Source: an uncultured Verrucomicrobiota bacterium (GTDB lineage Bacteria; Verrucomicrobiota; Kiritimatiellia; RFP12; UBA3636). Taken from it: DNA of 32,906 nucleotides. The position numbers were made by a program, and so were the translations under genes. The stretch lies in contig CASFKR010000031.1 in NCBI GenBank assembly GCA_949295265.1, positions 1-32,906 of the forward strand, given 5' to 3'. Positions 1-32,906 of this stretch are shown piece by piece; position 1 is the stretch's first letter, and each line of letters starts with the position of its first letter. The notes under the pieces were generated by a model. That model searched no databases. It was not told where the DNA came from and worked only from the letters and a program-made list of their open reading frames with translations.

Positions 1-102
1 CGGCTTGTCCGCCGCTTTCGGCGCGGCCGGAGCCGGTTTCTCAGCGACGGCAGGCGCGGCCGGACGCTTGAAGATGGAGGTGATAAAACGAAGCAGAGAC
101 AT
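1..102 (-). CDS. 5' part of an unrecognised protein
   Basis: The 34 visible codons run off the left edge in an open frame from an ATG at 102. The peptide starts MSLLRFITSIFKRP and then becomes rich in Ala, Pro and Lys, which looks like a short basic or amphipathic N-terminus followed by a flexible linker. An AGGGG lies about 11 nt upstream of the ATG, and a good promoter match lies at 245-273. No domain is visible in this fragment, so I assign no function. Similar Ala/Pro/Lys linkers occur in many envelope and nucleoid proteins. Confidence 0.5.
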   Translation of the reverse strand, partial: MSLLRFITSIFKRPAAPAVAEKPAPAAPKAADKP

Positions 103-244
103 GGGAAAAATGAACCCCTGATCTCACCCCGCCTTCGTGGCAGGGGCGTGGCACCGCAAAGAAGAGCCGGTGCGCAGAGGGGAGATGGCTGCAGCCCGCC
201 GCGGAAAATCAGGACACGGAAGCAACGGGCTCCGGTTGCGCGAA

Positions 245-273
245 AGAATACGAATTCGGGGCGGAAATTGCAA
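245..273 (-). promoter_or_regulatory. Sigma70-like promoter for the gene at 102
   Basis: On the minus strand TTGCAA (273-268) is separated by 17 nt from TATTCT (250-245). This predicts a start near 238 and a leader of about 135 nt before the ATG at 102. It is a sequence match only. Confidence 0.45.
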
Positions 274-329
274 TGCCCGAACCCGGTTCGCGAAGCGCAG
301 AGAGGCGCTCAACATGCGCCCCCCCCTGA

Positions 330-375
330 AAAGCCGCAACGGGCACCCTTGTCGACAAGGGTACCCGCCGGGCAT
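330..375 (-). terminator. Palindromic stem-loop after rpsI, possible terminator
   Basis: ACCCTTGTCGACAAGGGT (345-362) is a perfect 18-nt palindrome. It is flanked by further pairing (CGGG/CCCG, each offset by one mismatched base). On the minus strand the structure is followed by GGCTTTTC, a weak T tract, and it sits just downstream of the rpsI stop. It may be the operon terminator or a repeat-type palindrome. The rest of 103-388 shows no convincing gene. Confidence 0.4.
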
Positions 376-388
376 GAAGAGGGAAGGA

Positions 389-781
389 TTAACGCTTCGA
401 GAACTGGAAGCGGCGACGAGCCCCGCGCTGGCCGGGCTTTTTGCGCTCCTTCATGCGGGCGTCGCGCGTCAGGCAACCAGCCGACTTGAGCGCCGCACGC
501 AGGGAGGCGTCCGCAGCGCAGAGCGCGCGGGCCAGACCATGACGGATGGCACCGGCCTGACCGGTGGAGCCACCGCCATTCGCGAAAATGACGATGTCGT
601 ACTTGCCTTCAACACCCGCAATCTTGAGGGGTTGGAGCATGTAGATGCGAGACGCCTCATCGGGCATGTACTCGACGGCGTCCCGGTGATTGATGGTGCA
701 CTTGCCTTCGCCGGCAACGAGCGAAACGCGCGCAACGGCGGTTTTCCGGCGCCCGGTGGCGGATGCGATGTATTCGACCAT
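389..781 (-). CDS. rpsI: 30S ribosomal protein S9 (uS9)
   Basis: This is a 130-residue uS9. It carries the N-terminal signature [12 protein letters not shown], the central [20 protein letters not shown] block, and the basic tail ending FQFSKR that reaches into the P site of the small subunit. The ATG at 781 is preferred over an in-frame TTG six codons upstream because AAAGGA lies about 8 nt before it and because the protein then starts [13 protein letters not shown], as uS9 normally does. It lies 24 nt downstream of rplM, the classic L13-S9 pairing, and is probably translated from the same mRNA. Confidence 0.97.
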
Positions 782-805
782 AATGGGATTCCTTTGCAAA
801 AGTAA

Positions 806-1228
806 TTAGCGGGCGACAGGCTGCTGGGCTTCGTGCGGATGCTCAGCACCGGGATAAACGCGGAGACGGCGCATCATGCCACGGGCAAGCTTGTTGTCGG
901 GCAGCATGCCCTTGACGGCTTCCAGAATGATGCGTTCGGGATTCTTGGCGCGCACAACGGAGGCCGGCAGAATCGTGTGGCCGCCACGCCAGCGGGAGTA
1001 GCGCTCGTACGTCTTTTGCTCTTCCTTGGAGCCGGAGAGCTTGACCTTGGAGGCGTTGATGACAACAACAAAGGCGCCCGTATCAATCCAAGGCGTGTAA
1101 TCGGGCTTGTCCTTGCCGCGGAGCGCATTGGCGATGGTAACCGCCAGACGGCCGACGGGCTTTTCCGCGGCATCGAAGAGGAGCCACTGGCGATTCTCGC
1201 CCGGGTCTTTGGGGAAGAATGTTTTCAT
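806..1228 (-). CDS. rplM: 50S ribosomal protein L13 (uL13)
   Basis: This 140-residue uL13 has the family features: an N-terminal W..DA..KPVGRLA segment, then GKDKPDYTPWIDTGAFVVVINA, and the later GMLP.N.L.R....LRVYPGAEHPHEAQQP block. The open frame extends upstream of the ATG at 1228, but that extension has no family similarity and contains the promoter. No clear Shine-Dalgarno precedes the start. It is the first gene of the rplM-rpsI operon and assembles early into the large subunit. Confidence 0.97.
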   Translation of the reverse strand: MKTFFPKDPGENRQWLLFDAAEKPVGRLAVTIANALRGKDKPDYTPWIDTGAFVVVINASKVKLSGSKEEQKTYERYSRWRGGHTILPASVVRAKNPERIILEAVKGMLPDNKLARGMMRRLRVYPGAEHPHEAQQPVAR

Positions 1229-1264
1229 AAGTTCAAAAGGGTTGCGAAACGGAAACGAGGGCGC

Positions 1265-1293
1265 ATTCTCGTGAAAAAAGGGAGAAATGTCAA
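1265..1293 (-). promoter_or_regulatory. Promoter of the rplM-rpsI operon
   Basis: On the minus strand TTGACA (1293-1288) is followed after 17 nt by GAGAAT (1270-1265). The predicted start is near 1258, giving a leader of about 30 nt to the rplM ATG. Confidence 0.6.
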
Positions 1294-1414
1294 CCAAAAA
1301 GCGGGAAATTCTGAAAAATTTTTGAGTGCGGCGTCAAAATGGCTAAATTTTGACAAAATTTACCCGTTTTGAAGGAATTGTGTCGGATTTTTACGCCCGG
1401 AGCGTCCCGTTTCC

Positions 1415-1456
1415 GGGAAAAATGCCGTTGCCGCGCGGGCGTGCGGCAACGGCATC
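1415..1456 (-). terminator. Intrinsic terminator of the symporter gene
   Basis: Two perfect 13-nt arms (ATGCCGTTGCCGC and its complement, 1422-1434 and 1443-1455) form a strong hairpin. On the minus strand it is followed by TTTTT, just after the symporter stop at 1477. Confidence 0.85.
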
Positions 1457-1476
1457 GGGGTGCGGAGCGCGGACGC

Positions 1477-3102
1477 TTACCGGTCGGAGATTTCCCCGGC
1501 TTTGAGGCGCTTGAAGTAGGAGCGCGTTTCGCGGCTGACGACGCCCGAGAGGCAAATCAGCGCAATCATGTTCGGCACGGCCATGAGACCGTTGCAGATG
1601 TCGGCAATGCCCCAGACGGCGGAGATGGTCATGTACGGTCCGATGAACACCGCGGCAATGTAGAGCCAGCGGTACACGAGCACGCTCTTCATGTTGCCGT
1701 TGGTCAGGTACTCAATGCAGCGCTCCGAGTAGTAGTCCCACCCGAGAATCGTGGTGAACCCGAAGAGCACCAGCGAGAACATGACGATGAACCCGGCGAC
1801 AGATTTCGGCAGGAAGGGCAGCCCCACCTGGAAGGCGTACGTCGTGACCGAAGCACCGTCCAGCCCCGAATCGTAGGCACCGGTGAGGACGATGGACAGA
1901 CCCGTCATCGAGCAGACGATGATCGTATCGAGGAAGGTGCCCGTCATGGAGACGAGGCCCTGGCGGACCGGCTCGTGGGTCTGTGCGGCCGCCGCGGCAA
2001 TCGGGGCGGAGCCGAGGCCGGCTTCGTTCGAGAAGATGCCGCGCGCCACGCCCTTCTGCATGGCCATCATGATGGCGGCACCCATCGTCGCGCCCGCAAT
2101 CGGGCGGAAGCCGAAGGCGCTGGCGACAATTTCCCTGATGGCGTGCGGAATCGCCTGGAAGTTGTAAGCAATCAGGATGAGCGAGAAGAACACGTAGAAG
2201 ACCACCATGAAGGGAATGCACTTCTCGGAGAACGCCGCAATGCGCTTGATGCCGCCGATGACGACGAGCCCCACGACAACGGCGAGGATGACCGAGCCGC
2301 CGACCGTGATCCACGAGTAATCATTGCCCAGGATGTTGACCTTCCAGGCCATGTCGGGGTCGAAGAAGTTCGTGATGGCGCCGGAGATGGAGTTGACCTG
2401 CGTGAAGGTACCGATGCCGAAGAGGCCGACGAGCGTGCCGAAGAAGGCGAAGAGCTTCGCCAGCCAGCGCCACCGGGGCCCCATCCCGCGCTCAATGTAG
2501 TAGAACGGACCGCCCAGCACATGCCCGGTCACCGGATCGTGGTCGCGGTATTTAACGGCGAGGAGACCCTCGGCGTACTTCGTCGCCATGCCGACGAGGG
2601 CGGCGAACCACATCCAGAACATGGCACCGGGACCGCCGGCGATGATGGCGGTCGCCACGCCGACGATGTTGCCCGTACCCACGGTGGCGGAAAGCGCGGT
2701 GCACAGCGCACCGAACGAGGAGACTTCGCCTTTGCCGCCCTCTTCGTTCTTGAGCATGTAGCGGAGGGCGCGCGGAAGCTGCACGAACTGCATGCCGCAG
2801 AGGCGGATGGTCAGGAGAAGACCGCCGGCGAGGATGAGCACGATGAGCGGCGTGCCCCAGACAAAGCCGTCGACCACATCCACATAGTGGGTGAAGGTCG
2901 TCATCCAGTTGGCTTCCGCCGGTGCGGCGGCGGCTTCGCCGGCAGCAGCCTCCACGGCGACGGCGATCGGCGCGGCCGCTTCGGCAGCGGCGGCGATGGG
3001 GGCGGGGGATTCAGGGGTTGTCGGTAAGTCTTGTGCGGTCGCAGTCAGGCTCAGACCCAACAGCGTTGCCGCCAGAAGGCGGGTGCGGATACGGAATTTC
3101 AT
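1477..3102 (-). CDS. Sodium:alanine/glycine symporter (AGCS family)
   Basis: This 541-residue multi-pass inner-membrane transporter couples sodium entry to uptake of small neutral amino acids. The family signature is clear at residues 139-180: SATVGTGNIVGVATAI, GGPGAMFWMW, GMATKYAEGLLAVKYR. Later blocks include GIFSNEAGLGSAPIAAAAAQTHEPVRQGL. The upstream tandem glycine riboswitch argues that glycine is the substrate or the signal. The start at 3102 was chosen because the residues upstream are riboswitch RNA; no canonical Shine-Dalgarno is present. It is unusual in starting with a signal-peptide-like segment (residues 1-23) and an Ala/Pro/Glu-rich stretch of about 40 residues before the first transporter helix. 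Most family members start near the equivalent of residue 66. Confidence 0.93.
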   Translation of the reverse strand: MKFRIRTRLLAATLLGLSLTATAQDLPTTPESPAPIAAAAEAAAPIAVAVEAAAGEAAAAPAEANWMTTFTHYVDVVDGFVWGTPLIVLILAGGLLLTIRLCGMQFVQLPRALRYMLKNEEGGKGEVSSFGALCTALSATVGTGNIVGVATAIIAGGPGAMFWMWFAALVGMATKYAEGLLAVKYRDHDPVTGHVLGGPFYYIERGMGPRWRWLAKLFAFFGTLVGLFGIGTFTQVNSISGAITNFFDPDMAWKVNILGNDYSWITVGGSVILAVVVGLVVIGGIKRIAAFSEKCIPFMVVFYVFFSLILIAYNFQAIPHAIREIVASAFGFRPIAGATMGAAIMMAMQKGVARGIFSNEAGLGSAPIAAAAAQTHEPVRQGLVSMTGTFLDTIIVCSMTGLSIVLTGAYDSGLDGASVTTYAFQVGLPFLPKSVAGFIVMFSLVLFGFTTILGWDYYSERCIEYLTNGNMKSVLVYRWLYIAAVFIGPYMTISAVWGIADICNGLMAVPNMIALICLSGVVSRETRSYFKRLKAGEISDR

Positions 3103-3134
3103 GGAGGAACGTTGAAGCGTGCGAAACACAACAA

Positions 3135-3180
3135 GAGAAAAGAAAATGAGCCGGCTCATCCTGGTGAATGAGTCGGCTCC
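3135..3180 (-). terminator. Riboswitch expression-platform terminator
   Basis: On the minus strand the arms GAGCCGACTCAT (3179-3168) and ATGAGCCGGCTC (3159-3148) pair over 12 positions with one mismatch, around an 8-nt loop. TTTTCTTTTCTC follows. It lies between the glycine aptamers and the symporter ATG, so glycine binding probably controls read-through. The direction (on or off) cannot be read from the sequence. Confidence 0.75.
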
Positions 3181-3237
3181 GGGGAAGCGATGGGGCGAGG
3201 CCGCGCCCGAAGGCGCAAACCTGCGGCAAGGGTGTTT

Positions 3238-3435
3238 AACTCCGTCCTTTTGCCTGAGAGATTGGGGTAACCGCGTCTGTTGCAGTCCCTTGCCCCTTCG
3301 GCATCCAGTGCTGGACTTCTCCGGAGAGCCACCTGTGACCAGTTTCGAGGGGATGTCATGTGCTGGGCATCCCTTCACCTGAGAGTTTTACTCCTTCGGA
3401 GTCCCGGCGGGAACATTTCCTGGTGACAGGTATCG
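3238..3435 (-). ncRNA. Tandem glycine riboswitch
   Basis: On the minus strand two aptamer cores follow each other. Each has the hallmark CCGAAGG..G.AA motif (TCCGAAGGAGTAAA in the first, GCCGAAGGGGCAA in the second) and CTCTCAGG. The second ends with CTCTCAGGCAAAAGGACGG, very close to consensus, and has the 5' CTCCGGAGAA element. The first keeps the 3' half but has AGGAAA where GGAGAG is normally found, so it looks degenerate. The linker between them is about 30 nt. The arrangement is typical of genes for glycine cleavage or uptake. Confidence 0.93.
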
Positions 3436-3452
3436 GCGTGTTTCGGGGCGGA

Positions 3453-3481
3453 AGACTAGCAAAAACCCTGTTGTGACGCAA
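3453..3481 (-). promoter_or_regulatory. Promoter for riboswitch-symporter transcript
   Basis: On the minus strand TTGCGT (3481-3476), a 17-nt spacer, then TAGTCT (3458-3453). The predicted start near 3446 places the whole riboswitch in the leader. Confidence 0.45.
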
Positions 3482-3537
3482 ATCCGCCCCGCAAATCACG
3501 CAAATTCCCCGCTCCGCCCGCCGTTGTTTCGCCCGCA

Positions 3538-3575
3538 GAGAAAATGCGCGCTCCGGGTGAGAGTCCGGAGCGCGC
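3538..3575 (-). terminator. Terminator of the rdgC-like gene
   Basis: Perfect 11-nt arms GCGCGCTCCGG and CCGGAGCGCGC (3546-3556, 3565-3575) form a hairpin followed on the minus strand by ATTTTCTC. It lies 45 nt after the stop of the gene ending at 3620. Confidence 0.8.
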
Positions 3576-3619
3576 TTTTGTGCGGTTGTGCTGCTGCAGG
3601 GTTTACTGGAACGGGCGCC

Positions 3620-4726
3620 TCAGCGGGCCGCCGTGAGCGTGGGCAGCCACGCGCGGATGTCCGCAAGCGTCTGATCCCATGCCGCATCGTCAGTGCGCAG
3701 TTTCAGGAAGACGCCGTAAAGCGCGTAGAAGGTCTCCGTGAAGTTCTGAATGTGCTGCATGCGCTCGAGGAAGAGCGAGCCGTCATCCCGGTTGGCGTCC
3801 ACCGCCGGACCCGTGAACTGCCGGAAGTGGAAGGTTTGGCCGTCAATGCGCGTGCGGTACAGGTCGCCGCCGCGGTCGAGCACCAGCGTCACGGAGGCGA
3901 TCTTCTTGCCGCCCAGAAGCGCCGCTTTGCATTCCACGGAATGAAGCGGTTCGCCCTGAGAGAGCGAGGCCAGATGGGCGCCCTGCCCCTGCAGGACGAG
4001 CGAAACGGGACCCTCGAGCGCGAGTTTCACCGGCTCCGCGCCCGCAAAGAGGTCGAAGGCATTTTCGCCGGATTCATAGCGGTAGAAGAGCCACATCAGG
4101 AAGTCCAGCCCGATGTTGTTGACCGTGAAGTCGCCATTGGGCTCCGTGGAGAAGCCCACGGGCTCGAGCGAATCCGCCTGAATCTGGTAGAGCCGGAGTG
4201 CGGCTTCTTCGGGCGTCAGCGGGAAGAGATTCTTGTGCGCGGATTTGGCGAAGAATTCGGAGACGCGGTTGGCGGCCGATTCGGAGAGCGAATCGGAGTA
4301 GAGATAGTGGCGGTCGAGGTCAATGGCGACCGAAATGCCCGTGAGGGTCGGGGGCATTTTGGGGAGCATCTGCTTTTTGACTTCTTCGCGGATGGTGCGG
4401 CGCTCATCCCGGCTCAGGTAGGAGGCGTTGCGGTCGCGCATGAGGCGGATTTCCTCCATGCGCGAGTAGGCATCGAGGAGCGAGCGGGGAATTTTGCGCA
4501 GCGCCTTGGCGAGCGAGAGGCGGATGTATTTGCCGGCGCGGCAGGTTTCCGGGACCAGCTCGCGGTCGAGGAGAAAGCGCGGGGATGACCAGCCTTCGAG
4601 GGGTTCGTCGCGGAGGGTCTCAACGGGCGGAATGGCGAGCCCGGCGAAGGCGTCCAGCGTGAGATCGGGCTGGCCTTCATCGAAGATATAGGCGCGGAAA
4701 TTGGTGCTTTTGCTGTCGAAAGACAT
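3620..4726 (-). CDS. RdgC-like recombination-associated protein
   Basis: The 368-residue protein resembles the RdgC family, DNA-binding ring proteins that limit RecA loading in Gammaproteobacteria. Supporting features are a GW near residue 45, the run IPRSLLDAYSRMEEI at 79-93, a following SRDERR..IREEV segment leading to MLPKMPP (120-126), and LDFLMWLFYRYE at 207-218, equivalent to the family's EFLTWLW motif. It is longer than E. coli RdgC (about 300 residues) and the similarity is by motif only, so a diverged role is possible. AGAAGGAA about 8 nt before the ATG supports this start. It is the last gene of a leftward cluster with the pseudokinase and tadB, 49 nt behind the former. Confidence 0.65.
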   Translation of the reverse strand: MSFDSKSTNFRAYIFDEGQPDLTLDAFAGLAIPPVETLRDEPLEGWSSPRFLLDRELVPETCRAGKYIRLSLAKALRKIPRSLLDAYSRMEEIRLMRDRNASYLSRDERRTIREEVKKQMLPKMPPTLTGISVAIDLDRHYLYSDSLSESAANRVSEFFAKSAHKNLFPLTPEEAALRLYQIQADSLEPVGFSTEPNGDFTVNNIGLDFLMWLFYRYESGENAFDLFAGAEPVKLALEGPVSLVLQGQGAHLASLSQGEPLHSVECKAALLGGKKIASVTLVLDRGGDLYRTRIDGQTFHFRQFTGPAVDANRDDGSLFLERMQHIQNFTETFYALYGVFLKLRTDDAAWDQTLADIRAWLPTLTAAR

Positions 4727-4775
4727 GGTGAAATTCCTTCTGAAACGCAGTTGAAAGAGGGGAGAACGCCGGTGT

Positions 4776-6947
4776 TCAGGGGGCGTTCGTTACGGAAATG
4801 GGGAGAGGATGAAGGGTGAAGAAATCGGGTTCCGGGATGGGGTTCTGGAGACGTTCCGTCCAGCGCGCAACGGCTTCTTCGTCGCCTTCGGCGCGGAGGT
4901 ATTCGAGCAGGGCGCGGATGGCGGTTTCGTTGCCGCAGTTGGCGGCGCGCTCGAACCATGTTTTGGCGCTGTCGTCGGACTGCGGCGTGCCGTTGCCGTC
5001 CCGGTAGCGCTGGGCCATGCGGACCTGTGCCCAGCCGCGGACGGCTGGGACGGCGTTCTGGCGGTTGGAGAGAGTGCGCAGCCACGTCAGGTGGAGCGTG
5101 GGGTCTTCCTCGACAATGCCGCCGGGCTCTGCGAGCAGAGCCATGGCATAGATGTGCCCGGACTGCGCGAGCTCCCGCGCATAGGCCATGTAGTCGTTGG
5201 CGCCGGTGGTGATGTCGCGGTTGAGGCGCAGGAGGCAGACGGCGCGGGTGTTGGCGATATCGCGGAGAACCGGCTCGCCCATGGCGGTGGCGGCTGCGGC
5301 GGCGTTGCGGTAGTGCGTGATGGCCTGGCGGTCGCGTTCCGCACGGCCGTGCGGCGCGGAGTTGGGGAGCGGCGCATCGCTCGCAAACCAGTCGCCCAGC
5401 AGGAGCGAGGCGTACGGCAGCTTGTCGTCGGCGGCGCTTTGCAGATAGAAGAGGGCGTCGATGAGATTGGGCTTGCCGAGGAGCCCGAGCAGTTGCTCGT
5501 ATCCGAGGAAGAAGGCTGCCGCGCGCGAGGTGCGGGCAGAGTCTCTCACGAAGAGTTCATGCCGCGAGAAGGCATCCGCAATGGGGGCTGCTTCCGCCCG
5601 GGTGATGACGGAATTGGTGCCCGAGAGCAGCGGCAGATACGCCAGTTTGATGTCCGCCAGCACATCGCCGTTGCGGGCCGCGCGTTCCGACTGCTCGATG
5701 GTCTGGAGGAACACGTCCGCGGGAATGTCTTCCAGGCTTGTCTGCGCATCGCTTCCGTCTTCGCGGATCGGGATGTACGAGAAGGCGGAATAGCTGTCCG
5801 ACGAGTGGAAGGCGACGGATGCGCGGGCGCGGTTTTCGCCCCACATGAGGAAGTAGTAGACGCCGACGCCGAAGCCTGCCAGGAGCAGGATGAGTCCGCT
5901 CATGCGGAAGAGCAGGAGGAGGCGGCGCGCGGTTTCGGAGCCGCTTTCCGCCAGCATGAAGAGGCGCGAGCGCTCCCGTTGGTGGTGGCGGCGGCTCCGG
6001 TGATGGTGGTGCGAACTTCTGCGCCGCCGCTCTTCCCGCGTGCCGGAAGCCGCCGCCGATTGCGCGGCGTCCGCCGCTGCGGCCGCTTCTTCGGCGGCTG
6101 CGGCAGCAACGAGAAAGGGGTTGTCGCGCTCGTCCGGAATGGTCGAACCGGCGTCGATGAGCGCGGCATACAAAACATTGTAGGCTTCTTCGGAGGAGGA
6201 GAATGCCGCCTCGGAGAGTTGCTGCGCGAAGCGGAGAATAGCGCGGCGGGCGTGGTCGTGTTCGGACGCTTCCGCAAGCGTTTTCAGCGCCCGGGCGGCG
6301 GCTTCCCAGTCGCGCTTCACCAGCGCTTCCATGGAAGCGCCTTCCGGGGCGGGCGCCCAGCCCACCACGCGGGCAGAGGCGCGGCGCGAGCGCGCCAGCA
6401 TATTCAGCGGAATGTCCGCCGGCAGGAGGGAAGGCGCGGGAATGCCCGCTTTGTGGAGCACGGCGACGGCTTCGAAGATATCCAGCGTGAAGCGGTCGCG
6501 CTCTTTGGCGTGGATCGGGCCCTTCGCGGCATCGAGGAATTCCTGCAGATTCTGCACGAGGGCTTCGTTGTCTTCATCGCGCACGGGCCAGTTTTCGCTC
6601 AGGGCGGTGTGGACATCGCTTTCCGTGATGCCGGTCAGGTGGTCTGTCCGCATCCAGGGGATGCCGTCATCCACGCCGCAGGTGAAGTAGTGCCCGAGGC
6701 TGCGGCATTGCCGGACGGTGTTGGAAAGGTCAACAAGTTGTTCGTAGCGTTGGGCGGTCTGCGCATCATGTTGGGCGTCGGCCGCCGGGGGAACAAACAG
6801 GTCCAGCGTATGGGAAAGGGTGCCATAGCGGACCAGATAGCGCTCTCCGAACGGTTCCGTCCGTACATACGAAAGAACCGTTTGCGGACCGAGTACAGTG
6901 CCGTCGGTGAGGCGCGGAGAAGGATGGAGAAAATCAGAGGGGGGCAT
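4776..6947 (-). CDS. Membrane pseudokinase with Sel1-like repeats
   Basis: The 723-residue protein has three parts. Residues 15-200 thread onto a Ser/Thr kinase fold: a glycine-loop-like start near 20-40, and a catalytic-loop-like LHKAGIPAPSLLPADIPLNML at 164-184, where HRD has become PAP and the metal-binding Asn is absent. DFG is replaced by VGWAP at 195-199, so it is predicted to be inactive. Residues 306-328 are Arg/His-rich and are followed by one transmembrane helix (about 343-368). The rest is helical, with weak Sel1/TPR-like repeats such as AKTWFERAANCGNETAIRALLEYL near 660-685. It sits between tadB and the rdgC-like gene, with 66-nt and 49-nt gaps. I infer a cytoplasmic sensor or scaffold domain coupled across the membrane. 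The kinase assignment is from degenerate motifs only. Confidence 0.6.
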   Translation of the reverse strand: MPPSDFLHPSPRLTDGTVLGPQTVLSYVRTEPFGERYLVRYGTLSHTLDLFVPPAADAQHDAQTAQRYEQLVDLSNTVRQCRSLGHYFTCGVDDGIPWMRTDHLTGITESDVHTALSENWPVRDEDNEALVQNLQEFLDAAKGPIHAKERDRFTLDIFEAVAVLHKAGIPAPSLLPADIPLNMLARSRRASARVVGWAPAPEGASMEALVKRDWEAAARALKTLAEASEHDHARRAILRFAQQLSEAAFSSSEEAYNVLYAALIDAGSTIPDERDNPFLVAAAAAEEAAAAADAAQSAAASGTREERRRRSSHHHHRSRRHHQRERSRLFMLAESGSETARRLLLLFRMSGLILLLAGFGVGVYYFLMWGENRARASVAFHSSDSYSAFSYIPIREDGSDAQTSLEDIPADVFLQTIEQSERAARNGDVLADIKLAYLPLLSGTNSVITRAEAAPIADAFSRHELFVRDSARTSRAAAFFLGYEQLLGLLGKPNLIDALFYLQSAADDKLPYASLLLGDWFASDAPLPNSAPHGRAERDRQAITHYRNAAAAATAMGEPVLRDIANTRAVCLLRLNRDITTGANDYMAYARELAQSGHIYAMALLAEPGGIVEEDPTLHLTWLRTLSNRQNAVPAVRGWAQVRMAQRYRDGNGTPQSDDSAKTWFERAANCGNETAIRALLEYLRAEGDEEAVARWTERLQNPIPEPDFFTLHPLPISVTNAP

Positions 6948-7013
6948 CGGGGAGCTCGCCGGAGAAACAAGGGGACAAAGGTGGACGGTAGACAGGCGGG
7001 AGAACCGGAAGCC

Positions 7014-7910
7014 TCAGGGGTCAATATTGACGATTTTGCGGATGGAAAGAGCGCCGCAAATCAGGAGGACAATCACGGCCACAATGGTGCCGATGCCGGC
7101 CGGTGAATGGAGGAATGGTCGTAACATGCCGGGATTGACGAAATTCAGCGCCAATCCGATGACAATCGGCATCAGAGACAGAATGACACCTTGCAGCCGT
7201 CCTTGCGCGGTGAGCGTTTTGATGCGTTCCTGAATCCGAAGACGATCGCGAATCGTCTTGGAAATGGTTTCGAAGATTTCGGCGAGGTTGCCGCCCGTGC
7301 TGCGCGCCGTTTCAATGGAAAGAACGACGAGCGAGAGGTCTTCCGAGCCGATGCGCAGATCCAGGTTGTGGAGCGCTTCCTCGAAGGGAACCCCGACGCG
7401 CGTCTGGTGCAGCAGCGTCGCGAATTCCTCGGAAATGGGGTGGATGCCGTTTTCGGCGATATGTTCAACCGCCTGCAGAATGGAGAAGCCCGAGCGCAGC
7501 GCATTGCTCATGTCCGAGAGGGCGTCCACGAGCTGACGATTGATTTTATCGCGCCGCCGCGCCCGCAGAAAGAGGAGCAGATGCGAGGGGGCCAGCAACA
7601 TCAGCGAGCCGAACAGGCACGAGAAGGCCAGCCGCACTAGGATGGCAAGCATCCCGCCGCTGACCCCGCCGAGCACCAAAAACGAAAGGATCGCCGTGAC
7701 GATTGCGCAGAGCCATGCCATTTCGGCAATCCGTTTCGGCGGAATAAAGAGGAAGAGGTCTTCAAAACCGACGGATGTTTTGCGCGAATAGCCCTGACCA
7801 TACGATACGGCACCCTTTTCCAGCGTATGCAAAGCAAACGCACTCATGCCCGCGAAGCAAATGCCCGTGAGCAGAGGAACCAGGATGGAAGCTATGGTTA
7901 AGAAATTCAT
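7014..7910 (-). CDS. tadB: TadB-like type II secretion F-domain protein
   Basis: The 298-residue inner-membrane protein belongs to the GspF/TadB/TadC family of platform proteins for pili and type II secretion. It has an N-terminal helix (about 4-25), a second hydrophobic block (about 62-115), then the cytoplasmic F domain with ALSDMSNALRSGFSILQAVEHIA and SIETARSTGGNLAEIFETISKTIRDR, and two C-terminal helices. Size and layout match TadB best. No tadA, tadC, cpaB or pilin gene is nearby, so it is an orphan here. It has its own promoter (7945-7973), has no clear Shine-Dalgarno, and heads a possible operon with the pseudokinase and rdgC-like genes. Confidence 0.8.
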   Translation of the reverse strand: MNFLTIASILVPLLTGICFAGMSAFALHTLEKGAVSYGQGYSRKTSVGFEDLFLFIPPKRIAEMAWLCAIVTAILSFLVLGGVSGGMLAILVRLAFSCLFGSLMLLAPSHLLLFLRARRRDKINRQLVDALSDMSNALRSGFSILQAVEHIAENGIHPISEEFATLLHQTRVGVPFEEALHNLDLRIGSEDLSLVVLSIETARSTGGNLAEIFETISKTIRDRLRIQERIKTLTAQGRLQGVILSLMPIVIGLALNFVNPGMLRPFLHSPAGIGTIVAVIVLLICGALSIRKIVNIDP

Positions 7911-7944
7911 CGTTTAGAAAAGCGGCTCCGTCGTCATCATGGTT

Positions 7945-7973
7945 ATGGTATGCAAACCGATTCGTTTTTGCAA
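7945..7973 (-). promoter_or_regulatory. Promoter of the tadB cluster
   Basis: On the minus strand TTGCAA (7973-7968), 17 nt, then TACCAT (7950-7945). The predicted start is about 28 nt before the tadB ATG. Confidence 0.55.
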
Positions 7974-8204
7974 CGAGAATCTGAAGCCGGGAATGAAGAG
8001 CCTTTTTCCGCCGCCCGGGGGCTCCGTTCGGGCCGCCAGGCGGGCCGCAGAACGGGCAAGCGCATCTCCGCGAGCCCCTTTTACGCGCGCGTGAGCAATA
8101 GAAGAGGGCGGAAAGGCCTCTTCGCCGAGCAGGCCACCGGCGATGCAAACGGCGGGTCAGATTCCCGCTGTGCGGGGCTCATGAGCAGGGGAAGAGGGGA
8201 AGGA
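7974..8204. other. Intergenic stretch with no recognised gene
   Basis: Between the tadB promoter and the yebC terminator the sequence is GC-rich, with several short self-complementary patches. No tRNA, known RNA motif or plausible reading frame was seen on either strand. Confidence 0.5.
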
Positions 8205-8247
8205 GGGAAAAACGAAAACGACCGCAACCCGGATGGATTGCGGTCGT
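8205..8247 (-). terminator. Terminator of yebC
   Basis: CGACCGCAA (8219-8227) pairs perfectly with TTGCGGTCG (8238-8246). On the minus strand TTTTCGTTTTT follows. Confidence 0.85.
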
Positions 8248-8270
8248 GCCGGACGGATGAAAGAACCGTC

Positions 8271-9056
8271 TTAGCCGAGCTCGGCTTCCGCCTGCTCGAG
8301 CATGTCGTCAGGAATGTCCGCATTGTGGAAGACTTCCTGAACGTCGTCATTGTCGTCAATCGCGTTGATGAACTTGAGAATCTGCTTGGCGACGTTGATG
8401 TCCGAGATGGCAACCGTGGTGCCGTCGATCGGCACGTAGGCCACTTCGGAGGAAACCGTCGGGATGCCCTTCTGCTCGAGCGCCGTGACGACGTCCTGGT
8501 AGTTGGACGGCGCCGTCGTGATCTCGAAGCCGTCTTCGGAGGAGACGAGGTCCTCGGCACCGGCTTCCAGCACGATTTCCATCAGGGTGTCTTCATCGAC
8601 CGGTTGGTCGCCCATCTTGGCATCGGCAGCCACGAGGATGGTGCCCTTGCGCTCGAAGTTGCGGGAAACGGAGCCGCGCGTCGCGAAATCGGACCCGTTG
8701 CGCTTGAAGATGTGGCCGATGTCGGCCGCCGCGCGGTTCTTGTTGTCGGTCAGGACATTGACGATGATGCCAACGCCACCGGCTGCATAACCCTCGTAGG
8801 TGATTTCTTCGAAAGCGGCAGCGCCTTCGAGGGTGCCGGCACCCTTCTTGATGGCGTTGTCGATGTTGTCTTTCGGCATGTTGGCCTTGCGGCCTTTTTC
8901 AACGAGAGTGCGGAGTGCAGGATTGGTGTTCGGGTCCGCATTCACCTTGGCAGCAAGCATGATTTCCTTGGCGATGCGCGAGAAAATCTTGCCTTTCTTG
9001 GCATCAGCCGCGGCCTTGGCGTGTTTGGTGGTTGCCCAGTGGCTATGTCCGCTCAT
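8271..9056 (-). CDS. yebC: YebC/PmpR family protein
   Basis: This 261-residue protein is a full-length YebC (TACO1) family member, slightly longer than usual. It begins with the signature MSGHSHWATTKHAKAAADAKKGKIFSRIAKEI and continues with DNIDNAIKKG, YEGYAAGGVGIIVNVLTDNKNR and the late EVAYVPIDG segment. Members have been described as transcription regulators and, more recently, as ribosome-associated factors that ease elongation through proline-rich stretches. It lies 53 nt downstream of the radical SAM gene and could be cotranscribed with it. A strong terminator follows. Confidence 0.95.
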   Translation of the reverse strand: MSGHSHWATTKHAKAAADAKKGKIFSRIAKEIMLAAKVNADPNTNPALRTLVEKGRKANMPKDNIDNAIKKGAGTLEGAAAFEEITYEGYAAGGVGIIVNVLTDNKNRAAADIGHIFKRNGSDFATRGSVSRNFERKGTILVAADAKMGDQPVDEDTLMEIVLEAGAEDLVSSEDGFEITTAPSNYQDVVTALEQKGIPTVSSEVAYVPIDGTTVAISDINVAKQILKFINAIDDNDDVQEVFHNADIPDDMLEQAEAELG

Positions 9057-9109
9057 GATTTTGAGGGGGTTAGAGTTGTGTGAATGACAAGGGGTAAAGG
9101 GAGGGGAAG

Positions 9110-10039
9110 TTAGGGGCGGGGCGGAGGGGAGCCGACAGCCGCTTCCCCGGGGGGCATGTTTTTGCCGAGCAGCTCATCGTCGCCGAAGGCGGTCCCATAG
9201 GGCTGGGTCCAGCCGGTATCCATGCCGAGGCGTTCGGCTTCGTCGGTAACGAGCGTGAATTCTTCTTCGGTGATGGTGCGGTCCCAGCCGGGCGTTTGGA
9301 GGGCGAGGTGGGCAGGAGTGTATTGGGACATCAGGGAGACGTGGTGCCCGGTTCCGCAGTGATCGGCCAGCCAGCGAAGGCTTTGGACGGCTTCTTCCGG
9401 ATGTCCGGGGAGGACAAGCAGGCGGATAATCAGGCCCCGGGTGGCAATGCCGTCCGCATCGGTCTGCAGGGGGCCGACATGGTCGGCGCACCAGCGCAGA
9501 TACGCGCGGGCGACGTCCGGATAATCGGGGGCGCGGGAGGCTGCGCGGGCGCATTCGGCGGATGCGTAGCGCAGGTCGGCCAGCACGATGTCCTGCAAGG
9601 CGTGATAGGTGGCGGCAACCTCGGGTCGGACGTAGCCGCTCGTGTTGTACACGAAGGGCAGGCGCGTCCCGGAGGCGCGTAATCCGTCTGCCGCTTCCTG
9701 AATCCAGGGGAGCCAGGGCTCCGGTGTCACGAGGTTCCAGTTGTGGCATCCTGCATCAGCCAGGCTTTGCAGAATCTCCGCGAGACGCGCAACGGTGATG
9801 TCCTCCCCCGCACCGCCTGCCGTCCAGGGATAATTCTGGCAATACAGGCAACCCAATGGGCAATGGGAGAAAAAGACCGTTCCGCTGCCCCGCGTGCCCG
9901 AAATGGGAGGTTCCTCACCATGGTGGGCGCCCCAGCGGAATACCCGCAACGTCCCCCCCGCTCGGCAGAAGCCTTTTTCGCCGGCAAGGCGGTTGACCCC
10001 GCATGCACGGGGGCAAAGTCGGCAGGAAAAGGGCTCCAT
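9110..10039 (-). CDS. Radical SAM protein, PflX/COG1313-like
   Basis: The 309-residue enzyme has an N-terminal Cys cluster (C6, C9, C13, C25) typical of the COG1313 (PflX) group. The radical SAM signature CPLGCLYCQN follows at 60-69 and binds the 4Fe-4S cluster. Later blocks such as GCHNWNLVTPEPWLPWI and DIVLADLRYASAECA match the group, whose substrate is not established. The ATG at 10039 begins exactly at the conserved MEPF.CRLCPR start. The open frame upstream crosses a strong promoter at 10083-10111 and is not coding. No glycyl radical enzyme is adjacent, so activase function is only one option. Confidence 0.85.
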   Translation of the reverse strand: MEPFSCRLCPRACGVNRLAGEKGFCRAGGTLRVFRWGAHHGEEPPISGTRGSGTVFFSHCPLGCLYCQNYPWTAGGAGEDITVARLAEILQSLADAGCHNWNLVTPEPWLPWIQEAADGLRASGTRLPFVYNTSGYVRPEVAATYHALQDIVLADLRYASAECARAASRAPDYPDVARAYLRWCADHVGPLQTDADGIATRGLIIRLLVLPGHPEEAVQSLRWLADHCGTGHHVSLMSQYTPAHLALQTPGWDRTITEEEFTLVTDEAERLGMDTGWTQPYGTAFGDDELLGKNMPPGEAAVGSPPPRP

Positions 10040-10082
10040 GGAAAGGGGAGAATGGGCCGGAAAAGGCGGACGAATTCGCGAA

Positions 10083-10111
10083 ATTATCGCAAAAGACGCC
10101 TGCCCGGTCAA
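10083..10111 (-). promoter_or_regulatory. Promoter of the radical SAM gene
   Basis: On the minus strand TTGACC (10111-10106), 17 nt, then GATAAT (10088-10083). It is back to back with the rightward promoter at 10122-10150. Confidence 0.65.
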
Positions 10112-10121
10112 GCGGGCTGCC

Positions 10122-10150
10122 TTGACAGAAGCCGCCGATGTTGATAGCGT
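10122..10150 (+). promoter_or_regulatory. Promoter of the zinc-ribbon gene and rnpB
   Basis: TTGACA (10122-10127), 17-nt spacer, TAGCGT (10145-10150). The -35 is perfect and the -10 is weak. The predicted start near 10157 gives a leader of about 37 nt. Confidence 0.5.
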
Positions 10151-10193
10151 GAAAAACCGTATTGCGAATTTTCCAACCCACAGGAGTTTCACG

Positions 10194-10931
10194 GTGAGCG
10201 TCATCGATGATTTGCTGGCCCTTCAGGCCAAGGATAAGGTCATTCACGATTTGAAGAGTAATATCTCCGATATCCCCAAGCGCCGTGCCATGGAAGAGGA
10301 GAACCTTCAATATTTCCTGAGCCAGATTGCCAGCAACAACGCCCAGATCGAGAACGGCGAGGCGCGGCTTCGGAGCCTGGCCGAGGAAATCGAGAGTCTC
10401 CGCGGCAGCATCGCCCGCATGGAGGAACAGCGCCAGACCCTCCATAACATGACCGAAATTACGGCCATGAGCCGCCAGATTGCGCAGGCGCAGGACAAGC
10501 TCGCCGACAACGAGGAGCGGTACCGGCAGGCGCAGAGTTTCGTCGAGACCGCCCGCACCAACGTGCAGGAGGCCGAGGTCAACTGCGAAAAGGAGCGTAC
10601 CCAGATTGCCGCCTCTATCCAGGAGCTCAACCGCCGCCTCGTCGAGTGCCAGCATCTGCTCCAGGATGCCGAGGCGGAGCGCGCCGAGCTCGTCAAGACC
10701 CTCGATACCGCCGCCACGCGCAAGTTCCTTTCCTACTACGAGCGGCTGGGGCGCAAGTTCTTCCCGGTCGTCGAAAACATCCCTGCGGGCTGCACCGCCT
10801 GCCCCGGCTGCCACATGTCGCTGACCGCCTCCAAGATCCAGGAAGCCCAGCGCAATACCATGCTCGCCGGCGACCCCGCGCGGATGCGCATCGTGGCGTG
10901 CGACTACTGCGGGCGCATTCTCTACCGCTAG
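10194..10931 (+). CDS. Coiled-coil zinc-ribbon protein (COG1579-like)
   Basis: The 245-residue protein is a long antiparallel coiled coil (about 1-190, rich in Glu, Gln, Arg and Ala heptads) followed by a C4 zinc ribbon: CPGC at 203-206 and CDYC at 236-239, with the typical GCTACPGCHMSL and CGRILYR context. This is the C4-type zinc-ribbon domain family, often found next to housekeeping genes and suspected to bind nucleic acid. The GTG at 10194 is chosen because CAGGAG lies 7 nt upstream and because it begins MSVIDDLLALQ, as relatives do. rnpB starts 22 nt after the stop, so the two are likely on one transcript. Confidence 0.88.
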   Translation: MSVIDDLLALQAKDKVIHDLKSNISDIPKRRAMEEENLQYFLSQIASNNAQIENGEARLRSLAEEIESLRGSIARMEEQRQTLHNMTEITAMSRQIAQAQDKLADNEERYRQAQSFVETARTNVQEAEVNCEKERTQIAASIQELNRRLVECQHLLQDAEAERAELVKTLDTAATRKFLSYYERLGRKFFPVVENIPAGCTACPGCHMSLTASKIQEAQRNTMLAGDPARMRIVACDYCGRILYR

Positions 10932-10953
10932 CTCGCGCACCATTCGGTTTCCC

Positions 10954-11335
10954 CTGTCGGACAGGCGGATGACGGATCGCCGGCTTCGGCTGGAGGAAAG
11001 TCCGGACTCCACAGGGCAGGGCGTCCCGCTGTAATGGCGGGAGGGGTGCGGGTAAACCGTACCGATGGAAAGTGCCACAGAAAACAAACCGCCGGGGTAC
11101 CGCTCCGGCAAGGGTGAAAAGGCGGTGCAAGAGACCACCGTTTGCCGCGGTAACGCGGTGAGCAAGGCAAACCCCGCCCGGAGCAAGATCAAATAGGGAA
11201 CGGATCGCGCTGCCCGCGCGGGTTGCCGGGAGAAATCCCGGCCGCTGTTCCGGGTTGATTGCTCAGATGAATGATCCGAGCCGTCCCGCAAGGGGCGGAT
11301 ACAGAATCCGGCTTATGATTCCACCTGTCCGACAG
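10954..11335 (+). ncRNA. rnpB: RNase P RNA, bacterial type A
   Basis: This is the catalytic RNA that trims tRNA 5' leaders. The conserved core is visible: GGAGGAAAGTCCGGACTCC, then ACAGAAAACAAACCGCC, AAGGGTGAAAAGGCGG, AGAGACCACCG, GGCAAACCCC, AGCAAGATCAAATAGG, and near the 3' end ACAGAATCCGGCTTA. The first and last 12 nt (CTGTCGGACAGG at 10954 and CCTGTCCGACAG ending 11335) are perfectly complementary and form P1, which fixes both ends. The length of 382 nt is normal for type A. CTTTCTCTTTTCC follows P1 and may help release the transcript. The next gene's start codon lies inside the 3' end. Confidence 0.97.
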
Positions 11336-12247
11336 CTTTCTCTTTTCCTGGCCGTCGCCGGGGCCGTGGGTGTCCTTGCGGCCCTCGGTGCGCTCTTCGG
11401 TTCCTGCGCCTCGATGCGCCCGGCGCGCACAGCGGGTTCGGCTGGTGGCGACGGCGTGGCAGCGGCGCCCGCCATTCCCACGGAACGGCTCTTCGAGGAT
11501 GCGGCGGCGGTGCTGCTGCCGCCCGCGCCGCGCGCGCCCGGCGCGCTTGCCAAACGCTTCCGCCTCGCCGGGACCATTTTCGCCGGTACGTCCGTGGGCA
11601 GCGATGAGCCCATGGCGGTGCTCGATGACCGCGTGGAGGTGCGCCAGAGCGTGGTCAGCCGCAACGCCGAGGTCATCCCCGGTGTGGTGCTGACCCGCGT
11701 TTCCGCCGATTCCGTCACGCTGACGGGCCCGGACGGGCCCGAAGAGATTCTTCTGGAAAAGAGCGTTCCGACGGCGGCAACGGGGGTCCCCGAAACCGCC
11801 GAAGCGGATGCCGCCGCGACAGCGTCCGCAGGTGCCGCCCCCGGCAGCCGCGCGGAGGCGGCCGCCCTGTTCGGCGGGCGCGAGGTTTTCCCGAACCGCT
11901 GGTGCTTCAACCGCGAACAGGTGCTCCGCTATTACGATTCCCTCCGGAGTGAGCCGGAGCGCCTCCTGCAGATTTTCGACTCCATGGACCCGGTCTACGT
12001 CACCGATCTCGACGGTGAGAGCCGCATCGACGGCTATCGCGTCGGTGTCGAGGGTGAACCGGACTTTTTTGCCGCCGCCGGACTCCGCGACGGCGACGTC
12101 GTCAAGAGCGTCAATAAAATGCTCATGACCAACCGTCGCCGCGCCGAGGGGCTGATTTCCGCCTTTATCGAAGGCAATGGAAGCCTGTTTGTGTTCGAGA
12201 TTGAGCGCGACGGCAAAACCATCCAGGAAGTCATCGAATTCGAATAA
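11315..12247 (+). CDS. GspC-like type II secretion protein with PDZ domain
   Basis: The predicted 310-residue protein has one N-terminal membrane helix (about 6-30), a linker rich in Ala and Pro, an HR-like beta domain around FRLAGTIFAG...MAVLDDRVEVRQ...GVVLTRV, a second low-complexity linker, and a C-terminal PDZ-type domain. The PDZ domain reads DGYRVGVEGEPDFFAAAGLRDGDVVKSVN, then RRAEGLISAFIEGNGSLFVFEIERDG. This order matches GspC, which links the inner-membrane platform to the outer-membrane secretin. The ATG at 11315 overlaps the last 21 nt of rnpB. A GTG at 11366 is an alternative but would shorten the helix. No other gsp genes are adjacent. Confidence 0.75.
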   Translation: MIPPVRQLSLFLAVAGAVGVLAALGALFGSCASMRPARTAGSAGGDGVAAAPAIPTERLFEDAAAVLLPPAPRAPGALAKRFRLAGTIFAGTSVGSDEPMAVLDDRVEVRQSVVSRNAEVIPGVVLTRVSADSVTLTGPDGPEEILLEKSVPTAATGVPETAEADAAATASAGAAPGSRAEAAALFGGREVFPNRWCFNREQVLRYYDSLRSEPERLLQIFDSMDPVYVTDLDGESRIDGYRVGVEGEPDFFAAAGLRDGDVVKSVNKMLMTNRRRAEGLISAFIEGNGSLFVFEIERDGKTIQEVIEFE

Positions 12248-12276
12248 GCCTTCTTTCCCTTTCTCCCTGCGATCCC

Positions 12277-12326
12277 CTCCGGCCCCGACGGCACCCCGCC
12301 GTCCGCTTTGCCGGGGAGCATTTTTA
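12277..12326 (+). terminator. Possible terminator after gspC-like gene
   Basis: GACGGC/GCCGTC form an inner stem within a longer imperfect pairing of CTCCGGC with GCCGGGGAG. ATTTTTATC follows. The pairing is bulged, so confidence is moderate. It overlaps the end of the convergent gene. Confidence 0.4.
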
Positions 12327-13163
12327 TCGGGCGCCTCCGTCAGGATGCGCGTCGCCGGCCATCAGGGCGTTCACGGTTCGGACGGCTTCCAGATACTGTT
12401 CTTCGCTGCTGAGATGTTCGATGATGACCGGCAGGTCATGCGCTTGCGCCGCCCGCAGGTAGTGCTCGAGGTCAAAGCCGCCCTGCCCGCAGGGAACTTC
12501 GCGGATGGATACCGTAAGACCGTGCTCGAGCAGCGCATCCTTGAGGTGGCAGCTGCGAAGATAGGGGGACAACAGCGCAAAACAGCGGTCGGTCAGCGAC
12601 CGGTTGTCAAAATAGACCCTGGGCGACGTCAGCATGTTGACCAGATCCAGATGCACGCCGAATGCGGTGCGCCGGATATCGCGGACCATTTGCAGGTAGA
12701 CTTCCGGCGAATCCGGGAGCATATGCGGCATGGGTTCCAGCGTATAGCAGGTGTGCTGCGGCTGTACGGCGTCGATGATTTCCTGCACGGACGCCACAAT
12801 CTGCTCATAGGTCTCGGGCAGATAATTTTCCGGATAGCTGCCGTCCCAAACCTCGCCGGGCGTTCCGCTGATATTCACGCAGCAGGCGGCACCGACGTAC
12901 TCCGCAAGCTCCAGCTGATGGATGCAAAAGGCGCGGGCGTTGGCGCGCTCTTCCGGATTGCGGCTCAGCGGATTGCTCCAGGCGCCCACCTCGGCAATGG
13001 TAAGGCCGAATGCCGCCGCCGCAGCCCGGTAAGCGTCGATTTGCGCCTGCGGGGCCGTGTGGTTGCAGGGGAACACCACGGCTTTCAACCCGAGTGCCGA
13101 ATGTTTTTGCGCCCATTCCTCGGGTGAATGGTGGCTGAGGGTATGCGAGATTCCCAGCTTCAT
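12324..13163 (-). CDS. Sugar isomerase/epimerase, xylose-isomerase-like TIM barrel
   Basis: The 279-residue protein has the AP-endonuclease-2 / xylose-isomerase-like barrel pattern. It starts MKLGISHTL, followed by alternating strands and helices, and has metal-site segments such as YTLEPMPHML, FGVHLDLVNML and CHLKDALLE. The PCGQGGFDLEHYLRA segment near the C-terminus is typical of this group. AAAGGAG about 7 nt before the ATG at 13163 fixes the start. It is divergent from the IclR regulator and near an enolase-superfamily enzyme, so a role in interconverting sugars or sugar acids is likely. The exact substrate is not visible. Confidence 0.85.
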   Translation of the reverse strand: MKLGISHTLSHHSPEEWAQKHSALGLKAVVFPCNHTAPQAQIDAYRAAAAAFGLTIAEVGAWSNPLSRNPEERANARAFCIHQLELAEYVGAACCVNISGTPGEVWDGSYPENYLPETYEQIVASVQEIIDAVQPQHTCYTLEPMPHMLPDSPEVYLQMVRDIRRTAFGVHLDLVNMLTSPRVYFDNRSLTDRCFALLSPYLRSCHLKDALLEHGLTVSIREVPCGQGGFDLEHYLRAAQAHDLPVIIEHLSSEEQYLEAVRTVNALMAGDAHPDGGAR

Positions 13164-13210
13164 GAAGATCTCCTTTGACGGATGCAACAAAAACCGGACC
13201 GGCGCCTCCG

Positions 13211-13239
13211 ATGATACCATATGCGCCGACGCTCTGCCG
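13211..13239 (-). promoter_or_regulatory. Possible extended -10 promoter of the isomerase gene
   Basis: On the minus strand TATGGTATCAT contains TGG-TATCAT (-10 at 13216-13211), an extended -10 form. The -35 region (CGGCAG) is poor. The start would lie about 45 nt before the ATG. Confidence 0.35.
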
Positions 13240-13383
13240 CCTGAAACGCCGTCCGCCGGCTCCGCCGTGTTTTGGGCCGCTTTCGTTCCGGTTGCGGCGC
13301 CTTCATGCGGGCGGTTCTGCGCGCTGTAACCCGGGGTCTGCAGCGGGGTTTCCGGAAAAAGGGAGGATGTGGCGAAAGGAGGG

Positions 13384-13413
13384 TTGACAGGCATGCGGTC
13401 CCGAGCCTATATT
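13384..13413 (+). promoter_or_regulatory. Strong promoter of the iclR-type gene
   Basis: TTGACA (13384-13389), 18-nt spacer, TATATT (13408-13413). The predicted start near 13420 leaves a leader of about 28 nt. The divergent gap 13164-13447 is the likely site of IclR control, but I saw no clear operator palindrome. Confidence 0.7.
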
Positions 13414-13447
13414 GCTGCGTTCAGAACGGAACCAATCTCATTCAAAT

Positions 13448-14155
13448 ATGAATAACACGATCCCCTCGGTTCAGGCCGCCATTCGGGTGCTTGAATTCCT
13501 TGCGACGCATGCCGACGGTGCGGCGCAATCGCTCGTAGCCCGGGAGCTGGGTACTTCCTCCAGCACCACGTACCGGATTTTGCAGACCCTCGCCGGGCAT
13601 GGATGGACGCGCAAACTCAGCGGTGGACTCTGGTGTCTCTCCGACGGTCTCCTGCCGGTCCTTCTTTCCTACAAGGAGGAACTTTCCACGCTCGACGGGG
13701 TGCGGCTGCGGATGCAGGATGCGGTGGTGCGGCACGGAATCGCCATGAAACTCTCCATCCGGCGTGGGCTCGAGCAGATCGTCGCCGCCCGATTCGATCC
13801 GGAGGGGCCCATCCAGACGACGGGTCATGAGGGCGCTGTGTATCCGATTTCGGAGGGTTCGCCCGGCGCGGCGCTCCTGGCCGATGAGTCGGAGGAGGGG
13901 CTCCGGCGGATTTTCGACGCGGCGCGTACGTCGCAAACGGATTTTGACTATCTCGTGAAAAGCGTCGTCACCATCCGGCGTTCCGGCTGGTGTGTGCGCC
14001 GCCGCATTGCCGGCTGGCCCATCGACGGCTATTCCGCACCCGTCCGGAATCGGGCGGGCGCCGTGTTTGCGGCGGTTACCCTTCTGCAGCCTTCCGGACG
14101 CTTTGCCGACCGCACGGTCGTCAAGCTCCTCAAGGATGTCGCGATGGCTTCTTGA
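13448..14155 (+). CDS. IclR-family transcriptional regulator
   Basis: The 235-residue protein has an N-terminal winged helix-turn-helix (about residues 5-65) with the family-like IPSVQAAIRVLEFLA, LVARELGTSSSTTYRILQTLAGHGW and LSDGLLP. A C-terminal effector-binding domain follows, with QTTGHEGAVYPISEGSPGAALLA, GWCVRRRIAGWPIDGYSAPVRNRAGAVFAAVTL and the final helix. The ATG at 13448 is chosen because the residues before it overlap the promoter region. There is no clear Shine-Dalgarno. It is divergent from the isomerase and upstream of an enolase-superfamily enzyme. It probably responds to a sugar acid or a related metabolite and controls both sides. Confidence 0.9.
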   Translation: MNNTIPSVQAAIRVLEFLATHADGAAQSLVARELGTSSSTTYRILQTLAGHGWTRKLSGGLWCLSDGLLPVLLSYKEELSTLDGVRLRMQDAVVRHGIAMKLSIRRGLEQIVAARFDPEGPIQTTGHEGAVYPISEGSPGAALLADESEEGLRRIFDAARTSQTDFDYLVKSVVTIRRSGWCVRRRIAGWPIDGYSAPVRNRAGAVFAAVTLLQPSGRFADRTVVKLLKDVAMAS

Positions 14156-14255
14156 AAGACCCCCCCTTTGAAGGTCATCGCTTTCTTCTTTTTCCCGCCT
14201 GGTCTGCCCGGACCGGCTTCTCAAACAAACCTTATCATCCATCAGAAATCGAACC

Positions 14256-15569
14256 ATGTCCCCTTCCGAACTGAAAATCACGGATCTGCGCGTTGCGGAG
14301 ATCGATGGTGCCCCGAAACGCTGCACCCTGCTCAAACTCTACACGAACCAGGAGGGTCTTGTCGGATACGGTGAAGTGCGCGATGCCTCCAGCCGTACGT
14401 ACGCGCTGATGCTCAAGAGCCGCATCCTGGGCGAAAATCCGCTCAATGTCGAGAAAATCTTCCGCCGCATCAAACAGTTCGGCGGCGATTCACGGCAGGC
14501 CGGCGGCGTATGCGCCATTGAGGTCGCCTGCTGGGATATCGCCGGTAAATTCTGGGGCGTGCCGGTGTGGCAACTCCTCGGCGGTAAGTATCGCGATACC
14601 GTTCGGCTTTATTGCGATACGGATTCCGACGGCGGCGGCCGCGACATGGGGCGCGCGCTGCTCGAGCGCAAAAAGCAGGGCTACACCTTCCTCAAGATGG
14701 ACCTGGGCATCGAACTGCTCATGGATGTCCCCGGCGCCCTTTGCGCGCCCAAGGGCATGCTCGAAAAGATGCGCGAGTACAAAAAAACAGTCTTTGCGAC
14801 GCCGCGCGGCTCCATCGATCCGCGCGCCATGCGCGGCGAAGCCTACGATCTGTTCAATACCGAGCACTTCCTGACCGGGATTCAGCTCACCGAGACCGGT
14901 CTCGACTATCTGGCGAATTATCTCCGGGAGTGCCGCGAGATGGTCGGCTACGAAATTCCGCTGGCCATCGACCACCTGGGGCATATCCCCGTGGAGGACT
15001 GCATCAAGCTGGCGCGCCGCATCGAGAAGTACAACATCGCCTGGATGGAGGACCCCGTGCCGTGGCAGCGCACGGAGCAGTATGTGCGCCTTTCGCAGGC
15101 GACGACGGTCCCCATCGGAACCGGCGAAGATATTTATCTGGCCGAGAATTTCCGTCCGCTTCTCGAAGCGGGTGGCGTTTCCGTGGTGCATCCGGACGTC
15201 CTGACGGCCGGCGGCATCCTTGAAACGAAGAAAATCGGCGATTTGGCGGAATTGTTCGGTGCGCGCATGGCGCTGCACATGGCGGAGAGCCCCATCGCCT
15301 GCATGGCATGCGTGCATGTCGCCGCCGCCACGCGCAACTTCCTCGCGCTGGAAGTCCACTCGGTCGATATCCCCTGGTGGAAGGACCTCATCCATCCCGC
15401 GATTTCCATCGAAGACGGCTGCATCCGCGTGCCGGATGCGCCGGGTCTCGGTATCGAGTCGCTCAACGAGGACCTGATTCGGGAAAAACTTCATTCCGAT
15501 TTCCCCGAGGCTTGGGGCTCCACAGATGCGTGGAACCGCGAATGGGCCAATGACCGTCGCTGGAGCTGA
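14256..15569 (+). CDS. Mandelate racemase/enolase-superfamily enzyme
   Basis: The 437-residue protein has the capping domain (about 1-115) and the barrel of the enolase superfamily, which abstracts a proton next to a carboxylate. Metal ligands are visible as D239 (PLAIDH), E265 (AWMEDPV) and E291 (GTGED). Candidate acid/base residues are K147 in FLKMD and the D314-H341 pair (HPDVLTAGG and ALHMAES). The D-to-H spacing of 27 residues matches mandelate racemase. It is longer than usual because of an insertion around 152-205. It follows the IclR gene by 100 nt on the same strand. A sugar-acid dehydratase is the likeliest role, but substrate cannot be read. Confidence 0.88.
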   Translation: MSPSELKITDLRVAEIDGAPKRCTLLKLYTNQEGLVGYGEVRDASSRTYALMLKSRILGENPLNVEKIFRRIKQFGGDSRQAGGVCAIEVACWDIAGKFWGVPVWQLLGGKYRDTVRLYCDTDSDGGGRDMGRALLERKKQGYTFLKMDLGIELLMDVPGALCAPKGMLEKMREYKKTVFATPRGSIDPRAMRGEAYDLFNTEHFLTGIQLTETGLDYLANYLRECREMVGYEIPLAIDHLGHIPVEDCIKLARRIEKYNIAWMEDPVPWQRTEQYVRLSQATTVPIGTGEDIYLAENFRPLLEAGGVSVVHPDVLTAGGILETKKIGDLAELFGARMALHMAESPIACMACVHVAAATRNFLALEVHSVDIPWWKDLIHPAISIEDGCIRVPDAPGLGIESLNEDLIREKLHSDFPEAWGSTDAWNREWANDRRWS

Positions 15570-15682
15570 CCCGGCGGCCGCTACCGTCTGAACGGTCGGT
15601 CGCGCCGCGCCCGACCTTCGCCGGCGCGGGCAGGGCAGAGGGACGTCGGCTTCGCCTCCGTTGCTTTTCCAGCGGCCTTTTC
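15570..15682. other. Non-coding gap after the enolase-superfamily gene
   Basis: GC-rich sequence with short inverted repeats. No gene was recognised here, nor in 15723-15868 upstream of the tRNA. Confidence 0.5.
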
Positions 15683-15722
15683 AGCGCCTTCCGGATCCCC
15701 GGAGGGCGCTGTTCGTTTTCTC
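15683..15722 (+). terminator. Terminator downstream of the enolase-superfamily gene
   Basis: AGCGCCTTCCGG pairs with CCGGAGGGCGCT (12 positions, one wobble), and GTTCGTTTTC follows. It is 113 nt after the stop. Confidence 0.6.
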
Positions 15723-15863
15723 GGGCGGCGCGGCGCAAGCGATACCGGTGAAACCCCGCACGGCGATTCGCGATGGCGGCGGAACCCGGTGAAAACAGGA
15801 TATGATTCTGCGAAAAGCGGCTTTGGGAGCGTAAAAACGGGAAGAAAGCAAAAAGATGAAAAA

Positions 15864-15889
15864 GAGGCTTGAGCCTCCGGGCTCTTTTT
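15864..15889. terminator. Alternative hairpins with T tracts on both strands
   Basis: GAGCC TCCG GGCTC followed by TTTTT (15871-15889) makes a rightward terminator. The overlapping palindrome GAGGCTTGAGCCTC (15864-15877) is followed by TTTTTC on the minus strand. The two structures exclude one another. Confidence 0.45.
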
Positions 15890-15897
15890 GGTAGAGT
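15869..15897 (+). promoter_or_regulatory. Possible promoter of tRNA-Glu
   Basis: TTGAGC (15869-15874), 17 nt, TAGAGT (15892-15897). The predicted start is about 12 nt before the tRNA. It overlaps the hairpin at 15864-15889, so one of the two readings may be wrong. Confidence 0.35.
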
Positions 15898-15915
15898 TCT
15901 TGCGTTTTCCGACAC

Positions 15916-15990
15916 GCCTCCATCGTCTAACGGTTAGGACGCCAGGTTCTCATCCTGGTAATCGGGGTTCGATTCCCCGTGGAGGTGCCA
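15916..15990 (+). tRNA. tRNA-Glu (anticodon CUC)
   Basis: The 75-nt gene folds fully. Acceptor GCCTCCA pairs with TGGAGGT (one G-U), and the D arm contains GTCTAACGGTTAGGAC. The anticodon stem CCAGG/CCTGG holds loop TTCTCAT (anticodon CTC), the T arm is GGGG TTCGATT CCCC, and CCA is encoded. It reads GAG. A strong terminator follows. Confidence 0.96.
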
Positions 15991-16000
15991 GGCTAAAAAG

Positions 16001-16042
16001 AAAGACGGCCGTTGCGCAGACAACGGGCCGTCTTTTTCGTTT
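16001..16042. terminator. Bidirectional terminator between tRNA-Glu and the LRR gene
   Basis: AGACGGCC GTTG ... CAAC GGGCCGTCT (16003-16033) forms a strong hairpin with TTTTCGTTTT on the plus strand and a T-rich tail on the minus strand. It can serve both the tRNA and the convergent gene ending at 16062. Confidence 0.8.
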
Positions 16043-16061
16043 TGCGGCAGGGGTCAGGCGC

Positions 16062-16985
16062 TTAATTGACGCAGATGACCATGGGGCCCGCCTCGTAGGG
16101 CGATTTGTAATTGATGAGCCAGTGGCGGGCGTGGTTGTTGAGAATGCCGAGGGTCATGGGACCCGGGTATGTGGCATTGGACAAATCGGAATCGGTTAAT
16201 GCGGTCGTGTAAGCTTCCCAGTCTTCGCCGTCCAGCCGGCGCGAGACGTAGATAAAGGCGCGGGAGCTGGTACTGGGCGTCCGGAAGGTCTTGCTCCCGA
16301 TGGAAAGCGGCGCCTGATCCGGGAAATACAATTCCGCACCGGTGGTCAGACCAAAGCTGCCTCCGTCGATGCTGATGGCTTGACGCGGGAAGGTGATTTT
16401 CGAAATCTGGGCGTTCTGAAAAGCCTGCTGCCCGATGTTTGCCAATTCGGTGTTGAACAGTTCCAGTTCTCCGGAAATGGGGGAATGCTGGAAGGCGTAC
16501 GCTCCGATGGTGGTAACAGCGCGGGGCAGGAAGGGCGTTACGCTGCGCAGTCCGCGGCAATAGCGAAAGGCGCTACTGCCGATGGACTTCAGATTTTTCG
16601 AAAGCACCACATTGGTCAGGCTGCATCCTTGAAAGGCGCTGGACTCAATCGTTGTGATGCAATCCGGCATGATGATCGACGTCAGGTTTGTCCCGGCACT
16701 GCTAAATGCGCTTTGCCGGATGGTGGTAATGTTCAGCCCCAGATCCTCCTGAACGGTGGACAGGTCCAATTCTCCATATCCGGCGAGATAAGCTTTGGCG
16801 CTTGAGTTGTTGTAGCCGAGCCGATACGTGCCGGCGGACGCATCGAGAACACTGACGCGGAGGCGGAAATTGCCGTCTGTAATGGCAAAGCCATTGGAAA
16901 TTTTCTCTTCTTCACGCACCCAGGCTGCCGATGCAAGGAGAGCGGACGCAAGGAAAAGAACCAGGAACGTAAAACAATGTTTCAT
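16062..16985 (-). CDS. Secreted BspA-type leucine-rich-repeat protein
   Basis: The 307-residue protein begins with a clear signal peptide (MKHCFTFLVLFLASALLASA, cleavage near 20). Residues of about 85-230 carry LRR_5/BspA-type repeats of about 23 residues, recognisable by I.....F..C..L..V.....L..IG..AF units such as TTIESSAFQGCSLTNVVLSKNL and KSIGSSAFRYCRGLRSV. BspA-type repeats mediate surface adhesion in some host-associated bacteria and are common in PVC and gut genomes. The C-terminal 70 residues are not recognised, and no sortase or PEP-CTERM motif is seen. The ATG at 16985 is taken because the signal peptide begins there. There is no Shine-Dalgarno. The leader contains long poly-T tracts. 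Confidence 0.82.
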   Translation of the reverse strand: MKHCFTFLVLFLASALLASAAWVREEEKISNGFAITDGNFRLRVSVLDASAGTYRLGYNNSSAKAYLAGYGELDLSTVQEDLGLNITTIRQSAFSSAGTNLTSIIMPDCITTIESSAFQGCSLTNVVLSKNLKSIGSSAFRYCRGLRSVTPFLPRAVTTIGAYAFQHSPISGELELFNTELANIGQQAFQNAQISKITFPRQAISIDGGSFGLTTGAELYFPDQAPLSIGSKTFRTPSTSSRAFIYVSRRLDGEDWEAYTTALTDSDLSNATYPGPMTLGILNNHARHWLINYKSPYEAGPMVICVN

Positions 16986-17025
16986 AACGATAACAGGAAG
17001 TGGGCACGTTCGAACCGTCGGAGGC

Positions 17026-17183
17026 AAAAAAAAAAAAAACGCCCGCAGTAAAGCCCCGTGCCGGATTGTGACGATTTCGGGGAAAAAAAAAGGTGCCATG
17101 TTCCGCATCTATTTCCGCCTTTATCAGTAGCACGAATGACGCAGACAGGTCAATCAACATTTCCTTCTCTGTAAAAAAAAAAA
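17026..17183. repeat. Three long poly-A/T tracts upstream of the LRR gene
   Basis: Runs of 14 A (17026-17039), 9 A (17083-17091) and 11 A (17173-17183) lie within 160 nt of otherwise GC-rich sequence. On the LRR gene's strand they are poly-T. The first two fall in the predicted leader and the third lies upstream of the predicted -35. The remaining gap to 17468 shows no other gene. Confidence 0.85.
17124..17153 (-). promoter_or_regulatory. Possible promoter of the LRR gene
   Basis: On the minus strand TTGACC (17153-17148), 18 nt, TACTGA (17129-17124). The leader to the ATG would be about 130 nt and would contain two of the poly-T tracts. Confidence 0.35.
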
Positions 17184-17468
17184 CGTGTAAAAATCATGAA
17201 ATTACGCTCTGGAAGTGGCTTTCTGCGGGGCGTAATCGTCACCCCAAAACGGGGCATTCCGGCTTTGCGGCGGGCTGGCGGTACGGAAAAGGGCCTGAAA
17301 CGCTTTCGCGGGAGAACCGGACGGCGCCCGGCGATGGACAATGCGGGAGAGGAAGGGTAAACTGCGCGCATTCGGATGGGGTGTGCGGCGGGTTGCCGCA
17401 GCAGTCCGTCCGCCGAACCCGAACGGACGGGTCCGACAGGACCGAAACAGCAGGCGAAAGGCTGAACC

Positions 17469-18576
17469 ATGTGTGCAAAGACTTCTGCGGAGCGTTTTCC
17501 GGACTTTTGCTGCGGAATGGGCATTGGCGGCTGGCTCACCAATTACAAACGCTTCAATGTGCTGCCCGAGCAATGGAAACTGCCGCTGACCATCGGCGAT
17601 TTCGAACACTTCGAGCGGTACATTACGGAAGCGGATGTGGAGCGCATCGCCTCCTTTGGGATGGACCATATCCGGCTCGGATTCGACCAGATTGTGGTCG
17701 AGGAAAGTCCGTACCGATATCGGGAGTCCGTTTTCTGTCTGATTGAAACCTTCGTGAAGGCCTGCGAAAAGCGCGGTCTGAATGTGGTGCTCAATCTGCA
17801 CAAAGCCATCGGCAATTCTGCGACATTGCGGAACCGGTGTCGCTCATGGACGATGCGGAGTTGCGAAAGCGCTTTGTCGCGTTGTGGGTGGCATTCGAGC
17901 GGCGGTTCGAGGCGTATCCGGGCGTAGCCTTTGAGCTGATGAATGAAGTGCGGAATGTGGACCCGGAGCTGTGGAATACGCTTGCGGAAGAAACCATCCG
18001 GGCCATCCGGCAACGGAATCCGGCGCGCAAAATCATTGTCGGCGGCATTTCGTGGAATGCGCCCGGCGCGCTGAAAAAGCTGCGGCTGTTTGAGGACGGA
18101 AACGTCATATACACGTTCCACTTCTATTCGCCGTTTGAGTTCACGCATCAGCGCGGCGTTCTTCAGGCTGCACCCCTGTTCTACAACCGGGAAATGGAAT
18201 ATCCCGGGGACATCGTCAAATACCGGCAGTACCGGGAGACGATCGGCGTGCCGCCGGGCGACTGTGCGGAACTGGCGCGGATGGACCGGGCGTATTTGCG
18301 CCGGGAGCTGGCACCGCGTTTGCCTTCGCTCAAACGCATCCCGACCGCATTCTCTGGTGCGGTGAGTTCGGGACGATCCGCCACTGCAAGCTGGTCTGGC
18401 GGGAAAACTGGATGAACGACGTCATTTTCCTGCTGAAGGAGCACGGCATTCCGTACTGCTCGTGGAACTGTCTGAGTACGCCGAACGACGGCAACCGGTT
18501 CAGCCTCGTGGACGATGACGGCAGGGAAATTCTCAGCCCGCGGCTCCTGCGTATCCTCCAGGGCCACGTGGAGTGA
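17469..18576 (+). pseudogene. GH5-like glycoside hydrolase with two frameshifts
   Basis: Three successive frames together encode one glycoside hydrolase family 5-type protein of about 368 residues. Frame one starts MCAKTSAERFPDFCCGMGIGGWL and runs to NLHKAIGNS. Frame two resumes near 17819 with CDIAEPVSLMDDAELRKRF and contains the acid/base motif FELMNEV. Frame three resumes near 18316 and contains the nucleophile motif WCGEFGT, ending at TGA 18574-18576. Each shift is equivalent to loss of one base. Both catalytic Glu residues survive but are in different frames. It may be a recent pseudogene or may contain sequencing errors. No clear promoter was found upstream. Confidence 0.8.
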
Positions 18577-18609
18577 CCCCTGTCGCGCTTGCTCGCGCGC
18601 GCACTGCGC

Positions 18610-18754
18610 TTGCGCGGGCAGAGGGGCTTGTGATAGCATTTTCCTTCCTTTCCGCCCGGTCTTGGCGTCCGGACGGATTTTGGGAGCGCGGAGCGAGGGC
18701 TCCGCACCCTCCTCGATTACTCATTAACCCAACCAAAACGCCAGACTTATCCAG
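18610..18754 (+). promoter_or_regulatory. rpsA promoter and leader with stem-loop
   Basis: TTGCGC (18610-18615) is followed after 16 nt by GATAGC, inside TGTGATAGCAT. A leader of over 100 nt follows. It holds a perfect 7-bp hairpin, GCGGAGC GAGG GCTCCGC (18688-18705). No Shine-Dalgarno precedes the rpsA ATG. Confidence 0.4.
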
Positions 18755-20527
18755 ATGCTCAAAAAAGAGACCAAGAATACGGAGCAGCACAAGGAGTTCG
18801 CTTCTTTGCTGAACGACACCACCGCGCAAACCATTGAGAACCGCATCGTCAAGGGTATGGTTCTCGAGGTTCGTCCCACCGAAGTTCTCGTGGACATTGG
18901 CGCCAAGGGTGAAGGCACGCTCTCTGCCAACGAATTCGCCGACATCACGGCCGTCAAGCCCGGTGATGAAGTCGATGTGCTCGTGTTGCAGAGCGAAGCG
19001 GACGACGGTATGCCCAGCATTTCCAAGCGGGCTGCCGACGAAAAGATCAAGTGGGAAGCCGTATTCCGGCGCTACCAGGAAGGCTCCATCGTCAAGGGTA
19101 CCGTCACCAAGAAGGTGCGCGGCGGTCTGACCATCAATGTCGACGGTGTCGAAGCTTTCCTCCCGGGCTCGCAGATCGACGTCAATCCGGTTCACAATCC
19201 GGACGACTATGTCGGCAAAGAGTTCGATTTCAAGCTCATCAAGCTGGTTCCGGAGCGCCACAACATCATCCTTTCCCGCCGCGAATACCTCGAAGAGCAG
19301 CTGGCTGAAAAGCGTCATCAGCTCCTCGAGACGCTCCAGCCCGGCGAGCGCCGCATGGGCCGCGTCAAGAACATCACCGATTTCGGCGTCTTCGTCGATC
19401 TCGACGGCATCGATGGCCTGCTCCACATCACGGACCTTTCCTGGGGCCGCGTGAAGCATCCGTCCGACGTGGTTCAGCCCGATCAGGAACTCGAGGTCAT
19501 CATCCTCGATGTCGATCGCGAGCGTGAGCGCATTTCGCTGGGCCTCAAGCAGGCTCAGGCCAATCCGTGGGACACGATCGAGGCCAAGTACCCGGTCAAC
19601 GCCCGCCTCCGCGGCAAGGTCGTCAACCTCGTTCCGTACGGTGCCTTTGTCGAACTCGAGCCCGGCATCGAGGGTCTGGTCCACGTTTCGGAATTCTCCT
19701 GGACGCGCCACATCTCCCGTGCTTCGGACATGCTCAAGATTGGCGACGAGGTCGACGTGGTCGTCCTCTCCGTCAACAAGGAAGACCAGAAGATTGCGCT
19801 GGGCATCCGTCAGACGGAAGAGAATCCTTGGGATTCCGTGGCCGAGCGCTACCCGGTCGGCACCCGCGTCAAGGGCAAAATCCGCAACTTCACGTCGTAC
19901 GGTGCGTTCCTCCAGCTCGAGGATGGCATCGACGGCATGATCCACGTCTCCGATATGAGCTGGACCCGCAAGGTCGTCCATCCGACGGAGATGCTGCAGA
20001 AGGGGCAGGAGCTCGAGGCGGTCGTCCTCGAGGTCGATGCCGCCAACAAGCGCATTTCGCTGGGTCTCAAGCAGGCGCAGGAGGATCCGTGGGTCACGAT
20101 TTCCTCCCGTTACCAGGTCGGTCAGAAGATCAAGGGCAAGGTTTCCCGTCTCGCGTCTTTCGGCGCGTTTGTTGATCTCGGCAACGGCGTGGACGGTCTC
20201 GTTCACATCTCCCAGATCAGCGAAGATCACGTTGAGCGCGTCCGCGATGCGCTCAAGGTCGGTCAGGAAGTGGAAGCGCGCATCGTCCGCATCGAGCGTG
20301 AAGAGCGCCGCATCGGGCTCTCGCTGCGTCTCAACGACACGGATGACGCCAACTTCACGATGCCCGACGAGTACAAGGGTGCCGACGCGCTCAAGGCCGG
20401 TCAGAACATCGTCGGTCTTGCCTCCGCCTTCGATGAGGCTTTTGCCTCGGGCGGCGAGGAATGGAAGCCGGAAGCTGATGCCGCGGAAGCGGCCGGCGAG
20501 CAGGCTTCTGCCGAAGAGACCAAGTAA
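18755..20527 (+). CDS. rpsA: 30S ribosomal protein S1
   Basis: The 590-residue protein consists of six S1/OB-fold RNA-binding domains in tandem (each about 70-85 residues, from about residue 30 to 530) and an acidic Ala/Glu-rich tail. Repeats such as VKNITDFGVFVDLDGIDGLL, VVNLVPYGAFVELEPGIEGL, IRNFTSYGAFLQLEDGIDGM and VSRLASFGAFVDLGNGVDGL are diagnostic, with linkers like RISLGLKQAQ.NPW. S1 helps recruit mRNAs that lack strong Shine-Dalgarno sites, which fits this window, where many genes lack one. It appears monocistronic and ends at a strong terminator. The leader lacks a Shine-Dalgarno, as in E. coli rpsA, so autoregulation is possible. Confidence 0.97.
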   Translation: MLKKETKNTEQHKEFASLLNDTTAQTIENRIVKGMVLEVRPTEVLVDIGAKGEGTLSANEFADITAVKPGDEVDVLVLQSEADDGMPSISKRAADEKIKWEAVFRRYQEGSIVKGTVTKKVRGGLTINVDGVEAFLPGSQIDVNPVHNPDDYVGKEFDFKLIKLVPERHNIILSRREYLEEQLAEKRHQLLETLQPGERRMGRVKNITDFGVFVDLDGIDGLLHITDLSWGRVKHPSDVVQPDQELEVIILDVDRERERISLGLKQAQANPWDTIEAKYPVNARLRGKVVNLVPYGAFVELEPGIEGLVHVSEFSWTRHISRASDMLKIGDEVDVVVLSVNKEDQKIALGIRQTEENPWDSVAERYPVGTRVKGKIRNFTSYGAFLQLEDGIDGMIHVSDMSWTRKVVHPTEMLQKGQELEAVVLEVDAANKRISLGLKQAQEDPWVTISSRYQVGQKIKGKVSRLASFGAFVDLGNGVDGLVHISQISEDHVERVRDALKVGQEVEARIVRIEREERRIGLSLRLNDTDDANFTMPDEYKGADALKAGQNIVGLASAFDEAFASGGEEWKPEADAAEAAGEQASAEETK

Positions 20528-20552
20528 TCCGTCGCGGCCATGCCGCAGATGC

Positions 20553-20590
20553 AACGGGCGGGGGGCGACCCCCGCCCGTTTTCTTTTTCA
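20553..20590 (+). terminator. Terminator of rpsA
   Basis: Perfect 12-nt arms AACGGGCGGGGG and CCCCCGCCCGTT with a GCGA loop, followed by TTCTTTTT. Between here and 20777 no gene was seen. Confidence 0.9.
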
Positions 20591-20777
20591 CCGACTCCGC
20601 ACACGGGTATCGCGCGGCGGGAAACACGCCGCCCGCGTCCGTTCTCAGCTCGCGCCGGCTCTGCTTCGGCTGCCTGGCTGCGATGATTTGCACCATCGCC
20701 AAAGCCGTCAGACGGGGCTGCCGTTTTCCTTCCCGGCGCGGTGCAAAAATCCGGGAAAAATCAGGTGCGGTTTTCGC

Positions 20778-20806
20778 TTGACACGTTCGGGGCATTATGA
20801 AAGAAT
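20778..20806 (+). promoter_or_regulatory. Promoter of tRNA-Leu
   Basis: TTGACA (20778-20783), 17 nt, AAGAAT (20801-20806). The predicted start is about 10 nt before the tRNA. Confidence 0.6.
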
Positions 20807-20822
20807 TTCGCCACTTTCACGC

Positions 20823-20907
20823 GCATCCGTGGTGGAATGGCAGACACGCAAGTTTCAGGTACTTGTGCCCATCGGGCATGAAGGTTCGACTCCTTTCGGA
20901 TGCACCA
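20823..20907 (+). tRNA. tRNA-Leu (anticodon CAG)
   Basis: The 85-nt class II tRNA has acceptor GCATCCG/CGGATGC and anticodon stem CAAGT/ACTTG with loop TTCAGGT (anticodon CAG). It has a long variable arm (TGCCC ATC GGGCA), a T arm with GGTTCGACTCC, and an encoded CCA. It reads CUG. Confidence 0.96.
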
Positions 20908-20912
20908 ATTTC

Positions 20913-20949
20913 CGGCAGATGGTTTTCACCGTCTGCCGATTCTTTTTGT
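20913..20949 (+). terminator. Terminator of tRNA-Leu
   Basis: CGGCAGA/TCTGCCG with inner GGT/ACC pairing (20913-20938), followed by ATTCTTTTTG. Confidence 0.8.
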
Positions 20950-20987
20950 CCGGAGGGCGCGGCCGAAGACCCTGCGCCGTTGCGCGC

Positions 20988-21854
20988 CTACGCATCTTCG
21001 GAGGATGCGGACGCCTTGTTTTCGGGCGCTGCAGGTGCCGCCGTGTGCGCCGATGCGGCAGACGCCTGATGGCGCCGCCGCAGTTTGCGCAATTGCCAGC
21101 CGCGCCGGATGCGGGCAAAGAACGGATGCCGGAAGGGACCCTTGCCTGTCGGTTCCAGCGTATCCGGCATGTCGTAAACCACCGAGACGGCAAAACGGCC
21201 GAACCAGCAGTAGCGCCCGATATAGGACTTGCCGTCGGCATCCGTCAAATCGCAGTTGCCCGGACTCGTCTCCACGCAGCTGAGCGTGCGGAATCCGCAA
21301 CCGAATCCCTCGCCGAGCACCTTGGACAGCGCCTCTTTGAAGGTCCAGAGCACGGCGGCGTCTCCCAACGAATCATCCTTTTCCAGCATGCGGTCATTCG
21401 GGGAGATGAATTTGCGGCGCAACATCATCAGCCGCCAGGTGCGGTGCTCAATGTCGACGCCGATGCGCATCCTGCGCTGCGGACTGTACGCCACCAGCAC
21501 GTAGGGGCCGGAATGCGAAATCGAACACGCCATTTCCGCATACCGGAGCGTGTCCGGTTCGTAAATCACCAGATGGGGCGCACCCCGTTCATCTTTGCGC
21601 ACGGAGACGTCCTGCGCCCGGCGGATGATGCCATCGCGGAGCAGGAGCGACTTGAGGGCGATGCGCGAAGCCAGCCGTTCCCGCCGCGTTTTTTCGCTGT
21701 TGAGCGCCCGGTATTCGGTCAGTTCCGTTTCCGTGAGCCATTGCTCCGGCGTTTTGGGCGATTCCTCTTCAATCCCGGCAATCGGGAACAGGACCGCGCG
21801 AAACGCCTGTTCGCCGGACAAAATGGGCTGAAGCTGGGGAATCGGATTGCTCAT
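20988..21854 (-). CDS. 4'-phosphopantetheinyl transferase, Sfp type
   Basis: The 288-residue enzyme transfers phosphopantetheine from CoA to a serine of carrier proteins. The substrate and metal motifs are present: SISHSG at 112-117, IGVDIEHR at 131-138 (D134 and E136 bind Mg), and WTFKEALSKVLGEGF at 170-184 (catalytic and ligand Glu/Lys). The two-fold pseudo-dimeric layout and length fit the Sfp group, with a basic, Ala-rich tail beyond residue 245 that is extra. It may serve as the general AcpS of the cell or act on a secondary-metabolite carrier; no polyketide or peptide synthase is nearby. No Shine-Dalgarno is visible. Its promoter is at 21912-21940. Confidence 0.9.
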   Translation of the reverse strand: MSNPIPQLQPILSGEQAFRAVLFPIAGIEEESPKTPEQWLTETELTEYRALNSEKTRRERLASRIALKSLLLRDGIIRRAQDVSVRKDERGAPHLVIYEPDTLRYAEMACSISHSGPYVLVAYSPQRRMRIGVDIEHRTWRLMMLRRKFISPNDRMLEKDDSLGDAAVLWTFKEALSKVLGEGFGCGFRTLSCVETSPGNCDLTDADGKSYIGRYCWFGRFAVSVVYDMPDTLEPTGKGPFRHPFFARIRRGWQLRKLRRRHQASAASAHTAAPAAPENKASASSEDA

Positions 21855-21911
21855 GCAGCGGATGAACCGTTCGGGAAACCGCGCCGTTCAAGCGGGTTTC
21901 ATTACGCCAGC

Positions 21912-21940
21912 ATTGTATCCGAGGCCCCCCGGGAACGCAA
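21912..21940 (-). promoter_or_regulatory. Promoter of the phosphopantetheinyl transferase
   Basis: On the minus strand TTGCGT (21940-21935), 17 nt, TACAAT (21917-21912). The repeat element's flanking direct repeat begins 6 nt upstream of this -35. Confidence 0.65.
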
Positions 21941-21945
21941 ACCGT

Positions 21946-22268
21946 CCGCAAGCACAGGTTTATCCCGGATTTTCCGGGATAATTGATCCAGATTTCTTGA
22001 AAGATGGCTCCTGTAGCCTCTTTTCAAGACTAGATACTCGTAAATAGTCTGCCAATACTTTTTCACCCGATAGTTCAGAAAAATAACTTTGCCGTTGCTC
22101 CAATGGTTGCGCAGACTTCGTTCAGGCGGCCATGCCGCCTTCTAAAAAGTCCTTATTTGACACCTTGGTCGGAACGTTAGTGGAGACTTCAGAAGGGGGC
22201 TTCGCCCCTCCGTGTGGCTCACTTCCTCCGTGTGGCTCAATAATCCGGGATAAGCCCGCAAGCACAGG
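21946..22268. mobile_element. MITE-like non-coding element with TIRs and flanking direct repeats
   Basis: A 13-nt direct repeat CCGCAAGCACAGG occurs at 21946-21958 and 22256-22268. Just inside are perfect 12-nt inverted repeats, TTATCCCGGATT (21960-21971) and AATCCGGGATAA (22242-22253). The 294-nt interior is more AT-rich than its surroundings and has no gene. It contains several stem-loops: 21961-21981, 21995-22029, 22124-22140 and around 22195-22209. It also has a short tandem repeat. This is the layout of a small non-autonomous transposable element with a target duplication, though a 13-nt duplication is long. It lies between the PPTase promoter and an antiporter gene. Confidence 0.6.
22207..22239 (+). 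repeat. Two-copy tandem repeat inside the element
   Basis: CCTCCGTGTGGCTCA occurs at 22207-22221 and again at 22225-22239, a period of 18 nt. Only two copies are present. Confidence 0.85.
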
Positions 22269-22289
22269 CGTTGCGGACGGCGTGCGGGG

Positions 22290-23229
22290 TCAGCCGCGGG
22301 TCATCAGGAGCCAGGCCGTATAGACCCAGTAGGCGAGGAACAGGAGGACGCCATCGCTCCGGCGAAGCGTTCCGCGACAGGCCGGAATCAGGAAAAAGCA
22401 CATCACCACGGCCAGCACGGTGCCGTCGACGAGCGCACCCGGCGAGACCGGAATCGGGCAGGTGACGGCGGAAACCCCGAGGATGAAGAAGATGTTGAAG
22501 ATGTTGGAGCCGACCACGTTGCCGACGGCGATGTCATTTTCGCCATTCCGGCAGCGAGGTGCCGATGGCAACGATCGTGAGCGCAATGACGCGCGGCGAA
22601 ACGCCCATGGCTGTGGCGAGGTCCACCGCACCCATGACGGTGAGTCTGCCGCCGATGACGATGACGGCAAGACCGCCCGCAATCAGACCGATGAGCTGCC
22701 ACATCGAAAGGTTGGGATTGCCGAATGCGGAGTCACCTTCCTCCGGAGCGCCTTCCCGGAGGCTCCGGCGGATCTGATGCGCCGTGATGAGCACGAAGCA
22801 GACGAGCAGCAGCACGCCCGACCAGCGCGGCAGCGCAATCCCGGCCCAGGGCCACTTCGCCCAGCCGGCCGCCGCCGTCAGCGCCATCACCAGCACCGCG
22901 CCCAGCGTCGAAACGGGCGCATCGAATCGCCCCGCATTGCGCGCAACCGGGACGGGCTTGATGATGGCGCAAAGCCCCAGAATGAAGAGCAGGTTGAAGA
23001 GGTTCGAGCCGATGACGTTGCCGACCGCAATTTCATTGGCTTTCTGCAGGGAGGCCGTGAAACTCACCGCGAATTCCGGCATCGACGTGCCGAAAGCCAC
23101 GATGGTGAGGCCGACCAGAAGCGAAGGGACGCCCAGGCGGCGGGAGAGACGCGCGGCGCCGCTGACAAACCATTCCGCCCCGAAGACGAGGCAGACCAGA
23201 CCCAGGACGACCAGCAAAAAGGCTTTCAC
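22290..23229 (-). pseudogene. CaCA-family cation antiporter, copy 1, disrupted
   Basis: The reading frame from a GTG at 23229 encodes a YrbG-like sodium/calcium exchanger. It has a normal first alpha-repeat (GTSMPEFAVSFTASLQ...EIAVGNVIGSNLFNLLF) and enters the second at IVAIGTSLPE. It then runs into a stop. The expected remainder, GENDIAVGNVVGSNIFNIFFILGVSA to the C-terminus, is present in another frame from about 22546 down to 22290. About 10 residues (roughly 30 nt) between GTSLPE and GENDIAVGN are missing, and the loss shifts the frame. The second alpha-repeat forms half the ion pathway, so the product should be non-functional unless the break is an assembly error. Confidence 0.8.
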
Positions 23230-23334
23230 AGATGTTTCTGCAGTTTAGGAAGCCGCGCGGCAACGCGGGCGCGGCCATCGGGTTGGAGATGCGCCCGCTC
23301 CGTTATTCCGCCGTTCCGCAGAACGGAGACCCGG

Positions 23335-23369
23335 CAAGGAAAAGCCGCCGGCACGGCGGCCGGCGGCTT
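23335..23369 (-). terminator. Terminator of antiporter copy 2
   Basis: AGCCGCCGG and CCGGCGGCT (23343-23351, 23360-23368) pair perfectly. On the minus strand TTTTCC follows, just after the stop at 23398. Confidence 0.7.
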
Positions 23370-23397
23370 GGAAAACGAAGGGACGTTTTGCGGAACA

Positions 23398-24290
23398 TCA
23401 GTTCTTCGTCAGGAGCCAGGCGGTATACCCGGCATAGGCGAGAATCATGATGATGCCGCCGGGGCGGCGAAGCACACCCCGGAAGGAGGGAATGAAGAAG
23501 AGAAGGGTTGCGACGCACAGCACGACGCAGTCGGCCAGCGCACCCGGCGAGGCCGGAATCGGGCAGGTGACGGCGGAAACCCCGAGGATGAAGAAGATGT
23601 TGAAGATGTTGGAGCCGACCACGTTGCCGACGGCGATGTCATTTTCGCCATGCGCTCCGTGACGCCCACGGCCTTGGCGAGGTCGACGGCACCCGAGACG
23701 GTAAGTTTGCCGCCGATGACGATGACGGCGAGGCCGCCCGCAATCAGGCCGATGAGCCGCCACAGCGGGACGTTGTGGTTGCCGAAGGCGGATTCACCTT
23801 CTTCCTGCGTGCCTTCGCGCAGACTGCGCCGGATCTGGTAGCCGGTAATGAGGACGAAGAGAACGAGCAACAGAATGCCCGACCAGCGCGGCAGGGCAAT
23901 GGTCGCCCAGGGCCAGTTCGCGCAACCGGCCAGCGCCGTGAACGCCATCACGATGGCCGCCGCCAGAAGCGAAATCGGAACATCGAAACGTCCGGCGCTC
24001 CGGGAGATGGGAACGGGTTTGATGACGGCGCAGAGACCCAGGATGAAGAGCAGGTTGAAGATGTTCGAGCCGATGACGTTGCCGACGGCAATTTCATTGG
24101 CTTCCTGCAGGGACGCCGTGAAACTTACCGCAAACTCCGGCATCGATGTGCCGAAGGCTACGATGGTGAGGCCGACCAGGAGCGAGGGGACGCCCAGGCG
24201 GCGGGAGAGACGTGCGGAACCGCTGACAAACCATTCCGCACCGAAAACGAGACATGCGAGACCTAGAACGACAAGCAGGAGTGCTTTCAT
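23398..24290 (-). pseudogene. CaCA-family cation antiporter, copy 2, disrupted
   Basis: This is a close paralogue of the neighbouring gene, starting MKALLLVVLGLACLVFGAEW at an ATG at 24290 and keeping the first alpha-repeat. It breaks after GAVDLAKAVGVTER. The whole segment up to GENDIAVGN, about 25 residues by comparison with copy 1 and the family, is missing and the frame changes. The C-terminal part (GENDIAVGN... to AWLLTKN) is in another frame from about 23651 to 23398. The 3' side of the break falls at exactly the same base as in copy 1. The two may have arisen by tandem duplication. Confidence 0.8.
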
Positions 24291-24473
24291 TGCTGTTCTG
24301 TTGTTGTGGATTCTCCGCGAGCACGGAGAAACCGAGTTCAGATGAAGCCTCAGATGAGGCGCAATGAAAGTCTTGCCTGTTGCAACGGGAACCGGGATTT
24401 CGCGCTCCGAAATCCGTCCTGACGATTCGTCCGTCATGCGGGCCGCACGGGCTACTCCCTTTCGGTGCCGCGA

Positions 24474-24503
24474 ATCCTACCACACCTCCTCCGGTCCCTG
24501 CAA
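24474..24503 (-). promoter_or_regulatory. Promoter of antiporter copy 2
   Basis: On the minus strand TTGCAG (24503-24498), 18 nt, TAGGAT (24479-24474). The leader of about 175 nt contains a perfect hairpin, TCTCCG CGAGCA CGGAGA (24312-24329). Nothing else was recognised in 24291-24473. Confidence 0.5.
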
Positions 24504-24539
24504 CCCCCTCTCGCCGCGCATCCGTCGCAGGGGTTTCGG

Positions 24540-24568
24540 TTGACGGGGCAGGGGGCGTTTTCTATACT
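24540..24568 (+). promoter_or_regulatory. Promoter of asd
   Basis: TTGACG (24540-24545), 17 nt, TATACT (24563-24568). The predicted start near 24575 gives a leader of about 87 nt, in which I see no known riboswitch. Confidence 0.7.
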
Positions 24569-24661
24569 TGCCGCCTGTTTCGCGGCGCAAATCCGTTCGC
24601 GGTTCTGCAGAATCGGTGCGGAGGCACGGGCGTGCGCGAAGGCAAAGCAACTAAACCCACC

Positions 24662-25666
24662 ATGTCCAAGTCTTATTCCGTAGCTGTCGCAGGTGCGACC
24701 GGCGCCGTCGGCGTCGAGATGATCAAGATGCTCGAGCAACGCAATTTTCCGCTCCAGTCCCTGAAATTGCTGGCCTCCAGCCGTTCGACCGGGAAGAAGA
24801 TGACTTTCCGGGGTGAAGAACTCACGGTTGAGGAAATGACGGAAGCCTCGTTCAAAGGCGTGGACATTGCGCTGTTCAGCGCGGGGGCTTCGATTTCCAG
24901 GCAGTTCCGCCAGGCGGTGACCGATGCCGGCTGCGTGATGATTGACAACTCCAGCGCCTTCCGCATGGAGGATGATGTGCCGCTCGTGGTTCCGGAGGTG
25001 AATCCGGAGGATGTGAAGTGGCACAAGGGCGTCATTGCCAACCCGAACTGCTCGACGATCATCATGCTCGTTCCCGTTGCGCCGCTCCACCGCGCCTTCG
25101 GGCTCAAGCGCCTCGTGGCTTCCACCTATCAGGCCGCTTCCGGCGCCGGTGCCAAGGGCATGGATGAACTGCTGCGCCAGACGCGCGATGTGCTCGACGG
25201 CAAGCCTGCCGAGCCTCATGCGTTCGTGGACCCGATTGCGTTCAACGTCTTTCCGCACATCGACGTCTTCCAGCCCAACGGCTACACCAAGGAGGAGATG
25301 AAGATGGTGAACGAGACGCGCAAGATGCTCCACACGGATGCCATTCGCGTTTCCTGCACCTGCGTGCGCGTGCCCGTGCAGCGGGCGCACTCCGAGGCGC
25401 TCAATCTCGAGTTCGAGAAGCCGGTGACGCCCGAACAGGCGCGCGAAGTGCTCGCTGCGGCACCCGGCGTCATTGTCGTGGATGACCCTGCGAACAACCG
25501 CTATCCGATGCCGATCGACGCATCGGGGCACGGCGAAGTGCTGGTGGGCCGCATCCGCCAGGATATTTCGCAGCCGGGGCAGACGGGGCTGGACATGTTC
25601 GTCGCGGGCGATCAGCTCCTCAAGGGCGCCGCCTACAACGCCGTTCAGATTGCCGAACTGCTCTGA
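24662..25666 (+). CDS. asd: Aspartate-semialdehyde dehydrogenase
   Basis: The 334-residue enzyme reduces aspartyl phosphate to the semialdehyde for lysine/diaminopimelate, threonine and methionine synthesis. It has the NADP-binding GATGAVG at 11-17, the phosphate-binding segment SAGASISRQF and IDNSSAFRM, the catalytic C130 in ANPNCSTI, STYQAASGAGAKG, and RVPVQRAHSEAL with the base His. Length is normal. The ATG at 24662 begins MSKSYSVAVAGATG, as the family does, although the frame is open further upstream. No strong Shine-Dalgarno precedes it. It has its own promoter and terminator, so it is monocistronic. Confidence 0.96.
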   Translation: MSKSYSVAVAGATGAVGVEMIKMLEQRNFPLQSLKLLASSRSTGKKMTFRGEELTVEEMTEASFKGVDIALFSAGASISRQFRQAVTDAGCVMIDNSSAFRMEDDVPLVVPEVNPEDVKWHKGVIANPNCSTIIMLVPVAPLHRAFGLKRLVASTYQAASGAGAKGMDELLRQTRDVLDGKPAEPHAFVDPIAFNVFPHIDVFQPNGYTKEEMKMVNETRKMLHTDAIRVSCTCVRVPVQRAHSEALNLEFEKPVTPEQAREVLAAAPGVIVVDDPANNRYPMPIDASGHGEVLVGRIRQDISQPGQTGLDMFVAGDQLLKGAAYNAVQIAELL

Positions 25667-25695
25667 GCGGCCTCCGCCTTTCCCCTCATTTGCTC

Positions 25696-25740
25696 AGAAA
25701 CCGCCGATGGAAATCCGTCAGCGGTTTCTTTGTATTTTGT
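25696..25740 (+). terminator. Terminator of asd
   Basis: AGAAACCGC (25696-25704) pairs with GCGGTTTCT (25721-25729), and TTGTATTTTG follows. Confidence 0.8.
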
Positions 25741-25757
25741 TTTCGGACGCCGCGCGG

Positions 25758-26837
25758 TTATGCGGCGGGGGCGGCAGGGGCGTCGTCTGCCGTTTCTTCC
25801 GCCACGTCTCCGGCGGGTGCCTTGGCGTCGCGCCAGGCGGAGACGCGCTCCGCCGCATTGGTGGCGATGTTGCCCGCGAAGAACCAGATGTCATTCATGT
25901 GGAAGCAGCCGCGCCCGATGAAGCCGTGCGCATCCCATTCCGAATCGGACGGCAGGTCGACGGTGATGGCGCCTTTTTCCGGGTGAAGCGTGGCGCCGCA
26001 AAAACCGGGATAGCGGTCGGCCAACTCGGGGCGTTTGTAGTTGTAGAGTTCGGCAAAGCGGTTGAGTGAAGCCGGAGCGGGGGTCGTGTTGGTGGTCCAC
26101 GTGAGCGGATTCACGCAGAGGCCGCCGGGTACGGTGAAGAGAGGATTCTCCGTGCAGTCGGCGGCCTGCGTGTGCCACACCGCTACCACACCGCTGCCAC
26201 GCGGCTCGACCGCCGGCGAAAAGCGGGTGCCCAGCGCCGCTTGGAACTGCTCCGGCGTGATTTTCGGGAGTCCCGGCAGATAGGCGGCAACAAAGCCGTC
26301 GGCCACGGAGATGGAGGCGTCGCGCTTGAGCAGTTCGAAGAGGTTCATGGCACCCTGGCTGTGACCGAAGAGCACGTAGGGGCGCCCCTGATTCCAGCGT
26401 TCGCGAAAGATGCGGAAGGCCTCGAGGGTGTCGCGGACGCCGGTTTCGGTCGGGTCCGGGGCCCCTTCGGGTACTTTGCCGAGAATCTGGGAGATGACGG
26501 GACCGTAGGCCGCCTGGCGGACGTAGGGCGCGAAGATGCGGCCGCCGACATCGGCGAGGGCGCGCGTTTGCGCAGTGACAAAGCCGACCGTTTTTTCCGC
26601 GACGTCGGGATCGGTCCGGTCCATCAGCGGTTGATCCGGGTCGTTGGTGAGCGTCGGATACACGTAGAAAACATCGAAGCCCGCAGCGTCGGTTTTATTG
26701 GTTTCGAGCAGAACCCAGTCGATGGCCTGGTTGTAATCGGGCGTGGGCGGCGGTGCCTTGCGGGCGGCCGGGGCGGCGGCGGGGAGGGCGGCGGCAAGGA
26801 GCGCAGCGGCAAGGAGGGTGCGGGGTGCGGTTTTCAT
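25758..26837 (-). CDS. Secreted DUF3089-type alpha/beta hydrolase
   Basis: The protein (about 359 residues) begins with a signal peptide (MKTAPRTLLAAALLAAALPAAAPA). A DUF3089-like alpha/beta-hydrolase domain follows, with FDVFYVYPTLT near 55-65, the nucleophile elbow FGHSQGAMNLF with Ser near 160, and WTTNTTPAPASLNR further on. The natural substrate of the family is unknown. An ATG three codons upstream (26846) is equally possible; MKT was chosen because it gives a typical signal peptide. The C-terminus is Ala/Asp-rich. It follows the GldG-like gene by about 24 nt and is probably cotranscribed. Confidence 0.8.
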   Translation of the reverse strand: MKTAPRTLLAAALLAAALPAAAPAARKAPPPTPDYNQAIDWVLLETNKTDAAGFDVFYVYPTLTNDPDQPLMDRTDPDVAEKTVGFVTAQTRALADVGGRIFAPYVRQAAYGPVISQILGKVPEGAPDPTETGVRDTLEAFRIFRERWNQGRPYVLFGHSQGAMNLFELLKRDASISVADGFVAAYLPGLPKITPEQFQAALGTRFSPAVEPRGSGVVAVWHTQAADCTENPLFTVPGGLCVNPLTWTTNTTPAPASLNRFAELYNYKRPELADRYPGFCGATLHPEKGAITVDLPSDSEWDAHGFIGRGCFHMNDIWFFAGNIATNAAERVSAWRDAKAPAGDVAEETADDAPAAPAA

Positions 26838-26861
26838 GGGAGACATCAGGAGAACAGGGGA

Positions 26862-28292
26862 TCACGAGAGGCGCCGACACAGGGGAATCCAGAAGAGGAG
26901 ACCGAAGCCCAGCACGCAAAGGGGAACAACGAGGCAGATGACGGAGGCGAAGGTTTTCCACTCTTCATCGGAGACGAAACCGGGAAGTGCGGTGAAGTCG
27001 GCGTCGGTCTGCGGGAGCGGACGCTGAAAACCGGCGAGCCATTGCATCGAGGAGAGGAAAAAGAGCAGATTTCCTTCCATGCCGGACGAAAGCACGGCGT
27101 TGGAAATGAAATCGGAATCGCCGCAGACGATGAGGCGCGGATTGGCGGGATTTTCCATGCGATTGCCGGCACCCAGTTCGGAGGCGGCGGCAATGGGGTA
27201 GGCCGCGGCGCCGGGCGGATCGATGAAGATGAGGCCGGAGACGGCAGGCTTGTCGCCGCGCTCGCCGGGGCTGCCGGGCTGCAGCGGACCTACCGCGCAG
27301 GGTGCGGCGAAGACGCAGCGCGTGTTGGCGAGAGGTACGGTGACGGGGTGATTTCCGAAATGCGTGGTGGAGGTTTTGCGGATGGCAACGCCCGTGCCGC
27401 GGGTCAGGGAGGCGTACGGCGGTTCAATCTGGATGTCCCAGGCGGCAAGGAGCGGGGAGAGGCCGTTGGCATACGGCTCATCCACCAGCAGGAACATGCG
27501 CCCGCCGTCGGAGAGAAAGGCGGAAATCCGCTCGATTTCGCGCTGCGAAAAGAGGGTGCGCGGACCGGCGATGACGAGGACCGCGCAATCCTGCGGGATG
27601 CTCTGCGATTCGCTCAGCAGCAGCGAATGAATGGCGAACCCGTTGGAGGCGAGGTTGCGGGCGAGGATGGAGGCGCCGGAAACGGGGTGCGCGGAGGAGG
27701 GGTCGAATTCTCCGTGCCCCGTGAGAAAATATACGGGAATGTCGGCGGGGCGGGCGAGGCGCAGCAGCCCCAGCGTGCACGCCTGTTCGCCGCGGAAGAT
27801 GGGCGCCGACGGCTTCTGCGCATCCGCGTCCGCCCCGGTGTCCGAATCCGTCTGGGCGTTGAGCTCGAATTCATCCAGCACGCGGAACTGACCATTCCAG
27901 ACGATGAGGATGGAATTGACGCCCATCGGATACTTGCGCAGCAGGGCGGCGGCTTCGGGCAAGTCCTGATTGGGGTCGATGGTGTGCGCCGAGATGCTCA
28001 GTCCGGGAATGGTGGTGGACGCTTCCTCAAACTCGTGAATGAGGGTATTGGCGGCATACCGGAAAGGGTGCGAGCGCTCAAACAGCGCATACAAATCAAT
28101 TTGTCCGCGCAGACTTCCGATGGCCTCGATGGTGCGGTTGCTGAGGTGACGCGGACCCGCTTCGACCCACGACCAGTGCGCGTAGAGCCGGGCCGAGAGC
28201 AGATTGATGACGAGGAGGATGGCGGCCGCAATCAGAATGGCGAGAAGGGAGCGGACGCCAGAGGAGATGCGTGTGCGGCGGATATCCGGCAT
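26862..28292 (-). CDS. GldG-like ABC-transporter auxiliary membrane protein
   Basis: The 476-residue protein has an N-terminal membrane helix (about 14-33) and a large periplasmic region of the GldG / ABC-type uncharacterised auxiliary family. It ends in a second helix near 450-470 and a short basic end. Recognisable blocks include the Leu/Ser region around SNRTIEAIGSLRGQIDLYALF, the IPVYFLTGHGEFD motif, CAVLVIAGPRTLFSQREIERISAFLSDGGRMFLLVDE, and RLIVCGDSDFISNAVL. In Bacteroidetes GldG works with GldF and GldA in gliding. Here no ABC permease or ATPase is adjacent, so its partners must be elsewhere. The start at 28292 follows the terminator of the upstream gene. A TTGACA lies close by, but its -10 would overlap the ATG. 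Confidence 0.78.
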   Translation of the reverse strand: MPDIRRTRISSGVRSLLAILIAAAILLVINLLSARLYAHWSWVEAGPRHLSNRTIEAIGSLRGQIDLYALFERSHPFRYAANTLIHEFEEASTTIPGLSISAHTIDPNQDLPEAAALLRKYPMGVNSILIVWNGQFRVLDEFELNAQTDSDTGADADAQKPSAPIFRGEQACTLGLLRLARPADIPVYFLTGHGEFDPSSAHPVSGASILARNLASNGFAIHSLLLSESQSIPQDCAVLVIAGPRTLFSQREIERISAFLSDGGRMFLLVDEPYANGLSPLLAAWDIQIEPPYASLTRGTGVAIRKTSTTHFGNHPVTVPLANTRCVFAAPCAVGPLQPGSPGERGDKPAVSGLIFIDPPGAAAYPIAAASELGAGNRMENPANPRLIVCGDSDFISNAVLSSGMEGNLLFFLSSMQWLAGFQRPLPQTDADFTALPGFVSDEEWKTFASVICLVVPLCVLGFGLLFWIPLCRRLS

Positions 28293-28315
28293 GAGTAAGG
28301 GGCGGGGAACAGGTG

Positions 28316-28357
28316 TCAACAAAAAGCCGTCCGGACGACAACCATCCGGGCGGCTTT
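28316..28357 (-). terminator. Terminator of the RRM gene
   Basis: On the minus strand AAAGCCGCCCGGA pairs with TCCGGACGGCTTT (one wobble), followed by TTTGTTGAC. It lies about 145 nt beyond the RRM stop; the gap 28358-28502 shows no gene. Confidence 0.7.
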
Positions 28358-28502
28358 GAAGAGGGGCGCGCCGGGGTTCGCGGGAGCGACTCGGCGCGCC
28401 ACCGGGGCAAATGCGATCAGTCCGGAAAAATCGAACCTTGCGAAAGGCAAGAAAACGAAACGGCAGGAAACAGACGCTACCCGGGCGCAACGAAGGAGAA
28501 AC

Positions 28503-28793
28503 TTACCAGCTGGTGCCGTTCTCGGGGCGAGCACGGCGGATGGGGCGTTCCTCACGAGGACGGGACTCATTGACGCGCAGGGGGCGGCCGCCGAACTCGA
28601 TGCCGTTGATGGCTTCGATGGCTGCTTTCGCCTCGTCCGCGTTGGGCATTTCGACAAAGCCGAAGCCCTTGGAGCGGCCCGTGACCCGATCTTTTACGAC
28701 ACGTGCCTCAGCCACGGCGCCATATTGGGAGAAAAGGCCCTGAAGCTCTTCTTCCGTAGTCGCATAGGCGAGGTTGCCGACATAGATATCCAT
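28503..28793 (-). CDS. Small RNA-binding protein with one RRM domain
   Basis: The 96-residue protein is a single RNA recognition motif with RNP2 IYVGNL at 3-8 and RNP1 KGFGFVEM at 42-49, both carrying the aromatic residues that stack on RNA. A short basic tail (RPREERPIRRARPENGTSW) follows. Such proteins are common in cyanobacteria and the PVC group and act as RNA chaperones, some of them cold-induced. The ATG at 28793 starts directly at the domain. No Shine-Dalgarno is visible, and a perfect TATAAT lies only 6 nt upstream. Confidence 0.95.
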   Translation of the reverse strand: MDIYVGNLAYATTEEELQGLFSQYGAVAEARVVKDRVTGRSKGFGFVEMPNADEAKAAIEAINGIEFGGRPLRVNESRPREERPIRRARPENGTSW

Positions 28794-28868
28794 GGAGTGA
28801 TTATATAGTGTTCTGTTCTTGCCTTGACAGGCGTTGGAAGGTGGTTCTTCATATGAAAAACCGTACTC

Positions 28869-28897
28869 ATCATACCGTTTTGCGCAGGGGCACGCAA
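28869..28897 (-). promoter_or_regulatory. Promoter of the RRM gene
   Basis: On the minus strand TTGCGT (28897-28892), 17 nt, TATGAT (28874-28869). The predicted start near 28862 gives a leader of about 70 nt. A second candidate, TATAAT at 28805-28800, would make a leaderless mRNA but lacks a good -35. Confidence 0.5.
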
Positions 28898-29266
28898 GAG
28901 AAAAGGCATGAAAAAATGACTGAAAATGACGGTTGAAGAATGCAGTCGGCATGGAGGATTTCCGTTTGGAAAAGGCGAATCCTTGTGGGGAAAATGCCGA
29001 GTGTTCCGGAGGAAATGACGTTTAGAGGAATCCCCTTTTTGTGCGCAAAGAAGGCTGTTTGAGTGTGTCCGTTTCCCTGTCTCCATGCATCGCTTCCACA
29101 GCCGCATGGAGGTCCCGGTCGCATCTGCGGTGCAACCGGGAAAGACGCCGCACCGGAACGCCCCCTGCGAGCGGCGTCCGGCCGGCGTCTGCAGGGTCGG
29201 CGCGGCAGGACGCCATGGTGGGCCACCGATGCCTGACTTCTCCAGAATGCGGAATTCCGCGGTTTC
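28898..29266. other. Intergenic stretch with no recognised gene
   Basis: This 369-nt gap between the AraC-type gene's 3' end and the RRM promoter is GC-rich around 29100-29220 and has short inverted repeats. No T-tailed terminator, RNA gene or credible reading frame was seen. Confidence 0.5.
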
Positions 29267-30133
29267 TCATTTATGGGCTGGCGTCTTTCCGCCGGCATGG
29301 TTGTTCCGGCGGGAGGAAATCCGGTATTCGCGGGGTGTAATCTTCAAATACCGGTGAAACAGAACCGTCATCCGGCTCTGGTCGCGGATTCCGGAAATTT
29401 CCGCAATTTCCGCAAGCTGATACGGGGAATCCGTCAACAGCCGACAGGCGCGGGCGACGCGCAGACGCTGGAGCCAGTCGCTGAACGTGTACCCCGTCTC
29501 CGAATGGAACAGATGCAGGAACCGGGAGACGCTCAGTTCGCACGTTTCCGCCATCCGCCTGGCCGTCAGCACTTCGCCGCAGCGTTTCCGCATGATATGC
29601 GCCGCCCAGAGGATTCTCCGGTCCGAGATGGTCAGCGGCGTCAGCAGCGGCTGCTTCGATTCGGGCAGCCATTCGTCTTTGAAGAGGTTGTCCAGCCGCA
29701 TCTTCAAATACGCGCCGAGACGCTTCAGCCGCTCGTCCGGCAGGGAAGGGAACTGGAAGGACTGGGAACGGGGTTTTCCGCCTGCAAACGGTCCGGCAAA
29801 CAGAATTCCTTTCACGTCTCCGGCGACCGTCATCGCCACCGCCAGCGTCTTCACGCCCGCATGACACTCGGCAATCCGGATCCCGCTTCCCGTCCGCAGC
29901 GCCCCGAAGGATTCGTCGTCATGAAAATGTCTGCACAGCATCAGTTCCCGGTAGGGATCTCCTTTGATCATCCGGCAGTACGGGTGGCGATGCTCACTCT
30001 GTTCCGGAAGAACATTCATCAGCAAATCCGCATCGGTAAAATGCCAGACAAATCCGCAGTCGAAGAGCGTGCCGAGGCTTTTGAGCTCTTCGGAAAACGT
30101 CCGTAATTTTTCCAGAAAATCAGCTTTCAGCAT
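29267..30133 (-). CDS. AraC-family regulator with PocR-like sensor domain
   Basis: The protein (about 288 residues) has an N-terminal region of about 165 residues resembling a PocR-type ligand-binding domain, including CRMI...REL..CRHFHDDE and CHAGVKTLAVAM. A C-terminal AraC DNA-binding domain with two helix-turn-helices follows: ARRMAETCELSVSRFLHLFHSETGYTFSDWLQRLRVARA, then LAEIAEISGIRDQSRMTVLFHRYLKITPREYR. Of several in-frame ATGs the one at 30133 is best placed, 6 nt after AAAAGGGG; 30136 and 30154 are alternatives. It is divergent from the sugar-acid operon and is the likely activator of it. Confidence 0.85.
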   Translation of the reverse strand: MLKADFLEKLRTFSEELKSLGTLFDCGFVWHFTDADLLMNVLPEQSEHRHPYCRMIKGDPYRELMLCRHFHDDESFGALRTGSGIRIAECHAGVKTLAVAMTVAGDVKGILFAGPFAGGKPRSQSFQFPSLPDERLKRLGAYLKMRLDNLFKDEWLPESKQPLLTPLTISDRRILWAAHIMRKRCGEVLTARRMAETCELSVSRFLHLFHSETGYTFSDWLQRLRVARACRLLTDSPYQLAEIAEISGIRDQSRMTVLFHRYLKITPREYRISSRRNNHAGGKTPAHK

Positions 30134-30136
30134 CAT

Positions 30137-30215
30137 CTTCCCCTTTTCCAGCATGAAATCTATATTTTTCTGCCTTTGATTCAAGTATAGTGCAAGAAAT
30201 GCTTAAGGAAAAGCC
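30137..30215. promoter_or_regulatory. Divergent control region of the second sugar-acid locus
   Basis: The AT-rich gap carries a rightward -10 candidate TATAGT (30186-30191) and a leftward one TATAGA (30164-30159), both with weak -35 elements, as expected for activator-dependent promoters. AAGGA at 30205-30209 is the ribosome site of the rightward operon. Confidence 0.45.
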
Positions 30216-31403
30216 ATGAAAATCACGGATATCAAAACCTTCATCATCGACGCGTTCCGGACGAACTGGACCTTTCTGAAAGTGGAAACGGATGAGGGGC
30301 TCTATGGATGGGGGGAAGCCTCGCTGGGCACGCAGGAAAAGGCGCTCTCCGGATGCGTGGAGGATCTGAAGCGTCTGATTCTCGGCCGCGATCCGCGCGA
30401 AATTGAGCGAATGTACTTCGAGGTGTACCGGGACATCTACTGGAAGGGCGGTCCCGTCCTCATGTCCGCCATCAGCGGGATTGAAATGGCGATGTGGGAC
30501 ATCACGGGCAAGTTTTTCAACGCGCCGGTTTATGCGCTGATGGGTGGCAAAATGCGCGACTCCGTGCGGATGTACGCCAACGCCTGGTTTGTCGGCGCCC
30601 GGACGCCGGAAGAGTTTGCGAAAGCCGCACGGAAAGCGGTGGGGCTGGGCGTGACGGCGCTGAAGTGGGATCCGTTCGGGAAGGCGCACATGACGCTCGG
30701 GACCCGGGAGATGACCCGCGCTTCGGCGATTGTCGGCGCGGTCCGGGAAGCGGTGGGGCCGGAGATTGATCTGCTCATTGAGTGCCACGGGCGGTTCAAC
30801 GCCTGCACGGCGCTGCAGATTGCGCACGAACTTCAGCAGTACAAGGTGATGCTGATGGAGGAGCCGTGCCCGCCGGACAATCTTGCGGTTCTTGCGGAAA
30901 TCCACGCCAAGTCGCCCGTTCCGATTGCGGCCGGCGAGCGGGTGTACACGAAATTCGGATTCGACGATCTGTTTGCCCGGAATGCGGTGGATATCGCCCA
31001 GCCGGACATCTTCCATTGCGGCGGCATGTTTGAAGCGAAGAAGATTGCGGCGATGGCGGAGGCCAAGCACATTCCGGTGTCGTTTCACAATCCGAGCGGT
31101 CCGGTTTCGAACGCGGCCATCCTGCAGCTTGCGGCGTGCACGCCGAACTTTCTGATTCACGAAATCATGCTGACCGATGGCACGTTCCGCAAACGCATCA
31201 CCGATGAATGCGTGGAATTTGACAAGGGCTTCATCCGGATTCCGGACGCACCCGGACTCGGGATTGAGGTGAATGAATCGGTTCTGGCGGAGTACCCCTA
31301 CTATCCGCGGAATTTGCGCCACTACACGGGTGCCGTCACCGACATCCGTGCGAAAGGGGATGCCATCTGCTACTTCAAGGGAATGGAACATGAAATTTTC
31401 TGA
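30216..31403 (+). CDS. Galactonate-dehydratase-like enolase-superfamily enzyme
   Basis: The 395-residue protein matches the galactonate-dehydratase branch. It has K150-W-D152 (ALKWDPFG), the first metal ligand and His in LIECHGRF (E189 and H191), E215 in MLMEEPCPPDN, E241 in IAAGERVYT, QPDIFHCGG, and H291 in VSFHNPSGP, which would act as catalytic acid. E. coli DgoD has Asp where E189 stands, which suggests a related but distinct sugar acid. It would yield a 2-keto-3-deoxy acid for the next gene. AAGGA lies 6 nt upstream of the ATG. The stop overlaps the start of the aldolase gene by 14 nt. Confidence 0.9.
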   Translation: MKITDIKTFIIDAFRTNWTFLKVETDEGLYGWGEASLGTQEKALSGCVEDLKRLILGRDPREIERMYFEVYRDIYWKGGPVLMSAISGIEMAMWDITGKFFNAPVYALMGGKMRDSVRMYANAWFVGARTPEEFAKAARKAVGLGVTALKWDPFGKAHMTLGTREMTRASAIVGAVREAVGPEIDLLIECHGRFNACTALQIAHELQQYKVMLMEEPCPPDNLAVLAEIHAKSPVPIAAGERVYTKFGFDDLFARNAVDIAQPDIFHCGGMFEAKKIAAMAEAKHIPVSFHNPSGPVSNAAILQLAACTPNFLIHEIMLTDGTFRKRITDECVEFDKGFIRIPDAPGLGIEVNESVLAEYPYYPRNLRHYTGAVTDIRAKGDAICYFKGMEHEIF

Positions 31404-32040
31404 TTTGCTGAAAGCGTCGCCTCTGATCGGGATTATGCGCCGAATCCCGGAGGAAAAGATTCTGTTCTGCGCGGAGGCATTCGCCGCGCAGGGCGGAAAA
31501 TTCCTGGAAGTCACCTTCGACCCCGCCGATCCGGAGGCGCTCCGGAAGACCGGCGCCGCCATCCGGAAAATCCGGGAGGCCTTTCCGGCGATGCATGTCG
31601 GAGCGGGCACCGTTCTGAACGTCCGGATGGTGGAGGCCGCTGCGGACGCGGGGGCGGAATTTCTGCTGGCGCCGACGGTCTCGCAAAGCGTGATCGAAAC
31701 AGCCCGGAAGCACGGAATGGCCACCATGCCGGGTGCGTATTCGCCGAATGAGATTTACAGCGCCTGGGAATTCGGCGCGGATCTGGTCAAGCTCTTCCCG
31801 ATTCTCCCCGGCGGAGAACTGTATGTGAAAACGGTGATGGCACCGCTTGCGCATATTCCGTTTATCGTAACCGGCGGCGTGAATCCGTCGACCGTCCGCT
31901 CGATGCTGGCGACGGGTGCCGTTGCGCTGGGTGCGGGCACATCGCTTTTCCCGGCGGATCTGGTGGCCCGGAATGACTGGCCCGGCATCGCCAAACAGAT
32001 CGGGCTTCACTTTAAGGAGATTCAGAACGATGGCCGATGA
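31390..32040 (+). CDS. KDPG/KDPGal-aldolase-like enzyme
   Basis: The 216-residue protein belongs to the class I Eda family, which splits 2-keto-3-deoxy-6-phosphogluconate (or the galactonate form) into pyruvate and a triose. The Schiff-base Lys is K134 in DLVKLFPI and the catalytic Glu is E40 in GKFLEVTFD. Other family motifs are GIMR, GAGTVLN and FIVTGGVN. It overlaps the dehydratase by 14 nt and the SDR by 11 nt, indicating translational coupling. No keto-deoxy-sugar kinase is in the operon. The substrate may therefore be phosphorylated by an enzyme encoded elsewhere, or be unphosphorylated. Confidence 0.9.
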   Translation: MKFSDLLKASPLIGIMRRIPEEKILFCAEAFAAQGGKFLEVTFDPADPEALRKTGAAIRKIREAFPAMHVGAGTVLNVRMVEAAADAGAEFLLAPTVSQSVIETARKHGMATMPGAYSPNEIYSAWEFGADLVKLFPILPGGELYVKTVMAPLAHIPFIVTGGVNPSTVRSMLATGAVALGAGTSLFPADLVARNDWPGIAKQIGLHFKEIQNDGR

Positions 32041-32773
32041 TTGGAAAGGAAAACGGGCGCTGGTCACCGGATCGGCGCAGGGACTCGGGCGCGCCATTGC
32101 GGAAGTGTTGGCGGAGCAGGGGTGCCATGTGCTGATCAATTGCGCCCACTCTCCGGACAAGGCGGAAAAGGTCTGCCGCGATTTGCAGGAAAAAGGTCTT
32201 TCCGTGGAGAAGCTCATCTGCGACATCACAAATGAGCGGGAGGTGCGGGAAAAAGTCGGCGGCGCGAACCTTGACATTCTGGTCAACAACGCCCGTCAGG
32301 ATCCGTACCGCCGACCGCCGGACATGCCTGACGGCGCCTGGTTCAACCATCTGCTGAATGTGAACCTGACCGGTGCCTACCTCTGTGCGCAGGCTGTCCG
32401 GGAGGGGATGATTCGGCGTCGCTGGGGACGCATTTTGAATGTTTCCAGCGTGCAGGCGCACATCGGCATGGAGGAGCGGCTGTTGCCGTATGCGGTTTCC
32501 AAAGCCGGCATGCATGCGCTGACCCGCTGTCTGGCACTGGAGCTTGGAAAGTACGGAATCACGGTCAACACGCTTGCGCCGGGGATGGTGGAAACGGAAA
32601 ATATCCATTTGCGCCTGACCGACGAGGAAATCGAGCGAAAACTGGCCCGTTTTCCGTTTCCCCATATCGCAACCTCCCGGGAAATTGCCGAGGCTGCGGT
32701 TTCTGCCATCCGGTGCAGCGCCATGACGGGCGAAACCATCAATATCAACAGCGGCGTCTATTTCGCTCCGTAA
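32030..32773 (+). CDS. Short-chain dehydrogenase/reductase
   Basis: The 247-residue classical SDR has the nucleotide-binding TGSAQGLG at 13-20, NNAR at 86-89, S140 in NVSS, and the catalytic YAVSK at 154-158. The C-terminal ITVNTLAPGMVET and INSGVYF also fit. It is the last gene of the operon, overlapping the aldolase gene by 11 nt, with AAGGAG 11 nt before its ATG. Oxidation of a sugar to the lactone or acid, or reduction of a keto-sugar acid, are plausible roles in this pathway. No terminator with a T tract follows before the window ends. Confidence 0.9.
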   Translation: MADDWKGKRALVTGSAQGLGRAIAEVLAEQGCHVLINCAHSPDKAEKVCRDLQEKGLSVEKLICDITNEREVREKVGGANLDILVNNARQDPYRRPPDMPDGAWFNHLLNVNLTGAYLCAQAVREGMIRRRWGRILNVSSVQAHIGMEERLLPYAVSKAGMHALTRCLALELGKYGITVNTLAPGMVETENIHLRLTDEEIERKLARFPFPHIATSREIAEAAVSAIRCSAMTGETININSGVYFAP

Positions 32774-32817
32774 GAAAAACCGGGAAAACCGGTGGAGAGA
32801 GAAAAAAGGGGTCACTT

Positions 32818-32906
32818 GACAAAGTAAATGCGACTAATTCAGGGTCAAATTGCGCCATAATGTCACATGGTCGCATTTAGTTGTTCCGAATTTGCATTTA
32901 CTTGTT
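32818..32906. repeat. Iterated GTCGCATTTA-type repeats at the right edge
   Basis: GTCGCATTTAGTTGTTCCGAA (32870-32890) is followed at once by a diverged second copy, TTTGCATTTACTTGTT, reaching the edge. An inverted copy (GACAAAGTAAATGCGAC, 32818-32834) lies about 35 nt to the left. The region is AT-rich against its surroundings. Such multiple ends occur at the termini of some insertion sequences, the IS21 type among them, and as operator iterons. No transposase is inside the window. Confidence 0.5.

Follow-up and report, generated by a model that had tools for sequence, protein, structure and literature searches.

The short element that lies upstream of a phosphopantetheinyl transferase (PPTase) gene in the DNA described here is a MITE, a new member of this kind of element, and it very probably represents a family that derives from an insertion sequence (IS) of the IS4 superfamily, is moved in trans and has its insertion site where sigma70-type promoters have their upstream edge. 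The window referred to below is the whole stretch of 32,906 nt that was analysed. The genome from which it comes (G000; 2.8 Mb in 199 contigs) is related at the level of the order to gut MAGs of the Kiritimatiellae.

The element in the window and its neighbouring promoter

Comparison with other copies sets the edges of the MITE (CAGG...CCCG) and gives it a length of 304 bp (Table 1). These edges differ from those of the initial annotation, which had bounded the element by perfect 12-nt inverted repeats and taken a 13-nt direct repeat as the flank of the whole. The inverted repeats are present (TTATCCCGGATT at 21960-21971 and AATCCGGGATAA at 22242-22253) and so is the direct repeat CCGCAAGCACAGG (21946-21958 and 22256-22268), but the latter does not flank the element, the true target-site duplication (TSD) being the 6-bp sequence CAAGCA. 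The remaining 7 nt of the 13-nt repeat are CCG plus CAGG, an identity between the ends of the element and the neighbouring flank that would arise by chance in any one copy with a probability of about 1 in 16,000 and is not fully explained; starts with CAG after the TSD, similar to that of the window copy, are also seen in L019 and L112.

The left inverted repeat forms a palindrome with its subterminal copy, and a palindrome like this one is also found at one end of related ISs. Most of the copies that were aligned have a module of ~50 nt near the right end that is absent from the window copy. As had been proposed, the interior is free of plausible genes (ORF check of the 304 bp) and has strong predicted stem-loops, with a DNA fold (z = -4.1) that was equalled in stability by 0 of 100 shuffles. 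The consensus fold of the copies is stable as well, and a covariation test found 0 pairs with changes on both sides. Searches of Rfam and of a plasmid collection with the element gave no match, and no terminator-like sites were found in its region.

The predicted promoter of the PPTase gene, which the initial annotation had already placed next to the element, bears out on inspection: TTGCGT and TACAAT are separated by a 17-nt spacer on the minus strand, upstream of a start codon at 21854. Its -35 hexamer is separated from the TSD by 8 nt and starts at a distance of 14 nt from the element's left end. The element thus takes the place of the DNA beyond about -44 to -50 on the upstream side, while the predicted core promoter stays intact.

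Table 1. Features of the MITE and of the adjoining PPTase promoter and gene (positions in the window)
Feature	Position	Strand	Remarks
4'-Phosphopantetheinyl transferase gene, 288 aa	20988..21854	-	Pfam ACPS, E 1.2e-9
-10 hexamer TACAAT, predicted PPTase promoter	21912..21917	-	Offset 37 from element
-35 hexamer TTGCGT, predicted PPTase promoter	21935..21940	-	Offset 14 from element
Left TSD copy CAAGCA	21949..21954	+	Copy comparison
MITE	21955..22258	+	One of at least 40 scored copies in the genome
Left 14-nt terminal inverted repeat CAGGTTTATCCCGG	21955..21968	+	
Palindrome TTATCCCGGATTTTCCGGGATAA	21960..21982	.	Left inverted repeat plus subterminal copy
Right 14-nt terminal inverted repeat CCGGGATAAGCCCG	22245..22258	-	Minus strand = CGGGCTTATCCCGG
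Right TSD copy CAAGCA	22259..22264	+	Copy comparison

The window also contains two adjacent Na/Ca exchanger genes (PF01699; 22290-24437, minus strand), both of which shift frame at an equivalent place, directly before GENDIAVGNVVGSNIFN. The two genes might have small deletions in common, or the repeats might have affected the assembly.

Copies of the element in its own genome

The initial annotation had suggested that the rest of the genome be searched for the element, and for its ends near a transposase. At least 40 similar copies were found with the element as query (40 scored, full or partial, the best with 85-93% identity), together with at least 77 right ends (77 occurrences of the right-end motif at up to one mismatch; control 0). 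The genome contains the end motif CAGGYTTATCCC at 137 places and the reversed control pattern at none. Many of the copies are at contig ends, as would be expected because repeats break assembly. The layout of most copies is CAGGCTTATCCCGG-TTTTT-CCGGGATAATTGATCC...GAGCCACACGG...ATCCGGGATAAGCCTG, and the interior is conserved among them. Exact TSDs of 5-7 bp are found in 16 of the 27 two-ended copies, where shuffled pairings lead one to expect 0.6; the other 11 paired copies have no exact TSD of this length. A near-palindrome of 39 bp (G000:C92:8590-8628; L101) consists of little beyond the two element ends; it might be an element of minimal size or else two ends that have become fused.

The MITE-like nature proposed for the window element has thus held up: the element is short and non-coding, has 14-nt inverted repeats, occurs in dispersed copies with TSDs and shares its ends with an IS, its likely parent, in the same genome. 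Neither of the two outcomes that the initial annotation had named as arguments against transposition came to light among the genomes compared, which belong to other genera.

The putative parent insertion sequence

Ends of the element do occur near a transposase. An intact gene for a DDE transposase of 442 aa is found at C61:14568-15893 in the window's own genome, adjoined by CAGGTTTATCCCGG at C61:14469. Only a single end of this IS is assembled, the left end being lost beyond the end of the contig, and away from the 14-nt repeat the IS resembles the MITE little. A hybrid at C167 and an element of 55 bp (G000:C69:20591-20645; L180), which is made up of the right end of the C61 IS plus inverted repeats, join the right end of the IS to the repeat or the left end of the MITE and so link the two directly. 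Apart from short end-derived elements, the only other copy of the C61 IS found in the genome is a 103-bp remnant at C69. The C61 IS is likely to be the parent of the MITE, and its transposase may be the one that mobilizes it. The 55-bp element faces a promoter-like sequence at offset 13.

The C61 protein matches PF01609 (DDE_Tnp_1) above the Pfam cut-off (E 7.4e-10) and carries the IS4-type Y-(2)-R-(3)-E-(6)-K motif YLNRWQIEQSFRVVK; this domain and motif assign the predicted transposase to the IS4 superfamily. It does not reach the NCBIfam cut-off for the IS4 family sensu stricto (best 47.8 bits vs 160) or that for IS1634 (27.3 bits vs 100), though TSDs of 5-6 bp would fit the latter. The nearest solved structure by sequence in the PDB is that of the Tn5 transposase, with weak similarity.

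When 84,980 named genomes were scanned for the palindromic end that the related elements have, 26 contigs came up, which, where their source is named, belong to gut or rumen MAGs, most of the named ones Kiritimatiellae. A complete IS of 1.5 kb with ends like those of the MITE lies on DGVK01000169.1 (MAG UBA4286); its DDE transposase gene lies between the palindromic end CACCCTTATCCCGGAAATTTCCGGGATAAATTATCCC and the right end CCGGGATAAGGGTG, and its TSD is the 7-bp sequence TGCACCG. Its transposase matches PF01609, is 31% identical to the C61 protein and likewise misses the NCBIfam cut-off for the IS4 family (43.1 bits vs 152). A multicopy IS of G030 (L082-L088, L111) has the same ends as the MITE, although the body of its transposase was not found; inside its right end there is a C-terminus reading ...PTPANSTSWFN that is without counterpart in the C61 and UBA4286 transposases.

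Fixed spacing between element ends and predicted promoters

Offsets were read outward from each element end for the TTATCCC-ended elements and the related CTGGAGTTTACCC-ended ISs, with sigma70-like promoters recognized by sequence (pattern TTGNNN-N17-TANNNT). Typically, the -35 starts ~8 nt past the TSD (offset 13-15) and the -10 is at offset 36-38. In unselected counts over 97 ends, TANNNT was seen 21, 11 and 4 times at offsets 36, 37 and 38, where more distant positions have on average 0.58 each, and TTG 24 and 10 times at offsets 13 and 14, against 1.4. The same -10 offsets had counts of 7, 10 and 3 vs 0.24 in 38 held-out ends (P ~ 8e-23) and of 4, 8 and 9 vs 0.4 in TTATCCC-ended elements of other genomes. 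The CTGGAGTTTACCC-ended family (L197, L250-L279), which is present in 55 of the 162 genomes of the order and has transposases ~25% identical to the C61 protein, places a -10 at offset 35-38 for 18 of 31 ends, against 0.3. The window copy, with offsets of 14 and 37 and a TSD of 6 bp, fits the rule of its family exactly.

TSDs of 5, 6 and 7 bp are accompanied by a -10 mostly at offset 36, 37 and 38, respectively, i.e., 31 nt past the TSD, from which it follows that 8 bp separate the promoter-side cut from the -35 downstream of it and that the TSD spans about -44 to -48/-50. When the promoter spacer in the TTATCCC families is 18 rather than 17, the offset of the -35 is unchanged and it is the -10 that shifts; the position of insertion in these families appears to be measured from the -35 side and not from the -10.

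Promoter-facing ends number 47 of the 97, about the half that is expected if each element has one end towards the promoter. Either end can take this part (right 27, left 10 in the window's own genome), whose right end thus does so more often; the end towards the promoter in G030 is the palindromic one. The aligned flanks of the promoter-facing ends bring out TTG, a 17-nt spacer and a TG upstream of TANNNT; the -10 letters in this alignment, and to a lesser degree those of the -35, are partly selected by the choice of facing ends, which does not apply to the offset counts. An ORF of at least 150 aa starts 40-160 nt out from 32 of 36 promoter-facing ends vs 36 of 61 others, and the ORFs beyond promoter-facing ends include Dxr-, PheT-, DapA- and GpmI-like proteins (by eye); for the C61 IS, the promoter ahead of its end is that of a tRNA-Ala gene. 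The host promoters at the element ends are presumably active. Some ends face no recognizable promoter, among them the ends seen in the G098 subfamily and those on the transposase side of the G030 IS, the other end of which does face one. A minority of ends (L043 and L044 in G036; L061 and L067 in G000) have the promoter ~10 bp closer, i.e., by one helical turn, with the -35 at offset 3-4 and the -10 at 26-27.

How the insertion site might be chosen

The spacing is best explained by supposing that it is set at integration, that is, that integration is targeted to promoters. The MITE would descend from an IS4-superfamily DDE IS as a short form without genes, and a transposase such as that of G000:C61 would move it in trans by bringing together its two CTTATCCCGG ends and cutting the target with a stagger of 5-7 bp. 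Insertion would take place at the upstream edge of a sigma70-type promoter, with the promoter-side edge of the TSD 8 bp upstream of the -35, a position that might most simply be set through contact with sigma/-35 DNA or with the holoenzyme of RNA polymerase as it sits on the promoter. The upstream edge of a promoter is a plausible safe landing site, where the core promoter and the gene would survive and copies could build up.

The same distribution might be sought in an ordinary MITE that inserts freely between genes, the copies near promoters being the survivors of selection against hits in genes and core promoters. Purifying selection must also operate on these elements, and MITEs are usually intergenic according to passages of a recent review (PMC10969869), but survival of this kind predicts that the distance to the -35 would vary widely among copies, whereas the counts form a spike 1-3 bases wide on a flat background and the spike recurs in held-out ends, in other genomes and in a second family. 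Since no such spike would be expected from selection in several families, selection alone is a poor explanation, and we consider it improbable. We judge it just as improbable that copies were retained at the promoter edge for a benefit to the host, for example as upstream enhancers or as insulators against read-through. The strong folding of the interior and its conservation among copies would suit such a role; the results of the covariation and terminator searches given above, and the freedom of either end to face the promoter, speak against it. The interior is moreover not needed for the position, because it is shared by full-length ISs, by a family whose ends differ and by the element of 55 bp. 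The palindromic end, together with the 39-bp near-palindrome with the same ends at C92, could also recall a repeat that is not a DDE MITE but REP-like or derived from IS200/IS605. HUH elements are not known to generate TSDs, and the TSDs and the DDE transposase with the same ends lead us to reject this origin as most improbable.

A different matter is whether the transposase might read promoter DNA (TTG and flanking bases) as a motif, with no part for RNA polymerase. Promoters would still be targeted, in a different manner, and the only step called into question is polymerase contact. The way in which insertion tracks the -35 hexamer when the spacer length differs is in keeping with it; yet the -10 and its upstream TG are conserved as well, 23 nt further on, and TANNNT is at the right distance in 16 of the 24 ends that have TTG at offset 13, which a reader of TTG only would not need. 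Recognition of the DNA motif is therefore a possibility that we regard as rather unlikely.

Relation to known transposable elements and significance

Like members of the IS4 superfamily (IS4, IS1634, ISH3 and IS701, with Tn5/IS50 as a structural relative), the putative parent IS has a PF01609 domain, the YREK motif, a single ORF and inverted repeats, and its transposase is weakly similar to that of Tn5. Against the NCBIfam families for IS4, IS1634, ISH3 and IS701 it scores far under every cut-off (best 48 vs 160), and the TSDs of 5-7 bp, the palindrome at one end and the fixed spacing to promoters are features of the element family's own.

The usual view of bacterial ISs is that they insert widely or at short DNA motifs. 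An IS that lands within 1-2 bases of a fixed distance from a promoter would, if the present reading is correct, represent a new way of choosing a target; the safe haven it provides could account for the high copy number, the copies would serve as natural markers of promoters in uncultured bacteria, with the -35 fixed to 1-2 bases, and the transposase might find use as a tool for promoter mapping. In a search of the open-access literature, a scope outside which most subscription papers fall, no description came up of a bacterial IS that targets promoters at a fixed distance.

The window MITE resembles the Chunjie, Correia and ERIC elements in being short, non-coding and multi-copy, with inverted repeats, TSDs and a mostly intergenic location. 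Passages of the 2024 review cited above (PMC10969869) describe, for bacterial MITEs, an intergenic preference and promoters carried inside the elements, and these passages make no mention of a fixed distance to host promoters. Unlike MITEs of the Chunjie, Correia and ERIC type, the present family is next to a promoter that is host DNA outside the element. The novelty lies in the choice of target, the element itself being a further MITE.

In its way of working, the family can be compared with a eukaryotic element. Ty3 of yeast integrates at a nearly exact position relative to the transcription start by way of the transcription machinery at Pol III promoters. The likeness is in the near-exact position at promoters, contact with the machinery being something we infer for the bacterial element; Ty3 is a retroelement that uses an integrase in a eukaryote, whereas the elements described here belong to a bacterial DDE IS and sigma70-type promoters. 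The chances seem to us evenly balanced that a clade of the IS4 superfamily integrates into housekeeping promoters, near -44 to -50, by way of the RNA polymerase holoenzyme bound there, as a bacterial counterpart of Ty3, and that scores of promoters in genomes of the Kiritimatiellae have been marked by the MITEs of this clade.
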